Positions 1-64,000 of a DNA stretch of 64,000 nt are shown here, in pieces (position 1 is the stretch's first letter; every line of letters starts with the position of its first letter). The stretch spans positions 1-64,000 of the forward strand of contig JAJECE010000112.1 of the NCBI GenBank assembly GCA_022822185.1, read 5' to 3'. Made by a program: the position numbers and the translations under genes. The stretch comes from Rhodothermales bacterium (lineage in GTDB: Bacteria; Bacteroidota; Rhodothermia; Rhodothermales; Bin80). The notes beneath the pieces are model-generated. The model was not told where the DNA came from and searched no databases. It saw only the letters and a list, made by a program, of their open reading frames with translations.

Positions 1-180
1 GTTATGCACGATGGTGCGACCCAAGCAAGGGAGCCGGCTGCGTTAATACACACGGTCGGATCCGTGCAGGGCATCCACGGAACCCCGTGCCCCTACCACG
101 ATGAACGGTTCGCTTGGGATGGAAGGATCCCGAACAGAGTCGGATGCAAAAATGGAAGTTTTTGAGCAAAATTAACTATG
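1..180. other. left-edge non-coding stretch
   Basis: I see no gene here. On the minus strand it follows the premature end of the ATPase gene at 181-819, and no frame resumes the missing C-terminal half of that protein. A 7-base inverted repeat (ATTAACT / AGTTAAT, 171-190) straddles the stop codon and is followed on the minus strand by four T residues, so it could act as a weak terminator. Confidence 0.5.
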
Positions 181-819
181 TCAAGTTAATCTATTTTGCA
201 ACAGGCAGACCTCGCTGGTCGTAGATAAACCGCCTGCCGCCAGAATAATGGGACGATTCACCTCTCCATTGTGAATTTTGTCTAGAACAATCTTGGCCCG
301 AGGATGATGTTCGTTCGGGATTTTTTCTGCCACTGTTTGTGCTTCGTCTAAAATGAGTACCAGTGCATTCTCTCCATCATTTAGCACCTCCAGTGTGGTG
401 CGGGGGGCATGTACTTTTCTGGATTCATATGCTCCGCTACCCTTTGCGCTTCCCAATCCTAAAAGACCTGCTTCCCCCTCCGCGGCCGTGCTCCACCCAC
501 TCTCTTTCTGCACCGGATCCCTGTCCTGCCCCAATGCGTCAAGCAGCTCGTTCGCATTCCAGAAGACTTCGGGTGTAATCCGCGCAGTCTGCCATTTCTT
601 CGCCGCCGCCACTTCCTGACATTTGGCAAGCAGGGCGGTCTTGCCAGAGCCAGGAGCTCCCTGAATCAGGAAGATCGTACCTGCTCCCTTCTTTGCCGCA
701 TCCATCGCCTCCGAAAATTTTTGCAATGCCCCTGTTCGTCCGTGAAAATGCTTGGCGGGGCCCCTGTCACGTATGCTGGGACCTCGCGGGGCAATATCGG
801 AATAATCACTCATGGTCAT
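181..819 (-). pseudogene. C-terminally truncated AAA/STAND-like P-loop ATPase
   Basis: The 212-residue product is clearly related to the ATPases at 7169-8278 (369 aa) and 54482-55744 (420 aa). It has the N-terminal KHFHGR box (about residues 23-28, reminiscent of the FxGR box that precedes the P-loop in ORC/STAND ATPases), a Walker A GAPGSGKT (54-61) and a Walker B ending LILDEAQ (about 155-161). It ends right after the sensor-1-like strand (ILAAGG) and lacks the roughly 160-residue lid and winged-helix-like C-terminal part of its relatives. Between the two Walker motifs it has a Gly/Ser-rich insert not shared with the copy at 7169. It is either a decayed copy or a deliberately short P-loop protein; the abrupt end inside the ATPase core favours decay. 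Two ATG codons (819, 813) are possible starts. The cellular role is unknown. Confidence 0.65.
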
Positions 820-1113
820 AAACGTCTTACATCAAAAAACGGATTCCGCCCTAAAACTGTTCCCCTGAACCACAAAAATGCACACATCGGCTGGACATAC
901 CTGATCTGAACAGGTTTAGCGGGATGGTGCATCTCAATGGGACCCGAATACTCCCTATAAAATCAGGATTTTCCAAAAATCATCGTTTTGACAACTGATC
1001 CTCCCAAATTACATGACTTTCTGGTTTTTCGGGAACTCATTGGACCGCTTTCGCACCAGTTTGTGGATGGCAGTGGCTGACCTCATCAAATCTGCACCAG
1101 CGATCGTTCGCCC
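820..1113. other. intergenic region, nothing recognised
   Basis: About 290 bases between the start of the truncated ATPase gene and the end of the photolyase gene, both on the minus strand. It presumably carries the ATPase promoter. I see no ORF, RNA gene or strong hairpin. Confidence 0.4.
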
Positions 1114-2556
1114 CTATTGATATTGGTATCTGCCGTAAATCGCCAATGCCCGCTCTCTTCCGAACCCTAAATCAATCATCGGATCCGGATAAGTCTGATC
1201 CGGTGACAGGTTCCATGATTTTGGAACCGCCTCAAAATAACTTCGCGCATCCTCATGAGGGTCCAAACGCCCCTCCGCAATAAACCGGTCCCTGTAACCG
1301 TGGTCGGAATCAAATTTTTTGGCCTGAATCTCAGGATTGTAAATTCGAAAATACGGCGCAGCATCCGGCCCTGAACCCGCTGCCCACTGCCAGCCCATCG
1401 CATTGGCGGCAATGTCCCAGTCAATCAGACACTCCCGAAACCACGCCTCCCCGACTCTCCAGTGCGTCATCAGATGTTTGGTCAGAAAACTTGCAACCAG
1501 CATGCGTGTGCGATTATGCATTGTGCCGGTCACATACATTTCGCGCATTGCAGCGTCGATCATCTCAATCCCGGTCATGCCCCGCCGCCATATCTCCGCA
1601 TCGTCATTGTCCTCACGCCACGGGAACTTATCCCACTCCAGCCGCCAGTTCGCATTCACGATATGGGGGGTATGATAGAGAAGATGGTAGGCAAATTCAC
1701 GCCAAACCAATTCCTTCAGAAAATGCTCCGCCTCCTCTCGGTTTTTGGCCATGTGCAGTGCATTTACGCCGGCACGCCAGATGGTGCCGGGGGAGATCTC
1801 TCCGTAAGCCAGATTCTCAGACAGCCCTGAGGTTGCTTTTCGGCCTGGATAATTTCTGTCTGATTTATAGCAATGGATGGAGGTTTCTGTAAAGTGATCC
1901 AGACGGTCATGGGCGGCCTGTTCCCCGACCCTTGCAAAACGGGCAACCACTGCTGCACCGCGGTGCATCGCAGCACCAAGTTTCCAGTCCGCAAGCAAAT
2001 CACTGCGCGGCCAGTCCTGCGGGGGGGATAAATCGTCCGGAATACTTAAAGGAAACAGTGGCACCCCTCGACCTTGTACTGCCCGCCAAAAAGGCGTATA
2101 CACACGGTAGTAACCGCCCTTCTGCGTACGTACAGTCCACGGTTCAAACAATAGACTTGCATTCACATCCTGAACCTCCACCCTCTGTGCAGCCAGGCCC
2201 GCCCGCACCGCTTCATCTCTTTCCATGGACTGCTGATCATAAAGTCTGGACCAGACAATGCGTTTTGCCCCCGTCTCCCGAATCAATTCCTGAAGGACTT
2301 CCAGTGCATTCCCCCTGCGCAAGAGTAAACGACTATTGCGTTGTTTCAGACTGCCCGCCAAAGAGCGTAAACTCTCGCCAAGCCTCCATTTTGGTGCTGC
2401 ACCATAGGTAGACTCAATCAGGGGGTCAAGGATAAATACCGGCCAAACCGGACCCGGCACCGCCAGTGCTGCATGCCATGCAGGCTGATCTCTTAAACGA
2501 AGATCACGGCGCAGCCATAAAATGCTGCCTCCCTGCCGAAGCGGACCTGTATTCAT
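1114..2556 (-). CDS. phrB: deoxyribodipyrimidine photo-lyase / cryptochrome family
   Basis: FAD-dependent class I photolyase that repairs UV-induced cyclobutane pyrimidine dimers in DNA using blue light. The N-terminal antenna-chromophore (Rossmann) domain starts with ILWLRRDLRLRD. The C-terminal FAD domain has the signature WQWAAGSGPDAAPYFRIYNP, followed by the usual PEIQAKKFD, and the WDxAANAMGWQW helix that holds flavin. The ORF is open to 2643, but the ATG at 2556 gives 480 residues, the normal family length, with the LWLRRDLR strand close to the N-terminus. The 29 extra upstream codons are Cys/Gly-rich and look non-native. The DUF4399 lipoprotein gene lies just upstream on the same strand, so the two may be co-transcribed. 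A cryptochrome role cannot be excluded, but the motif set fits a CPD photolyase. Confidence 0.93.
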   Translation of the reverse strand: MNTGPLRQGGSILWLRRDLRLRDQPAWHAALAVPGPVWPVFILDPLIESTYGAAPKWRLGESLRSLAGSLKQRNSRLLLRRGNALEVLQELIRETGAKRIVWSRLYDQQSMERDEAVRAGLAAQRVEVQDVNASLLFEPWTVRTQKGGYYRVYTPFWRAVQGRGVPLFPLSIPDDLSPPQDWPRSDLLADWKLGAAMHRGAAVVARFARVGEQAAHDRLDHFTETSIHCYKSDRNYPGRKATSGLSENLAYGEISPGTIWRAGVNALHMAKNREEAEHFLKELVWREFAYHLLYHTPHIVNANWRLEWDKFPWREDNDDAEIWRRGMTGIEMIDAAMREMYVTGTMHNRTRMLVASFLTKHLMTHWRVGEAWFRECLIDWDIAANAMGWQWAAGSGPDAAPYFRIYNPEIQAKKFDSDHGYRDRFIAEGRLDPHEDARSYFEAVPKSWNLSPDQTYPDPMIDLGFGRERALAIYGRYQYQ

Positions 2557-2673
2557 TCGCTCTCTGTAATCAATTTCGTCAACATCCTGCGACAGACAGG
2601 ATGCTCCCGCCCCGCAGCAACCTGCCTTGGCGTAACCCGCCACAGCACAAGTGGATGGCGGCCGCAGTTCACA

Positions 2674-3138
2674 CTACTCAACCATGATAGTCACCGGTTC
2701 CGACATCACCGGCGGATCATGCGGAGTATGGGTATAATCGCCCAGGAGTAACTGAAGCGTATAGGTGCCTGGACTTAACTCCAATGTCGTTTCCGTTTGA
2801 CCAAGTCCAAAATGGATATGGGTCGAATCGGCGGGAATCGGCATATTCATGTCGGGAAGTGCCGCCGCATTCACCAGTAAATGATGATGCCCCGAATTGG
2901 GGAATTCAATCCCGGCCGGAGCAACCCCCATACCGGATAAGCCAAACTTGACCGTTACCATTCCACTCTGCACAACATCTCCGTCCTGCGGTGCAATGAT
3001 ATAGGCGGACGCATCCTCCGGCGACTCAGGCCGAGCATACGCGGTTGCAGCCCCTGCTTCGGAGTCCGTTGATGCCTCCTGCGTTTCCGGTTGGCAGGCG
3101 GTAATAAGAAATAATGGCAATATCCAGTGCATTCGCAT
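2674..3138 (-). CDS. DUF4399 domain lipoprotein
   Basis: 154-residue exported lipoprotein. The N-terminus has a short hydrophobic signal ending in the lipobox LITAC (Cys about residue 15), followed by a Glu/Ser/Ala-rich linker. The rest matches DUF4399: 'IAPQDGDVVQSG', 'VKFGLSGMGVAPAG' and the 'NSGHHHLLV' His cluster, then 'HIHFGLGQTE' and a C-terminal beta-sandwich strand pattern ('GTYTLQLLLGDYTHTPHDP'). The family is known only by sequence; the conserved histidines suggest metal binding at the cell surface or in the periplasm, which is inference. Its start codon lies 5' to 5' with the tsaE gene on the other strand, so the two share a short divergent promoter region. Confidence 0.85.
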   Translation of the reverse strand: MRMHWILPLFLITACQPETQEASTDSEAGAATAYARPESPEDASAYIIAPQDGDVVQSGMVTVKFGLSGMGVAPAGIEFPNSGHHHLLVNAAALPDMNMPIPADSTHIHFGLGQTETTLELSPGTYTLQLLLGDYTHTPHDPPVMSEPVTIMVE

Positions 3139-3242
3139 GGTTCAGGAGTTTTATTGTTCTCCAAAGATACAGCAGATTTGCGAACTCTCGGCAACCGTCT
3201 GCTGCCTTCCGCGTTGCACAGCGCAAGAATCTCTGTAACGAC

Positions 3243-3731
3243 TTGGTTGATCTGGTAACTTCCAGCCCCTCTGAAACCCAATCTCTTGGACTGCGGATTG
3301 GGTCGTGGCTCCCCGATTCATCAATCCTGGGACTTGACGGCCCGCTTGGAGCGGGCAAAACCTGCTTTGTGCAGGGTCTCGCTCAGGGACTTGGTATTCC
3401 TCCTTCAACGCATGTGGTCAGCCCGGCCTATACCCTGATTCAGGAGTATCCTCTGAATGGTCAAACGCTGGTCCACATTGATTTTTACCGGTTAGAAACC
3501 TTGACGGACGGGGATTACATGCTCTTTCAGGAACTGTTCGAAAACCCAAGTCACATCCTCGTTGTGGAATGGGCCTCCAAATTTCTGCACAAATTGGCAA
3601 CCGGGTTTTTACAAATTTCCATTTCACCCGGACAGGATCCCAATCTGAGAAACTTCAGCATATCCTCCACATCTCCCCATTACCGGGAATTGCTCAATAA
3701 ACTGTCAACGCATGCAAACCCTGCTCCTTGA
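3243..3731 (+). CDS. tsaE: tRNA t6A biosynthesis ATPase TsaE
   Basis: P-loop ATPase that works with TsaB and TsaD to make N6-threonylcarbamoyladenosine at position 37 of ANN-decoding tRNAs. The protein shows Walker A GPLGAGKT, then VVSPAYTLIQEY and the family motif LVHIDFYRLE, and ends with ILVVEWASKF; all are diagnostic. The ORF is open back to an ATG at 3114, but that would overlap the 5' end of the divergent lipoprotein gene and add about 43 residues of non-conserved sequence. A TTG at 3243 gives a 162-residue protein of typical length, so I prefer it, with low certainty. The 3' end overlaps tsaB by about 20 bases, implying translational coupling in a tsaE-tsaB-tsaD operon. Confidence 0.9.
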   Translation: MVDLVTSSPSETQSLGLRIGSWLPDSSILGLDGPLGAGKTCFVQGLAQGLGIPPSTHVVSPAYTLIQEYPLNGQTLVHIDFYRLETLTDGDYMLFQELFENPSHILVVEWASKFLHKLATGFLQISISPGQDPNLRNFSISSTSPHYRELLNKLSTHANPAP

Positions 3732-4350
3732 TACATCCGGTCCCTTTACCACGGTCCTGATCACAAAGGATACGACGCTCTCCACCAGCTGTATACTTCG
3801 TGATCGCCCTGCAGAACACCTGCACGAACAAATCCAAACCGCACTGGACACCATTCATGGTTCCCCGCGGGATCTGAACCGGATCGCCGTAGTCGTCGGC
3901 CCAGGCTCCTGGACCGGCCTGAATATCGGTGTAACTGCGGCAAAAACCCTCGCACAGGTTCTGCAAATCCCGCTTATCCCTCTCTATACCCTGGACGTAT
4001 TGGCAGCGAGTGAGGGCAAACCTTCCTGGACACTCATGAATGCCGGACGCAGCCAGTGCTACTACGCACAGCATTCCACCTCTGGTTCTTCGGAGATGGC
4101 CGTGGCACCCATTGACACGGTGACCCGGCAGATCCATACAGATCCGGATTTAATCCGCATTCTTGAATACGGGGATACCTTTAAGGAACGATTTCCGGGA
4201 AACAAAATGTACCGATCTGTGGATCGCCTTCCGCCAGATGCTTTGGTTAAGGCTATGCATTCCGCCTCGGGGATCCAGGGGGCCAACATCAAATCACTCA
4301 CACCTGCCTACCTGCAGCCGTCTCATGTCGAACAAGATGCATCCCGATGA
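3712..4350 (+). CDS. tsaB: tRNA t6A biosynthesis scaffold TsaB
   Basis: ASKHA-fold partner of TsaD in the threonylcarbamoyl-transfer complex. The N-terminus MQTLLLDTSG, the central 'VVVGPGSWTGLNIGV' and following 'KTLAQVLQIPLIPLYTLD' are typical of TsaB, as is the 212-residue length. TsaB lacks the metal-binding histidines of TsaD and is regarded as a non-catalytic dimerisation platform. It overlaps the end of tsaE and is followed after 3 bases by tsaD, so the three genes form one tight operon. In many genomes these genes are scattered; here all complex components except the upstream enzyme TsaC are together. Confidence 0.93.
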   Translation: MQTLLLDTSGPFTTVLITKDTTLSTSCILRDRPAEHLHEQIQTALDTIHGSPRDLNRIAVVVGPGSWTGLNIGVTAAKTLAQVLQIPLIPLYTLDVLAASEGKPSWTLMNAGRSQCYYAQHSTSGSSEMAVAPIDTVTRQIHTDPDLIRILEYGDTFKERFPGNKMYRSVDRLPPDALVKAMHSASGIQGANIKSLTPAYLQPSHVEQDASR

Positions 4351-4353
4351 TCC

Positions 4354-5388
4354 ATGCTGATTTTAGGGATTGACACATCCTGTGACGATACGGGGGCGGC
4401 GGTCGTAGAGGACGGGCACCAAGTACTCTCCAATATTATTGCATCGCAATACGAAGCGCATGAACGCTTTGGAGGGGTTGTTCCCGTGATTGCGGCCCGG
4501 GAACATACCGCGAACATCAGTTTTATCCTCGAGTCCGCACTGGAAACGGCCCGGATTTCGTTCGCAGATCTTGATGCAGTGGCCGTGTCCCATCACCAGG
4601 GACTGATGCTGTCACTAGTGGTGGGAGTCTCCGCTGCTAAGTCCATTGCTCTGGCCTGTGATATCCCGCTGATCGGAATCCATCATCTGGAGGGGCATAT
4701 TTACTCAAACCTCATGGGACGCTCCGATGAACTTCGCTTTCCGTTCCTGTGCCTCACGGTTGCAGGAGGGCACACCCTCCTGCTCAAGGTCGTTTCTCAT
4801 GGCACCTACGAACTGCTCGGCCATACACGGGATGACGCGGCCGGGGAGGTTCTGGATAAGGTCGCCCGGCATCTGAACCTCGGCTATCCCGGTGGTGCCG
4901 CCATTGAGAAACTCGCCAAAGATGGAAATCTGCACGCCTATTCCTTCCCCCGCCCGCTGATGAACCGCCCCGATGGGGAGTTCAGTTTTAGTGGATTAAA
5001 AACCGCCGTCACCGCCGCAATTGACCGGGATCCCGACCTGAATCAGGCAGACCTGTGTGCAAGCTTTCAGCAGGCAATCATTGATCTGCTGGTTTCCAAA
5101 ACCATGCGCATTGCACAAAAGCATCAACTCCGCCAGATTACACTGGCCGGCGGGGTTGCACTCAATACACCGCTGCGAAAAGCGCTGCAGCATGCCGCAC
5201 AAGAACATGAATACCAAATTTTTGCTCCGCCCAGGGACCTGTGCATGGATAACGGAGCCATGGTCGCCGGCGCAGCCTATTACCTCTATCAGGAACGCGG
5301 CCCGGACCCGCTCAGCATTGCTGCGCTTGCGAACGCTCCACTCGGAAAAACGGGAGTTCGATACCGCCATGAAAGCAAATACAAATAG
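4354..5388 (+). CDS. tsaD: tRNA N6-adenosine threonylcarbamoyltransferase TsaD
   Basis: Catalytic subunit that transfers the threonylcarbamoyl group from threonylcarbamoyl-AMP to A37 of tRNA in the cytoplasm. The 344-residue protein begins with LGIDTSCDDT, has VVPVIAAREH, and contains the metal-binding HHLEGH (His111 and His115), followed by FPFLCLTVAGGHT and the C-terminal 'LAGGVALNT' and 'CMDNGAMVA' ATP-site motifs. Everything expected for an active enzyme is present. It is the last gene of the tsaE-tsaB-tsaD operon and is convergent with xylB, with only 3 bases between the stop codons; I see no hairpin there. Confidence 0.96.
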   Translation: MLILGIDTSCDDTGAAVVEDGHQVLSNIIASQYEAHERFGGVVPVIAAREHTANISFILESALETARISFADLDAVAVSHHQGLMLSLVVGVSAAKSIALACDIPLIGIHHLEGHIYSNLMGRSDELRFPFLCLTVAGGHTLLLKVVSHGTYELLGHTRDDAAGEVLDKVARHLNLGYPGGAAIEKLAKDGNLHAYSFPRPLMNRPDGEFSFSGLKTAVTAAIDRDPDLNQADLCASFQQAIIDLLVSKTMRIAQKHQLRQITLAGGVALNTPLRKALQHAAQEHEYQIFAPPRDLCMDNGAMVAGAAYYLYQERGPDPLSIAALANAPLGKTGVRYRHESKYK

Positions 5389-5391
5389 AGA

Positions 5392-6876
5392 TTACTCGTT
5401 GTAAACCCCTTTCAGACGGGGATAGAGTTCCTTAAACTGCTCGTGCAGGCGGGCATATTCGGCTTCCGCCTCTCCAGGCGAGGATTGTTCCTGAACCGTG
5501 ATGGTTGCATCACAGGCCGTTTGCACGGAATCCCAGATTCCTGCCCCGGTCCCTGCCAGCAATGCGGCCCCCATGGCCGCGCCCTCGGTCACTTCAACCA
5601 CACTCAGCGGATGTCGCATGATATCCGAGAGGATCTGGCGCCATAATGGACTCTTTGCCCCGCCACCGGAAATCCTGATCCGTCTGGGAACCGGCAACCC
5701 CGCATCATGGAGAAGTTGCAGATTATCTCTTAATCCGTACGCAACGCCCTCAAGAACAGCCCTGGTAAGATGACCACGGGTATGCCGTGCGGTCAACCCG
5801 ATGAAACTGCCCCGGACCAGCGGGTCTGCGTGGGGGGTACGCTCACCACTGAGATAGGGCAAAAAGAACAGCCCTTCGCTTCCAGACGCTACCGTGGCCG
5901 CTTCCGCAAGCAACTGCTCAAAAGAAATGTCTCTTGCAAGCGTATCCCGGTACCATTGAAGGCTCCCTGCTGCGCTGAGCATGACCCCCATCATATGCCA
6001 GGTTTCAGGTACGGCATGCGGGAAGGCATGAGCGCGTCCGCGTGATTCCGTGCGAGGATGATTTGAAGGGGCAAACACCACGCCGGATGTGCCCAGCGTC
6101 ACGGCCCAGGTATCCGGATGAATTGCCCCGACCCCCACTGCCTGTGCCGCCTGATCTCCGCCGCCTGCATAAATGGGGGTCCCCTTCAGAAGGCCCGTCT
6201 CCGATGCACAGGATGAATCCACCGTACCTGTCTTCTGCGTTCCCTCGCAGGTTGGCGGAAGCCAGTCTTCCGGGATCTCAAGATCTTCGAGCAAATCCGC
6301 CGCCCATGTGCGGGTTGCAAGATCCAGCAGCAAGGTCCCTCCTGCCCCGGCCCGATCCGTTGCATAGGTACCGCTGAGTTTCCATCGGATATAATCTTTC
6401 GGGAGCAGGACCTGGGCAACTTTTGCGAAGCACTCTGGCTCACGATCCCGAACCCATAAAAGCTTGGGGGCAGTAAACCCCGTAAAGGCATCATTGCCGG
6501 TAGTTGCAACCAGGCGATCCAGCCCGATCCGTTCACGGATCAGGTCGCACTGCGCACCCGCCCTGCCATCATTCCACAACATAGCAGGGCGGAGCACTTC
6601 TCCGCTAGCATCCAGAAGAACCAGACCATGCATCTGCCCGGTTAGTCCAATCGCCTGTACGGCATTTGCATCTACGGATGCCAGAACGCTGCGAATGCTC
6701 TCACACATGGCCTGCCACCAGTCTGCGGGATCCTGTTCACTCCAAAGCGGAAACGGGCTGGACAACTGGTGTTCATTGGATGCCTGCGCAAGGACTGCAC
6801 CCTCCGAATTGATACAGACGGCCTTTGATGCTGTGGTGGAGACATCAAGGCCAAGAATACATGGAAGTGGTGACAT
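5392..6876 (-). CDS. xylB: xylulokinase (FGGY carbohydrate kinase)
   Basis: 494-residue FGGY kinase, predicted to phosphorylate D-xylulose to xylulose-5-phosphate for the pentose phosphate pathway. It has LGLDVSTTASKA near the N-terminus, TGQMHG in the sugar-binding region, GGGDQAAQ with the catalytic Asp, LSGERTP and the C-terminal ATP-binding ISGGGAKS. TGQMHG and GGGDQA are more typical of xylulokinases than of glycerol or gluconate kinases. A xylose-isomerase-like TIM-barrel gene is present in this window but 45 kb away (51216-52376), so there is no classical xylAB operon. Neighbours do not give further support for the substrate, and another ketopentose is possible. Confidence 0.88.
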   Translation of the reverse strand: MSPLPCILGLDVSTTASKAVCINSEGAVLAQASNEHQLSSPFPLWSEQDPADWWQAMCESIRSVLASVDANAVQAIGLTGQMHGLVLLDASGEVLRPAMLWNDGRAGAQCDLIRERIGLDRLVATTGNDAFTGFTAPKLLWVRDREPECFAKVAQVLLPKDYIRWKLSGTYATDRAGAGGTLLLDLATRTWAADLLEDLEIPEDWLPPTCEGTQKTGTVDSSCASETGLLKGTPIYAGGGDQAAQAVGVGAIHPDTWAVTLGTSGVVFAPSNHPRTESRGRAHAFPHAVPETWHMMGVMLSAAGSLQWYRDTLARDISFEQLLAEAATVASGSEGLFFLPYLSGERTPHADPLVRGSFIGLTARHTRGHLTRAVLEGVAYGLRDNLQLLHDAGLPVPRRIRISGGGAKSPLWRQILSDIMRHPLSVVEVTEGAAMGAALLAGTGAGIWDSVQTACDATITVQEQSSPGEAEAEYARLHEQFKELYPRLKGVYNE

Positions 6877-7168
6877 GGGATAATGAGGTTATTTAGCGGG
6901 AAGAAAGGCGCAATTTAAGGAGTTTGTACGCATGGGCATCTAAAAACGACACAAATCTCCCACGGTTTGCAAGGAAACATCCCCAACAGCGTGCATGTGT
7001 TCCTATGATCTTATCGGGCGGCAGGTGTCTGCCAGACCAGAAGATGCTTCAATCACTTTGGTCACTCACATATCTAAGCCCCACTGAAACCTATTCCCAC
7101 GCTCAAAGTTGATCTGATGTCCGAGTTATAAGTAATAATCTCGTTAAGTATAGCCGCCTCGCAGCACA
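6877..7168. other. divergent intergenic region
   Basis: About 290 bases between the divergent xylB and the second KxFHGR ATPase gene. It must carry both promoters. I see no convincing consensus boxes, RNA gene or repeat. Confidence 0.4.
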
Positions 7169-8278
7169 ATGAGTAAACCCCGAAACACATCTCCTGCTCC
7201 AGTGGATAACCTTAAGGAAGCGAAGCACTTCCATGGAAGAAGGCGAATATTACGCAAACTCGAAGAACATATGGAACAGATCACCCAGGGAGAGTCTGGA
7301 ACCACCATCCTGATTCAGGCGGAGGCCGGCGCAGGCAAGACCGGCCTGCTGGGTGCGGTTAGGCGGCGGGCCAGATCACGAGGATGGCAGGTTGCCGTCT
7401 TACGGCCACAGGCACTCTGGGACGCAGATGTATTGCGCAGCGCACTAGGACAGTCCGAAGCGGAAACCCTTGGCCCGAACCCGACCGTGATGAGTACGAT
7501 AGATGTCCTCAAAGAGCAACCGCATCCGCTCCTGCTCCTGCTGGACGAAGCAGAGGCACTCCACGAAATACTGCCTGAACATTCGCATGAATTCAAGACT
7601 GCCTCCCGGTGCCTCAGGGCGATCCACAACGGGCAACTGGAGTGCCCTGTTCTGCTCATTGCAGCCGGACAGGCACGGAGCCGTGCCGCCTTTGCGCGGC
7701 TGCATGTGACCAAGTTCTCCTCTGGATGCTACCTTGAACTGGACCCGCTCACCGATGCGGCGTGCCGTGCGGTGATTCAGGACTGGCTCCAGAGAGAAGG
7801 CGGTGCAGAGGGGGATCCCGGTGCGTGGGTGGATGCGATCGCCCCGGAGACCTATGCTTGGCCCCGCCATATCCAGTCCTATGTGGAGCCGGCCGTGGCC
7901 TGGCTGCGCCAACATGGCGGTGTGATGACCCCAGAAGGACTCACAACGGTTCTTGCAGCGGGAGAGGAAAACCGAAAACAATTTTTTGAGGGTCTGATGC
8001 AGGGGATCCCCGAGAAGGATGCCCACTGCATTGCCCAGGCGTTTAAAGATTCGGATCGGGCCTCCGAGTCTGACATCATGGATGCTCTGCGGCAGGACTA
8101 TGACCGGGAGGGTGCACAGGATGCCTATTTCCGTGCGTTGGACGAGGGTATCCTGAAGGAGGCAGTCCCCCGCTATGCGATCCCGATCAAGTCATTCCAT
8201 GATTGGTTTTTGGACAACTATTATTATCCGAACGTCGACCAAACGACGGAGCACGGTAGCGGAGAAGTTGAGCAATGA
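7169..8278 (+). CDS. AAA/STAND-like P-loop ATPase, KxFHGR family (full-length copy)
   Basis: 369-residue cytoplasmic ATPase of unassigned function. Order of elements: KHFHGR box (19-24), Walker A AEAGAGKT (51-58), an RGWQVAVLRPQALW segment, Walker B LLLLLDEAE (about 121-129), a sensor-like VLLIAAGQ, a lid helix region containing AWPRHIQSY, and a winged-helix-like C-terminus near SFHDWFLDNY. The overall plan is that of ORC/STAND-type ATPases. Two relatives occur in this window (181-819, truncated; 54482-55744). No effector domain is fused, unlike typical STAND defence proteins, so a partner would have to be encoded elsewhere. The stop overlaps an ATG (ATGA at 8275) that opens only a 44-codon frame. 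Function not known. Confidence 0.85.
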   Translation: MSKPRNTSPAPVDNLKEAKHFHGRRRILRKLEEHMEQITQGESGTTILIQAEAGAGKTGLLGAVRRRARSRGWQVAVLRPQALWDADVLRSALGQSEAETLGPNPTVMSTIDVLKEQPHPLLLLLDEAEALHEILPEHSHEFKTASRCLRAIHNGQLECPVLLIAAGQARSRAAFARLHVTKFSSGCYLELDPLTDAACRAVIQDWLQREGGAEGDPGAWVDAIAPETYAWPRHIQSYVEPAVAWLRQHGGVMTPEGLTTVLAAGEENRKQFFEGLMQGIPEKDAHCIAQAFKDSDRASESDIMDALRQDYDREGAQDAYFRALDEGILKEAVPRYAIPIKSFHDWFLDNYYYPNVDQTTEHGSGEVEQ

Positions 8279-9083
8279 GCCATGCATCTCCGGTAGGACC
8301 ATCTCATCCGCCCCGCAATGGGCATCTGAATCTTTTTGCCCGGCAGAAAGAAGTGCTCTCTGGATACTCGTCTACCACCCCGACCGCTTCGATGGGATGC
8401 TCCAGAGACATGTATTAGATTTTTCCGATATTAAGTTCTTTGAGCGAGATTCGCCGGCTGCTCTGTTGGGTGCGGAAGCTGGTGAATGCGGTGCTCTCCG
8501 GCATCATCCAGATAATGCGGGAGAATAGAAAAGATAGATCTGGATATCTCCCCGATATTCTATGCCAGCTGCTGATCACCAAACAACTGGCCAACATTAC
8601 CCTGCCGGTGCACGCACGGATCGAAAGCAACACGCGAACAGGGCACCGCCGATGGGCCCTCCGACGCTACATTCGCCAAGCCGTCACCGGAAAAGGGCGG
8701 CAGCACAATGGACAGATGTGTGAAGGCGGTCACAGACCGGATCAACAGGGGACCTATCGCGTCATCATCTCCGCCATCCGCCTCTATTCAACCCCTACCC
8801 GCATAAAGACGAAACATAGACAGCAAGATCGCCCCTGTCCCAGGACAAAATTTGATTTTCGCGGCAATCCTGAGGCAAGCGGGAGCATGCGGACGCGAAT
8901 GTTTCCGTGGTTCAAGACCATAGAGACTCATCGCCAATTCATTCGTACACCGTTCACGGATATACGGAATAAACTGTATCAAACTGCGGAAAAACACCAC
9001 ATTCCTGAGACGTTAAGATGCCGAACACAAAACGGATTGCGTCAAATACAGCTGATGCGGCCTTCAATACACGAAAGGGGATT
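8279..9083. other. 800-base gene-poor stretch, possibly decayed coding DNA
   Basis: No ORF here looks like a real protein. A frame that starts in an ATGA overlap with the ATPase stop codon runs only 44 codons. The computed ORFs of 117 and 215 codons are rich in Arg, His and Ser, have no recognisable motif and overlap one another in different frames. The stretch may hold remains of a former partner gene of the ATPase, but I cannot identify a family. It also contains the promoter of the downstream transporter gene. Confidence 0.4.
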
Positions 9084-10565
9084 ATGAAGGCACCATCATC
9101 TTATGGGCTGCGTCAATATGCAGGGTTGTTTCTGGGACCGTTTTGGATGATTGCGGTACTCATTCTGCCGCCGCCGGACGGGCTGGCAGTGGCTGCATGG
9201 TACACAACTGGAACCGCACTGCTCATGGCCACCTGGTGGATCTGTGAGTCTATCCCGATTCCGGCCACATCACTTTTGCCCCTGGTGTTATTCCCCGTGT
9301 TCGGTGTGCGCTCCCTGGAAGAAACCGCAACGCCGTATGCCCATCCGATCATCTACCTGTTCATGGGAGGATTCATGATTGCTCTGGGCATGATGCGATG
9401 GGGATTGCACCGGCGGATTGCCATGTGGATTATCTCCCGTGCAGGCACAGGCCCCCGGGCTTTAATTGCGGGATTTATGATTGCAACCGCAGGTCTGAGT
9501 ATGTGGGTCAGCAATACCGCCACCACCTTGATGATGCTGCCGGTTGCCCTTTCCGTCGTTGCACTGGCCGATACGGAGAGTAGCGGCGAACGATTCAAGC
9601 ACCACTTTGCCGTTGCATTGCTGTTAGGCATTGCCTACGCAGCAAATATTGGCGGGATGGGCACACTCATTGGTACGATCCCCAACGCATTTATCAGCGC
9701 GTTCTTCGAAAGCGAATACGGCTATACGATTACCTTTACAAAATGGATGTCCGTTGGCGTACCGATTGTTTTGATTGGTGTACCTCTGGTATTCTTCGTG
9801 ATCACCCGAATTCTCTATTCCTTTGCAAAAAATGATCTGGTTGGCAGTACCGATCTGATTGAACGGGAGCGGAGCAAGCTTGGTCCCATGAAGAAGGGGG
9901 AGAAAATTGTGGGGATCGTTTTTCTGATCACTGCAACCCTGTGGATCACACGCCCGCTACTGACTCCGTTGGTCCCTGGTCTCACGGATGCCGGGATTGC
10001 CATGATTGGGGGCTTATCGCTGTTTGTCATTCCGGTTGACTTCAAGCGGGGGATTTTTGTGCAGGACTGGGAAACCGCAAAGAAATTGCCCTGGGGAGCA
10101 TTGATCCTGATTGGTGGAGGACTCAGTCTGGCAGGTGCGGTTTCCGGGAGTGGGCTCGCTTCCTGGCTTGGGGAATCCCTGGAGCCGCTGCAGCAGTTCC
10201 CGACAATCCTGATCATTCTTCTGACAACCGGAATCATTGTCTTTCTTACAGAGATCACCAGCAATACGGCAACCACCGCAACGTTTCTGCCCGTTTTGGC
10301 GGCTCTGGCATTAGCGGTCGGAGAAAATCCGCTGCTCATGGCTATTCCTGCAGCTCTGGCGGCCAGTTGTGCGTTTATGCTTCCCGTGGCGACACCGCCT
10401 AATGCAATCGTATACGGGAGTGAGCGGGTGACGGTCTTTGAGATGGCTCGTGCAGGACTTGCCCTTAACTTCGCGTTCCTTGTACTGATTACCGTCTGTG
10501 CCTATTCACTGATATTGTGGGTCTTTGGAATTGAGACCGGAACGATTCCGGAATGGGCCGTGTAA
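9084..10565 (+). CDS. SLC13/DASS family sodium-dependent anion transporter
   Basis: Multi-span inner-membrane permease of the divalent anion:sodium symporter family (di/tricarboxylates, sulfate or phosphate). The two repeat signatures SNTATTLMMLPVA and SNTATTATFLPVLA, which form the Na+ and carboxylate site, are both present, as is the C-terminal 'VATPPNAIVYGSE' motif. These residues resemble dicarboxylate (CitT/VcINDY-like) members more than sulfate permeases. The ORF opens at 9018, but the ATG at 9084 (MKAPSSYGLRQYAG) gives about 493 residues and is a better fit to the family. The KdgK-like kinase follows 47 bases downstream on the same strand, so uptake of a sugar acid or organic acid plus its metabolism is a possible link (inference). 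Confidence 0.9.
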   Translation: MKAPSSYGLRQYAGLFLGPFWMIAVLILPPPDGLAVAAWYTTGTALLMATWWICESIPIPATSLLPLVLFPVFGVRSLEETATPYAHPIIYLFMGGFMIALGMMRWGLHRRIAMWIISRAGTGPRALIAGFMIATAGLSMWVSNTATTLMMLPVALSVVALADTESSGERFKHHFAVALLLGIAYAANIGGMGTLIGTIPNAFISAFFESEYGYTITFTKWMSVGVPIVLIGVPLVFFVITRILYSFAKNDLVGSTDLIERERSKLGPMKKGEKIVGIVFLITATLWITRPLLTPLVPGLTDAGIAMIGGLSLFVIPVDFKRGIFVQDWETAKKLPWGALILIGGGLSLAGAVSGSGLASWLGESLEPLQQFPTILIILLTTGIIVFLTEITSNTATTATFLPVLAALALAVGENPLLMAIPAALAASCAFMLPVATPPNAIVYGSERVTVFEMARAGLALNFAFLVLITVCAYSLILWVFGIETGTIPEWAV

Positions 10566-10612
10566 TCCTGTTTATTCTCTGATCCGATTACGAACACTTA
10601 CCCCCATCCAGA

Positions 10613-11647
10613 ATGAAACACTGCGTTACTTTCGGTGAAATCATGTTGAGGCTTTCCACGCCGGGATTTCAGCGATTCACCCAGGCATCCTCTTTTGATG
10701 CATGTTATGGCGGGGCGGAAGCCAATGTTGCGGCTTCGCTGTCCCAGTTCGGGATCCCGGTCTCATTTGTATCCCGGGTCCCCTCCAGTGACCTGGGAGC
10801 CGGTGCCATCCAGTCCCTTCGTGCCTTGGGGATTGACACGCAATTTGTCCATCGGGGCGGGGATCGGCTGGGGATCTATTTCCTTGAAACCGGTGCATCT
10901 GCCCGGGCAAGCAAGGTGCTTTATGATCGTGCACACTCAGGGATCGCGTCCATCACACCCGGGATGATTGACTGGGACCGGGTCTTTGCGGGGGCATCCT
11001 GGTTCCACTGGACGGGCATTACCCCTGCGATCTCTGAAACCGCTGCATTGACCGTTCAGGAAGCACTGGAGGCGGCCCGCCGCCAGGGTCTGACCATTTC
11101 GGTGGATCTTAATTACCGGGCTCGTCTCTGGAAATGGGGGAAGACACCTGCAGATGTGATGCCTGAACTGGTTTCTTTCTGTGATGTGATTATCGGCAAC
11201 GAGGAGGATGCACAAAAAGTTTTTGGCATTCATCCTGAGGGCGTAGATGTTCATCGCGACCACCTGGATGCGTCCGCCTACGAATCGGTGGGAAAACAGC
11301 TTACAGATCGTTTTGCCCATTGCATGCATGCCGTGATCACCCTCAGAAGTTCCATCAGTGCTTCACACAATTCCTGGTCTGCCGTTCTCTGGAACGGATC
11401 CGAACTGCTCCATGGCCCCACCTACGAAGTTGTGCCGATTGTGGACCGGGTTGGCGGCGGGGATGCATTTGGTGCGGGCCTCATCTACGGGCTTTTAACC
11501 TTTGAAGGAGACAATCAGCGCGCACTTGATTTTGGGGTTGCGGCTTCCTGCCTGAAGCACACCATTCCAGGCGACTTCAACCGGGTAACGGTCGCCGAGG
11601 TGGAAAAACTGCTCTCGGGGGACGCATCCGGGCGCGTCAGCCGCTAA
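10613..11647 (+). CDS. kdgK: 2-dehydro-3-deoxygluconokinase-like PfkB sugar kinase
   Basis: 344-residue ribokinase-family (PfkB) kinase. It begins with CVTFGEIMLRLSTPG, has the sugar-binding GGAEANVAASLSQFG, and ends with the catalytic DRVGGGDAFGAG loop containing the general-base Asp. The GEIMLRLSTPG opening and the 'LGIYFLETGASARASKVLYDR' type segment are typical of KDG kinases, which phosphorylate 2-keto-3-deoxygluconate made from gluconate, glucuronate or galacturonate. It follows the SLC13 transporter by 47 bases and may be in the same transcript. No KDPG aldolase is adjacent, so the exact substrate is inferred from sequence alone. Confidence 0.85.
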   Translation: MKHCVTFGEIMLRLSTPGFQRFTQASSFDACYGGAEANVAASLSQFGIPVSFVSRVPSSDLGAGAIQSLRALGIDTQFVHRGGDRLGIYFLETGASARASKVLYDRAHSGIASITPGMIDWDRVFAGASWFHWTGITPAISETAALTVQEALEAARRQGLTISVDLNYRARLWKWGKTPADVMPELVSFCDVIIGNEEDAQKVFGIHPEGVDVHRDHLDASAYESVGKQLTDRFAHCMHAVITLRSSISASHNSWSAVLWNGSELLHGPTYEVVPIVDRVGGGDAFGAGLIYGLLTFEGDNQRALDFGVAASCLKHTIPGDFNRVTVAEVEKLLSGDASGRVSR

Positions 11648-11748
11648 GCTTCGCATCCGTCAAAGAGCAACATCTGATGTCCTGAAGTAACACGATTGAC
11701 CTGAACATAGATTAAAGTTAATGTCGTTAGACACTTGACCTTGACTTC

Positions 11749-12213
11749 TTACTCATTTTCCTGCGCAAAGGATTTGTAGTAATCCATGATGACGTTATTC
11801 TCAATGGTTGCCCCCTCACCGTGTCGCTTAATCGTTATGTCCCATGGACTCCCCGGCCGATGTGTTAGACCGGATAAATAAAGCCCGTCGTACTTACCAT
11901 ATACTTCTGTGACCCGGTTAATGATTTTAAGTGGAGTTTCCTCGAATATAGTTCTCGGCCGCTGCACATTTTTCAAAATAGGTGAATACCCGTACCTCTT
12001 ATATTTATGATAGATTTCGGGCACCACCGGTCCATATTTCCATGCCTCAACATCATCACGGAACAGGGGCATTTCGCAAATCCCGAGCGTCCAGCCATGG
12101 CTGATATAGGACAACTTGAGTATCTGCATCGGAGTGAGATACCTGCCTCTTTGGCTTGCAATCCAAAGAATTTGAGAAGCAGCCTTTAGTGCTTCCGGGA
12201 CTTGATTTACCAT
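11749..12213 (-). CDS. orphan Panacea (DUF4065) domain protein
   Basis: 154-residue protein that is almost entirely a Panacea domain: LTPMQILKLSYISHGW followed by 'VEAWKYGPVVPEIYHKYK' and the C-terminal 'GSPWDITI' segment. Panacea domains (SocA-like) are the antitoxin part of many toxin-antitoxin pairs and of phage-associated modules, where they neutralise unrelated toxins. No partner is visible: downstream on its strand the convergent kdgK gene lies 100 bases away, and upstream toward the tRNA gene the longest frame I could read has about 20 codons. It may be an orphan or protect against a toxin encoded elsewhere. A second, longer Panacea protein is at 53432-54025; the two share the core motifs but are not recent duplicates. 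Confidence 0.85.
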   Translation of the reverse strand: MVNQVPEALKAASQILWIASQRGRYLTPMQILKLSYISHGWTLGICEMPLFRDDVEAWKYGPVVPEIYHKYKRYGYSPILKNVQRPRTIFEETPLKIINRVTEVYGKYDGLYLSGLTHRPGSPWDITIKRHGEGATIENNVIMDYYKSFAQENE

Positions 12214-12507
12214 GGTTGTAAATTTTGGGGAAATCGTATCGGATGATGGTTGGTGCTAAAAATTACTGCAGGAGTATCCCCATACCCTGGCGAAGTTTGC
12301 CGTTAACCCGACTCAATTCAAGAAATCCCCGATATTCCATCAAGCAGTGTTGGCGGGAAACGGTTTACGATGCCTCTGACTAAAGGTGACCATGAGAGTG
12401 GAACCCGCCAGAATTCGGCATTCAGTCAACCGAAAAATCGATTCTGATCCATTCAAAATCGCCTGTGGAGACACCTATTTTCCAGTATCCCCTGACGACT
12501 GCCTTTG

Positions 12508-12581
<74 letters not shown>

Positions 12582-12643
12582 TAGTGCAATGCCACGGTAC
12601 TACTCCAATCACGAAAAACTGTTCCCGTTAGATTCAAAATTAT

Positions 12644-13672
12644 ATGGTTGATGTCATCATTGCGGGATCTGGACTCGGGGGCAGCTGTGCAGCATTGTGG
12701 CTTTCCGAATCAAATAAAGTCACGTTACTCTCCGGAACGGCTCCGGCAGCCTCTACTGTTGCCGCGGGACTGGTCAACCCGCTGGCAGGACAGCGCATGG
12801 GAGGATTTCCGAATGCCTGGATCGCTTATGAGGATTTTCAGCATACGCTGCACCGGGCGGATGCACTTGAAACGTATAGTCCATGCGGGATTCTGCGACC
12901 TGCCCTTAACGAGACCCAGGCTTCACTTTTTTTTGTAATCTCCCAAACCAATCCTGATTCATTGATCTGGCTTGAGTCCGGCCAGATCGATGAAATGTAT
13001 CCATCCATCACAGCCCCGTTCGGCGCAACCATCACAAAGGGAGGGGTGGCGGATATATCAAAGTTATTGGATCAAATGGTCACCACACTGATGCCCCGCT
13101 GCAATGTAATCCATCATAATCTTACCGATTGGGAAGACCATGGATCGGAGGTCACCGTAATGCTGGATTCAGAGACTTCCCTGCAAACAAGGAAACTGAT
13201 TCTTGCAGTCGGTGCTGAATACCAATTCCTCCCAAAACTGAAAAACCTGTACCTGCACTGCACCAAGGGGCAACTTGTGCATGTATCCATGTCAACTGAT
13301 CTGCCACTTCCGGTCAGCGGGGCCGGCTACGCAGTTCCAGCCGGGAACAAACTGATTCTCGGAACCACCTATGAACACTCCTACAAGGATCTGGAACCTA
13401 CAAATGAGGGGATTACAAAAATTCTTGCTCTAACAAAGCGCATGATCCCTTCTGTGGCATCGGCAAAAATTTTAGGTGCATCTGCGGGGATCCGGGTTGG
13501 TGTTCCTGAAACCAGGCTCCCGATGGTCGGCCGGTTAACCCGCAATGTCTGGATCCTGACGGGGCTGGGATCCAAGGGAGTATTACTGGCATCACATATC
13601 GGGCGAAACCTCGAAACTTGGCTAAAAACTCCTTTGAGCGTACCCGATGAGTTCCGCCTGCGGAATAATTAA
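12644..13672 (+). CDS. FAD-dependent oxidoreductase (DAO family)
   Basis: 342-residue flavoprotein of the D-amino-acid-oxidase/glycine-oxidase superfamily. The dinucleotide-binding motif VDVIIAGSGLGGSCAALWL lies at the extreme N-terminus, followed by AAGLVNPLAGQRM, which resembles the FAD domain of MnmC and ThiO. The C-terminal segment 'GIRVGVPETRLPMVGRL' followed by 'WILTGLGSKGVLLASHI' is the usual second flavin contact of the family. The substrate could be a secondary amine or amino acid; it could also be a stand-alone MnmC2-like oxidase for tRNA wobble uridine modification, but no methyltransferase domain is fused. It lies 80 bases upstream of fbaB on the same strand. Confidence 0.82.
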   Translation: MVDVIIAGSGLGGSCAALWLSESNKVTLLSGTAPAASTVAAGLVNPLAGQRMGGFPNAWIAYEDFQHTLHRADALETYSPCGILRPALNETQASLFFVISQTNPDSLIWLESGQIDEMYPSITAPFGATITKGGVADISKLLDQMVTTLMPRCNVIHHNLTDWEDHGSEVTVMLDSETSLQTRKLILAVGAEYQFLPKLKNLYLHCTKGQLVHVSMSTDLPLPVSGAGYAVPAGNKLILGTTYEHSYKDLEPTNEGITKILALTKRMIPSVASAKILGASAGIRVGVPETRLPMVGRLTRNVWILTGLGSKGVLLASHIGRNLETWLKTPLSVPDEFRLRNN

Positions 13673-13755
13673 CGGGTTCAAAGCGTAGAAGCCCCTGAAT
13701 GGGTGATTCCATCACTCTATACGTTAAATTCGAACTCAATCAATTTTCTTTACCA

Positions 13756-14835
13756 ATGGCTGAAGTGCTTAATCCCACAATTGCTGACATCCTTGAGGAT
13801 TCAGCAGAACATCTTTTAACGCATACGTGCACCACAATCCCGCACGAGAACCTGCATCTGCCAGGGCCTGATTTTGTGGACGCTGTCTGGGCAGACTCAG
13901 ACCGGAATCCCCGTGTGCTGCGCTCACTGCATACCCTGTTCAATTCTGGGCGACTGGCTGGAACGGGCTACGTATCCATCCTTCCTGTTGACCAGGGAAT
14001 TGAGCATTCCGCAGGTGCGTCCTTCGCACCAAACCCCGTATATTTTGACCCCGAAAACATTGTCCGCCTAGCAATTGAGGGGGGCTGTAATGGCGTGGCT
14101 TCCACGTATGGTGTCCTGGGGGCTGTCGCACGCAAGTATGCGCACAAGATTCCTTTCATCCTGAAATTCAATCACAACGAACTGCTGAGTTACCCCAATA
14201 CACATGACCAGATCCCTTTTGCTAGCATCCAGAATGCGTGGGATATGGGCTGTATTGGGGTCGGGGCCACCATTTATTTTGGGTCAGAGGGGTCCAACCG
14301 GCAGATTCAGGAAGTAACGGAAGCATTTTCGTATGCTCATGAACTTGGGATGCTGACGATTCTCTGGTGTTATGTGCGCAACAGCGCCTTCAAGATTGAT
14401 GGTGTCAACCATGAGGCATCTGCCGACCTCACCGGTCAGGCAAACCACCTGGGCGTGACCATTGAAGCTGACATCATTAAACAGAAACAGCCCACATCCA
14501 ATGGAGGGTATGCAGCGTTGAATTATGGTGGATCCAGTTACGGCAAGTTTGATGAGCGCATTTACACGAAACTGGCGAGCGACCATCCGATTGACCTCAC
14601 CCGGTATCAGGTTGCCAACTGCTATATGGGGCGTTGCGGGCTGATCAACTCTGGTGGTGCATCTGGATCCAATGATCTGCAGCAGGCGGTCAAGACTGCC
14701 GTAATTAATAAGCGTGCTGGCGGTATGGGGTTGATTTCCGGCCGGAAGGCATTCCAGCGTCCGATGGACGATGGCGTTGGCATCCTGAACGCAATCCAGG
14801 ATGTCTATCTTGATTCATCCGTCACTGTGGCATAG
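13756..14835 (+). CDS. fbaB: class I fructose-bisphosphate aldolase, FbaB type
   Basis: Glycolytic/gluconeogenic enzyme that splits fructose-1,6-bisphosphate to dihydroxyacetone phosphate and glyceraldehyde-3-phosphate through a Schiff-base lysine. The protein closely follows the E. coli FbaB (DhnA) pattern: '[18 protein letters not shown]', '[15 protein letters not shown]', '[11 protein letters not shown]' with the candidate catalytic Lys, '[18 protein letters not shown]' and the '[17 protein letters not shown]' phosphate loop. The ORF opens at 13699, but the ATG at 13756 (MAEVLNPT) gives 359 residues and a normal N-terminus. A strong hairpin 20 bases downstream should end the transcript. 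Confidence 0.95.
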
Positions 14836-14855
14836 CAGTGCTGAACCGATTGAGC

Positions 14856-14896
14856 CAGCATTCCCCCGGCAGATCCGGGGAAATGCTGTGCTTTTG
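14856..14896 (+). terminator. hairpin terminator after fbaB
   Basis: The arms CAGCATTCCCCCGG and CCGGGGAAATGCTG pair over 13 of 14 positions around a 5-base loop (CAGAT), then TGCTTTTG follows. It lies 21 bases after the fbaB stop codon. The U-tract is short, so efficiency is uncertain. Confidence 0.65.
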
Positions 14897-15065
14897 TACT
14901 CACGGGGCATCTTGCCTGCATACCCCCGGATGGATGGCTTGCAAGGTACTCAACCATCCTGTCCCCTCCCCCATGTGATCATCCATCAATACAAAACTGA
15001 CGGAGTATTCCACGCCAACGGAGTCGCAGGTTTGGAGATATGGAAACTTTTTACGTTGATTTATG

Positions 15066-15110
15066 TATCTTATATTTTAATTCACATTATTATCAACAAA
15101 TTTTTTAAGC
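15066..15110 (+). promoter_or_regulatory. AT-rich promoter candidate for the tcmP module
   Basis: The 50 bases before tcmP are far more A/T-rich than their surroundings and contain TATATTTT (15071-15078), close to the Bacteroidota -7 consensus TAnnTTTG, with TTG triplets about 15-20 bases upstream. The position about 50 bases before the start codon is plausible. A-T-rich promoters of this type are common for acquired modules. Confidence 0.35.
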
Positions 15111-15126
15111 CATGAAAGGTAAAACC

Positions 15127-15987
15127 ATGGATCAGTTTGGCGGTACATGGACCAAAACAAAACTTGATATCCTGAAAAGATATCTTGATGCGTATACGAC
15201 TGCGCTCAAGAATCAGCATTTCGATTTACTGTACATCGACGCATTCGCCGGTTCAGGATCGTTGGAACTTAAAATGCAGGGCTCTGACCGAACAGATTGG
15301 CATTCATTTAGAGATGGATCCGCTAAAATTGCCATGGATATAGCCGACAAACCCTTCGATGAATTGATCTTTATTGAACAAGACAAAGGGAAATGCGACC
15401 GTTTACAGTCCTTAAAGAGGAGCAGACCGAATAGAAAGATCACCATCGAGAATACCGATGCGAATGCTTATCTCCAAAATCTTGAGGAGAATTGCCAGAA
15501 ATGGCGAGGGGTGCTATTCCTTGATCCTTTCGGGACACAAGTTGACTGGGCCACATTGGAGAAGATTGCCGGCCATAAAGCACTTGATACCTGGATTCTT
15601 TTCCCTACATCTGCAGTCGCACGGATGTTGCCAACATCAAATATTCCCGATGAGATTAATTCGCAATGGGCAGATAGATTGACCCGGGTTTATGGTAATG
15701 AGAGCTGGCGAGACCTATATCGTAGAAGTTCGCAAACAGAATTGTTCAACGAACGCAACATTGAGCGACCACCAGGTGTTACAAACCTGATCAATATCTA
15801 CAAGGATCGGCTACGAGGACTATTCAAGCGCAGGTTGCTTGAGGAATCCATTGAACTTAAGAATTCTAAAAATTCAAAACTATACGAATTCATCTTCTGC
15901 GTTGGAAGCGACAGTGATAAGGCGATTGGAGCCGCAAAGAGAATTGCGAAACATCTTCTGGGTCTGTCTAGGGTGGGGACTTCGTGA
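15127..15987 (+). CDS. tcmP: three-Cys-motif partner protein TcmP
   Basis: About 286-residue protein of the TcmP family, named for its constant co-occurrence with the three-Cys-motif protein encoded next. Diagnostic features are the N-terminal [16 protein letters not shown], then '[12 protein letters not shown]', '[20 protein letters not shown]' and '[18 protein letters not shown]'. The DAFAGSG and FLDPFG segments look like motifs I and IV of an SAM-dependent methyltransferase fold, so the family is plausibly a nucleic-acid-acting methyltransferase relative (inference). An ATG at 15112 is also possible; I chose 15127 because conservation begins there. The stop overlaps the next start (TGATG), showing coupling. 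Codon use is somewhat more A/T-rich than in neighbours, consistent with transfer. Confidence 0.9.
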
Positions 15988-16697
15988 TGTCAACACAGTC
16001 CGGCATTGAGTGGACAGAGACAACCTGGAACCCGGTTACAGGCTGTACCAAGATCAGCCATGGATGTAAATTCTGCTATGCGGATCGTATGGCGAAGCGA
16101 CTTCAGGCAATGGGGGTGGACAAATACCGTAACGGATTCTCCGTTACCATGCATCCCTCCACACTCAAAGATCCATTGAAATGGCGTAAACCCCGCCTGG
16201 TTTTTGTCAATTCGATGTCTGATCTCTTCCATGAGGAGGTTTCCTTGTCGTTCATCAAAGCCGTTTTTGAAACAATGAACCAAGCCTCGCATCACACTTT
16301 TCAGGTACTCACAAAAAGGCCAAATCGTGTTCTTGATCTCAATCAGCACCTAACATGGAGCCCAAACATTTGGCTTGGGACCAGCATTGAGTCGCAGCGC
16401 TGGCAATTTCGCCTTGAAGAACTCAGAGCCACTGGAGCACAAACCAAATTTTTGTCACTTGAGCCACTGCTTGGCCCTCTTTCTGGTATTCCACTGAATG
16501 AGATTGATTGGGTCATTGTTGGAGGAGAATCTGGGCCGGGTGCAAGACCCATGGAGCCGGATTGGGTCAGGGAAATTCGTGACAGCTGTCTACAGAAGGA
16601 TGTCCCATTTTTCTTCAAACAGTGGGGAGGAGTCTTCAAAAAACGTACAGGGCGTGTATTAGATGGTCGCACATGGGACCAAATGCCAGTGTGCTGA
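15987..16697 (+). CDS. three-Cys-motif protein, phage Gp37/Gp68 family (DUF5131)
   Basis: 236-residue protein with the three-cysteine cluster [11 protein letters not shown] (Cys20, Cys27, Cys30), preceded by the signature [13 protein letters not shown] and followed by '[11 protein letters not shown]', '[10 protein letters not shown]', '[10 protein letters not shown]' and '[15 protein letters not shown]', all typical of DUF5131/Gp37-Gp68. The arrangement resembles radical-SAM TIM barrels, with C-x6-C-x2-C instead of C-x3-C-x2-C, so an iron-sulfur enzyme acting on a nucleic acid is possible but unproven. The family is carried by phages and mobile islands. It is translationally coupled to tcmP; together they form a two-gene accessory module, possibly for DNA/RNA modification or defence. 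Confidence 0.92.
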
Positions 16698-16976
16698 CTT
16701 AGTTGACATTAATACACTGGCCCAGCGGAGACATAGAATTTTATGCTGATCTTCGACAAAAGTTACTTATCCCATCTTCCATCGAATTTTGCAGTCAATC
16801 CTACATTCTGACTTCTGATCTGTACATGTAAGAACCGAACTTACAACGATGTGGATTGCATGTATGGGTTCCAATTCCACGAATATTCAGACGTTTCCTT
16901 TTCCGTAATGTGACGGTCTATCCTGTATCTTATAGCGTAGTAACCCGTTACAGGAACTGCAACCCACAAAATTACT
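16698..16976. other. intergenic region after the tcmP module
   Basis: About 280 bases without an ORF, RNA gene or clear terminator. It separates the accessory module from the AAA+ gene and presumably carries the promoter of the latter. Confidence 0.4.
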
Positions 16977-18743
16977 ATGCAGGATCTACAGCAGACATCA
17001 GAATTTGACCGGCACACCGCGCATTACCCCGAATGGGCCCGGATGCTAGCCCGAAAGTACTTCACGAAAACATTAATTCAGTTCATCCTTCATGGGAATG
17101 TGCGCGACCTTGTGCGGCATGAAGACCCCGAATCCGGGAGGACTGACTATATCGGACTGACCCACTTCCTGGCAAATGAACTGTTTGCGGCCAGAGATAT
17201 CGTAGTGTTTTATGACCGGGCGGCGGGGATCCATTTCCTTAACGCAGACATGCAAAAGGACTTCAACCGTGCAATCTCAGGACATGACAGTCTGTATGGA
17301 ACCGAGTTTGCAAAAAAACGGCCCCGTAACCCGTCACAGGTTCTATCCATCCTTGACAACTATTTCCGGCTGCGCCTCGGATCCCGAAAACGGATTGCCT
17401 GCATCATTGACTATGCCGAAACCATTATTCCAATGGCAGAGGCCTCCATGTATTCCGCTGAAGATCGAAGTGCACTCGTAAATTTACAGCGCTGGGCGCA
17501 TGATCCGCTGTTCCTGGAACACGACTTTACAATTTGCCTGATTACAGAAAACCTGAGTGACCTCAATCAGCAGCATGTACAAAGCCCTTGGACTGCCGAG
17601 ATCAGTATCCCCCTCCCCGAGAAAGAAGACCGTCTTGCATTTGCAGAGTGGGCGACAAAAGATTCCATGCCCGTCTTTGAAGAGCATTCTGATCTTGGGC
17701 TGGAAGAATTTTCACAGAACACCCCCGGCCTCGGATATACGCAACTGCAAACCATTCTTGCGGACACGCTGGAAAACAAAACCCATCTGAGTTTTGACCA
17801 TCTATCCACGCTCAAAAAGTCTTTGATTGAGGAGTCTGCCTTTGGGATGCTGGAATTTGTGGAGTCCAGTACTGGGCTGGATGATGTCGCCGGACACTCA
17901 GAAGCAAAAGCGCACCTGCGTCAGGCGGCATCTGCCTTAAAGCAGGGAATGCACGAGGTTATGCCGATGGGATATCTGGTGAGCGGACCGGTTGGAACAG
18001 GAAAAACTTTTATGATTACCTGCTTTGCCAACGATATTGGAATCCCCATGGTAAAGCTTAAGAACTTTCGCTCTCAATGGCAGGGACAGACCGAAAGCAA
18101 TCTGGAACGGATCTTGAATCTTCTGGAAGCCATGCCGCCGGTTGCGGTGATGATTGACGAAGCAGATGCAGCACTGGGAAATCGGGATACGGAAGGAGAT
18201 TCGGGGGTCTCCAAGCGCGTTTTCGGGCAAATTGCCTCTTTTATGAGCAAACCGGAACACCGCGGACGAATCATATTCTTCCTGATCACGGCACGCCCCG
18301 ACCTGATGCCGGTTGACCTCAAACGCCAAGGAAGAGCGGAAGAACACATTGCGCTCTTTTACCCCTCTACCCAGGAAGATCGTCTTGAACTGCTGCGCGT
18401 AATGATGCGCAGAACAAAGATTGATCTTCCCGAAGCATCTATCCCCAAAGCTCTGTTAAATGGAAAGACGATCTACAGTGGGGCCGATATGGAGGCACTG
18501 CTGACACGCGCGAAATTTCAAGCTGCTGCGATTCATGGTGATCCCGGTGCTGTCACCGCCGAAATCCTGACCTCCGCTGTAGAAGACTTTATTCCGCCGG
18601 AGAATACCGAGGAAAAAGAACTCCAGGCGCTGGTGGCGGTACTGGAAAGTACAAGCAAAGAGGCACTGCCTGAAATATATCGGTCTATGGACCGTGCGAA
18701 AATTGTTCAGCGTGTATCTCAATTAAAGTTGAACATCACATAA
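16977..18743 (+). CDS. two-domain AAA+ ATPase (Ycf46/CDC48-like)
   Basis: 588-residue cytoplasmic AAA+ protein. The N-terminal half (to about 290) resembles a degenerate ATPase domain with an IACIIDYAE strand that looks like Walker B and a sensor-like CLITENLSDL but no proper P-loop. The C-terminal half has Walker A SGPVGTGKT (336-344), Walker B VAVMIDEADAAL (389-400), sensor 1 ITARPDL and an arginine finger region. This degenerate-plus-active layout is typical of Ycf46-like and related AAA proteins, whose role is poorly known. It follows the tcmP pair on the same strand but 280 bases away, so functional linkage is uncertain. Confidence 0.85.
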   Translation: MQDLQQTSEFDRHTAHYPEWARMLARKYFTKTLIQFILHGNVRDLVRHEDPESGRTDYIGLTHFLANELFAARDIVVFYDRAAGIHFLNADMQKDFNRAISGHDSLYGTEFAKKRPRNPSQVLSILDNYFRLRLGSRKRIACIIDYAETIIPMAEASMYSAEDRSALVNLQRWAHDPLFLEHDFTICLITENLSDLNQQHVQSPWTAEISIPLPEKEDRLAFAEWATKDSMPVFEEHSDLGLEEFSQNTPGLGYTQLQTILADTLENKTHLSFDHLSTLKKSLIEESAFGMLEFVESSTGLDDVAGHSEAKAHLRQAASALKQGMHEVMPMGYLVSGPVGTGKTFMITCFANDIGIPMVKLKNFRSQWQGQTESNLERILNLLEAMPPVAVMIDEADAALGNRDTEGDSGVSKRVFGQIASFMSKPEHRGRIIFFLITARPDLMPVDLKRQGRAEEHIALFYPSTQEDRLELLRVMMRRTKIDLPEASIPKALLNGKTIYSGADMEALLTRAKFQAAAIHGDPGAVTAEILTSAVEDFIPPENTEEKELQALVAVLESTSKEALPEIYRSMDRAKIVQRVSQLKLNIT

Positions 18744-18750
18744 GCATGCT

Positions 18751-18778
18751 TTTGATAGACCTGCAGTCCGTATATTGT
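18751..18778 (+). promoter_or_regulatory. Bacteroidota-like promoter candidate for the amidohydrolase operon
   Basis: TTTG (18751-18754), a 16-base spacer and TATATTGT (18771-18778) resemble the Bacteroidota -33/-7 boxes (TTTG and TAnnTTTG). The implied transcription start would give a leader of about 20 bases before the ATG at 18804. The spacer is shorter than usual. Confidence 0.3.
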
Positions 18779-18803
18779 CTTAACCACTCACTGCAGTCTA
18801 TCT

Positions 18804-20600
18804 ATGCGTACTCACTACTTTGTCTTTGCTGTCACAGCATGCTGTGTTCTTTTGATGAATCTGCCTGTAAAGGCACAGGTCAATAGTGGAGAGTCGGTTC
18901 CTGATGTAACGCGGACCATTGCGCTTACGAACGCAAAAATCATCCCGTCTCCCGGACAGGTTCAGGAACGAAGCAATGTGATTATTCGGGATGGCCTGAT
19001 CGTCGCAGTCGGCCCTGATGCAGCGATCCCCTTTGATGCCATTGAAATACCCGCAGATTCGCTGACAGTCTATTCCGGCTTCATTGATGGCCTTTCGCAT
19101 ACAGGGATTCCTCAACCAAAACAGGAACCTGAACAGGAACGCCCGGACGATCCGGCCAACCCGCCAAATGAATTGGCGGGAATCCTGCCACACCGGGATG
19201 TGCGCACTTTTCTTGACCCTAAAGACAAACGCATTGCTTCCATGCGTGAAGCCGGCTTCACGGCTGCACATGTCGTTCCCAGAGGCCGTATGCTCCCCGG
19301 TGTCGGAGCCATCATTCTTCTGGGAGGTGATACCCCAAACGAGATGGTGTATCGTGGAGAGACCGCGCTGTATGCACAACTCAGCGGAGCACGTAGGATG
19401 TATCCAGGCACCGACATGGCGGTCATTGCAAAACTGCGTCAACTCTATAAGGAATCTGAGCGGCGGCACCGTATTGAGCGATTATACAGTGAGGATCCAA
19501 CGGGGCTTGAGCGTCCGCAATACGATCCCGTCCACTATGCCATGTTTCCTGTATTGGAAGGGGACCGGCCGATTTTCTTTCATACTGATGGGGTCCTTGA
19601 TCTGCACCGCGTATTGTCTGTCCAGAAAGAACTGGGATTCCCTGCCGTACTTACAGGGCTCAGCCAAAGTTTTGATGCGATAGATAAACTAAAATCGGCA
19701 GACCTGCCCCTTCTGCTAACTCTTGAACTTCCAAAAGAGCCAAAACAAAACAAAAAGGAGCCGCCGGCAGACTCTACCGAAGCTCCCCCAACCGATGCTC
19801 CGGTTGAACTGCCTGAAATCATGCACCTGGACTACGACCCTGATCATCGTGTTACCTCATTTACGGATCTGGAATCGGAGAAAGCAAACCTGGAAGCCCG
19901 CCGCACCATCGCTTATAAAACCCATGTCGGCAATGCCGCAGCACTGGAATCCGAAGGGCTTTCCTTTGGATTTTCTACGGGCGGGGCCTCTGCTTCCGAT
20001 CTTCTGACAAATGTCAGACAGATGATCGGAGAAGGACTTTCGGAAACTGCTGCCTTAGCAGCGCTCACCACCACACCAGCGGAAATTCTTGGACTAACTT
20101 CCAGTATGGGAACCGTTGAGGTGGGGAAATTGGGGAATCTGGTGGTATCTAAAGGCTCCATCTTTGATGAAGATGGACAAATTCAATACGTCTTCGTGGA
20201 TGGACGCAAATATGACATAGAGCCGCCAAAAAAATCTTCCGGGAACGATGACGAAGGTGAAGCGAATCCTGCCGGAACATGGTCACTGACCATCTCCACG
20301 CCCGATGGAGAGATTGCAGGAACACTCACCATCAATGGATCAGATGATGACTGGTCCGGCACCTTAATCGTGGACATCGCACCAGAGGCATCCCAGCTTG
20401 AGTCTATTGCTCTGAGTGGTCATGTATTAACCTTTTCCTTTGATGCAGGAGGATTTGGCACGATCAGTTCTTCGCTCACATTAGATGCCAATTCCGTGAG
20501 TGGCTCTTTTGATGTACCTGAGGTTGGGCCGGTTTCCGTATCCGGTACGCGAACATCAGGTCCAGAGTATTCCATCACAGTCCAACGACTGATCCAATGA
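18804..20600 (+). CDS. secreted amidohydrolase-fold protein 1 (HxH motif lost)
   Basis: 598-residue exported protein with a signal peptide (hydrophobic stretch ending LPVKAQ). The N-terminal beta-sandwich and barrel follow the amidohydrolase plan ('NVIIRDGLIVAVG', 'LTVYSGFIDG'), but where active members have HxH the sequence reads DGLSHTG, so the first metal ligand is missing. A Pro/Glu/Lys-rich insert (about 310-330) precedes a conserved 'LTTTPAEILGLTSSMGTVEVGKLGNLVV' C-terminal barrel edge, and the last 110 residues form an extra Ser/Gly-rich beta domain (about 490-598). It heads a three-gene operon and overlaps the next gene by 4 bases (ATGA). It may be a non-catalytic partner in a periplasmic complex; substrate unknown. 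Confidence 0.85.
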   Translation: MRTHYFVFAVTACCVLLMNLPVKAQVNSGESVPDVTRTIALTNAKIIPSPGQVQERSNVIIRDGLIVAVGPDAAIPFDAIEIPADSLTVYSGFIDGLSHTGIPQPKQEPEQERPDDPANPPNELAGILPHRDVRTFLDPKDKRIASMREAGFTAAHVVPRGRMLPGVGAIILLGGDTPNEMVYRGETALYAQLSGARRMYPGTDMAVIAKLRQLYKESERRHRIERLYSEDPTGLERPQYDPVHYAMFPVLEGDRPIFFHTDGVLDLHRVLSVQKELGFPAVLTGLSQSFDAIDKLKSADLPLLLTLELPKEPKQNKKEPPADSTEAPPTDAPVELPEIMHLDYDPDHRVTSFTDLESEKANLEARRTIAYKTHVGNAAALESEGLSFGFSTGGASASDLLTNVRQMIGEGLSETAALAALTTTPAEILGLTSSMGTVEVGKLGNLVVSKGSIFDEDGQIQYVFVDGRKYDIEPPKKSSGNDDEGEANPAGTWSLTISTPDGEIAGTLTINGSDDDWSGTLIVDIAPEASQLESIALSGHVLTFSFDAGGFGTISSSLTLDANSVSGSFDVPEVGPVSVSGTRTSGPEYSITVQRLIQ

Positions 20601-21970
20601 AACCAAAAATAATTTTCTTCATCGTACTGCTTTCTGTTGCGCTAAATTCTGCAGCGCAGGAAATCCCCACTGGTGACATCCTTGTCCGTAATGCCACCGT
20701 GCTGACCATCACGGACGGAACCCTGGAAAACTCAGATGTGCTGATACAAGACGGGATTATCGCCGCGGTCGGTAAACAGTTGAGTGCGCCACAGGATGTC
20801 TCTGTGATTGATGCCACAGGCATGTATGTCATGCCTGGAATTATTGATGCGCACTCGCATATCGGCATCAGCAATGTGAACGAGTCCTCCGCACCCGTCA
20901 CGGCTCAGGTTTCCGTTGGAGATGTCCTCAACCCCTACAGTATTGCCATCTACCGTGCATTGGCAGGGGGAGTAACCTCCTCGCATGTGATGCATGGCTC
21001 CGCCAATGTGATTGGAGGGCAGAATGAAACGATCAAACACCGCTGGGGACTTTTGGACCCCGATGAACTACGCATGGCGGGGGCACCGCGCACCATTAAA
21101 TTCGCCCTCGGAGAAAATCCCACCCGCGTACACGGCCGTGGAAACAACAAACGCCCCGCATCCCGTATGGGCGTTGAATATGTACTGCGTGAGACATTTG
21201 CAAAAGCAGAGCGCTATCGGGAGGCCTGGGCTCAGTACGAGGAGGACATAAAAACAAATCCGCGTGCGATCCCCCCTGCCTATAACAGCCAATTAGAGAT
21301 CATGGTGGACATCCTCAATGGAGATATTATGATTCACTGCCACTCTTATCGAGCGGACGAAATTCTGATGCTTCTGGGAGTTCTGGAAGATTTTGGTATT
21401 GACCAAATCACTCTGCAGCATGTCAATGAGGGATTCAAGATTGCCCCTGAACTTGCCGAATTTGGTGCTACCGCCTCCGTGTTTGCTGACTGGTGGGGAT
21501 ATAAGTTTGAGGTCTATTATTCAACCGCCTACAACGCGGCAATCCTGACCCGCAACGGGGTGCTCACCTCTATTAACTCCGACTCGGGAGAACTGAATCG
21601 TCACCTGTACCATGAAGCGGCAAAATCCCAGAAATACGGTGACCTCACCGATGACGAGGCGCTGGCACTCATCACGATCAATCCGGCCATTCAACTCGGC
21701 ATTGGTGACCGCATCGGTTCTATTGAGGTCGGTAAGGAGGGGGATTTAGCGATCTTTGACCGTCACCCGCTCTCGGTCTATGCAATCAATCAAAAGACGG
21801 TCGTTGACGGCATTGTCTACTTTGATATTGAAAAAGATGCCGATGATATGCGCTTGATCGTAAATCCCGAAAGTACCGTTGATACGACGGTCCTGCACTC
21901 GCACGAAAATACACACCAGTGCCTGTATGAAGGATCACTGGACCTTTATGACTTCCTGGAAAGCAATTAA
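20597..21970 (+). CDS. secreted amidohydrolase 2 (metal-site motif intact)
   Basis: 457-residue exported hydrolase of the amidohydrolase superfamily (imidazolonepropionase/dipeptidase-like). Signal peptide residues 1-20 end in NSAAQ. The metal motif DAHSHIG (His86, His88) follows 'YVMPGIID', and further candidate ligands are IMIHCHSYRADE, LQHVNEGFK and the 'NSDSGELNRHL' Asp. This is the only one of the three tandem paralogues with a full set, so it is probably the catalytic member. It overlaps gene 1 by 4 bases and gene 3 by 1 base (TAATG). The substrate is likely a small amide or peptide taken up from outside, but the sequence does not define it. Confidence 0.9.
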   Translation: MKPKIIFFIVLLSVALNSAAQEIPTGDILVRNATVLTITDGTLENSDVLIQDGIIAAVGKQLSAPQDVSVIDATGMYVMPGIIDAHSHIGISNVNESSAPVTAQVSVGDVLNPYSIAIYRALAGGVTSSHVMHGSANVIGGQNETIKHRWGLLDPDELRMAGAPRTIKFALGENPTRVHGRGNNKRPASRMGVEYVLRETFAKAERYREAWAQYEEDIKTNPRAIPPAYNSQLEIMVDILNGDIMIHCHSYRADEILMLLGVLEDFGIDQITLQHVNEGFKIAPELAEFGATASVFADWWGYKFEVYYSTAYNAAILTRNGVLTSINSDSGELNRHLYHEAAKSQKYGDLTDDEALALITINPAIQLGIGDRIGSIEVGKEGDLAIFDRHPLSVYAINQKTVVDGIVYFDIEKDADDMRLIVNPESTVDTTVLHSHENTHQCLYEGSLDLYDFLESN

Positions 21971-23280
21971 TGATGTCTCTTTTGTATTCACTGCTTACTG
22001 CTACTGTCTTACTGATCACCCCGTTTTCCAAAAAAACAGATACGGTGACGGCACTCACCAACACACGGATTGTCACCGTCACGCAGGGAACCATTGAAAA
22101 CGGCACGGTCCTGATTCAGGACGGCACGATCATTCAAATGGGTACAGACATAGACATCCCGGAGGATGCGAGGGTGATTGACCTGGAGGGGCTGAGCATT
22201 TATCCCGGCATGATTGACTCGGGAACACAGATGGGGCTTGTAGAGGTGGGATCACTACCGGAAACCCGTGACGCTTCGGAACTCGGCGATCTGTCACCGC
22301 AGATGAAAGCCCTTACCGCGGTTAATCCGAATGGGGTTGCGATTCCGGTTACACGGGTCAGCGGCGTAACGACAGTCCTCACGGTCCCATCCGGCGGCAT
22401 GCTTCCTGGGCAGGCCGCGCTGATCAACCTTCACGGATATACCCCGCAACAGATGTTTGCCGGATTTGAGGGAGTTGTTCTGCGTTTTCCTGCTACAGGC
22501 CGCAGGGGACGGTTTGATTCCCGATCCGAGGAAGACATCAAGAAAGCGGCCGACGAGGCCATGAAGAAGCTCAATGACACCTGGGACAGTGCGGAATTAC
22601 ATCACCGGATTGACTCCACTTATCAGTCTCGCCCGGAGGATGGACGCAGACAGGAATATGTCCCCTCCATGGAAGCATTAAGGGATGTCATTCGAGGTGA
22701 GCAGACGCTCATTATTCATGTCAATACATCGAAGGACATCCTTGCGGCCATTGAATGGGTTCAGACCCGCGGCATTGAGCGTGTACTTTTCAGCGGACTT
22801 GCAGAGGGATGGCGTGTTGCGGATAAGATCGCCGAAGCGGGGATCCCATGTCTGGTTGGGCCGGTATTGAGCATTCCGACTCGGCAGAGCGACCGCTTTG
22901 ACAAGGCATACAAAAATGCTGGCCTCATGCATGCAGCAGGGGTAAAGATTGCCCTCCGCTCGGATGACACGGCCAATGTGCGCAACCTACCCTACCATGC
23001 CGGATTCGCGGCTGCCTATGGATTGCCCCCGGAGGAAGCACTTCGTGCCGTCACCATCAATCCTGCTGAATTTTTTGGCGTGGATGACCGGCTCGGATCT
23101 CTTGAGGTCGGCAAGGAAGCAACCTTCTTTGTTGCCGACGGGGATCCATTTGAAACGACGACAACGATCCACCATGTCTTCATTGCCGGCTACGAGATCC
23201 CCATGGAAAGCAGACACACTCAACTTTATGAAGAATTCCTTCAGCGAACTCCCGGGTTGCATAAGCACAATCAGGATTAG
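21970..23280 (+). CDS. amidohydrolase-fold protein 3 (HxH motif lost)
   Basis: 436-residue protein with an N-terminal hydrophobic segment, probably a signal or anchor. It shares 'TLTNTRIVTVTQGTIENGTVLIQDGTI' style opening strands with its neighbours (related repeats of the same fold) and the C-terminal 'AVTINPAEFFGVDDRLGSLEVGKEA'. At the HxH position it reads DSGTQMG, so both first-strand histidines are absent; a 'IALRSDD' Asp remains. Start choice: ATG at 21970 overlaps the previous stop; ATG at 21973 is equally possible. It is the last gene of the operon; together the three may form a heteromeric complex with one active subunit. Confidence 0.85.
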   Translation: MMSLLYSLLTATVLLITPFSKKTDTVTALTNTRIVTVTQGTIENGTVLIQDGTIIQMGTDIDIPEDARVIDLEGLSIYPGMIDSGTQMGLVEVGSLPETRDASELGDLSPQMKALTAVNPNGVAIPVTRVSGVTTVLTVPSGGMLPGQAALINLHGYTPQQMFAGFEGVVLRFPATGRRGRFDSRSEEDIKKAADEAMKKLNDTWDSAELHHRIDSTYQSRPEDGRRQEYVPSMEALRDVIRGEQTLIIHVNTSKDILAAIEWVQTRGIERVLFSGLAEGWRVADKIAEAGIPCLVGPVLSIPTRQSDRFDKAYKNAGLMHAAGVKIALRSDDTANVRNLPYHAGFAAAYGLPPEEALRAVTINPAEFFGVDDRLGSLEVGKEATFFVADGDPFETTTTIHHVFIAGYEIPMESRHTQLYEEFLQRTPGLHKHNQD

Positions 23281-23829
23281 TGCATAACCATATGGATGAC
23301 AAAGAATGGCCGGATTAATTCTGCACTCATTCAAACGTCTACCCTCAACGATTACGGTAAAACCGTATTATACACAGGATGCCTACTCACCTACGTATTA
23401 CATAGACGAGTGCCCTGACAGCGATGATTTTATTAAGTCTCTACAGGAGACTGGACTAGAAATCGTTCGGCATTGAGACATCCTACGCCAAGGTGGCGCT
23501 GATGAGGTTTGGATTAAAGCAGTCTCTGAGAGAGGGGATTGGTCACAGAGGTGGTGGTTGCCGATGAGGGTTATCCTTCGAGACTCTTTGTAATAACGTG
23601 TCATTTTGGGCAACTATTTTCGTAAATTGAGTTAGTGGTGTCAAGTTGCGATGTGCACATACAGAACCGAATCGGGGAAATCTTATCGTAGCAGACTTTC
23701 ATGCGTTAAGTCTCTGAAGATGCTTCCTGAGAATGTGACTGCTCAAATGTGGTTTGCACAACGTTGGCTGTGCGATGGAACTTAGCATAGTCGTATTATG
23801 ATTTGGTCAATCATTATCAAATTTGAAAC
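23281..23829. other. 550-base region without an intact gene
   Basis: Apart from the PIN-like remnant listed separately (23342-23591), I see no feature. The final part is relatively A/T-rich and probably contains the promoter of the small gene at 23830. Confidence 0.4.
23342..23591 (+). pseudogene. remnant of a PIN-like (DUF5615/VapC45-type) toxin gene
   Basis: Reading the frame that contains TAT TAC ATA GAC GAG gives PTYYIDECPDSDDFIKSL, then LQETGLEIVRH, an in-frame TGA (23474-23476), then DILRQGGADEVWIKAVSERG. The spacing of an acidic D-E near the N-terminus, a 'GLEIVRH' strand and a 'G(A)DEVWIKAVSERGW'-like helix is what PIN-like domains of this kind show. The typical following strand with the last acidic residues is not in frame; a frame change after SERGD is likely. 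The frame ends at 23591 without it. The match is by eye only. If right, it marks a lost toxin-antitoxin locus. Confidence 0.4.
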
Positions 23830-24033
23830 ATGAAGCCAAAAAACAACCGCTGGAGCAAACTCCTGACAAACGCCCCCTTAAAGGTGGACCAAGATGACAT
23901 TGATATGTGGATGGGGCTTGCTGTCATCTCTGCCTACTTTGATTTTTCCATTGAGAAGGCAGCCAACCGCATACTTGATCCGGCGATCAAAAAAGTTTTC
24001 AAGAACCTTCCCGCCCACATAACGGATCAATGA
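23830..24033 (+). CDS. small conserved-looking protein of unknown function
   Basis: 67-residue product with a basic N-terminus, an acidic 'KVDQDDIDMWMGLAV' segment and an amphipathic helix ending in 'KKVFKNLPAHI'. No motif, signal peptide or membrane span is apparent. It sits 30 bases upstream of the next unknown gene on the same strand, so the two may be co-transcribed, and lies beside the PIN-like remnant. It could be a small antitoxin or regulator, but the sequence does not show that. The clean ATG and non-shadow composition suggest it is real. Confidence 0.45.
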   Translation: MKPKNNRWSKLLTNAPLKVDQDDIDMWMGLAVISAYFDFSIEKAANRILDPAIKKVFKNLPAHITDQ

Positions 24034-24063
24034 CGGACTCCATTAAAAATTCCCGCCCCTGCG

Positions 24064-24540
24064 ATGACTGAAACTGCCCCTGCAGTTCCCAAACGCTCTG
24101 TAATTGGTGATTTTGCCGCTCAACTCAGAAATGCGACAGTCCGTGAAGAGATCTTCAGAATCCTGGATCAATCAGGTCACAAGGAAATCGTAAAACGCCT
24201 CCGGTATCTTCATGACATAACCCCGCACAATGACCCCGACGATCCCGACATGGAACTTGATTCACTGTGTGAGCTGGCACTTTTCCTTACTGCAGATGGC
24301 ACTTCCATCCCTCACCCAGAGATTGGAATCACCCCTGAAGGCACCCTACAACTTGAGTGGTATTTGGGGCATACCTCTGCATTAATGGATTTCCTTCCTG
24401 ATGGAACTGTCCAGTTCGCGGGGATTTCCGATGCGGGGAGTGATCATGCAGAGCAGTCCGTACAGAGCATTGGTTCCAAGCAAATCGCCCTGCAATCAAT
24501 CCTGCCATTTATCAGTTGTTGTCCATCGTCTGCCAAATAA
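24064..24540 (+). CDS. hypothetical protein (HPEIG-type)
   Basis: 158-residue soluble protein. The N-terminal third is helical and charged; the middle has an acidic loop (DPDDPDMELDS) and a helix; the C-terminal half is beta-rich, with 'IPHPEIGITPEGTLQLEW' followed by 'MDFLPDGTVQFAGIS'. This 'PHPEIG...EW...FLPDG.I.FA.IS' pattern recalls hypothetical proteins found in scattered bacteria, without known function (recollection, not a search). No signal peptide or catalytic motif is visible. It follows the 67-residue ORF by 30 bases. Confidence 0.6.
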   Translation: MTETAPAVPKRSVIGDFAAQLRNATVREEIFRILDQSGHKEIVKRLRYLHDITPHNDPDDPDMELDSLCELALFLTADGTSIPHPEIGITPEGTLQLEWYLGHTSALMDFLPDGTVQFAGISDAGSDHAEQSVQSIGSKQIALQSILPFISCCPSSAK

Positions 24541-24777
24541 AACAGACTTCAATAGCGAAGGATACCACGCTTCCAGACATTGTATACATCGGCTATTGGT
24601 CCCGGCACATTCACACTGAGCAGCCTATACGACCCTGAAATGAGTTGAAGCCTACCGTATTTGGACAGACACTATCGACTGAAACACCGGCGTAACTCTT
24701 CCATTGGAGTAAATGTCCATCCATCGTATATGAGGGCATGGAGCATACCTTTCATTTTTTGTACTTCGCCTGGATCA

Positions 24778-26199
24778 CTACCTGACCAGCGTCATTGTGC
24801 CGCTGAGATGTTGTCCAGCAACGTTCAACTGATAGACGTAGGTGCCCGAACTAAGGTCCGTGGCATTAAACGTCGCCGTGTACTTACCGGCAATCAGATG
24901 CTCATCCACGAGCGTGGCCACCTCTCTCCCGAGTACATCATACACTTTTAGTGTAGCAAAGCCCGCCTCCTTCAGCTCAAACTCAATATTGGTCTGAGGA
25001 TTGAACGGGTTCGGATAGTTCTGCGACAGCGTAAATCCATCTGGAATCTCAGTCGGATCACGATCAATGCCGGTAACCATCCCCCGCATGAACTTCTTGT
25101 AGGTAAATCCACGATTGGGGGCAGCAGCAAGAAATACACAATCTCCAGCTGCGTCAAGCCCTTGTATCACATCAAAGATGCCCACATACGCATAAATCCC
25201 ATCAGGGGAAAAACCGACCGCACGAGCATCTCTGTTAAGACCACTCCCACAATAGGTAAAGGGAGAGTCAAACTCAATTTGATCCACAATCATGTCATCC
25301 TGAGCTGGATCAATTGCAAACCAGGTCAATTCACTTTCAGGGCCGAACATACCGGCAGTGTCCGCAACAGCATCATTTTCCCCGATTGAATGCCCCAGCC
25401 AAATGTATCCTGTAGTTGGATGACGTGCAGCGGAGGTAACAATCATCCCCTCATGAATCAACCCCAATGAATCGAACTGCGAGAATTCATTCTCACGATG
25501 ATATTTATAGATCCCCCGCTCCGTATAAGAAGCCCAGTAGACCGTATTTCCGTCCGCACTGACCTCCAGACTTCGTCCAATACCGGGTGAATTCAGGGAT
25601 ACGTTAGCGATCCACCGAAAATCGCTATTGAATATGGAAATCGGTGCATCTGCAATTACAGGGGCAACGTAGATGTTCCCAGCCGCATCAATTCCTGGAG
25701 AAGCCGGCGAGCCGAATCTTAAATCTCCAACTCGGTTCATCACCGCGCCTGTTTTGTGATTCAGCCGGTACATTGTACTGGCATTGCCCCCCAGAACCAC
25801 AATAATATCTCCATTATGGTCTGCCTTGATCCCGCGAAGATCCTTTCGCAGCCCATCAGCAGCATCCCAGAAGAGGGTATCCCCGACACCTTCGTGAACG
25901 AACGAATGGATTGGGCCAATCTCTGCTTTCGTCCCATCCGAATTGTAGACGGCAATACCACTTACGCGGATGTTTCCGCCCTCTGCATTTTTCAATGTAT
26001 CTTCGGCGATAACTGCGGGTCTGAAATCTGGATAGTAATGGATCACCCAGACCTTGTTTTCGGCATCTACAGCAACACCATGCCCACCTCTCCATTGGGT
26101 GGTTGAGTCAGGGAATGGCCCTTGGTCAATCCAATCCTGTGCACTTACCGTGCCGGTAATGAACAGGATTGATGCAAATAAAAATGTTTTACGAATCAT
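24778..26199 (-). CDS. secreted beta-propeller-like protein with T9SS sorting domain (copy 1)
   Basis: About 473 residues. Signal peptide MIRKTFLFASILFITGTVSAQ, then a repeat-rich region with strands such as 'AVDAENKVWVIHYY', 'KADHNGDIIVVLGG', 'PGIDAAGNIYVAP' and 'SADGNTVYWAS', spaced like blades of a beta-propeller, and a C-terminal sorting domain of about 80 residues starting FTLSQNYPNPFNPQT and ending in GTMTLVR. The last domain directs export by type IX secretion. The ORF opens 11 codons earlier; the ATG at 26199 is the only sensible start for the signal peptide. It is a tandem paralogue of 26554-27915; the two have nearly identical ends and a diverged middle. Binding target unknown. Confidence 0.88.
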   Translation of the reverse strand: MIRKTFLFASILFITGTVSAQDWIDQGPFPDSTTQWRGGHGVAVDAENKVWVIHYYPDFRPAVIAEDTLKNAEGGNIRVSGIAVYNSDGTKAEIGPIHSFVHEGVGDTLFWDAADGLRKDLRGIKADHNGDIIVVLGGNASTMYRLNHKTGAVMNRVGDLRFGSPASPGIDAAGNIYVAPVIADAPISIFNSDFRWIANVSLNSPGIGRSLEVSADGNTVYWASYTERGIYKYHRENEFSQFDSLGLIHEGMIVTSAARHPTTGYIWLGHSIGENDAVADTAGMFGPESELTWFAIDPAQDDMIVDQIEFDSPFTYCGSGLNRDARAVGFSPDGIYAYVGIFDVIQGLDAAGDCVFLAAAPNRGFTYKKFMRGMVTGIDRDPTEIPDGFTLSQNYPNPFNPQTNIEFELKEAGFATLKVYDVLGREVATLVDEHLIAGKYTATFNATDLSSGTYVYQLNVAGQHLSGTMTLVR

Positions 26200-26553
26200 G
26201 GCAAAAAGAATGCTTGTTGGTTCTAACGACATGTTTGTGGATCAAGATCAAAGTGTCAGGCACATCATCAATTACAAAATAACTCATCCGCTCACAAGAG
26301 TCCATGGTTAGGAAAAGTATTGTGGAGTCCATATCTGGATTTTTTAACATCCACAGTACCCCCTGAGTTCATATCCCTAAAATGGTTGAGACAGAAACCG
26401 GGCCCGGATCTGTCCAGATTGAATACTTGCGGCGCAAGTGGTCAGAAAAATAGGCATGATGCGGAAAAATTTGTGAGTCCTGACTAAAGATACAAAAAAA
26501 GGGATCCCCCCACGCACTAGGGGATCCCCTTTCATGTAAATTTCAGCAAAGGA
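26200..26553. other. intergenic region between the two T9SS paralogues
   Basis: About 350 bases holding the terminator of the upstream paralogue (26494-26533) and presumably the promoter of the downstream one. No ORF of interest. The separate terminator implies that the two paralogues are transcribed independently. Confidence 0.5.
26494..26533 (-). terminator. Rho-independent terminator after the T9SS paralogue 2 gene
   Basis: On the minus strand, AAAGGGGATCCCCT and GGGGGATCCCTTT form a strong G/C hairpin around an 8-base loop, followed by a run of seven T. It is 20 bases past the stop codon at 26554. It is the clearest intrinsic terminator in the window. Confidence 0.85.
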
Positions 26554-27915
26554 TTACTTGACCAGCGTCATCGTACCGCTGAGACGATGTCCGGCGGTGC
26601 TCAACTGATAGACATAGGTGCCCGAACTGAGATTCGTCGCATTAAAGGTTGCCGTATACTTACCGGCAGCCAGATGCTCGTCTACAAGTGTGGCCACCTC
26701 TCTGCCAAGTAGATCATACACTTTCAGTGTAGCCAGGCCTGCATCCTTCATTGCAAACTCAATGCTGGTCTGAGGATTGAACGGATTCGGGTAGTTCTGC
26801 GACAAGGTAAACCCGTCCGGGATTTCCGTTGGATCACGGTCAATGCCGGCGACCATACCCCGCATGAACTTTTTAACGGTTGGCTGTCCGTTATTAAATA
26901 TCCCCAGGTAAGCGGTGAGTCCGTCAGGTGAAAACGCAATGGCGCGGGTGTTCTCACCAGCGTAATCAGTAGGCAAATTGAAGTGAATGCTATCCGCAAT
27001 TTCATCCGTGGCAGGATCAAGACCGTACCATGTCAGGAAGGTTAGACCAACGGAATCAGCAGCACTTCCGCAACAATCTCTGGCATGCCCAAAATAGAGC
27101 AATCCGTTGGTTGGATGACGGGCACTGGATTCAGAAGTGAGTCCTGGATGGACGATCCCGGTAGAGTCGAGAGAATTGAAATTGGTCGTGTAAGGCGAAA
27201 ATTCATCGGAACGAGTGAACTTAATCAGGCCAGGAGCCTGTGTTGCAACCGAATTCGCCCAGTATACCGCATTCCCGTCAGCGGATGCTTCTAGGTTACG
27301 GCCAATCCCCCACTTAAGGTTCTCCGTAACAAGTTGTCCCCCAAAACCGAAAGTGGGCGGGACCTGAAATATACCGCTTCCAGAAGCACCTACATTGGCA
27401 ATATAAATATTGCCACTCGCATCAATCCCGGGTGAGGCATGAGAATAATCCTCGGCTACGAGCTTATCCTTTGGGATCCCGGTCTTGTCATTCTGATCAA
27501 ACCGATATAAAATACCACCAACCCCACCTTGCCGAATCGCGACAATTATATTGCCCTCGTGATCGGTTTTGATTCCTCCGACAAAGCCACCTACCCCGAA
27601 GGTGCCGAGAGTATCTTCCCCAATAATGTGAATGGGCTCCATTGCCAAAGTCCCGTCTGGATTGTAAACCCAAATTGGACCAGACATAAAAGATTTCCCG
27701 TTTGCATCCCGCAGTGTATCGCCTTTCATATCCAGCGCAGGAGTACGCGTGAACTGATCAACCCAAATCTTGCCCTCGCCATCGACTGCAAGGCCGTGAG
27801 TAGCGAGCGTGAAGGATGAATCAGGGGGGAATGGCCCCTGGTCAATCCAGTTCTGCGCACTTACCGTGCCGGTGATGAACAGGATTGATACGAATAGAAA
27901 CGTTTTACGAATCAT
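26554..27915 (-). CDS. secreted beta-propeller-like protein with T9SS sorting domain (copy 2)
   Basis: 453 residues. Signal peptide MIRKTFLFVSILFITGTVSAQ, propeller-like strands ('AVDGEGKIWVDQFT', 'IKTDHEGNIIVAIR', 'PGIDASGNIYIANV', 'EASADGNAVYWANS') and a C-terminal T9SS domain with FTLSQNYPNPFNPQTSIEF. Relative to copy 1 the signal peptide and last 100 residues differ at only a few positions, while the central blades are strongly diverged and differ in length. It is likely an extracellular or cell-surface protein. A terminator follows. The sequence gives no ligand or enzymatic residues. Confidence 0.88.
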   Translation of the reverse strand: MIRKTFLFVSILFITGTVSAQNWIDQGPFPPDSSFTLATHGLAVDGEGKIWVDQFTRTPALDMKGDTLRDANGKSFMSGPIWVYNPDGTLAMEPIHIIGEDTLGTFGVGGFVGGIKTDHEGNIIVAIRQGGVGGILYRFDQNDKTGIPKDKLVAEDYSHASPGIDASGNIYIANVGASGSGIFQVPPTFGFGGQLVTENLKWGIGRNLEASADGNAVYWANSVATQAPGLIKFTRSDEFSPYTTNFNSLDSTGIVHPGLTSESSARHPTNGLLYFGHARDCCGSAADSVGLTFLTWYGLDPATDEIADSIHFNLPTDYAGENTRAIAFSPDGLTAYLGIFNNGQPTVKKFMRGMVAGIDRDPTEIPDGFTLSQNYPNPFNPQTSIEFAMKDAGLATLKVYDLLGREVATLVDEHLAAGKYTATFNATNLSSGTYVYQLSTAGHRLSGTMTLVK

Positions 27916-27991
27916 GGTAAAAAGAAAGTTTGTTAAGAGATAACGTGTAAAGATGAATGCTCCTCAAGCCAAAAGAAAAAGTCCCCATAGC

Positions 27992-29194
27992 TCAGTCGCG
28001 CGTTGTAATACGTATAATGCCGGCAGCAGCAGTTTCGGTTGAACTGGTCGCCGCATAAAGCTGCAAATCCAATCCCCATGAAAACTGCCGGACAGATTGC
28101 TCAAAAACTCCAGGATATAATACCTGACCCGTCCCTTCGGAATCCACCACAATCACGGGATCGGTCGCATCTGTCCCAACGAACAATTGCCCGGCTGCAG
28201 AAAACTCCAAGGCATATGCCGTTGCACCATTAAAGGTGGTAACATCGAAAAACATCTCAGGTTCCCGAAGGATATGATTAGAGTCCATTCCGAAACGCCA
28301 TACCCCGCTTAGATCCCCCTGCGTTCCCGCCACATAGAGGTGGTCACCAAACAAGGCAATGTCTCGAACATCTGCCTCAAACGCATAGCTGTTGATGTCT
28401 CCGGCCGGCGTGACACTGTAAATTTCCGTGTTATCCCCCGCGGCCCATATTCCTCCATCAGGGTCAATCGTGAGGGTATTTAACCGGACCGTACTGGCGG
28501 GAATGACCGCGAATACTTCCGGGCTTGCCCCGCTTCCTGCAAACCGGAATATCGCCCGCACAGATCGGACCGCGTACAGATAATCGTCTGGCCCAAACTC
28601 CATGTCGACCCAGACGAAGGTGGATGGGGTAATATAATCGCTCCGCTCTCCCTCAGCAGAGATACGGACAATCCCGACCGGAAGACTAAACGCCAGCAGA
28701 GATACATACAGATTCCCCGCCGGATCCGTCGTAATGCCAAAGACATCCTCAAAATCTTTCACCTCGCCAAATTCAACAAATGGCGGGTCAAGCCCATAGG
28801 ACACACGATTACTGAAATTCTCCGCCCCGATCACCACCGCCCGAATCTCCAGCTCTGGATCGGGAGTATTCGGAGCGGCAACCTGGAGCTGCGTGCCCGA
28901 GGCCTCCACCACATCCGCCCGGGCATCCCCGAAATAGACCAGATTGTCCGTGGCCTCATTGGAAAAATTCTGCCCCGTGAGCGTCACGATATCCACCCCG
29001 GCCAAGGCCCGCCCCTCCGGCGCGACCGACTCAATGACCGGATCCGGCAAACTGCCGCGATCCGGATCATAAATACTCGGTGCAGTGCCAGAGTCGCAAC
29101 CCAAAAGCAGCACGAAGCACACCGGCAGTGCTAAAATCAGCGGGGACCAACGCCCCGCCCTATAGCGATAATCGTATAGCAAGACGTTGTACAT
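27992..29194 (-). CDS. IPT/TIG-domain lipoprotein with beta-propeller-like C-terminus
   Basis: About 400 residues. The N-terminus has a hydrophobic signal ending in the lipobox VLLLGC, so the protein is anchored to a membrane. Residues about 55-140 form one IPT/TIG (Ig-like) domain: 'PVIESVAPEGRALAGVDIVTLTGQNF' and 'YFGDARADVVEASGTQLQVAAP'. The rest shows repeated 'GITTDPAGNLYVS', 'LTIDPDGGIWAAGD' and 'ALEFSAAGQLFVGTD' strands typical of NHL/SMP-30-like propellers. The ORF opens with TTG at 29209; ATG at 29194 is preferred. It overlaps the end of the PorV/PorQ gene by about 35 bases and is the last gene of a four-gene outer-membrane operon. Confidence 0.82.
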   Translation of the reverse strand: MYNVLLYDYRYRAGRWSPLILALPVCFVLLLGCDSGTAPSIYDPDRGSLPDPVIESVAPEGRALAGVDIVTLTGQNFSNEATDNLVYFGDARADVVEASGTQLQVAAPNTPDPELEIRAVVIGAENFSNRVSYGLDPPFVEFGEVKDFEDVFGITTDPAGNLYVSLLAFSLPVGIVRISAEGERSDYITPSTFVWVDMEFGPDDYLYAVRSVRAIFRFAGSGASPEVFAVIPASTVRLNTLTIDPDGGIWAAGDNTEIYSVTPAGDINSYAFEADVRDIALFGDHLYVAGTQGDLSGVWRFGMDSNHILREPEMFFDVTTFNGATAYALEFSAAGQLFVGTDATDPVIVVDSEGTGQVLYPGVFEQSVRQFSWGLDLQLYAATSSTETAAAGIIRITTRD

Positions 29195-30164
29195 TTGATA
29201 AAATTCCAAAATCAGTATAGGAATAGTCTGCCCCGAACCCGAACCGCCGGAGAGACTGCTTCAACCCTAAGCCCACACTAAATCCCTGTTCATCCGTTGG
29301 AAACGCATACCCTGCCCTGAGAATAAAGGTGTTCAGAAAAACATATTCCATCCCGGCCTTGATCTGCTCCGAAAAATCACGCGGGTTCGCCGCATCCACC
29401 GAGAGTAATAACTGGTGCATATTGGATCCCTGCATGATCACATCCATCATATCCATGGAAACCCCGATATTGAGTGTCAAAGGCAATGCAACACTCTCTT
29501 CGCTGAACGTAATCTCCGGGGCAAAATTGCGGGCACTGACCGCAAAATTCAAACTCCGAAATCCCGTTTTATACAGCACCCCAAAATCATAGGCCAATAC
29601 CCCCTCCTCCACCTTCTCACGCGTGTACTCTCCCGCATCATCAATGGCAGACACCGAGTTTGCCAGATACTGGTTTGCCCACTTGATGTGCCCGCCCACC
29701 GAGAAGCGGTCCGAGAACTTCCGCGCATACCCCACACCAAAACTCCATGCCGATGGCGAGAAATTCCCGACATCCAGAAATCCCTGCTCATTATCAAAAC
29801 GGATCGTTTCCTCCAGCTCCCCATAATCCACCATCACAAATGAAAAGCCGAGTACCCCCAGACGACCGCTGCCCGGACGGAAAGAGAGACTTCCCATTGA
29901 GTAATTGATCTCCGCAATCCACTGCATCTGCCCAAGAGCTACATCTAGATTACTCTCCTGCCAGGCCATTCCGCTCGGATTGTAGAAGAGCGAGGCAGAT
30001 CCATGGTCAATCGCCGTAAGCGCGTCTCCAAGCGCTGCGGCGCGGGGACTCACCGACACCGACAAAAATTTCATGGTAGTCTGCGCAAGCTTTTCCTGCT
30101 GTGCAGACACAGGCAGTGCCGTCAAAAGAGGCATGAGAATCAATATGGCAGCCCAGCGCTTCAT
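29160..30164 (-). CDS. PorV/PorQ-family outer membrane protein
   Basis: 334 residues with a signal peptide (ending LPVSAQ) followed by the family hallmark 'MKFLSVSVSPRAAALGDALTAI' and 'ASLFYNPSGMAWQ'. The remainder is an alternating beta-barrel pattern ('LDVALGQMQWIAEINYSMGSL', 'GVGYARKFSDRFSVGGHIKWA') and ends in an aromatic-flanked strand. PorV-family proteins are outer-membrane barrels that shuttle or hold type IX substrates. Here it lies in an operon between a T9SS-sorted protein and an IPT/TIG lipoprotein, which suggests a dedicated export or surface-attachment role (inference). The gap to the upstream gene is only 6 bases. Confidence 0.88.
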   Translation of the reverse strand: MKRWAAILILMPLLTALPVSAQQEKLAQTTMKFLSVSVSPRAAALGDALTAIDHGSASLFYNPSGMAWQESNLDVALGQMQWIAEINYSMGSLSFRPGSGRLGVLGFSFVMVDYGELEETIRFDNEQGFLDVGNFSPSAWSFGVGYARKFSDRFSVGGHIKWANQYLANSVSAIDDAGEYTREKVEEGVLAYDFGVLYKTGFRSLNFAVSARNFAPEITFSEESVALPLTLNIGVSMDMMDVIMQGSNMHQLLLSVDAANPRDFSEQIKAGMEYVFLNTFILRAGYAFPTDEQGFSVGLGLKQSLRRFGFGADYSYTDFGILSNVQRLAIRLSL

Positions 30165-30170
30165 AAGACC

Positions 30171-32294
30171 TTAGCGGATAATGACAAATTTCTTGATGAT
30201 CCTCTCCCCCGTATCCAGATCGGTGATGACGGCAATGTAAACACCGCTGGATACAACCTGACGGGATGAGGTGGTATGATCCCAGAACTCATCCCCACTC
30301 CCGTCGGTGTGCTCAATTTCATCCACGAGCTCGCCCAAATCTGTATAAATCGCAATCGTACAGCGGCCGGGGATATTAAAAAACGCCAACTTATCCGTTT
30401 GATCCGGGAACCGTACAAACGGGCTGGATCCAATATTGAACGGGTTCGGGACAATCCGGACATCCGACAGTGACTCGCCCGCCGGTCGTTTTAATCGAGT
30501 CGGAGTATAGGTCTGGGTGGCATACCGGGAACTTCGTAATTCCCGTCCCGGCGGAGTAAGCCCCGTGCCATCATTCTGGCTGGCATTCTGTACTGCAACC
30601 AGATAATAGTAATAGTCAATCCCGCGAATCGGCGTGGTATCATCAAAACTTGTGTCTCCACCTGAAGCCGTGTGAACCAGGGTGTAGGTGCTGTCAAAAC
30701 GGCCCTGTGCACGATAAACCTCCCAGCGATCCGGAACCGGTTCCGTGCTGTGCGGTGCCCAGGTCAACTGAATGCGATCCCCGCCCCCATTCACCTCAAA
30801 AATGCCCGGGGGGGCCGGAGCACGGGGAATCGCATACCCTGATTCGTAATTGGCAATCGCTCGCCGAAAGGTCTGGAATAATGAATCCCGCCCCGTAAAT
30901 ACCCACTCATTCTTGGTCATCGTATGGGACTGGCCATGAACATCCAACGTAATCAGGGTACTGTTATTCGCACCGGAGTCCTTATAGGCACGGCCAATCG
31001 CTGAATTCGCTTCCCGGCTCAGGCCGGATGCGCCCTCTGCGACGACAATTCGGACACTTTCCCCGGGTGCCAATGTGTAGGGACCGTACCCGTTCGCATT
31101 CGAAAATCCCCCTGGCGTACCCAGACTCGGGTCCCCCGTTGGATCCAGAAAGCCCGGAAGCCCCGAAGGCTCCACCACATCCGCATGACGCGGGGATTTA
31201 TGTCCCGCCGACATCACCGCATACTCAACCTCCATTTTCGTTGGATTGAAGGCATCATTCTGGGATGTGTAGGGGTCATCGGAGCCGATCCAGGAGGTTG
31301 TACTCGGCTGACTCGGATCATCGGTCTGATCCGAAGGCGAGGTATCTGCGTGCAGAGTGACAACACCTACAAACTGGGATGCACCCAATCGGCCTGTGGT
31401 GTCCGTAGGGGCTATGTTCAGGGCCGGCAGTGCATCCGGCAGAATCGGTCCGCCAATATTGTCATAGGTGCTGAAGGGGGGAAACTTGCCGTGCCATACA
31501 AACTGGGCCCGAAAATCTTCGCCGGGAGGATCCTCCTTTACGCCATCCCCCCGGGTATCCAACATGGCATTCAGCCCCCAGCTTGTACCGTTGCCGATCA
31601 CATACCGGGTTTCCTTGGCCACCGAAAGCCGCCACTGAAAAAAGAAGTACACCCCCTCCAGTGTCTGGTCGGGAAGTTCAATCTCGGAGTCATCATCGGT
31701 ATTCCCCGTATTTGTAAACGTGTACTCAAGGATATGATAGTTATCATGATACTCCTGGGTAAACTGGAGGATTTTTCGCTCCATTGTGATCCCCAAAAGG
31801 GTATTAGCCTCGTTCACAATCATCACATCCGCGGTAATGGACGGATCACTGTATTCGGTGACCATGGCGGCCTCCGGCTCGGTAATGGCCCCGTCCACTA
31901 ACACCGCCGTTGGAGGCAGGCGGCTGATCAGTTCAAAGCGGATCGGGAAAAACTCTCCGCCGCCGGATACGCGCGGCCCGACATGCACCACCCGATAGGG
32001 ATAATTCGTTCCGAGATTATCCGTTACATTCACGGCACCGATCCACAGTGCTTTGGCCGCCTGCATATCTGTAAACCGATAAATTCCCGGCCAGCGAAGT
32101 CCATCCTGCTGTTCCCCCACAAAGCCGCATACCTCACACTCACTCCCCACTTCCGAGTACCAGTTATGCATGGAGCCTGCTGACAGCCATTTATTGATAA
32201 ACTGCGCCTGAACAGGAAAACCGGAAACGGAGAACATGAGGAAGATCCACAGCGCAAAGCACCGGAAAAGACATGTTGTGATGGATTGCGTCAT
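30171..32294 (-). CDS. large secreted protein with FnIII domain and FlgD/T9SS-like C-terminus
   Basis: 707 residues. Signal peptide up to about residue 31 (FPVQAQ). Most of the protein has no recognised catalytic motif. About residues 515-610 look like a fibronectin type III domain ('APAPPGIFEVNGGGDRIQLTW' to 'DYYYYLVAVQNAS'). The last 90 residues contain 'RIVPNPFNIGSSPFVRF' and end in 'GERIIKKFVIIR', the usual FlgD-Ig/T9SS-like terminal module. It starts 3 bases after the TonB receptor gene and ends 6 bases before the PorV/PorQ gene, so it is co-transcribed with both. It is probably exposed on the surface together with the receptor, in the position where a SusD-like lipoprotein is usual; it is not SusD by sequence. 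Confidence 0.82.
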   Translation of the reverse strand: MTQSITTCLFRCFALWIFLMFSVSGFPVQAQFINKWLSAGSMHNWYSEVGSECEVCGFVGEQQDGLRWPGIYRFTDMQAAKALWIGAVNVTDNLGTNYPYRVVHVGPRVSGGGEFFPIRFELISRLPPTAVLVDGAITEPEAAMVTEYSDPSITADVMIVNEANTLLGITMERKILQFTQEYHDNYHILEYTFTNTGNTDDDSEIELPDQTLEGVYFFFQWRLSVAKETRYVIGNGTSWGLNAMLDTRGDGVKEDPPGEDFRAQFVWHGKFPPFSTYDNIGGPILPDALPALNIAPTDTTGRLGASQFVGVVTLHADTSPSDQTDDPSQPSTTSWIGSDDPYTSQNDAFNPTKMEVEYAVMSAGHKSPRHADVVEPSGLPGFLDPTGDPSLGTPGGFSNANGYGPYTLAPGESVRIVVAEGASGLSREANSAIGRAYKDSGANNSTLITLDVHGQSHTMTKNEWVFTGRDSLFQTFRRAIANYESGYAIPRAPAPPGIFEVNGGGDRIQLTWAPHSTEPVPDRWEVYRAQGRFDSTYTLVHTASGGDTSFDDTTPIRGIDYYYYLVAVQNASQNDGTGLTPPGRELRSSRYATQTYTPTRLKRPAGESLSDVRIVPNPFNIGSSPFVRFPDQTDKLAFFNIPGRCTIAIYTDLGELVDEIEHTDGSGDEFWDHTTSSRQVVSSGVYIAVITDLDTGERIIKKFVIIR

Positions 32295-32297
32295 GAT

Positions 32298-35200
32298 CTA
32301 AAAGGACAACCGGATGCCCCAGAAAATATCCCTCGGATTCAGGAAAGTGAGAAAGCTTTGATTGGGCATATCAATATATGCTTTGTCCTCCAGCACCTGA
32401 TCAACCACACCGGAATCGGCTGCCCCCCAGGTCTCGTTGCGATAAACCAGATACTGCCGAGTCTCATATTCCCAATAAATGACCCCCTCATTGGGAGCAG
32501 TCACACTCTCCCGTGTCGGAATGCGAAGCATTGGCTGATAAGCCACCGAGTATTTGCGGTAGGCACCAATCTTGTCATCACCCGGAATATTGGTCTGATA
32601 ATCCTCCGACTCGGGGAGATGCAAAGATCGCAGATAGGACAACTGATCGTTCCCGTCAATGAACCCGTTAAAGGAAAGCCTGCGGGTATTCAACACATTG
32701 AAGATATCCACAAATAACTGTGCACGCCTGCCTGCAACAACGATATTTTTGGTGAAACGCAGGTTTGCATTCCAATAGTCCAGAAACGAAACATTGTTGA
32801 TGACACCGGGGACGGCACCGCCGCCGGTCCAGGTGAATTTTGCTCCCTGCTGCCAGTTACCGATCACACTGATTCGCCAGTCTCCCAGAATCGCATAGGA
32901 CCCAATGCGCGGCCCAAAGTCGGCTGGAGTCAGAAAGTCCAGATTCAGCCGGGCATAGGGACGGGGCTGCGGTCTGGAGGAGGCACGGCGCCGCTCCGCA
33001 TCACTTTCCGCAAATTCTCTCTGTGCAGTGGGGTTCTCAAAATTCCGGCGAAGACTGAAATACCCCGACGTAAATACCATATAGGTATAGTTCACAAAGC
33101 CTTGAATCCAGCGGCCCCGATTCCGGGATAACGTAAATTCAAAGCCCCGAATATCTTCAAATGAGTTCGGCTCAGAGATCGTATAATTCACCTGCCCGTC
33201 CCGGCTGATATATTCGGTCAGATAGGGTTGCAGAGAAACATCCTTGTAGTAACCGGCCATTCGAATCAGCAGTTGGTCAAAAAGTGACTGTTCATAGCCA
33301 AGTTCGTAGGCAACGGTCTTCGGCAGGGGATTATTGGGATCGGCAACGCGGCTGATCTGCCCGGTTTCGGTAAATTCCCGTAACAGAAATAAATTGTTCG
33401 GATCCGGAAGCGAGCGGAAGTGTCCGTAATTGAAGTAAAGTTTGCTGTATTCTGTGATCGGGAACGAGACCCCCATCCGCGGACTCAGGGCAAAGATGTG
33501 GCGCGTCGGCTCCTGCGTTAAGAGCGTGTCAATGCCTGGAGCAAACCGCGCACTGAACGCGGCATTGAATGGCTCAAACTCGTACCAGTCCCCCCCTGCA
33601 TTAAAGTAATCCAGCCGAAGTCCCAGATTCGCAATCATACCCGAGAATTCAAGCTTACCCTGCGCATAGGCGGCTCCGCGCACCGGTGTGCGGTCCCACC
33701 GGGAATGCGAGTTGCTGCTTGGCAGGAATGCATCATAACGCCCGTAGTTCACTTTCGAATCCGAGAGATTATACTCAACCCCGGTTTTGATCTGCAGGAA
33801 GCGGTTCAATTGACTGGTGAGATCCCCCTTGATATTGTAGGCCGTGACGATACTGGTATCCCGGGCATTACTCATGCCTACGCCGGTACGCATACCGTCT
33901 ACTCCAAAGGTAGGCCTTGGCTGGAACCCGAATGGTGCCTCGTCAAATCCCACTCCCCCGAACTGCACTACAGGCGATTCATCCCGCAGCCGCCCTGGAT
34001 TTGTATCATATTTTGAGCGGAAAATGTTAACACGAACCTCATAGAATGTAGAGTTACTGAGGGTATGCGTGAGTTTCAACCCACTCATTGAGTTATTGAC
34101 CTCCGTGGGGGTCCAGTAGTCGGTTGAGTAAATTCTGGCATCAATAAAACTGACACGGCTCAACTGGCCGGCAATACTGGCAGGGGACCGGAAAATCCCC
34201 GGCTGCCCGGCCCGACTGGTTGAGGTACCTGTGATACGCCCCCTTAACTGCTCAAATGTAACCTTCATTCCCGGAATTACATCCGCAGTCACCTTCACAT
34301 GTCCGGACCATTCCTGATAGCGATCCGAGTTCAATGGAATCAGGTACATGCTCTGATCTGCCCGAAATGAGGCATAAAAACGAAGTCCTGCCCAACTCTG
34401 ACCGAGATAAGGAACCGGTCCGCCAAAGCCAACATCAACGTTATAGTCAGGCTTAACCACCTCCATCGCTTTACGGTGCTGCCACAGGAATGCCTGTTGC
34501 AGTGCCTCAGGAGTCATATCATTGGCAGGATCATCATCTTTCAGCCGTTCCTCGGCAATCGCAATCCATCCTTCAAACCGCGGATACTGGCCCTGGGTGA
34601 ATTCATCCCATCCTCCGGCTTCCGTACCGGCCCACGCAACATCCGAGTCGATGAATGGACGAATCCAGTAGGAATCAGGGTCATCCGCACGAGGTCCAAA
34701 ATGTTTCTGTGCCGGGGCACTGTAACGAAAGATCGCATTCCCCGAATAGCGGTTCCGGTCTCCCTCTTTGGTCACCACATTCACGACACCTGAACGTACA
34801 TTCCCATACTCTGCATTGAAGCCGCCCGTCTGAACCTGCACTTCTTCCACAGAGGACAGACTGATACTGGTGTAGGGGGCATTGTTCCGCTCATCTCTTA
34901 AGGTCAGGCCATTGACCATAAAGGAGAGTTCATCGGAACCACTTCCACGCACGGAAAGCCCCTGAATCCCTGCCTGCAGACCAACGACGCTGTTCACGCT
35001 CGAGACCGGTAACGCCTCAATCTGATCAGAACTGACATTCAATTGGCTGTTGGACACATCCGCCTGCACAACCGGCAGTTCCGCCGTCACGACCATCTCT
35101 TCCAGCCCCACTGCATCCTCCATCAATTGAAAATTGACGGTCGTAGTCTGTTCAATATTGACTCGAACCCCCTCAACAACTTGACTGGTGAAGCCAATAA

Positions 35201-35423
35201 ATGATGAGCGGATCGTATACGTGCCGGGGGATACGTTCAGGATGGTATAGTATCCATCCAGATCCGAGGTTGCCCCCTGCAGAGTCGAGGGGATAAAGAT
35301 ATTCACTCCGGGAAGCCCCTCCCCGGACTCGTCGGTTATCTGGCCCGCAATCTTGCCGGACTGGGCAAAAACGTTTCCAGCCGACCAAACGACGATCAAA
35401 CCCAACGTATACAGAATGCGCAT
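32298..35423 (-). CDS. TonB-dependent receptor with carboxypeptidase-like N-terminal domain
   Basis: About 1,041 residues. Signal peptide MRILYTLGLIVVWSAGNVFAQ, then a carboxypeptidase-regulatory-like domain ('IAGQITDESGEGLPGVNIFIP' type, ending about residue 115), a plug domain ('VVTAELPVVQADVSN', 'LSVRGSGSDELSFMVNGL', 'VQTGGFNAEYGNVRSGVVNVVT') and a large C-terminal beta-barrel ending in 'IFWGIRLSF', with the terminal Phe expected for barrel insertion. This is the layout of Bacteroidota/Rhodothermota TonB receptors that import large ligands across the outer membrane with TonB-ExbBD energy. It is the first gene of the operon; no SusD-like gene accompanies it. ATGs at 35423 and 35432 are both possible starts. 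Confidence 0.92.
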   Translation of the reverse strand: MRILYTLGLIVVWSAGNVFAQSGKIAGQITDESGEGLPGVNIFIPSTLQGATSDLDGYYTILNVSPGTYTIRSSFIGFTSQVVEGVRVNIEQTTTVNFQLMEDAVGLEEMVVTAELPVVQADVSNSQLNVSSDQIEALPVSSVNSVVGLQAGIQGLSVRGSGSDELSFMVNGLTLRDERNNAPYTSISLSSVEEVQVQTGGFNAEYGNVRSGVVNVVTKEGDRNRYSGNAIFRYSAPAQKHFGPRADDPDSYWIRPFIDSDVAWAGTEAGGWDEFTQGQYPRFEGWIAIAEERLKDDDPANDMTPEALQQAFLWQHRKAMEVVKPDYNVDVGFGGPVPYLGQSWAGLRFYASFRADQSMYLIPLNSDRYQEWSGHVKVTADVIPGMKVTFEQLRGRITGTSTSRAGQPGIFRSPASIAGQLSRVSFIDARIYSTDYWTPTEVNNSMSGLKLTHTLSNSTFYEVRVNIFRSKYDTNPGRLRDESPVVQFGGVGFDEAPFGFQPRPTFGVDGMRTGVGMSNARDTSIVTAYNIKGDLTSQLNRFLQIKTGVEYNLSDSKVNYGRYDAFLPSSNSHSRWDRTPVRGAAYAQGKLEFSGMIANLGLRLDYFNAGGDWYEFEPFNAAFSARFAPGIDTLLTQEPTRHIFALSPRMGVSFPITEYSKLYFNYGHFRSLPDPNNLFLLREFTETGQISRVADPNNPLPKTVAYELGYEQSLFDQLLIRMAGYYKDVSLQPYLTEYISRDGQVNYTISEPNSFEDIRGFEFTLSRNRGRWIQGFVNYTYMVFTSGYFSLRRNFENPTAQREFAESDAERRRASSRPQPRPYARLNLDFLTPADFGPRIGSYAILGDWRISVIGNWQQGAKFTWTGGGAVPGVINNVSFLDYWNANLRFTKNIVVAGRRAQLFVDIFNVLNTRRLSFNGFIDGNDQLSYLRSLHLPESEDYQTNIPGDDKIGAYRKYSVAYQPMLRIPTRESVTAPNEGVIYWEYETRQYLVYRNETWGAADSGVVDQVLEDKAYIDMPNQSFLTFLNPRDIFWGIRLSF

Positions 35424-36046
35424 CTCAAACATAGGCTGCTTCGCAGCATCAAAAAAACTACACACAGTACAGATCTGAATCAGCAGGCATGCTTCCCTCC
35501 GAAACCCGTGACGTTACAGAGTCAGCCTTTCCTGCCCGCAAAGCTCAGATCAAACCGTAATTTTTGTGTAATATAAACGCTTTTCCCCCTATTATCACAA
35601 ACTTTTCTCGAATTCACACAAACTTCACAATTTGGGCATTTCCCTGATCAGGGCGGGTCAGGTCAGGTTTTCCAGACAGGGGATCAGGGCTGCGGTGCAC
35701 GATTTTGAGAATTGTGTTGACAAATCCACCAATAGAAAATCGGGATCCATTCTGCGAATGGTCTCCTGTAATTACAGTGCACTCCCCCTGTCATCAGATG
35801 CGGAGGCAATCTGCCCCGCATGCATCATTTATGAATGTCAGGCAGATCTGCTCCAGACGAACTTGCACCTGTAAGATCAGCGCTCCGAAGCCGTCTTCGG
35901 GATTCGACGGACCAAATCTGTAGAAGGCAAAGCAACGCGTCAAGCCTCCTACACATTGACGGGCAATGCCCCACTTTCGCATACAACCTTATAACGAAAC
36001 CGGCAAACTGCCCCGGACTCCCCGGCCCAATTCCATTCGCCAAAAA
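35424..36046. other. 620-base intergenic region
   Basis: Lies between the TonB receptor operon and the SPFH gene. Its left half must contain the operon promoter; an A/T-rich patch near 35560-35630 is a candidate. The computed ORFs of 60-80 codons have no protein-like features and overlap on both strands. I see no RNA gene. Confidence 0.4.
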
Positions 36047-36886
36047 CTACTGACCACCCAGGATCAGAGGAAGCCCATCTCCACCACCGCCAACGATGAC
36101 CGTTTTGCTGTTCGGTGAATTCGCCAGTTGCTGCGTCGCCTCAATTCCCTTGAAGCGGAGGAATTGTGACGTGAGGCTTGCCGTGATAATCTGCTGATAG
36201 GCAGCTTCCCCTTCAGCCTCAATGCGCTTGCGCTCTGCTTCCAGGCGTTCTTTATCAATGGTGAACTCGTATCTCTCCGCCTCCTGTTCCTCTTTCAACT
36301 TATTTTCAATCGCCATCTTGATTTGCTCTGGAAGCCGTACATCCCGAATCAAAATCGCCTCAATGATTACATTTTCACTCTCTACACTCTCCTTCACCCT
36401 GGAAAAAATCTGATCCTGCAATTCCGTTCTCCGGCTGGAATAGAGCTCTTCGGGAGTAAACTGCCCAATCACCTCACGAACGACACTTCGAAGCTCCGGA
36501 CCGATGAGTTTCCGGAAATAATCAACCCCGTAGTCTATATGCAACACTGGAAGCGAATCCGAACTCGGACGCCAACGTACCGAAATATCCGTGCCGATTG
36601 ACAGCCCGTTTGAGGAGAGGGCCTCCATATTCTCAAGCCTCTCCTGCACGCGAACATCATATTTGATGACCGTGACCCACGGTGCATGGAGATGGATCCC
36701 CTCACCGTATACATCATCCCGATCCGTTCCTCCGAGGGGAGAATATCGGACACCCGCCTCACCGGAGACGAGTGTCGTGGTCATGCAACCGGCCGCCATT
36801 GCACCGATAACAAGGACGATTGCGGCGAGTATTGCTCCTCGCGTCAACAGGCGAGACATGTTCGGCATACTTGATCTGCTGTTCAT
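36047..36886 (-). CDS. prohibitin-like SPFH/band 7 protein
   Basis: 279 residues with an N-terminal membrane segment (about 15-35) that could also be read as a lipoprotein signal (AAGCM), followed by a band 7 domain: 'VRYSPLGGTDRDDVYGEGIHLHAPW', 'ISVRWRPS', 'IGPELRSVVREVIGQFTPEELY' and 'VIIEAILIRDVRLPEQIKMAIENKL', then a coiled coil rich in Glu/Lys/Arg ('EAERKRIEAEGEAAY') typical of prohibitins. Such proteins form ring scaffolds in the inner membrane that bind proteases such as FtsH or organise lipid domains. It stands alone, divergent from murB. Confidence 0.9.
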   Translation of the reverse strand: MNSRSSMPNMSRLLTRGAILAAIVLVIGAMAAGCMTTTLVSGEAGVRYSPLGGTDRDDVYGEGIHLHAPWVTVIKYDVRVQERLENMEALSSNGLSIGTDISVRWRPSSDSLPVLHIDYGVDYFRKLIGPELRSVVREVIGQFTPEELYSSRRTELQDQIFSRVKESVESENVIIEAILIRDVRLPEQIKMAIENKLKEEQEAERYEFTIDKERLEAERKRIEAEGEAAYQQIITASLTSQFLRFKGIEATQQLANSPNSKTVIVGGGGDGLPLILGGQ

Positions 36887-36979
36887 TTCTTATCCTTAAA
36901 GGAAGTCTGGTGATGTGTACGAAACCGCTTCAACGATTTACCCGATCACTTGTTCCACGGTTGATTTCGCCTTATTAAC

Positions 36980-37996
36980 ATGATACAAACGCTTAAAAAG
37001 CTAATTGGCACAGAGGCTGCGATTGAAGAGAACGTCCAGTTGGCTCCCTATACGACCATGCAGGTCGGGGGGCCGGCAGATTTTTTCATAAAAACCGCCA
37101 GTGCTTCTGCACTGGAGTGTGCGGTCAGGGCTGTCCGTGAACTGGAAGTCCCCTATTTTCTGCTGGGAAAGGGGGCCAATATTATTATTGGAGATGCCGG
37201 CTTCCGCGGTGTTGTGATCCATAATGTTGCCGGTCGAATCTGCGTTAACGGAAATCTGGTTACCGCAGAAAGCGGTGCAACCGTATATCCTGCACTTATT
37301 GAACTTGCTGCAGCACAGTCTCTCTCCGGCCTTGAGCACTACGTTGGAATTCCCTCCACCGTCGGCGGTGCGCTCTGGCAGAATCTCCATTTTCTCTCCC
37401 CTGCCCCGGCCCGTGAACGTACGATGTTCATTGAAGAGGTGCTGGACTATGCGGATCTTCTGACCGAGAAAAATGAATCCAAACGTGTCGGGGTTGATTA
37501 TTTTGAGTTCGGGTACGATAAATCCATTCTGCACTGGCGGGATGACATTGTGCTGAGCGCTACATTTCGGCTCCGGGAAACAGATAAGGCCGACATCTAC
37601 CGGATCATGAAGGAAAACCTCGCCTGGCGTGCATTACGGCATCCTGACCTGAAGACAGAGCCGAGCGTCGGATCCATCTTCAAAAAAATTCAGGGCATTG
37701 GAGCCGGGAGGCTCATTGACGAATGTGGCCTTAAGGGGGCTAGTTTTGGAGGCATGGTCGTCGCACACCGCCATGCCAACATTATTATTAATCACGCAGA
37801 CGGAACTGCAGCCGATCTCCAGGCACTTGTCGCCTATGTTCAAAAGGAGGTCGCCCGACAGACCGGGTACCATCTGGAAACGGAAATTGAATTTGTCGGC
37901 GACTTTGCTCCTCCGACCCGTGGACACCCCGTCTTTCTGCCCCGGCCCGAAGGTTTGATTACGGCTGAGGAATTAGCAGCGCGTCACGCACCATGA
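36980..37996 (+). CDS. murB: UDP-N-acetylmuramate dehydrogenase
   Basis: 338-residue FAD enzyme that reduces UDP-GlcNAc-enolpyruvate to UDP-MurNAc in peptidoglycan synthesis. FAD-binding part: 'APYTTMQVGGPADFF', 'LGKGANIIIGDAGF' and 'LEHYVGIPSTVGGALWQN'. Catalytic part: 'EPSVGSIFKKI' carrying the proton-donating Ser, followed by 'GAGRLIDECGLKG', and a C-terminal 'ETEIEFVGDF' with the Glu expected near the active site. The 'GIPSTVGGALWQNLHFLSP' loop differs from the usual GAYG-type loop but lies in a variable part. Its stop overlaps the first codon of ccmB, so cell-wall and cytochrome-maturation genes are transcribed together. Confidence 0.94.
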   Translation: MIQTLKKLIGTEAAIEENVQLAPYTTMQVGGPADFFIKTASASALECAVRAVRELEVPYFLLGKGANIIIGDAGFRGVVIHNVAGRICVNGNLVTAESGATVYPALIELAAAQSLSGLEHYVGIPSTVGGALWQNLHFLSPAPARERTMFIEEVLDYADLLTEKNESKRVGVDYFEFGYDKSILHWRDDIVLSATFRLRETDKADIYRIMKENLAWRALRHPDLKTEPSVGSIFKKIQGIGAGRLIDECGLKGASFGGMVVAHRHANIIINHADGTAADLQALVAYVQKEVARQTGYHLETEIEFVGDFAPPTRGHPVFLPRPEGLITAEELAARHAP

Positions 37997-38697
37997 GCAT
38001 GTCCAACGAGCCATCCAGCTGGATTGCCGGGGCAACGGCGGTGCTCCTGAAGGATCTCCGCCTGGAACTGCGTAATAAATCCGTGCTGGGCACCCTGCTC
38101 ATCTTCGTACTCAGCACTCTGTTTGTAGTCTCATTTGCAGCAGCAAGCACTGACCTTGCCTCTGGAACGAAGGCCGGGTTACTTTGGGTTGTAGTCCTTT
38201 TTACGGCAGCACTGGGACTGGGACGCGCATTTCTGTCTGAGCAGGAACGCGGAACTGTAATTTTTTTGCGATTGCATACGCAGCCGCAGATGGTCTATCT
38301 CGGCAAACTTTGCTACGGCTTCCTGACACTTCTGTGTGCGAATGCGGTTTCCTCGCTGGTATTTCTGGTGCTGCTGAATGTTGAGGTGGCATTGCCGGGC
38401 CTTTTTGTTTTGACGATCTGTCTGGGGACTTTGGGGCTTGCGGGAGCGGCCACGCTTCTGTCGGCAATTATTTCACGAACGGCACGCGGCGGACCGCTGC
38501 TTCCCGTGCTGCTCTTCCCGATTTTGATCCCTTTACTGCTTTCTGCCGTTGAAGCCACTCATTTAAGTTTTACAGGGCAATCTTTTGCCACAGATGGATG
38601 GAGTGCCGCGATTGGATCCTTAGTGACGATGGTGAGTTTCTCCGGGGTTGTGATTGCCGCGTCTATCCTTCTTTTCGACTATGTTTGGGAAACCTAA
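37993..38697 (+). CDS. ccmB: heme exporter subunit CcmB
   Basis: 234-residue integral inner-membrane protein of the System I cytochrome c maturation pathway. It has about six hydrophobic spans, the early 'LLKDLRLELRNKSVLGTLLIFVLS' segment, 'GLGRAFLSEQERGT' and the 'GPLLPVLLFPILIPLLLSAVEA' span that are typical of CcmB. With CcmA (ATPase) and CcmC it releases heme-loaded CcmE. It overlaps murB by 4 bases and is followed closely by ccmC. A ccmA gene, which normally precedes ccmB, is not in this locus. Confidence 0.92.
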   Translation: MSMSNEPSSWIAGATAVLLKDLRLELRNKSVLGTLLIFVLSTLFVVSFAAASTDLASGTKAGLLWVVVLFTAALGLGRAFLSEQERGTVIFLRLHTQPQMVYLGKLCYGFLTLLCANAVSSLVFLVLLNVEVALPGLFVLTICLGTLGLAGAATLLSAIISRTARGGPLLPVLLFPILIPLLLSAVEATHLSFTGQSFATDGWSAAIGSLVTMVSFSGVVIAASILLFDYVWET

Positions 38698-38712
38698 AAA
38701 GAATTCCACCTG

Positions 38713-39420
38713 ATGCCTCGTAACTACAAGGGCATCCGCCTGATCATCATCATCTGGGTAACACTCGTTCTCCTGGGAGCATTTTCTTTTGCGGGAGCAT
38801 GGCTGAATATCCCACATGTAGCCATGCTGGAGCACACGGCCCGGAATCTGTATTTCCATGTTCCGATGTGGTTTACGATGATGGCATTGACGGCTCTTTC
38901 TGCCGTTCATGCGATTCAACACCTGCGAACGAAGAACCCGGTGAGTGACCTCCGGTCCAGCACTGCCGCGCTGGTGGCGATTGTGTTTGGGCTGTTAGGC
39001 CTGGCAACCGGGAGTATGTGGGCACGGTTTACCTGGTATGAGGGGACGAATATCTGGTGGAATTTTGATCCAAAGCAATCCATGGCCGCAGTCCAAGTAC
39101 TGATCTACTGTGCGTATTTTGCCCTTCGGGGTGCGTTAGATGATCCAGTCATACGGGCAAGGATTGCCGCTGTCTACAATGTTTTTGCATTTGCAACCGT
39201 GCCTTTTCTGCTGTATGTGCTTCCGCGCCAGTTGGAGAGTCTGCACCCTGGTGCGGAGGGGAATCCGGCATTCAGTGACATTACCGATCCGATCATGCGC
39301 GTGGTATTCTACCCGGCGGTCCTTGGATTCATCGGACTCGGATGGCTGCTCTATACGCAACGCGTCCGGTTAGCACATGCCTCGGACACCCTGCAATCTA
39401 TTCTGGAAAAGCATTCATGA
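38713..39420 (+). CDS. ccmC: cytochrome c biogenesis protein CcmC
   Basis: 235 residues, about six transmembrane helices. The tryptophan-rich periplasmic heme-binding loop reads 'TNIWWNFDPKQSM', with conserved His residues in 'NLYFHVPMWF' and 'ERAVHAIQH'-like positions (actual: SAVHAIQHL), matching the CcmC/CcsA heme-handling family. CcmC presents heme to CcmE in the periplasm. It sits 15 bases after ccmB, and its stop overlaps the start of ccmD (ATGA). Confidence 0.92.
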   Translation: MPRNYKGIRLIIIIWVTLVLLGAFSFAGAWLNIPHVAMLEHTARNLYFHVPMWFTMMALTALSAVHAIQHLRTKNPVSDLRSSTAALVAIVFGLLGLATGSMWARFTWYEGTNIWWNFDPKQSMAAVQVLIYCAYFALRGALDDPVIRARIAAVYNVFAFATVPFLLYVLPRQLESLHPGAEGNPAFSDITDPIMRVVFYPAVLGFIGLGWLLYTQRVRLAHASDTLQSILEKHS

Positions 39421-39626
39421 CTTACCGTATTATGTTCTCTCTACTCCTGCAGACTTCCGACTTTGAAGCGACGATGCTGGACAATGATAAGTTGATGGTT
39501 GTTCTGGCGGTTGTCCTGATCATCTGGACGGGGATCGTGATCTTCATCTATGCAACCGACCGGAAAATTAATCGCCTTGAGTCCTCGGTGCAACATCTTC
39601 TCAAACGGGAAGAGACACACGAATAA
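39417..39626 (+). CDS. ccmD: CcmD-family small membrane protein
   Basis: 69-residue protein with one transmembrane helix (DNDKLMVVLAVVLIIWTGIVIFIYA), then a basic and acidic tail with short coiled-coil character (DRKINRLESSVQHLL). Length, topology and position right after ccmC are those of CcmD, which keeps CcmE in the CcmABC complex. The ORF track opens it 25 codons earlier; the ATG overlapping the ccmC stop is clearly the start. Confidence 0.8.
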   Translation: MTYRIMFSLLLQTSDFEATMLDNDKLMVVLAVVLIIWTGIVIFIYATDRKINRLESSVQHLLKREETHE

Positions 39627-39843
39627 GTGAATGCCAATGCGATTTGATCGTCCGCATGATTCTGAATCCTGCTGGCGCAAGCACAGATGGTAGATGGTCA
39701 CATTCTGACCTGTTTATCCTTTGCCTGAACATCTGACCAAAGGGGCCGTGCAACCTTGATGGTATCTGATCGGCATGACACCGCAAACCATGCAAGGAAA
39801 CTACCGTTGACATCTCGTCAGGATTATCTGTGCGCTTACAGCC

Positions 39844-41136
39844 ATGAAACTTCAAAAGTTAAATCTCAAGCGATACAAGTGTTTTCGTGAGGATATAAAC
39901 TTTGGAATTGCCCCTTTAACCATTCTTGCTGGGGCGAATAATTCCGGCAAAACAGCGCTGGCCCGGGCAATTCATTTATTGGTGAGCAGCCTTGTTCTCT
40001 CGGGGAATGATAGCCATGAACCGCTATTGATCCATGCAGATGAGATCCGTCACGGGAGAACCTTTGTGGATTTAGTGAATGGACATGCCATACATGGCAA
40101 GTTGTCCCTGTCTGCTGAACTGGCAAATGGGAGCAATGAATCTCTTCTAAACGTAACAGTCCAAAATGTGGAAAAATCACCAAAACCAGACGATCGCCAG
40201 ATTCTAAACTGATGTTTGGATAGCGGAACAGATCGCATTGAAGCGCAAAGAAAAAGCATTGATCCGCAATCTCTGTATGATGTATCTGTATCGGGAAGAG
40301 AGCCGGATGAACGTCCTATCGCCTGGAGAGGGGTATTGCCTCAGAAAACGCATCAACTCCCAAACTGGATTGATCCTCAAATTGAGGAAATCAGAAAATG
40401 GGCCAACGGTGTTCGCTATCTTAAGTGTCCACGTCGTATTGCTTCATCGCATTTTACGACGGAATCCTATTCTCCTGGTGCGCATGATACAAATGGAATG
40501 CATGCGCCTATGGCTTTAGCCGCAAACAATGATCTATGGGATTCTGTCAGGGAATGGTATCGAAAAGCTTTTGGGGTGAGCCTTGAACTTAAAACTGAGG
40601 GTCGATACTTTGACCTAACCGTAAGATCAAATTCTAACGGTGCTAATATCCCCCTTGACCAATCTGGTGCCGGACTCTCACAGGTTTTACCCGTTGCGGT
40701 GGCCGCCTTGACTGCAAACCAATCGGAGCCGGGAGTTGACATCATCAAACATCCAGAAACTGGACTTCAGCCCGCCGCCCATGCTCATGTCGCAGAACTT
40801 TTTCTGGAAAATCTCGCGAAATGTGAACGATCCACGATTCTTGAGACCCACTCGGAAATGATACTGCTTCGTACGCGGCGCTGGATTGCAGAAAAGCGAC
40901 TTTCGCCCGAGGATGTACTTGTGTATTGGCTCTATGTGGATCCTGACGATGGGGCTGGTCTCAGGAAAATCACGATAAATGAACGCGGTCAAATGGGAAA
41001 TTCGCCCCATGGAATCTTCAGCGAAGACTATGAAGAGGTCTTGGCCATCCGCCGGGCAATTGCACACAATGAAGCAATGAACATGAATGCGCATAACATT
41101 GGACCTTCCACAGCGATTGATTCAAACGTCCAATAA
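39844..41136 (+). pseudogene. AAA ATPase (DUF3696/OLD-like) gene interrupted by an in-frame TGA
   Basis: Two ORFs, 39844-40212 and 40216-41136, are in the same frame and separated only by TGA at 40210-40212. Joined they give a protein of about 430 residues: N-terminal 'LNLKRYKCFREDINF' and Walker A AGANNSGKTAL (about 30-40), then C-terminal signature 'QSGAGLSQVLPVAVAAL', Walker B region 'VDIIKHPETGLQPAAHA' and 'TILETHSEMILLRTRRW' (D-loop/H-loop region). This is the SMC/ABC-type ATPase fold of the DUF3696/OLD-like group, often found in defence and mobile gene contexts. The single stop could be a recent mutation, a sequencing error or a read-through codon. It separates ccmD from ccmE, where it looks inserted. 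No nuclease partner is adjacent. Confidence 0.75.
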
Positions 41137-41366
41137 TCGCTCAATGATATTCCCGATAAGATGGCAGATCGGTGACATCTTGACAGACTTCGGATCACAT
41201 GTATCCTTCCTCTACTTTTTACAGAAACACCATGCATCCATCACCGGGGAGGCATACTTGAACCATTTTGAGCGCCAATCGAATCGGAAACTTGGGATTC
41301 TGAAATACTGCACGGGGACTATTCGGACGAACCGTAGTAGAATTCACCAGCCAGATTATTCAAACC

Positions 41367-41762
41367 ATGCGTAAGCCTCGTACTATTATCAGCCTGATCA
41401 GCCTTGTAGCATTTGCATCACTGCTTCTGTTCAACTTCGGGGAACAGGTCAGTGGCTATATGCTTTTCTCCGAAGCGGAAGCTTCAGGAGCACATGCTCA
41501 TGTGGTTGGTTACTGGGTACAGCCGGAAACCGCACATTACGACCCGGAAGTCAATCTCTTCACGTTTCATATGCAGGATGATGAAGGGACCGTACGAAAA
41601 GTCCACTATCACAACACAAAGCCAGCCAGTTTTGAGAATGCAGAAAAACTGGTCGTGGAGGGCCGTCTGAATGGAAATATCTTTGAGGCGGAACATATTC
41701 TCATGAAATGCCCATCCAAGTACAGTGAAACCAATACGCTTGATCAAATTCCGCCATCTTAA
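41367..41762 (+). CDS. ccmE: cytochrome c maturation heme chaperone CcmE, CxxxY type
   Basis: 131 residues: short cytoplasmic N-terminus, one membrane anchor (about 8-24), then the periplasmic OB-fold domain ('VVGYWVQPETAHYDPEVNLFTFHM', 'LVVEGRLNGNIFEAEHILMKC'). The heme-attachment position, His in E. coli (HxxxY), is Cys here: CPSKY, Cys115-Tyr119. This CxxxY variant is known from archaea and some anaerobic bacteria. It belongs functionally with ccmBCD at 37993-39626, from which it is separated by the ATPase pseudogene. A CcmE of this sort should form a different heme bond. Confidence 0.9.
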   Translation: MRKPRTIISLISLVAFASLLLFNFGEQVSGYMLFSEAEASGAHAHVVGYWVQPETAHYDPEVNLFTFHMQDDEGTVRKVHYHNTKPASFENAEKLVVEGRLNGNIFEAEHILMKCPSKYSETNTLDQIPPS

Positions 41763-42160
41763 TTCCACAAATACCGCGCTCACCACTTCCGATGCTTAGC
41801 CCCACGCTGCCTGTCGGTGCTGCATCCCTATACACATAAGAGCAAGGGAACACCACCTAATGGGTTATTTCTACCGAAAACGACCATTAATTTATCTGAA
41901 TTGGATTGGTAGGCAATGATTCAGGCCGTACCCGATGGTTTTGTGATGCATTCCAATGGAGTAGCCCAAAAACTGTGGACATATTTGAACTCCACGCAAA
42001 CCCCCAAATCTAGATTCCTGCCAGAAATGCAGCCTCAAATATGGGGAAACGAAGAAGATCCAGATGAGAGAAATTCTCGTCCCAGAACTGGACAAGCCAA
42101 CTAACAGTATCCCACCGGCTCCTTTAGCGAGTCTAAACTCTGTCAGCACCTCGCAAGGGA
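41763..42160. other. intergenic region, nothing recognised
   Basis: About 400 bases between ccmE and the small minus-strand coiled-coil gene. The 92-codon minus ORF (41892-42170) lacks any protein-like features. No hairpin terminator or RNA gene was seen. Confidence 0.4.
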
Positions 42161-42517
42161 CTAAGTGCAAGACGTTTCCATGGACCGCTGGCCTTGCGTA
42201 ACTGGAAACGACGCGGAGCCACCTAAAGAATTAACCTCCCATGATCTATTTGAAAGCACACCTTCTATCCTTGAGAGCCGACCGTTCATTGCAACTATTA
42301 AATCCTTCAACGAGTCTAACAGCCTGTAAATCGCATCTATTCTTCTATTCATCTCAAGACCCTGAGCATCAATTTTCTCGCTAAGATGGTCATATTTATC
42401 CTTGAGAAGGTGATACACACTGTCTATTCGCTTAATCGTTGAGATATGCATTCGCCATAACAGAGCAACAATTCCTGAAGCAATGGCCGCAATTGAGATG
42501 ATCATTGGTGTTTCCAT
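42161..42517 (-). CDS. small membrane-anchored coiled-coil protein
   Basis: 118 residues. An N-terminal hydrophobic helix (about 4-22, IISIAAIASGIVALLW) is followed by about 60 residues with a heptad-like pattern ('RIDSVYHLLKDKYDHLSEKIDAQG', 'RIDAIYRLLDSLKDLI'), predicting a coiled coil facing the cytoplasm or periplasm. Such proteins resemble small holin-associated or phage/TA-associated proteins as well as generic membrane scaffolds; no family can be named. The clean ATG and regular heptads suggest a real gene. Nothing is coupled to it. Confidence 0.55.
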   Translation of the reverse strand: METPMIISIAAIASGIVALLWRMHISTIKRIDSVYHLLKDKYDHLSEKIDAQGLEMNRRIDAIYRLLDSLKDLIVAMNGRLSRIEGVLSNRSWEVNSLGGSASFPVTQGQRSMETSCT

Positions 42518-42889
42518 AACGTTAATCAGAAAAGTTTGCGATATCTATGCCCCTTCACACATGCTCAGGTTCCAGATGTTGAAATTCCTGTCTCTATAAA
42601 AAGTCCCCAGACCCCAAAATGGCATGCACATACGTTGGCATTTCGGAACAGGCAAAGGCCTTTTTCGCTGATCTGACATGATGCTCCTAGCCCGATTGCA
42701 CATGTCTCTGTACAATTGGTGTCTGCTCTATTGCTGATCTGGACTCAACCAGATTCGGGGCGGCAAGGGAAACCAGTACGAATCCGCATAAATACGCTGA
42801 ATCAGTGTCACGGGATCTGAAATTGCCTGCAATGCAATCAAGTTGGAGTTGAGGTCGTACAACCGGCGGAAAACTTGCTCCCCGGTTTC
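42518..42889. other. intergenic region, nothing recognised
   Basis: About 370 bases between the divergent coiled-coil gene and the DUF4159 gene. The minus-strand ORFs here are shadows of the following gene. No repeat or RNA gene seen. Confidence 0.4.
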
Positions 42890-43549
42890 GTGACCCGATT
42901 GCTGTATCTGTGTATGCTCCTTGCCGTCCCGTGTAAGGCGCAGGAATATGCGCTCTTTGTCGCACGCGTCAAATATGGCGGAGGCGGAGACTGGTACAGT
43001 GACGAACAGTCACTCCCGGAACTCCTAGCCCATATTCGATCTGAAACCCTGCTGAATGTTGCGCCAGCGCCCGAGGTGGTGGAACTCTCAAATGACCGAC
43101 TCTTTACCTTCCCGTACCTGTATCTCACCGGACATGGAAATGTCGTGTTCACAGAGCACGAGACCACCCGGCTGCGTCAATACCTGGAACAGGGAGGCTT
43201 CCTGCATATTGATGATAACTACGGTCTGGATGAAGCCATCCGCCGTGAAATGGCCAAAGTGTTTCCGCAGCAGGAGTTCACCGAACTTCCCTTTGATCAC
43301 GCCATCTATCATACCCATTACACGTTCCCGAATGGACTGCCAAAAATCCACGAGCATGATGGCCGACCGCCCCAGGGATTCGGTTTGTTTGACCGCTATG
43401 GACGCCTTTGTGTATTCTACAGCTACGAGAGTGATCTCGGCGATGGCTGGGAACCCGAATCGGTGCACGACCTGCCACCTGAAATCCGTACCCCCGCACT
43501 CCAAATGGGAACCAATATTCTCATCTACGCCATGATGGGGAGCAAATAA
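42890..43549 (+). CDS. DUF4159 domain exported protein
   Basis: About 219 residues with a signal peptide (LLYLCMLLAVPCKAQ) and a DUF4159 domain: 'FVARVKYGGGGDWYSDEQSLPELL', 'PYLYLTGHGNVVFTEHE', 'YLEQGGFLHIDDNYGLD' and 'HPIYH'-like 'DHAIYHTHYTF'. The fold is related to class I glutamine amidotransferase-like domains, and the family often accompanies MoxR/VWA or peptidoglycan-related genes. GTG at 42890 gives a compact signal peptide and is preferred to the TTG at 42875. It lies 20 bases upstream of glyA; function unknown. Confidence 0.88.
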   Translation: MTRLLYLCMLLAVPCKAQEYALFVARVKYGGGGDWYSDEQSLPELLAHIRSETLLNVAPAPEVVELSNDRLFTFPYLYLTGHGNVVFTEHETTRLRQYLEQGGFLHIDDNYGLDEAIRREMAKVFPQQEFTELPFDHAIYHTHYTFPNGLPKIHEHDGRPPQGFGLFDRYGRLCVFYSYESDLGDGWEPESVHDLPPEIRTPALQMGTNILIYAMMGSK

Positions 43550-43569
43550 CCAATTGATCCGTCATTCAC

Positions 43570-44865
43570 ATGAATCATCTTTCATCACAAGACCCCGAAA
43601 TCTACGCCGCTATTGAACAGGAAGTCCACCGGCAGAATTACGGCCTGGAACTGATCGCTTCGGAAAATTTTGTCTCCCGAAGTGTCATGCAGGCCCAAGG
43701 CTCCATCTTCACAAATAAGTATGCAGAAGGACTGCCGGGCCGGCGCTATTATGGAGGATGTGAATTTACAGATGTCGCAGAGGATTTGGCCCGCAGTCGT
43801 GCAAAACAACTCTTTCAATGTGACTGGGTCAATGTGCAACCCCATTCAGGGGCCTCCGCCAATGCTGCCGTCTATCTGAGCTGTTTGAAACCCGGAGACA
43901 CCTTCCTTGGACTTGACCTTGCACATGGCGGACACCTGACACATGGAAGCCCCGTGAATTTTTCAGGCATCTGGTTTCAGCCAACCTACTACGGGGTAGA
44001 AAATGACGGGCGTATTGATATGGATCGTGTAAGGGATAAAGCAAAATCCGTTCATCCCAAACTGATCTCCATTGGAGCCAGCGCCTATTCGCGTGATTTT
44101 GACTACGAAGCATTCCGAACCATTGCCGACGAAGTCGATGCACTCCTTTGGATGGACATGGCCCACCCTGCCGGACTGATTGCCGCAGGTGTCCTGAATG
44201 ATCCGCTGCCACATGCACATATCGTCACCACAACGACACACAAGACACTCCGCGGGCCGCGCGGAGGGATGCTGCTGATCGGGCGTGATTTTGAAAACCC
44301 CTTCGGCAAGGTTGCCCCAAAAAGCGGCCGCGTCCGGAAAATGAGCGAACTGCTTGACTCTGCGGTCTTTCCTGGAATGCAGGGGGGCCCCCTCGTCCAT
44401 GTCATCGCCGCCAAAGCAGTCGCTTTCAAGGAGGCACTGCAGCCCGAATTCATTTCATATGCCAGACAGGTGCAAAAAAATGCAGCCGTCATGGCCGCAT
44501 CCTTCCTGTCGCGCGGCTATGAAGTTGTGAGCGGAGGGACCGACAATCATCTGATACTGGTCGACCTTCGCAGCAGGAACATCAACGGACGAGATGCAGA
44601 ACATGCTTTGCAGTCCGCACATATTACCGTAAATAAAAACATGGTCCCCTTTGATGATAAAAGTCCGTTCGTGACCAGTGGAATCCGGCTGGGAACCGCT
44701 GCGGTCACCACGCGCGGCTTTCAGGAAACAGATATCGAAGTGGTGGTCACGCTGATTGACCGTGTCCTGAGTGCGCCAACGGATGCGTCTGTCCGGCACA
44801 GGGTGCAAACTGAAATCCATGCACTCTGTGAAGCCTACCCGCTCTATGACTTTGTAACGGCCTGA
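43570..44865 (+). CDS. glyA: serine hydroxymethyltransferase
   Basis: 431-residue PLP enzyme that interconverts serine and glycine, loading tetrahydrofolate with a one-carbon unit. Motifs: '[20 protein letters not shown]', '[18 protein letters not shown]', '[15 protein letters not shown]', the PLP-lysine loop '[15 protein letters not shown]', and '[20 protein letters not shown]'. All catalytic elements are present and the length is normal. It lies between the DUF4159 gene and an OPRTase-like gene on the same strand. No riboswitch is visible upstream (only 20 bases of spacer). Confidence 0.97.
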
Positions 44866-45016
44866 CCCCCTGCAAACCTGCTTCATGGTCGGGCTACCTT
44901 TTATGTGATCAATCAGAATGAATGCAGCATGCTTTGCGATGCGCCCCTCGGGATCACTTTTCCTGAACCGATGAGGCCAGCTTTTGTATACAGACGCTAC
45001 CCTTGCACAGAAATCT

Positions 45017-45628
45017 ATGACGGTCGGAAAAATAGCAGAATCGACCTACTTACATGATTCAGGCCTATCGGAAGAGATTTACGATATGGCGCTGGTGTCT
45101 GGTGAACAGGAAAGGATCATTGATCCTGAAGGTACAAAAGTGGATTGGCTTCTGGACATGCGGATCCCCCTCCTTGATGGCAGCGTCGCCTCTAGACTGG
45201 GCAACCTGATTGCGGACCGGATACGTATGACGGGATGCAGGCAGGTCGCCGGCTACGGCTTCGGGGGCAATGCAATGGTCTGTGCAACCATCCATGCCGA
45301 TGGATACCCACACCTTCTGGGTGGATTTATCCGGCTGCAGCGCAAACCACATGGGAGGCGGCGCCTGATTGAAGGCCCCCTTGATCCTCACCTCCCCGTC
45401 ATACTCCTTGACGACCTGCTCAATAGCGGAGCATCCGCACTCCACGCACTTCATCAACTCAGAAGTGAAGGGTTTCATGTAGCGGGATTTTTCACCGTCT
45501 TTGAATTCACCTGGGGGAATGGACGGGCAAAACTTGAAAAAGAGGGCCTCCGGGTAGATGCATTGATGGAGTTGGCACTCAATCAAAAAACTACTGCGGG
45601 AAGTTCTGACTCGGCGGTTCGTGCTTAA
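45017..45628 (+). CDS. orotate phosphoribosyltransferase-like protein
   Basis: About 203 residues of the type I PRTase fold. The PRPP loop VILLDDLLNSGASALHAL is clear, and upstream there is 'GYGFGGNAMVCATIHADGYPHLLGGFIRLQRKPHG', comparable to the central region of OPRTase with its basic flexible loop ('RKPHGRRRLIEG'). In PyrE the enzyme joins orotate with PRPP to OMP. The N-terminal part is more divergent than true PyrE, so it may be a PyrE paralogue. ORF opens with TTG at 44984; ATG at 45017 is preferred. tatC follows after 5 bases. Confidence 0.75.
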   Translation: MTVGKIAESTYLHDSGLSEEIYDMALVSGEQERIIDPEGTKVDWLLDMRIPLLDGSVASRLGNLIADRIRMTGCRQVAGYGFGGNAMVCATIHADGYPHLLGGFIRLQRKPHGRRRLIEGPLDPHLPVILLDDLLNSGASALHALHQLRSEGFHVAGFFTVFEFTWGNGRAKLEKEGLRVDALMELALNQKTTAGSSDSAVRA

Positions 45629-45633
45629 GAAAA

Positions 45634-46533
45634 ATGGGCTTCAACTGGCGAAGACTGTTGGCGCGTCGTAAAGCGGCAAAGACCTCTGCTGCCATTCAGA
45701 AAGCAGAGACCGGGGCCGTCGCAGAGCCGCGTGAAAATGTGCTGCCGGAAGGTAGTGAGATGCCCTTCCTGGATCACCTTGAAGATCTGCGCTGGACGAT
45801 CATTAAAGGGGTCGGCGGGGTAGTCCTTATGACCATTTTTGCCGCCATCTTCCATAACTGGGTGGTGGATGTGGTTCTCATGGGACCCGCACGCGGGGAC
45901 TTCATTACCTACCGCCTTCTAGGTCTCGAGTTTACCGACCTGCATCTGCAAAACCGTACGGTAACCGGACAATTCTTTGCACTTATAGGGATTGTGATGG
46001 CCGTGGGGATTGTCGCCGGTTCCCCGATCCTGATCTACTATATCTGGAAGTTTATTGAGCCGGGACTCTATCCAAGGGAGAAGGCCGGCATGAAATTTGT
46101 CTCCGTCTTTGCAACCTTCTTTTTTGTGCTCGGAATCCTGTTCGGCTATCTGGTCATTACCCCGCTGGCGCTCAATTTCTTTAACAACTTCAATATCTCC
46201 GACATTATCCGTAACGAGTTTGATATTACCCGCTATTTCAGCAGTGTCACCTGGTGGGCGTTTGGGTCCGGCCTCCTTTTTGAACTCCCTGTTGTCATCT
46301 ACTTCCTCTCAAAACTGGGCATTGCCACCCCGAAACGTCTGCGCGCAGCCCGCAAATACGCGTTCCTGGGCGTTTTCATTGTCGGTGCATTCGTCACCCC
46401 GGCCGACCCCTTCTCTATGTTTGCGGCCGCACTGCCACTCTACCTGCTCTACGAGGGGTCCATCATTGTCGCTGTCTGGACCGAACGCAAACGGATTCGT
46501 GAACTCAACAAAGCGTTTGGAGACGATAATTAA
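45634..46533 (+). CDS. tatC: Sec-independent protein translocase TatC
   Basis: 299 residues with six transmembrane helices. The N-terminal cytoplasmic extension (about 40 residues, basic) precedes the signature MPFLDHLEDLRW, which docks twin-arginine signal peptides. Further conserved elements are 'WKFIEPGLYPREKAG' and 'FVTPADPFSMFAAALPLYLLYE'. It forms the receptor core of the Tat pathway, exporting folded proteins. No tatA/B gene is nearby. Its stop codon shares TTAA with the stop of the convergent Nramp-like gene. Confidence 0.95.
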   Translation: MGFNWRRLLARRKAAKTSAAIQKAETGAVAEPRENVLPEGSEMPFLDHLEDLRWTIIKGVGGVVLMTIFAAIFHNWVVDVVLMGPARGDFITYRLLGLEFTDLHLQNRTVTGQFFALIGIVMAVGIVAGSPILIYYIWKFIEPGLYPREKAGMKFVSVFATFFFVLGILFGYLVITPLALNFFNNFNISDIIRNEFDITRYFSSVTWWAFGSGLLFELPVVIYFLSKLGIATPKRLRAARKYAFLGVFIVGAFVTPADPFSMFAAALPLYLLYEGSIIVAVWTERKRIRELNKAFGDDN

Positions 46534-47729
46534 CTCATCTGTCCCCAAACCCACAGGAGGGTGCGTACCCCCATCATCGCACAGATCAGCGTTACCAGAA
46601 CTCCAAGTCCCAGATACCAGCGTGGCAGAGAAACGGCCTTCTGCCGGGTTGCCAGCAACAGCACAAAACCTGCGATGAAGGGAAGCAGAAGCCCATTCGC
46701 CGCCTGTGCTGCAATAATGATCTCCAGGGGATTGCGCCCATAAAATGCAAAGCCCATCCCTGTTAAAAGTACGGAGATCCACACAACTCGAAACCCCGCA
46801 TGTCCGGGATCATCCGGCCATCCAAAGATTTCACGGACTCCACATGCCGCTGCCAGCGGCGCGGTCACGGCAGATGTGATTCCCGCTGCAAACAGACCAA
46901 TCCCGAAAAACAACTCGGCAAATGGCCCCGCCGCCGGCCGGATGACCGGCGCAATCGCTGCAACCGAACCCACCGAACCCGTCTCCAGCGTTGCACCCGA
47001 AAGCAGAATGGCGACCGAAATCACTCCACCCAGTGGAAGAAAAATTGCCATCCCCGTCAACTCACGCCGCCAGGAAATCTGCGAATCAAAGCCGGTCCAA
47101 TACTTTTTAGCAGCGCTCCCATGCAAAAAAAGGTTATAGGTCACGACGGTTGTCCCTACTAGTGCAACGCTGCGCAGCACCCCGCCTTCCGGAATGCTCG
47201 GAAGAATCAGCCCCTGAAATGCCTGCGACCAGTCTACAGGTGCCAAAAACATCGTGACCAGAAATACCACACTCATAAGCAGCACCAGACCCGCCAGAAT
47301 TCCGGTTACCCGACGCAACTGTAAAAAAAGCACCATTGCGGCCAGTCCGCCAATCAGGAACACCAATGTGCCTTCCGGCACCTCCACCAGGCTGCTCATG
47401 CCTGCGACGGCCCCCGCAATATTCCCCGTCTCAAATGCTGCCGTACCCGCCCAGAGTCCCAGAACCACCAGCGAGATCACCACCCATCGCATAGATGAAT
47501 CCCGGGTGTACTGCCGGAGTGCCTCCCCCATACCAAGACCGGAAAGGATTCCCGCGCCGGCGGTAAAAGATTGAAGGACAAACGTTGCGCCAACCGAAAA
47601 CAGCAGAACCCAGCCCAGCGTGTAACCAAAATCAATCCCTGCGGTCGCACACGTCAGCACCGTACCGGGTCCCACAAAAGCTGCAACGACCAGAGACGAG
47701 GTTCCCAGCTGCAACCGGGGGCGTTTCAT
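46530..47729 (-). CDS. Nramp-like transporter with non-canonical metal-site motifs
   Basis: About 399 residues, 10-11 transmembrane helices, with the Nramp/LeuT-like plan (N-terminal 'SSLVVAAFVGPGTVLTCATAGIDFGYTLGW'-type helix 1, quoted here in pieces: VAAFVGPGTVLTCATAG). In canonical Nramp metal transporters helix 1 has DPGN and helix 6 MPH. Here the equivalent positions read GPGT (20-23) and VTYN (196-199, in VGTTVVTYNLFLHG), so Asp, Asn, Met and His ligands are all replaced. It may transport another substrate or a hard cation. The ORF opens at 47771, inside korB; ATG at 47729 is beyond the korB stop and is the better start. It follows korAB closely on the same strand. Confidence 0.85.
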   Translation of the reverse strand: MKRPRLQLGTSSLVVAAFVGPGTVLTCATAGIDFGYTLGWVLLFSVGATFVLQSFTAGAGILSGLGMGEALRQYTRDSSMRWVVISLVVLGLWAGTAAFETGNIAGAVAGMSSLVEVPEGTLVFLIGGLAAMVLFLQLRRVTGILAGLVLLMSVVFLVTMFLAPVDWSQAFQGLILPSIPEGGVLRSVALVGTTVVTYNLFLHGSAAKKYWTGFDSQISWRRELTGMAIFLPLGGVISVAILLSGATLETGSVGSVAAIAPVIRPAAGPFAELFFGIGLFAAGITSAVTAPLAAACGVREIFGWPDDPGHAGFRVVWISVLLTGMGFAFYGRNPLEIIIAAQAANGLLLPFIAGFVLLLATRQKAVSLPRWYLGLGVLVTLICAMMGVRTLLWVWGQMS

Positions 47730-47742
47730 TGGAGCTTTTGTC

Positions 47743-48816
47743 CTATGAGATCGTCCAGGTATCTGCAGCACGCAGAAGTGTATCCAGATCGCCAGAGCCG
47801 CGCTTTGCGGTCACGGTGGCAATCTGTTCCTGTAAAAGCTGCTCATAGGTCGGCCGCTCCTCGCTGAACAGGACCCCAAACGGGCACGGCATATCAGGCC
47901 GCTGCGACATCCGGCTCACGATCCCCGACAGTTCCAGGCTGTTCTCGTCGTAGACAATCGCATCCTCAACCGAAAAATGTCCTGCATCAAGATCAAAGAC
48001 AATGGGCTTAAATCCATCCAGCCGGACCCCCTTGGTCCCCTTTGCAAACAGCATGGGCTTCCCATGCTCAAGATAAATCGTCCGGTCCGCCTTGGTTGCC
48101 TTTTCTGTGAATTCAAAGAAGGCACCGTCATTGTAGATATTGCAATTCTGATAAATCTCAATGAACGCGCTCCCCCTGTGCGTATGTGCACGCCGAAGTA
48201 TCTGTATCAGATGTTTGGTATCCCGGTCTGCGGTTCTTGCAACAAAAGAAGCAGAAGCGCCCAAAGCAAGTGAAAGTGGATTAAACGGGGGCGCAATGGA
48301 GCCAAACGGGCTGCTCTTGGTCACTTTGCCAATCTCACTTGTCGGACTGTACTGCCCCTTGGTCAGCCCGTAGATTTGATTATTAAAGAGCAGGATCTGC
48401 AGGTTTACATTCCGGCGCAGTACATGGATCAGATGATTGCCGCCAATAGACAGAGCATCTCCGTCTCCCGTCACAACCCAGACATCAAGATCCGGCCGTG
48501 AGGCCTTCAAGCCGGTAGCCATGGTCGGCGCACGTCCGTGAATGGAATGCATCCCGTACGTATTCATGTAATAGGGGAACCGGCTTGAGCAGCCGATCCC
48601 GCTGATGAAGACAACATTTTCCCGTTTCACCTCTAGTTGCGGCATCAACCGCTGAACACTGGCCAGGATTGCATAGTCTCCGCAACCTGGGCACCACCGT
48701 ACATCCTGATCGCTTGCGAAGGCCTTGCGATCAATTCTGGCTTTGGGAGGTCCCGATTTACCTGGCCGCCGACCCGGCGGCAGGGCTGGCTTCTTTACAG
48801 GTGGTAGTTTTGGCAT
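47743..48816 (-). CDS. korB: 2-oxoacid:ferredoxin oxidoreductase beta subunit
   Basis: About 357 residues; thiamine-pyrophosphate subunit. Motifs: 'VRWCPGCGDYAILAS', 'VFISGIGCSSRFPYYMNTYGMHSIHGRAPTMATGLK' in part, 'VVTGDGDALSIGGNHLIH' (TPP/Mg site) and 'NNQIYGLTKGQYSPTS'. It forms, with the alpha subunit, an enzyme that oxidatively decarboxylates 2-oxoglutarate (or another 2-oxoacid) to the CoA ester with ferredoxin as acceptor, in the TCA cycle. The N-terminal extension is Pro/Lys-rich. Start: ATG at 48816 overlaps the korA stop (TGATG), so it is preferred to the ATG at 48834. Confidence 0.93.
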   Translation of the reverse strand: MPKLPPVKKPALPPGRRPGKSGPPKARIDRKAFASDQDVRWCPGCGDYAILASVQRLMPQLEVKRENVVFISGIGCSSRFPYYMNTYGMHSIHGRAPTMATGLKASRPDLDVWVVTGDGDALSIGGNHLIHVLRRNVNLQILLFNNQIYGLTKGQYSPTSEIGKVTKSSPFGSIAPPFNPLSLALGASASFVARTADRDTKHLIQILRRAHTHRGSAFIEIYQNCNIYNDGAFFEFTEKATKADRTIYLEHGKPMLFAKGTKGVRLDGFKPIVFDLDAGHFSVEDAIVYDENSLELSGIVSRMSQRPDMPCPFGVLFSEERPTYEQLLQEQIATVTAKRGSGDLDTLLRAADTWTIS

Positions 48817-50711
48817 CAGTGATATTTTTTGCATTGATGAGCGGCAGCATCTACAATCTCGCTTGCCTTAAACGGCTGCCCCTGCACCTTATTCAAGGCA
48901 ACAAAGGGTAACAGAAATTGATCCCGGAGAATACGAACCATCTGCCCCTTATTCAGCTCAGGGATCAGGTGATGTTCAAAATATCCCAGCACACCTCCCA
49001 GATCAGACGGAAGCGGGTGGATATAGCGCAATTGTACGGCCCCGGCCTTCAGCCCAAGATCCCGCAACCGATCTATCGCCGTCCTGATCGCTCCCTCGGT
49101 AGATCCCCATCCGATAATGAGGATATCTCCTTCGGAATCCCCATAGATCTCAACCGGTGGAACAAACCGGGCAACCCGCATGACTTTGTCCGAACGAAGA
49201 TCTGTCATGAATTCATGATTTTCCGGGTCATAGGAGACTTCTCCCGTCTCATGCTGTTTTTCCAATCCCCCTAAACGGTGCTCCAGTTCTGGTGTACCGG
49301 GCTTCGCCCACGGCCTTGCGAGCGTCGCCTCGTCACGCAGATAGGGTAGAAACGTCTTCTTCCCGTCCACCGTTTGATTGGGTTTACGCGCAAACGAGAT
49401 TGGAAAGTCGTCCAGATCTTTGGCAGACGGGATGCGCCAGGGCTCAGATCCATTGGCCACATATCCATCTGCCAGCAGAATTACCGGAGTCATATGACGC
49501 ACGGCAACGCGGCACGCCTCATATGCCGCATGGAAACAGTCTCCAGGGGTGGATGCCGCAAGAATCGGCAGGGGCGCTTCGCCGTTGCGACCATACATGG
49601 CCTGAAGGAGATCACTCTGCTCTGTCTTGGTTGGCAATCCTGTGGACGGCCCACCTCGCTGCACATTGATAATCACCATGGGGAGTTCCATCATCACCGC
49701 CAATCCAATCCCCTCGGTTTTGAGCGTCAATCCGGGACCACTGGTGGCACAGACTCCTAGATTCCCGCCAAAGCTTGCACCAATTGTGGCACCGATTGCG
49801 GCAATCTCATCTTCAGCCTGGAAGGTTTTGATACCAAAATTCTTATGCCTGCTCAACTGATGCAGAAGTTCGGATGCGGGTGTGATCGGATAACTGCTGT
49901 AGAACAGGTCAAGGCTGCTTTGATGACTGGCAGCAACCAGCCCCAGTGCCAGAGACTCCACTCCACGGATTGCGCGATATATCCCTGGTTCCAGCTGAGC
50001 GGGAGACACCCTGTACTGCACAATAAAATCTTCTGTGGTTTCACCGTAGTGAAACCCCTTCTTCAGTACATGCAGATTCGCACTCAGCAGTTCTGGACGA
50101 CTGGCAAATTTATGCGATAACCAGTCCAGTGCAGGCTTAAGCGGGCGGGAGTACAGCCACAGCGTTAAGCCCAGCGCAAACATATTCTTGCTGCGATCCA
50201 CAACCTTTTTGTCCAGCCCGAAGTCCTTGAGCGCCTCCTCGGTCATTCGAGACAGTTCAACATCGAAAACCCGGTAGTTCTTCCGCAGTTCTTCATCCTC
50301 CAACGGATTCGTTTTCCCGTATCCGGCAAGTTTCAGATTATGGGATTTGAATGCGTTCACATTAAGGATAATGGCCCCGCCGAGTCGAACCCGGGATAAA
50401 TTCACCTTCAGTGCAGCCGGATTCATGGCTACCAGCAAATCCACCTCATCTCCTGGAGTACGGACATTGACCGAACCAAAATGCAACTGATAGCCACTCA
50501 CTCCGTAAGTCGTCCCGGCGGGGGCGCGGATTTCGGCCGGGAAATCCGGCAAGGTGGCCAGATCATTCTGTGCAAAGGCCGTTGCTAAAGTAAACTGGGA
50601 GCCGGTCAATTGCATCCCATCACCGGAATCCCCTGCAAAAAGCACGGTTGCTTCGCTGAGAGATCTTACAGATTTCGTTTCAGTAACGATATTTAGGGAG
50701 TCATCCTCCAT
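48816..50711 (-). CDS. korA: 2-oxoacid:ferredoxin oxidoreductase, fused gamma-alpha subunit
   Basis: 631 residues. The N-terminal gamma domain (about 20-200) has 'VLFAGDSGDGMQLTGSQF' and 'IRAPAGTTYGVSGYQLHFGS'; the following alpha (pyrimidine-binding) domain has 'SYPITPASELLHQLS', 'FQAEDEIAAIGATIGASFGG' and 'TSGPGLTLKTEGIGLAVMMELPMVI', ending with a transketolase C-like domain. The fused gamma-alpha layout with a separate beta subunit is the KorAB-type two-subunit form common in aerobic and microaerophilic bacteria. It is divergent from apaG. Pyruvate cannot be excluded as substrate, but the two-gene form is more typical of 2-oxoglutarate. Confidence 0.93.
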   Translation of the reverse strand: MEDDSLNIVTETKSVRSLSEATVLFAGDSGDGMQLTGSQFTLATAFAQNDLATLPDFPAEIRAPAGTTYGVSGYQLHFGSVNVRTPGDEVDLLVAMNPAALKVNLSRVRLGGAIILNVNAFKSHNLKLAGYGKTNPLEDEELRKNYRVFDVELSRMTEEALKDFGLDKKVVDRSKNMFALGLTLWLYSRPLKPALDWLSHKFASRPELLSANLHVLKKGFHYGETTEDFIVQYRVSPAQLEPGIYRAIRGVESLALGLVAASHQSSLDLFYSSYPITPASELLHQLSRHKNFGIKTFQAEDEIAAIGATIGASFGGNLGVCATSGPGLTLKTEGIGLAVMMELPMVIINVQRGGPSTGLPTKTEQSDLLQAMYGRNGEAPLPILAASTPGDCFHAAYEACRVAVRHMTPVILLADGYVANGSEPWRIPSAKDLDDFPISFARKPNQTVDGKKTFLPYLRDEATLARPWAKPGTPELEHRLGGLEKQHETGEVSYDPENHEFMTDLRSDKVMRVARFVPPVEIYGDSEGDILIIGWGSTEGAIRTAIDRLRDLGLKAGAVQLRYIHPLPSDLGGVLGYFEHHLIPELNKGQMVRILRDQFLLPFVALNKVQGQPFKASEIVDAAAHQCKKYH

Positions 50712-50835
50712 CAGATTGTCAATGATTTAGGCGTTTTCTTCTACCATGAACGCCGACTTCAACTGCCGGTCTATCTGTGTGTTGCGTATAACGGGAAAGG
50801 ATCAGATTTTCGTAACTTGGAGCATTCTGATTAAC

Positions 50836-51219
50836 ATGGTTCACTACACCTCGGTTACCGAGAAAATTTCTGTCACGGTGTCCCCCGTCTATCTTGACGG
50901 GGAATCCAGTTATTTCCTGGACCGATTTGTGTTTGCGTACTTCATTGCAATTACGAACCACCGCCGGGATCCTGTCCAGCTTCTTCGGCGATACTGGCGA
51001 ATCCACGAACAGGGCCTGGCCGCAAAAGAGGTGGACGCAGAAGGGGTGGTTGGGAAGCAGCCCCTCATCAAGCCGGGCGAGTCCTATTACTATAACAGTT
51101 TCTGTATTCTCAAATCCTTTGAGGGAAGCATGGAAGGCCACTATACGATGTCCACATCAACAGGGAAAACACTCCGGATTGCAATCCCCCAATTTCATCT
51201 GAAAGTCTGGGCGAATTAA
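50836..51219 (+). CDS. apaG: ApaG domain protein
   Basis: 127-residue single-domain protein of the ApaG/FnIII-like fold: 'TEKISVTVSPVYLDGES', 'FAYFIAITNHRRDPVQLLRRYWRIHE' and 'VVGKQPLIKPGESYYYNSFCIL', ending 'IPQFHLKVW'. ApaG proteins have been linked to cobalt/magnesium efflux and dinucleotide (Ap4A) binding, without a settled activity. The ORF opens 30 codons earlier, but the ATG at 50836 (MVHYTSVTEK) gives the standard length. It is convergent with the TIM-barrel gene; stops overlap by 4 bases. Confidence 0.92.
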   Translation: MVHYTSVTEKISVTVSPVYLDGESSYFLDRFVFAYFIAITNHRRDPVQLLRRYWRIHEQGLAAKEVDAEGVVGKQPLIKPGESYYYNSFCILKSFEGSMEGHYTMSTSTGKTLRIAIPQFHLKVWAN

Positions 51220-52376
51220 TTGCGCAGAGAGGTCAATGTGTCCTTGAGCGGCGGCAGAACGGTACGCCGGGGGGCCCTTGCACGCACCATGTATGCCTCT
51301 AGAAAGCCTCGATGCTGATCTGGTGTCTCCACGGCCTCAACAATAAGATCATGATCCAGATCATTGATCCGATCACACGCCGCCCGCAGGGCATCCATGG
51401 AAATCTTGAGTGCGACATCCACCGGCATACGCTCCGGATTAATATCGAGTCCGTACCAGCCCTCATACCCGTGCATTTTCAGCACATAGAGGCCGGCTTC
51501 CATCTGCTCCGGCGAGATCAGGCCCACATTCAAATCCTGATCGTAATTCCCCAGCGGCTGGCTATTCCAGTGGGTGTGTGCCAGACGCCCCTCGGACAGC
51601 GGCCAGCTCAATGCATAGGCAATATCTTCAAACCCCATTAGCAGGTGTCCGATTTCAGGATTCATGCACGCGAGTTTATGGCCTTCGTCAAGCAGAGTTC
51701 GATTGACGGGATGCTCCAGTATCTGCTCAACCTGCTTTCCCAGCAGTACGCCTTCCGGTGTGAGGCTGTAGAGAATCCGACCGCGGGGCTCATAGGGCTT
51801 CGGCTCAAATGCAATCCGAGAACCGGGTGCCGCATCCAACGCCTCGGCTAATCCCCCGGCAAATCTTTGGCGCATATGGGCCATATTGATGCCAAACGGG
51901 TTTTCGTACCCGTCAATCCCAGGCCATACGACCGAAAAATCACATCCCAGTTCCTTCCCTAGACGGAATGCGCGTGCAGTGCGGTCAATCGCCATCTGAC
52001 GCAACCTGTCATCGGGGTTGGAGAGCGAACCGAATTCAAATTCCGGATCATAGAACAACAGCGGGATGACGGTCAATAACCGAATGCCCGTATCCCGGGT
52101 GAAATCCTGCCAGAGCGACAGGTTGTCTTCATTAATTTCATTCGGATAGTGTGCTTCCAATGCGTGGAGGCCGTAATCCTTCAATGATGCGGCAATTTCC
52201 AGACGGGCTTCCATAGATTCATCCGGCTTGTATTTGGCATGAAATCTTGAGTCTGCCGGCGAAAAGAACCAGATCCCTGCAGAAAACCTGGGGGTCAATT
52301 CAAAGGACTTTAAATGAGAGACCAGATCATCTCCCGTCCGGATCGTGATCTGGTGACGTAAATCAATCAGGGGCAT
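51216..52376 (-). CDS. xylose-isomerase-like TIM-barrel protein
   Basis: 386 residues, predicted (beta/alpha)8 barrel of the AP endonuclease 2/xylose isomerase superfamily. Recognisable elements: 'LTPRFSAGIWFF', 'VVWPGIDGYE', 'RIAFEPKPYEPRG' with the metal-binding Glu and Lys pair (class I isomerases have IEPKPQEP), 'LLDEGHKLACMNPEIGHLLMG' and 'LAHTHWNSQPLGNYDQDLNVG' with the DxD-type metal ligands, and 'GYEGWYGLDI'. These are the active-site segments of sugar isomerases. D-xylose or L-rhamnose type substrates are plausible; a xylulokinase gene at 5392 would complement xylose use. No neighbour defines the substrate. Confidence 0.78.
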   Translation of the reverse strand: MPLIDLRHQITIRTGDDLVSHLKSFELTPRFSAGIWFFSPADSRFHAKYKPDESMEARLEIAASLKDYGLHALEAHYPNEINEDNLSLWQDFTRDTGIRLLTVIPLLFYDPEFEFGSLSNPDDRLRQMAIDRTARAFRLGKELGCDFSVVWPGIDGYENPFGINMAHMRQRFAGGLAEALDAAPGSRIAFEPKPYEPRGRILYSLTPEGVLLGKQVEQILEHPVNRTLLDEGHKLACMNPEIGHLLMGFEDIAYALSWPLSEGRLAHTHWNSQPLGNYDQDLNVGLISPEQMEAGLYVLKMHGYEGWYGLDINPERMPVDVALKISMDALRAACDRINDLDHDLIVEAVETPDQHRGFLEAYMVRARAPRRTVLPPLKDTLTSLRN

Positions 52377-52656
52377 CCCGATATTTCAGTTTTGGTGAAC
52401 GATACTCATGTCTGATGATACGCAGGAAACGCGGAACTGGGTCCGATGCACTGTGAGCGGAACCGACACCTTCCTTTCATCTCCATCCGGGGATCGCTTA
52501 TGCCTATATGGGATCCGGGGATGGATCTCAAAATTATTTAAGGGTAACTTAAATGCCCCGTCATCCGTCGGTATTTCAACCGTTGAACCTCATCCCGCCT
52601 ATTCATTTTTCTGATCAAGCAGACGGTATTCAATGAGTGCCGCCCGGCCGGTGATG

Positions 52657-53259
52657 TCAACAATTGGCATTCATCATCTCAACCCCGTACGCATCTGTAA
52701 GTCTCAAGGGTTTCCCTAACCGGAAGACAACTGGCTGCTGCCTGCCCTGATCTACTGCAATATTGTCCGTGTACAGGTAGGTCTGATCCAGATTGTTCCG
52801 TTTGGGATTCAGCCGTCCATGCAGCCCAGGGATATGGCCTGAAGCATTTGAAAAAATGACTGCGCCTCCCGCCGCAAGCGAATTCAATTCCAATAATAAC
52901 CCTCCATGCGATGGTGTCCACGACCGTATCAAACCTGCCGTATAACCCGGCATTGCAGCGTAAACCGTCATCGGCAAATGGGTTGTATACAAATCAAAGT
53001 CTACTTCACCATTGCTGTCGGTTGTCGCCCGATGCCGGGTTTTATTGGGAAAGAAAACTAAAACATCCGCACCGACCATCGGCTCTCCTGCCGAATGCAC
53101 CGTGGTAACAGCATCTGAAAGCACAAGTTCAAGCCGGGCAGACGGGATCACCAGGACTAAGTTTGTTCTATCAACAATTTTGTACTCAGGCATGCTGCCA
53201 GTAATCTCATGAGTTCCTTTGAGAATGATTGAAACCCCATCTCCCCGCCGTTCCATCAT
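52657..53259 (-). CDS. hypothetical protein with carboxypeptidase-regulatory-like fold
   Basis: 200 residues, no signal peptide. The middle contains 'GEPMVGADVLVFFPNKTRHRATTDSNGEVDFDLYTTHLPMTVYAA', which follows the pattern of a transthyretin-like/carboxypeptidase-regulatory domain ('...G..V....G...A.TD..G...F.L....'), quoted only to show the fold. The C-terminal 80 residues ('AVIFSNASGHIPGLHGRLNPK' then 'YLYTDNIAVDQG') seem conserved in other hypothetical proteins I recall but have no known role. It faces the Panacea gene divergently. Start: two ATGs adjacent at 53259 and 53256. Confidence 0.65.
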   Translation of the reverse strand: MMERRGDGVSIILKGTHEITGSMPEYKIVDRTNLVLVIPSARLELVLSDAVTTVHSAGEPMVGADVLVFFPNKTRHRATTDSNGEVDFDLYTTHLPMTVYAAMPGYTAGLIRSWTPSHGGLLLELNSLAAGGAVIFSNASGHIPGLHGRLNPKRNNLDQTYLYTDNIAVDQGRQQPVVFRLGKPLRLTDAYGVEMMNANC

Positions 53260-53374
53260 ATTTTTGTGAAGATGGGTTTGGCCGAAGTTCTTCGATCAGA
53301 TTACCGCGCAGATCACTCTGGTTGCAGAATTACAAGCCGTAACTATCCTTCCCAGTGAAACCTGGAACAAGTTA

Positions 53375-53386
53375 CGCTGTACAGCG
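53375..53386. promoter_or_regulatory. 12-base perfect palindrome upstream of the Panacea gene
   Basis: CGCTGTACAGCG is its own reverse complement and lies 45 bases before the ATG of the Panacea gene. This is where operators of autoregulated toxin-antitoxin loci usually sit. It also lies 115 bases upstream of the divergent hypothetical gene. Confidence 0.4.
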
Positions 53387-53431
53387 CATAAAGTGTTCCT
53401 TGAATGTGCAATCTAATTGACGCATATCTCC

Positions 53432-54025
53432 ATGAGTCCTGCAAAGTTACCAATTGAAGACTATTTGGTCATTGCTTACCTACTCAAGAAGGCGGGGCTT
53501 GACGGGATAGTCTTAACGCCCCTCCAGATCAACAAGTTGGTTTACATTTGCCATGGATGGGTATTAGCCAAGTTGAACTGTCCATTAATTGATAACAGTT
53601 CTGGCCAAATTCAGGCATGGAAATATGGCCCGGTTGTTCACCGAGTGTACGTCTTGCTCAAAGACTTTGGGTCGCAGGAAGTAACCTACGATTCCTTTTG
53701 CGAGAGACTCGAACGATTTCTAATTGGAGAAGAGTCGGCAGATAATTACATCTCGGGGAAACTTGAGGATCTTGCCTCAAAAGAGCCCAGTGTGTTTAAG
53801 TTAATAGACATGGTCTGGTATGTATATAAGGGGTTATCGGGAGGGCAGTTAATTACAATAACCCACAAGCATGGAACTCCATGGTATCAGAAAGTAAAGA
53901 GAAATGTATTTGGGCAGGTAGTTCACGCAATACCCATCCCCGATCAGATAATTTCTGATTACTACAAAAATGAATTGAGAGAACTACCAGACTTTGCAAA
54001 TGCCCAGCACGGAAGAAAACATTGA
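53432..54025 (+). CDS. Panacea-domain antitoxin (PanA-like)
   Basis: About 197 residues, first two thirds a Panacea (DUF4065) domain: 'DYLVIAYLLKKAG', 'LTPLQINKLVYICHGWVLAKL' and 'IQAWKYGPVVHRVYVLLKDFG'. The C-terminal third has an acidic helix and 'GLSGGQLITITHKHGTPW', the usual end of the domain. Panacea proteins neutralise diverse toxins, including small membrane-active ones, by direct binding. The ORF track opens with TTG at 53417; ATG at 53432 is preferred. Its last 26 bases overlap the next gene, which codes for a small membrane protein, exactly as expected for a coupled antitoxin-toxin pair. A 12-base palindrome lies upstream. Confidence 0.88.
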   Translation: MSPAKLPIEDYLVIAYLLKKAGLDGIVLTPLQINKLVYICHGWVLAKLNCPLIDNSSGQIQAWKYGPVVHRVYVLLKDFGSQEVTYDSFCERLERFLIGEESADNYISGKLEDLASKEPSVFKLIDMVWYVYKGLSGGQLITITHKHGTPWYQKVKRNVFGQVVHAIPIPDQIISDYYKNELRELPDFANAQHGRKH

Positions 54026-54278
54026 AGACGTTCTGAATCAACTTCGTGAGGCATTAAAGAGTCAACCATCTTCAGAAAAAGAATCGGATCACTTGCAGCC
54101 GCCATCGGGGAATTGGGCTGCAAGAATCTATGAAAATGAATATAAGCCCTTCCCTAAATGGATCAAATATCTCATACGTTACGGAATTGTTGTGATCGCT
54201 TTTTTGATTGGACTAAATCATGGTTCAGCCCAGATACAGCAGTTACTGTGTCAGTGGTTTGACAGATTCTGCGGTTAA
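54000..54278 (+). CDS. small transmembrane protein, candidate toxin of the Panacea pair
   Basis: About 92 residues. The N-terminal half is hydrophilic and acidic/Ser-rich ('STEENIEDVLNQLREALKS'), then a basic segment KPFPKWIKYLIRYG leads into one hydrophobic helix (about 62-77, IVVIAFLIGL) and a short Cys/Trp-containing tail. The start overlaps the Panacea gene by 26 bases (ATG at 54000; TTG at 53994 is possible). Single-span small proteins are one of the toxin classes known to pair with Panacea antitoxins, acting by membrane disruption. No known toxin domain is recognisable, so the assignment rests on topology and context. Confidence 0.65.
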   Translation: MPSTEENIEDVLNQLREALKSQPSSEKESDHLQPPSGNWAARIYENEYKPFPKWIKYLIRYGIVVIAFLIGLNHGSAQIQQLLCQWFDRFCG

Positions 54279-54481
54279 GTCCAGTCAACCGCAAGCATCT
54301 CCGTCCAACGACGCACCATCTTGTGTGTCCAACGTGGAGTTATCACGATTGCTCTGGCCATAAATGCAATCTCGGAAATCCCGCTGCGGCAGAGCAGAAA
54401 GTTGTGTCCACGCCACCATACCGTCCAGTTCAGTGATCGGCCGTATTGTTGATTCAGCCAAGAAACACGGAGTAAGATGGG
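54279..54481. other. short intergenic region with in-frame continuation of the ATPase gene
   Basis: The 203 bases between the small membrane protein gene and the convergent ATPase gene have no separate gene. Downstream of the ATPase stop (TAG at 54484-54482 on the minus strand) the same frame stays open for 68 further codons, ending next to the toxin-candidate stop. This could be chance or show that the ATPase once extended further. Confidence 0.4.
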
Positions 54482-55744
54482 CTAGGGACAATACGGCCGC
54501 GAAGTGTCGCTAGACGCGGCCCCCTCCGATGCGCCGCCCCTCGTCGTTGGACAATGACCATGTACGCAGCGGCCGGTCCGGCGGGGGACGGAACAGAGGG
54601 GGTTGCCCCTCCCGAAATTCTCAACGAGCCAGGCCTGCATGGACGGGATCGGGATGACATACATGTTATCGAACTCTTCCAGCACGCCTTTGTGCACCAT
54701 CCGCCGGAACAACTCTTCCGCCTTGGATTCCCCGTACGCATCCGTGAGCGCGTCCGTCAGATACTCTCTGGCAAAACTGTACCGGGGCGGCACATCCCGG
54801 AGACTGTGAGCAATACATCGAAGTACGCTGTCCTGAATGCCCTGCACCCGCGCTTTGTAGAATTTTGTGCGTTCTTTCCGCCCCGTCTCCATCACCACAT
54901 TCAACCCATTCGGGGTCATCCGCCTGCGGTCCGCCCGCACCTGCAGCGCCGCGGCTTGCGCATAGCAGGCAATATGCTGAGGCCAGCCGTGCGTCTCTGC
55001 CATGATCGCATCCACCCAGGGCCTGATGTCTCCCTTGGCCTTCCCCTCCAGCTGGAGCCAGTCTGCGATGACCCTCCGCTCTTCATCCGGCTTTAGAGGC
55101 TCCAAATCCACGCAGCAGCCGGGCTTAAAGCGGGACACGCCCATTTTCTGGAATGCCACCTTCGTCCCACCGAGCCCCGCCACGAGCAGCATCATAGGGC
55201 GCCCCATGTCGCCGTTATGGAGTCTATCCAGAAACACCTTCACCGTCTCGTGACGCGCATCCGAAGATGTCATCCCTCCGCCCAGTGTCTGTGCTTCGTC
55301 CAAGACGAGCAGGAGCGGGGACTTCCCTAGCCTGATGATACTCTGGGGAGTGTGACCGGGGAGTTTGAACTTCGCTCCCGCCCCTCCCTTGATCCATTTA
55401 TCAAATCCCGCCTCTATAGCGATTGTGTCCAAAAGAGCCCGCCAGACTTCCCAACGCTCTAACAACTGGCACATGGCATCCGTGTCCCAGAGCGCCTTCG
55501 TGTTTATCTTCAGCGTCTCCCATCCACGCTTTCTGGCCCGCCGCGCACACTCATAAAGCAGTGCGGTCTTGCCCGCACCCGGCGCGGCCTGAATCAGGAA
55601 CGTCGTCCCCTTCGTACTATCATCCACCGTGAACTGCAAACGCTTTCGAAAGGCACCCAGCACTTTCTCTCTCCCGTGGAAGTACTCGGTTTTTCCCCGG
55701 TCGTCTATATCGTCGGCCCAGTCTGGGGTATAACCGTCATTCAT
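54482..55744 (-). CDS. AAA/STAND-like P-loop ATPase, KxFHGR family (copy 3)
   Basis: 420 residues. KTEYFHGRE box (18-26), Walker A AAPGAGKT (53-60), Walker B LLLVLDEAQ (144-152), sensor-like MLLVAGLGG, 'HGWPQHIACYAQA' lid motif and a winged-helix-like C-terminus near MQAWLVENF. It shares this order with 7169-8278 and with the truncated 181-819 copy. The insert between the RGWETLKINTKALW segment and Walker B is about 25 residues longer than in the 7169 copy. The last 40 residues after LVENF are rich in Arg, Cys, Ser and Pro and do not resemble the sister protein, suggesting a frameshifted tail. It sits beside the Panacea pair in an accessory pocket. Function unknown. Confidence 0.83.
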   Translation of the reverse strand: MNDGYTPDWADDIDDRGKTEYFHGREKVLGAFRKRLQFTVDDSTKGTTFLIQAAPGAGKTALLYECARRARKRGWETLKINTKALWDTDAMCQLLERWEVWRALLDTIAIEAGFDKWIKGGAGAKFKLPGHTPQSIIRLGKSPLLLVLDEAQTLGGGMTSSDARHETVKVFLDRLHNGDMGRPMMLLVAGLGGTKVAFQKMGVSRFKPGCCVDLEPLKPDEERRVIADWLQLEGKAKGDIRPWVDAIMAETHGWPQHIACYAQAAALQVRADRRRMTPNGLNVVMETGRKERTKFYKARVQGIQDSVLRCIAHSLRDVPPRYSFAREYLTDALTDAYGESKAEELFRRMVHKGVLEEFDNMYVIPIPSMQAWLVENFGRGNPLCSVPRRTGRCVHGHCPTTRGGASEGAASSDTSRPYCP

Positions 55745-56372
55745 CGCTATTGGAGGTTGCGGGAGAGATTAGACACCCCGAATCCCGGCGGGATTCCCCG
55801 CACCAGGTGCTGCGCATGTTCAACCGGGGGGCGAGTTCCCTGTGCGCGTCCAGCACCTGCCGACTATCGCCGCAAAAAGCCCCCAGTCGCCATTCAGCAC
55901 AGCACCGCCGGCAAAGAATGGAGTTTATCTACATGAGGCCCCCGTGCAGACCGTGCAGTTACAGATGCTATATCTGTTCCACAGGCATCTACCGGACTAG
56001 ATACACAGGCAAAAAGACATTCCCGAATTAATCTTTGCCTGCGCCTTTCCACGGCGCACGGAAAATCTGATCTGAAGTCCCATCAGACCATACACCAATG
56101 GAACCATTCCATCAAACCGCAAAAAATCGCATAATTCCGGTGTCTTCATGGAAAAATCAGAGGATAAGTTGTTTTTTCTTCAGCCCTTAGTCTTGAAATT
56201 TGACATCCCATCTCAAGACTGCTTCCAATCCTGACGAGCCCCCGTGGAATATCCCCCCCTTCATACCCCAACTTCAACGCCGCAGAGAGATTTTCCTGGA
56301 TCTGATCTCGTAACACAGCCCCTGTACCCGCACCACTTTCACGACTGGTATTCTGCATCAGGCCTGTCGCCG
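55745..56372. other. 630-base intergenic region
   Basis: Contains a short perfect stem-loop (GAATCCC-GGC-GGGATTC, 55780-55796) near the ATPase start. A minus-strand ORF of 70 codons (56146-56358) has a fairly regular helix-like composition and could be a small gene following the large lipoprotein gene, but I see no motif and cannot support it. The rest is unremarkable. Confidence 0.4.
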
Positions 56373-59300
56373 CTATTCATCCCGTTCGTTCGGAAAAACC
56401 AACCCCCTCGCATGATTCTCCGGCACAACATATCGGGTATGATAGTCCAGCCAATCGGATGGATAACGCTGATAGACGGGGTCGTCCTTTAATCGCCCTG
56501 GAATCTCATCATACGTAGGATCGCCGTGCGATGGCAGCGGACGGAGAGTTCTGGAAAACGTCGTATTATAGTCCCCGTCCTTCACCCAGCCATCCCCGAT
56601 CAGGACAAAATCTCTCTTGTAACCTGCGGCGACCGGACGCATCTCTGTAAATTGCAGCAGCATTTCGTCCCCTGCATTCATGATGACATAGCGGTCATCA
56701 ATCTGTTCTAACAGCGGACCTACCTCTCCAAAACGGGTATGGTACCCAACCAGATCACGCCAGATCTGTGCAGTACCGCTCAATGTATCGTATACGGGCA
56801 GTTCGGGGGAGGAGCGATCTCGCTCATTCACGACCGAGAAGCCGCGATATCTGAGATCTGCCTCTTTGGGGAGCATGTGCGTGACCTGCAAAGCGGAATC
56901 CTCCAGTTTTTCTGCAGTATACAGTGCATCCCAGTAAATCTCCATGTTTGTATGCAGGCGAAGTCTCCGGGCCCCCGAACTCCTGACCACCGGCGCTAAA
57001 TCAATCAGGATTGTTTTGGATTTCCCGCTGGGGAACCCCAGATTTGCATGTACTGTTTGCCAGGATCCATCCGGGAGTTGCGCATCCACACGTAATCCGC
57101 TGGGAGGGGCATGGTTCCCCTGACTGATGGCGACATTGATGGAGCTGTCCGTTGGCCGGATCCAGCCTCGACCAATCAGCCAGGCATCCTGCGGGGTTGC
57201 CTCGCTGATCTCCACTTCCAGATAATGATCTCTGGTAATCCCCTGATAGTCACCACGTCCAAAGAAGTCTGCATAATGTTCATCCTGAACCAGTACGGTC
57301 TCCAGTACATCCTCTCCGCGATCATTCCATGCTCCCGCAATGGGGATGCGTTCCGAGGTCAGATGGACCTTCAACTCCGGCGGAGGGAAGGCAAATCGTT
57401 CATCTACAAAAATCTCCGTACCAACCGGATGATCCACAACCATCAGAGAGACATGATCAAAAAAGTGAGTTTCCCATAACTCTGCGGTGATCCGAATATC
57501 ATAGTGTCCATCTCTCGGCTGGAGCTGCTCTCCCTTGATCTTCACCCAATCTTCGGTGGTCATAATACCTGCGGTCTCCTGTGCATTGATCCGAAGTCCG
57601 AGCGGTGAGCGCCAGATAAAGTCGGTGACAAACTCCACATCCTCCCCATTCCAGGTGAAAAGCCATGGACAGGAGCCCTTCAGTCGCTGGGTTGCGCTGA
57701 CAATTTCATCCGAAAGCAGATCAAATTCCGCCTGTACCGATCCATTGGGCCAGATAATGCGTGCAACATCGGCCAGCGACTGTTCTCCAAGCCCAAAATG
57801 CACAATCGGCTGGGTGATCGGCTGCTTCTGGTACAGGAGTCCTGCACGGACTTCAACCTCTCCGCCGATCCCGAACGAATTAATCCGCTGATCTCCAACC
57901 GCCTGCGCGGCCCGCGGCTGAATCTGGAGCATCTGGTATTCTTTGGTCTGGATGACCCCGTACCGGACCGGCTGGCGCTGAGCATTTAAACCTATCATAT
58001 CCAGTCTCCCGGCAAACCGTGTTGCACTGAGCGCGTGCGTTTCCAGTTCGGTCAGCGTCTCCTGCAGATAGAATGCATAATCGTGATCCTGCAGGAAAAT
58101 TTGTGATTGGCCACTTGCGGTCACCACCATATCAATGCCTCCATTATTATCCAGGTCTCCGGTCAAAAGCTGTGCATCCGGTGTCTGCAACGCCCCCTCC
58201 AACAGCATCTCCACGGCGGGATCACTTCCCAGAGTTACACGCAGAATCTCTCCGGTATCTTTAAGGACGAGGAGTTCTATCCTGCCGTCACTGTTACTGT
58301 CGCTGACCGTTACATCCAGAAGAGAATCGTCCGCTATGGGGTTCGACACGGGAATGAATTGGCCCTGCCGCTCATTTGCCAGCACCTTCAATCTACCCTC
58401 TGAATCCAACATTGCCGCATCCGGGTCGCCATCCTGATCTAGATCGGCCCACTCAAATGCAAGGATCAATGATTCCACTGGAAACCAGTCGGAGCGCTCA
58501 AAGGTGCCATCTCCCTTATTCCGAAGCGTCAGCAGTCCGTTTTCGGCATCATTCAGAACCAGATCTATATCTCCCTCCAGATCCATGTCCGCCGCCCAGA
58601 CGCCTGTATAGGCGGCATGGGTAAGCGCCGTGCTCAGATTCAACTCACTGGTTGCATCCACAAACTGTTCCAGCGAATCCTGACGCAACACACGCAGCCC
58701 CTCTGCTCCGGCCAGAATCAGATCGGTTCTGAAATCAAAATTATAATCCACCCCGACCCCGGCATCATGCCCGCGCACCGCCGGTGCCTGCCACGCTTCC
58801 CCCCGGAGTGTTTTTACCAAATCCGCCCCGGCATAAAATACCGCCGGCAATGCCTCATTCCCCAATGCAATTGCAGCAATCCATTCCTGAGATGTATCTG
58901 AAACCATGAATTGCTGATCCGCTACAATTTGCAGAGAGTCATCCCGTGGCGCGGGGGAGGAAGATGGATTTTCCAGACGGATAAACCGGGTCACCGGATC
59001 CCCTACGCGTTCATCGGGTACGCGTGCCTCGGCGAGATCCTGGCGATATCGCGGCTCGGTCAGCAGGATATTGCGCAAAAATCCGAGTTGTCTTGCGGCC
59101 TCTTCATCGGAGGATGCACGCTGGAGCAGTTCAATCTGCCCGCGCACATCTTCGCCCCATGTGAAGGAACCAAATATATTCAGCAGTTCAAGGTCCAGTG
59201 CGCCTGACGAAGCAGATTGCTGAAGCTGATGGAGTAAGACGGCCGTATTCTCCGGAGCTGTAATCCCGAGGTTACGCATAGAGAACCGGCGTTCATCCGA

Positions 59301-59750
59301 GTCTTCGGGAAGCATTTCAATGAGTGCAAAGAGTGCACGCAGATTCAGTGAATCAACGGACACAACCCTGCGCAGGTTACGCAGTTGTTCATCGCTATCG
59401 CCGATCATTCGCGCATGAGCGGCGGCCAGAAGCAGGATTTCGCTGTTTTCCGGGTCCAGTTCCAGGGCGCGTTCCAGATGCTCAAATGCCACATCCGGTT
59501 CATTCCGGCGCATCGCCATCAGTGCCAAATTCGCCCAGGCGGCCGGCTCCTCGGGAGCGAGTTCGGTAACCAGTGTCAGTTTCGCCGCAGCACGCAGATC
59601 TTCCCCTACCTCCATCGCAGATACCCCGGCAAAGAAAGCACTCACGATCCGAACATACTCCTCCGATTCCGTCTGGGGTTCATCGGATATGCCACACCCA
59701 AGCATCAGGGCTGCAAGAATGGCGGGAATTATCAATTTGGTGCGATGCAT
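56373..59750 (-). CDS. large lipoprotein: TPR + FG-GAP propeller + ASPIC/UnbV domain (CRTAC1-like)
   Basis: About 1,125 residues. Lipobox LMLGC near residue 17 anchors it to a membrane. Residues about 25-180 contain TPR-like helices ('AWANLALMAMRRNEPDVAFEHLERALELDPEN', shown to indicate the TPR register). The centre has FG-GAP/VCBS-type calcium-binding repeats ('DMDLEGDIDLVLNDAENG', 'DLDQDGDPDAAMLDSEG', 'DLDNNGGIDMVVTASG') folding as a propeller. About 640-720 is the ASPIC/UnbV domain ('VEVRAGLLYQKQPITQPIVHFGLG', 'RIIWPNGSVQAEF'). The final 400 residues are an uncharacterised beta-rich region. Such proteins are common secreted/surface proteins in this group; role unknown, perhaps carbohydrate binding. 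The ATG at 59750 is the lipoprotein start; the ORF opens 15 codons earlier. Confidence 0.87.
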   Translation of the reverse strand: MHRTKLIIPAILAALMLGCGISDEPQTESEEYVRIVSAFFAGVSAMEVGEDLRAAAKLTLVTELAPEEPAAWANLALMAMRRNEPDVAFEHLERALELDPENSEILLLAAAHARMIGDSDEQLRNLRRVVSVDSLNLRALFALIEMLPEDSDERRFSMRNLGITAPENTAVLLHQLQQSASSGALDLELLNIFGSFTWGEDVRGQIELLQRASSDEEAARQLGFLRNILLTEPRYRQDLAEARVPDERVGDPVTRFIRLENPSSSPAPRDDSLQIVADQQFMVSDTSQEWIAAIALGNEALPAVFYAGADLVKTLRGEAWQAPAVRGHDAGVGVDYNFDFRTDLILAGAEGLRVLRQDSLEQFVDATSELNLSTALTHAAYTGVWAADMDLEGDIDLVLNDAENGLLTLRNKGDGTFERSDWFPVESLILAFEWADLDQDGDPDAAMLDSEGRLKVLANERQGQFIPVSNPIADDSLLDVTVSDSNSDGRIELLVLKDTGEILRVTLGSDPAVEMLLEGALQTPDAQLLTGDLDNNGGIDMVVTASGQSQIFLQDHDYAFYLQETLTELETHALSATRFAGRLDMIGLNAQRQPVRYGVIQTKEYQMLQIQPRAAQAVGDQRINSFGIGGEVEVRAGLLYQKQPITQPIVHFGLGEQSLADVARIIWPNGSVQAEFDLLSDEIVSATQRLKGSCPWLFTWNGEDVEFVTDFIWRSPLGLRINAQETAGIMTTEDWVKIKGEQLQPRDGHYDIRITAELWETHFFDHVSLMVVDHPVGTEIFVDERFAFPPPELKVHLTSERIPIAGAWNDRGEDVLETVLVQDEHYADFFGRGDYQGITRDHYLEVEISEATPQDAWLIGRGWIRPTDSSINVAISQGNHAPPSGLRVDAQLPDGSWQTVHANLGFPSGKSKTILIDLAPVVRSSGARRLRLHTNMEIYWDALYTAEKLEDSALQVTHMLPKEADLRYRGFSVVNERDRSSPELPVYDTLSGTAQIWRDLVGYHTRFGEVGPLLEQIDDRYVIMNAGDEMLLQFTEMRPVAAGYKRDFVLIGDGWVKDGDYNTTFSRTLRPLPSHGDPTYDEIPGRLKDDPVYQRYPSDWLDYHTRYVVPENHARGLVFPNERDE

Positions 59751-59847
59751 AAAATTATTCCTTAAGTTGAAATACGTTTTAACGGCAGAATCCAATCAAA
59801 TGTTTGAGTACAGATATAAGATAATGGCGTAATTTTGCTCCTGCTGA

Positions 59848-60993
59848 ATGCAAAAACCAATCATGTATTATCGACGCTATCTGCTGCTGCTCCCCCTGCT
59901 GCTGCTACAGAGTGCTGCAGCACAATATGCCCAGATTCCAGATCCATACCGGTCTGCTGTGGACTCTGCCTATCAAATGATTTTCGAAACATGGCAGGCA
60001 CAGAAATTCCCGGGGATCGCCGTCGCTGTGGCCGTGAACGGGCAGTTCATCTGGTCCGATGCCGTCGGTTTTTCGGATCTGGAGCAACGGGTGCCTCTGT
60101 GGCCGCACAGCCGCTTCCGAATCGCAAGTATCTCAAAGCCGCTTACCGCGGCAGCCGCCGCCAAACTCTACAGTCAGTCACGGCTGGATGTGGACGCAGA
60201 TATCCGGAAGTATGTGCCGGGATTCCCCATCAAACGCTGGCCAATTACCCCTCGCCAACTGGGCGCACATCTTGGGGGGATTCGGGGATATCGCCCCGGC
60301 GAAATGCTCTCGCTGGTCCCCTATGCCACCGTTGAAGACGGACTGGCTATTTTTTCAGCGGATACGCTGATACATGAGCCAGGTACGGAATACCTCTATT
60401 CCAGTTACGGCTGGAACCTTCTCAGTGCTGTGATTGAGGGTGCCTCGGGCGAATCTTTCCTCGACCATATGAAGCAGGAGGTTTTTCTTCCACTGCGTAT
60501 GCTGAATACGGTGGCGGATCATCCGGACCGCCTGATTGCGCACCGCGTCCGGTTTTATGTCCGCAGCGAGGACGGAACACTGCTGAATGCTCCCTATGTG
60601 GATAACAGTTATAAATGGGCTGGAGGCGGCTTTCTGTCTACACCAACAGACATTGTTCGATTCGGAATTGCCCATCTGGACCCATCCTTCCTTGACCAGA
60701 AAGCCAGGGAACTGCTTTTTACCGAACAGCAAACCATCACCGGCGAACCTGTCGGGTACGCGTTTGGCTGGCGGGTGGAAACCCGTTCCGACCGTCTTCG
60801 CTATTTCAGTCACAGCGGAGGGGCCATTGGTGGCACCTCTCTCCTTGTCATTCAACCGGATACCGGTGTAGTCGTGGCAGCCATGGTCAACATGAGTGAT
60901 GCGAACCTGAATGTTGTACAGGAACTCGTTTCCCTGTTTGTTAGGGAGGCACAGCGTCTAGACACAGAGAAAAATCCACTTGACAGTAACTGA
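59848..60993 (+). CDS. serine hydrolase, class C beta-lactamase fold
   Basis: 381 residues. Signal peptide rich in Leu (YLLLLPLLLLQSAAAQ), then a class C beta-lactamase/DD-peptidase fold: SxxK in 'FRIASISKPLTAAAAAKL', the second catalytic Tyr in 'YLYSSYGWNLLSAVIEG' and the HSGG triad (KTG equivalent) in 'FSHSGGAIGGTSLLV'. All three catalytic motifs of the family are present. It could be a D-aminopeptidase, esterase or LACTB-like peptidase rather than a true beta-lactamase. Exported to the periplasm. ATGs at 59848 and 59863 are both possible starts. Confidence 0.9.
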   Translation: MQKPIMYYRRYLLLLPLLLLQSAAAQYAQIPDPYRSAVDSAYQMIFETWQAQKFPGIAVAVAVNGQFIWSDAVGFSDLEQRVPLWPHSRFRIASISKPLTAAAAAKLYSQSRLDVDADIRKYVPGFPIKRWPITPRQLGAHLGGIRGYRPGEMLSLVPYATVEDGLAIFSADTLIHEPGTEYLYSSYGWNLLSAVIEGASGESFLDHMKQEVFLPLRMLNTVADHPDRLIAHRVRFYVRSEDGTLLNAPYVDNSYKWAGGGFLSTPTDIVRFGIAHLDPSFLDQKARELLFTEQQTITGEPVGYAFGWRVETRSDRLRYFSHSGGAIGGTSLLVIQPDTGVVVAAMVNMSDANLNVVQELVSLFVREAQRLDTEKNPLDSN

Positions 60994-61010
60994 GACGGTA
61001 TGCTGTGATT

Positions 61011-61048
61011 TACAGATCAGGGAATCCTTGCAGGGATCGTGATCTGTA
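61011..61048. terminator. stem-loop between convergent genes
   Basis: TACAGATCA (61011-61019) and TGATCTGTA (61040-61048) form a perfect 9-base stem; the enclosed segment can extend it partly. It lies between the serine hydrolase stop and the convergent BNR-protein stop, where a bidirectional terminator would be expected. No clear U-tract follows on either strand. Confidence 0.4.
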
Positions 61049-61098
61049 CTTACGTTCATCACGTTCTGCCGCACGTCAAACTCCATCTTCTATCAGAC

Positions 61099-64000
61099 TT
61101 AGTTGGATTCCAGATGGATGGCCGGAATATTTTCCTGCCGAATCATTTCATTCAGGGCAGGCACATCCGTTTCAAATATGATCTGCAGAGCTTCCAGTTC
61201 TGCATCAATCCGTCCTGAAAGTTCATCCCGCACTTCCATGGCCTGATCTGTCGGCCGGTAATCCCCTATTGACACATTCGCGGCGACCGCAGCCAATTTG
61301 TTATTCAATCGGATTGGAAAATTCAATGGATCCTGACGGCTCTGATTTTTCGTTTGGTACAGTGCCTCCTCAATGCCGGTCATCTTCTCAATCAGGGCTT
61401 TGGCCGCATCCCTGATGCCGGTTTGCGCTTCATCCAGGTTTGCAGTAAATCTGCGAATCTGATCACGTACGGCACGAATATCCTTGATGGCCAGATGTAT
61501 TTCACTGAGTTTGTCACGGATTCCAATGAGAAAATCAAACTGCATCTGCAGGTCCTCCACACTGGAACTTGAGCGCGGATCTTTGCGCAGTTCAAAGGTC
61601 GTCTCCAGCGAATCCTCTCCGACAATGAGTCGGGCGTGATACGTTCCCGGGGCTGCTCTGGGGCCTCGGACGCTCCCCGACCACATGATGAGTCCATCAA
61701 ACGACCCGGCATCCTCATAGCGCGTATTCCATCTGAACACATTCATTCCGGCTTCAATTGCAAGATCGTCTTCGTCTGCATCAAAATCCTTGATCAGGGT
61801 TCCGTCAGATTCGAGGATCTCCAGTCTCGTCATACTTGAATCCGGGGCTTCCCTGAACCAGTAACGCAGATTTACACTTGCGCCGGTTCGCCAGATGAAA
61901 TCTGAATCGTAGATCCATGCAGATGCTGAGGCGGGAATCCTCGATAATTGGTGCAATGGGGTCACATCCTCCATGATCCAGAATGCCCGCCCCTGGGTTG
62001 CCACAACCAGATCATTCTCCTTCCATTCCAGATCTGTGATGGGCACAATCGGCAGGTTCTGCTGGAATGATGTCCAGTTTTCCCCATCATCAAACGAGAT
62101 ATACAGACCTGACTCGGTCCCGGCCCACAGGAGCCCGGGATGCACCTGATCGGGTTGAATTGTGCGGGTAAAGTGCTGCGGATCCATCCCGTCCACGATC
62201 AGTTCCCAATCCGCCCCGTAATTGGTGGTCTTATAGATGTATGGAGAAAAGTCATCAAGTTTGTATCGGGTACCGGCAAGATACGCTGCCCCTTCATTCA
62301 TTGGATGTGCAACCAGTTCATTGATCTGCATCCATTCCGGCATCCCTTCCGGCGTAATATCGGTCCAGATCTCTCCACCGTCGCGGGTAATATGAACCAG
62401 TCCATCATCGGAGCCTGTCCATATCACGTTTGCATCATGCGGACTTTCTGCTACGGCAAAGATGGTGGCATAGTACTCTACGCCTGTATTATCCTTGGTG
62501 ATCGGGCCTCCGCTTGGGCCGAGTTTGGTTGAATCTGCGCGGGTGAGATCCGGGCTCATAATCTCCCATGACTGCCCTTCGTCCGTAGTTCGAAAGAGGT
62601 GATTCCCTGCCGCATAAAGCACATTGGGATCATGCATGGAAAAGAGGATCGGGAAGTTCCACTGGAACCGGTACTTCATACCTTCCGCACCATGCCCCAT
62701 TGGGTTATCCGGATATACATTGATCGCTCTTCGCTCGCCCGAATCGTGATCTACGCGGGTGAGGTAGCCTCCATAGGACCCTCCGTATACGATCTGCGGC
62801 TGATCCGGTTTGGGAGCAATCCAGCCGCTCTCGCCGCCGGCAGTCGGCTCCCATTCCCGCTCATTCAGGCCATCCGATGTATGCAGGATGCGCACTGTTG
62901 AATTGTCCTGCTGTGCACCATAGATACGGTATGGGAAGTGATTGTCCGTAGTGACACGATAAAATTGTGCAGTGGGCTGATTGTAGTAGGTGCTCCAGTT
63001 TGCCCCCGCATCAAAACTCACCTGCGCCCCACCGTCATCGGCAATGATGAGATGATCGGGATCATCTGGATTAATCCACAGATCATGATGGTCGCCGTGG
63101 GGGGTCTGGATACTTGAATAGGTATGTCCTCCGTCTTTTGATCGCCAGAACTGCACATTCAGTACATACACGATATCTTCATTTCTGGTATCTGCATAGA
63201 TGCGTGTGTAGTACCAGGCACGCTGTCGCAAATTGCGATCTTCATTCATCTTTCGCCATGTTTCGCCGCCATCATCAGATCGGAAAACCCCGCCTTCCGC
63301 CGCTTCAATGATGACCCAGATCCGATCTGGATTGACCGGAGAGATGGCAATCCCGTTGATGCCGAGGGGGCCATCTGGCAGGCCGTTATCCTTCCCCGTG
63401 ATCTGGGTCCAGGTATCTCCTGCGTCGGTTGATTTCCAGATTCCACTCCCTTCTCCGCCGCTTTCCAGGCTATAGGGGGTTCGAATCACCCGCCAGGCAC
63501 TTGCGTAGAGAATTCTGGGATTGGATGAATCCATGGCAAGATCGACAAATCCGACTTCGTCATTAATGAAGAGGATCTTTTTCCATGAATCACCGCCATC
63601 CACTGACCGGTAGATTCCCCGCTCTTCATTGGGGCCCGACAGGTGTCCCATGACCGCGGCATAGAGATGATCAGGATCCCGGGGATGGATGCGGATTCGC
63701 GGAATCCGGTGACTGTCTGACAATCCTTTATGCTCCCATGTACGGCCGGCATCAAGAGACCTGTAGATGCCATATCCGTGGGATACATTTCCCCGCACGG
63801 TTTTCTCTCCGCCCCCCACATAGATCACATTCGGGTCCCAGGTGCTGACAGCAACGGCCCCGATACTTCCTCCGAAGAAGCCATCGGATATATTTTCCCA
63901 GGTGGCACCGCCGGTTGTCGACTGCCATACCCCTCCTCCGGTTGCGCCGAAGTAGGCTTTCATGGGCTGCCCTGGAACTCCGGAGACGGCGGCAGAGCGC
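61099..64000 (-). CDS. BNR-repeat/sortilin-like (VPS10) secreted protein, 5' end outside the window
   Basis: At least 966 residues are visible; the frame stays open from the ATG at 63963 to the window edge, and the residues before it (SGVPGQPMKAYFGATGGGVW) continue the typical start of the family, so the gene begins beyond 64000. Repeated BNR/Asp-box motifs: 'STTGGATWEN', 'RSLDAGRTWEHKG', 'RSVDGGDSWKK', 'KSTDAGDTWTQI', 'RSDDGGETWRKM', 'ITRDGGEIWTDI', giving a two-propeller sortilin-like layout up to about residue 600. A C-terminal region (about 700-954) has a FlgD-Ig-like stretch and a helical tail. Such proteins are abundant secreted proteins in this group, often annotated as glycosyl hydrolases without evidence. 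Confidence 0.88.
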   Translation of the reverse strand, partial: RSAAVSGVPGQPMKAYFGATGGGVWQSTTGGATWENISDGFFGGSIGAVAVSTWDPNVIYVGGGEKTVRGNVSHGYGIYRSLDAGRTWEHKGLSDSHRIPRIRIHPRDPDHLYAAVMGHLSGPNEERGIYRSVDGGDSWKKILFINDEVGFVDLAMDSSNPRILYASAWRVIRTPYSLESGGEGSGIWKSTDAGDTWTQITGKDNGLPDGPLGINGIAISPVNPDRIWVIIEAAEGGVFRSDDGGETWRKMNEDRNLRQRAWYYTRIYADTRNEDIVYVLNVQFWRSKDGGHTYSSIQTPHGDHHDLWINPDDPDHLIIADDGGAQVSFDAGANWSTYYNQPTAQFYRVTTDNHFPYRIYGAQQDNSTVRILHTSDGLNEREWEPTAGGESGWIAPKPDQPQIVYGGSYGGYLTRVDHDSGERRAINVYPDNPMGHGAEGMKYRFQWNFPILFSMHDPNVLYAAGNHLFRTTDEGQSWEIMSPDLTRADSTKLGPSGGPITKDNTGVEYYATIFAVAESPHDANVIWTGSDDGLVHITRDGGEIWTDITPEGMPEWMQINELVAHPMNEGAAYLAGTRYKLDDFSPYIYKTTNYGADWELIVDGMDPQHFTRTIQPDQVHPGLLWAGTESGLYISFDDGENWTSFQQNLPIVPITDLEWKENDLVVATQGRAFWIMEDVTPLHQLSRIPASASAWIYDSDFIWRTGASVNLRYWFREAPDSSMTRLEILESDGTLIKDFDADEDDLAIEAGMNVFRWNTRYEDAGSFDGLIMWSGSVRGPRAAPGTYHARLIVGEDSLETTFELRKDPRSSSSVEDLQMQFDFLIGIRDKLSEIHLAIKDIRAVRDQIRRFTANLDEAQTGIRDAAKALIEKMTGIEEALYQTKNQSRQDPLNFPIRLNNKLAAVAANVSIGDYRPTDQAMEVRDELSGRIDAELEALQIIFETDVPALNEMIRQENIPAIHLESN

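Follow-up and report, generated by a model that had tools for sequence, protein, structure and literature searches.

The locus described here compares most readily with PanAT pairs whose toxins are small membrane proteins, namely D11/T12 of Bartonella apis/choladocola, cluster T3, and the PanAT of a Helicobacter sp. In these systems, likewise, a Panacea antitoxin is encoded in a two-gene operon of adjacent or overlapping genes, and the partner is a small protein with a charged N-terminus before its membrane span or spans; the likeness drawn here is one of anatomy. In PMC8832971, membrane spans are predicted for three validated PanT toxins, of which two have a charged N-terminus, and strong depolarization was demonstrated. 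The pair in question lies in the window, that is, the whole 64-kb stretch of DNA that was analyzed, on contig 77 of a 3.7-Mb genome in 132 contigs (G000). We consider it likely, with good but not high confidence, that this is a PanAT-type pair with an apparently undescribed family of membrane partner, most likely a toxin harming the inner membrane. "Undescribed" here means absent from the libraries searched; the family may already sit among the 88 PanT clusters of PMC8832971 or the NetFlax nodes of PMC10440598. The Panacea network would then gain an apparently new kind of partner in an uncultured, marine-type lineage.

The product of the upstream gene matches the PF13274 profile with 54.7 bits (E value, 2.3e-14) against a curated cutoff of 25.7, which bears out its sequence-only reading as a Panacea; the NCBIfam SocA model NF047745 yields 80.9 bits, under its cutoff of 190. 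The AlphaFold model of the protein is confident (pLDDT, 88.6; pTM, 0.86), and a PDB fold search with this model gave no significant match. In the model, Y65 directly precedes strand 66-69 and H145 ends helix 137-144; equated by position, these residues seem to correspond to Y56 and H120 in the Bartonella choladocola PanA, for which PMC10440598 reports that Y56A or H120E abolishes neutralization of PanT(D11). The downstream gene starts with an ATG inside the Panacea frame, and both the 26-base overlap and the succession of a basic segment and one hydrophobic helix in its 92-residue product proved to be as the sequence-only reading had them. The basic/aromatic stretch is KPFPKWIKYLIR, the hydrophobic span has a mean Kyte-Doolittle value of 1.8, and AlphaFold predicts helices at residues 5-20 and 39-48 and a long, confident helix at 53-86, in a model with an overall pLDDT of only 72. 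A charged N-terminus followed by a predicted membrane span is the anatomy of the PanT membrane toxins (T3/T12/D11). Among the 15 residues on either side of the span of the window copy, 3 before and 0 after are positive, which favors an N-in orientation; the counts are even or reversed in several relatives. The topology suggested by the window copy is thus N-in/C-out, which would place the conserved C-terminal segment described below outside.

The small protein matches nothing in Pfam, NCBIfam, PADLOC, or PHROGs, and the phage, plasmid, and IMG/VR collections contain no homologues, so that the family, earlier called unrecognized, is indeed absent from these libraries. Pfam and NCBIfam likewise provide no assignment to the Hok sequence family, and sequence and fold searches of the PDB returned nothing convincing for either member of the pair. 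A palindrome that had been pointed out upstream of the pair, CGCTGTACAGCG, is present 45 bases before the Panacea gene, but a role for it is not supported: none of the 11 related Panacea genes examined has it upstream, and the window contains 18 perfect 12-bp palindromes. As an operator it was rejected, being neither conserved nor rare by chance. The features of the locus are collected in Table 1.

Table 1. Coordinates of the Panacea/small-protein pair and associated features in the window
Feature	Position	Strand	Basis or remark
Presence/absence cassette with the pair	52659..54484		Comparison with sister genome G003
Frame with carboxypeptidase-regulatory-like domain, within cassette	52657-53259	minus	Apparently the 3'-terminal part of a longer gene
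Palindrome CGCTGTACAGCG, taken to be a chance occurrence	53375..53386		Counts in window; comparison of upstream regions
Panacea (SocA/PanA-type), 197 aa, stand-alone domain, presumed antitoxin	53432..54025	+	PF13274
Gene overlap, 26 bases	54000..54025	+	Panacea and small-protein frames
Small one-span membrane protein, 92 aa, presumed toxin, "C-[QH]-W...C" family	54000..54278	+	Alignments A3, A4; dN/dS; AlphaFold
Variable N-terminal half, residues 1-53, presumed Panacea-binding	54000..54158	+	Counterpart co-exchanged with Panacea at C112/G003:C98
Membrane span, residues 54-72	54159..54215	+	Hydropathy, AlphaFold
C84-Q-W86...C91, presumed outside the inner membrane	54249..54272	+	11-sequence alignment

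The 92-aa protein was searched alone against its own genome, irrespective of Panacea; this gave three more copies, and a profile search added a fifth (C112). Altogether, the family occupies 14 places in seven genomes of two genera within one Rhodothermales family (G000, five copies; G003, three; G012, two; G002, G005, G006, and G009, one each); the named metagenome-assembled genomes (MAGs) among them are Rhodothermaceae bacterium bin80, presumably derived from a sponge metagenome, and Rhodothermales bacterium jk18xAbins.42. At all 13 loci with a readable upstream region, across the seven genomes and two genera, the small gene is immediately preceded on its own strand by a Panacea gene, intact or broken, in most cases with an overlap (in intact homologues, of 4, 8, 23, or more bases); the remaining copy (C4) is located at a contig end and contains an internal TGA. 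This is the conserved two-gene neighborhood expected of PanAT. Homologues occurring mostly without a Panacea neighbor would have spoken against the earlier proposal of a PanAT-type pair with an unrecognized membrane partner; the linkage found, together with the absence of the family from the libraries, supports it.

An alignment of 11 family members has just three invariant columns, C84, W86, and C91 (window numbering), conserved even though identity to the window protein is only 21-41%. The signature comprises the membrane span, an N-[HYF]-[GA]-[ST]-like turn, and C-[QH]-W-x(4-7)-C; at G012:C110, the partner is extended at its C-terminus by a segment that includes a second hydrophobic stretch. 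The accessible sections of PMC8832971 and PMC10440598 contain no mention of such an invariant C-W-C after a single span for the D11/T12, T3, or Helicobacter PanTs. In the less saturated pairs, dN/dS of the small gene is 0.14-0.53 (more distant pairs are saturated), so the gene evolves under purifying selection and encodes a selected protein. No convincing C-W-C member was found outside the Rhodothermales family in a wider sample of the phylum. Two weak phylum-wide matches (E values, 0.004 and 0.008) were set aside, as was a G049 match falling across an unrelated 877-aa frame. Kinship with the two-span or other one-span partners beside phage and plasmid Panaceas was also dismissed (no profile match; probability below 1%). 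Halomonas and Pseudomonas phages encode Panaceas followed by mutually related one-span partners of another type, 44% identical to each other (L089, 734-1126; L091, 1955-2344).

Among the G000 Panaceas, those partnered with the C-W-C family form a single clade (support, 95/97), a clustering not matched by any of 500 shuffles (0/500 as low), and other Panacea clades pair with RelE-like or two-span partners, as labeled by eye. Between helix 70-79 and helix 119-132, the C-W-C-partnered Panaceas have an additional stretch that is missing or shorter in the other Panaceas of the genome (alignment A5). Overall, G000 encodes 19 PF13274 genes, several relatives (G009, G003, G002, G012, and G005) encode 7-12, and other congeners 0-1; the partners fall into at least three types: C-W-C one-span, two-span, and RelE-like (by eye). 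A second Panacea of the window (154 aa; 11749-12213, minus strand), which has no evident partner, lies some 300 bases downstream of the gene for a tRNA-Arg (12507-12581, minus strand).

The most informative comparison is between C112 in G000 and G003:C98 in the sister species, which represent one chromosomal site between thiL-like and dprA-like flanks (named by eye). Per 60-base step, the flanks match at roughly 81-100%, whereas identity drops to about 60-81% in Panacea and as low as 38% in the first half of the small gene and then returns to 93-98% across the span and the C-terminus. Differences at third codon positions follow the same pattern: the dprA-like gene differs at 9% of these positions and Panacea at 48%, and for the partner the figures are 50% over 30 codons of the N-terminal half and 12% over the last 58 codons. 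This contrast shows recombination rather than selection on the protein; Panacea and the N-terminal half of the partner were replaced as one block, and the membrane end was retained. Because the N-terminal half was exchanged together with Panacea, it is probably Panacea-specific, that is, recognized by Panacea, with the membrane end as the constant effector. This interpretation agrees with an independently reached model for B. choladocola, in which Panacea is placed on the N-terminal tail of PanT(D11) and the short helix before the span (PMC10440598). The exchange block represents one event at one site, and none was detected at the other shared sites (C50/G003:C85 and C2/G003:C53). It is offered as natural evidence that Panacea specificity would reside in the N-terminal tail of a presumed membrane toxin.

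The pair is accessory. In the sister genome (L058, G003:C12), 281 unrelated bases replace the entire cassette between flanks that are 92-97% identical; these 281 bases have no match elsewhere among the sequences compared. The gene to which the carboxypeptidase-regulatory-like frame would belong is present in several copies in G000, at 67-84% DNA identity. An AAA/STAND-like ATPase gene (54482-55744, minus strand) adjoins the pair; its family is represented by dozens of members in G000 and G003 and by few in other species, and similar genes are also found beside the pairs at C2, C126, and G003:C53. An interspersed 172-bp repeat, with 39 matches in G000 and 26 in G003, is missing from the eight remaining genomes of the genus; its sites include G000:C126:18570-18744 and G000:C4:25101-25272, the latter just upstream of the C4 partner copy.

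Decay in one direction only was looked for as a sign of toxicity, but the degraded copies of the pair are not one-sided. At three loci, Panacea persists and the partner is broken or missing: at C126, the partner is gone and a 172-bp repeat directly follows the Panacea stop; at G002:C52, the partner has acquired a stop and lost both cysteines; and at G005:C102, at most an N-terminal remnant of the partner is left (a weak match, 36% over 33 residues). Conversely, the partner frame is open and its Panacea broken at three further loci, where Panacea has a 5-bp deletion (C50; this could be an assembly error), three stops (G005:C58), or two stops (G012:C78). These open partners are the main, though equivocal, evidence against a toxin because a strict toxin should rarely outlive its antitoxin. 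Where the local Panacea is broken, protection might come in trans from another member of the clade; G005, for instance, has an intact Panacea at C102 that shares 82% identity with the broken copy at C58. It is also possible that the broken copies reflect errors in the draft assemblies.

The three loci with an open partner frame are what favors the view of the small protein as a harmless membrane anchor, or a regulated membrane subunit, that brings Panacea to the membrane. We regard this as improbable given the strict pairing, the exchange of Panacea along with the N-terminus of its partner, the loci at which the partner was lost but not Panacea, and the existing examples of small membrane PanTs that have been validated. 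Another explanation, to which we assign a limited chance, is a sensor-effector defense pair, in which Panacea would remain attached to the membrane protein and, in response to a phage cue, release or activate it. Panacea has been proposed as a sensor domain (PMC10440598), and islet-like presence/absence and allele exchange fit defense genes, but PADLOC recognizes neither gene, homologues are lacking in the phage, plasmid, and viral collections, and the neighborhood is largely metabolic. Such a pair would differ from a PanAT mainly in its trigger, and the two are not mutually exclusive.

Under the preferred explanation of a PanAT-type toxin-antitoxin pair, Panacea would be synthesized first from the common message and would bind the small protein at its N-terminal half, on the cytoplasmic side, blocking its insertion or assembly. 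Once Panacea is lost or inactivated, perhaps through phage, the single helix would insert into the inner membrane N-in/C-out, with the C-[QH]-W...C segment outside, where the cysteines might pair within or between molecules, and the inserted protein would depolarize the membrane. Toxicity and depolarization are proposed on the grounds of anatomy and of analogy with the validated PanT toxins. The small protein might instead be toxic in another way, for example, through binding of the C-W-C segment to a membrane or envelope enzyme. This segment is conserved more strongly than any other part of the protein, and more than a bare pore helix would seem to require, but validated PanTs of similar anatomy depolarize or permeabilize the membrane (PMC8832971), and we consider this variant unlikely. 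A SocAB-like (type VI) arrangement, with Panacea as a protease adaptor handing the small protein over for degradation, could draw on the weak match to the NCBIfam SocA model; with a score so far below the cutoff and a membrane partner that has no recognized relation to SocB, it is highly improbable.

A bolder version of the PanAT-type explanation, which we hold tentatively and at somewhat less than an even chance, is that the pair represents a new class of Panacea-controlled toxin built from two exchangeable modules, a recognition tail that follows the antitoxin and a constant one-span C-W-C module, in which a disulfide on the outside would gate or stabilize a membrane pore. If this is true, the small protein would be a counterpart of HokB that is governed by a protein antitoxin and whose tail can be exchanged for another while the toxic end stays unaltered. 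Hok toxins belong to type I systems, in which control is exerted by an antisense RNA, not by a protein antitoxin. HokB is inserted N-in/C-out and has a periplasmic cysteine, and its disulfide is needed for depolarization (PMC8309996). Both HokB and the C-W-C protein are small and single-span; no sequence relation between them is claimed. With the type VI system SocAB, the pair shares the antitoxin domain family (Pfam SocA_Panacea); the partners are unrelated, and the Panacea of the window scores below the cutoff of the SocA equivalog model.
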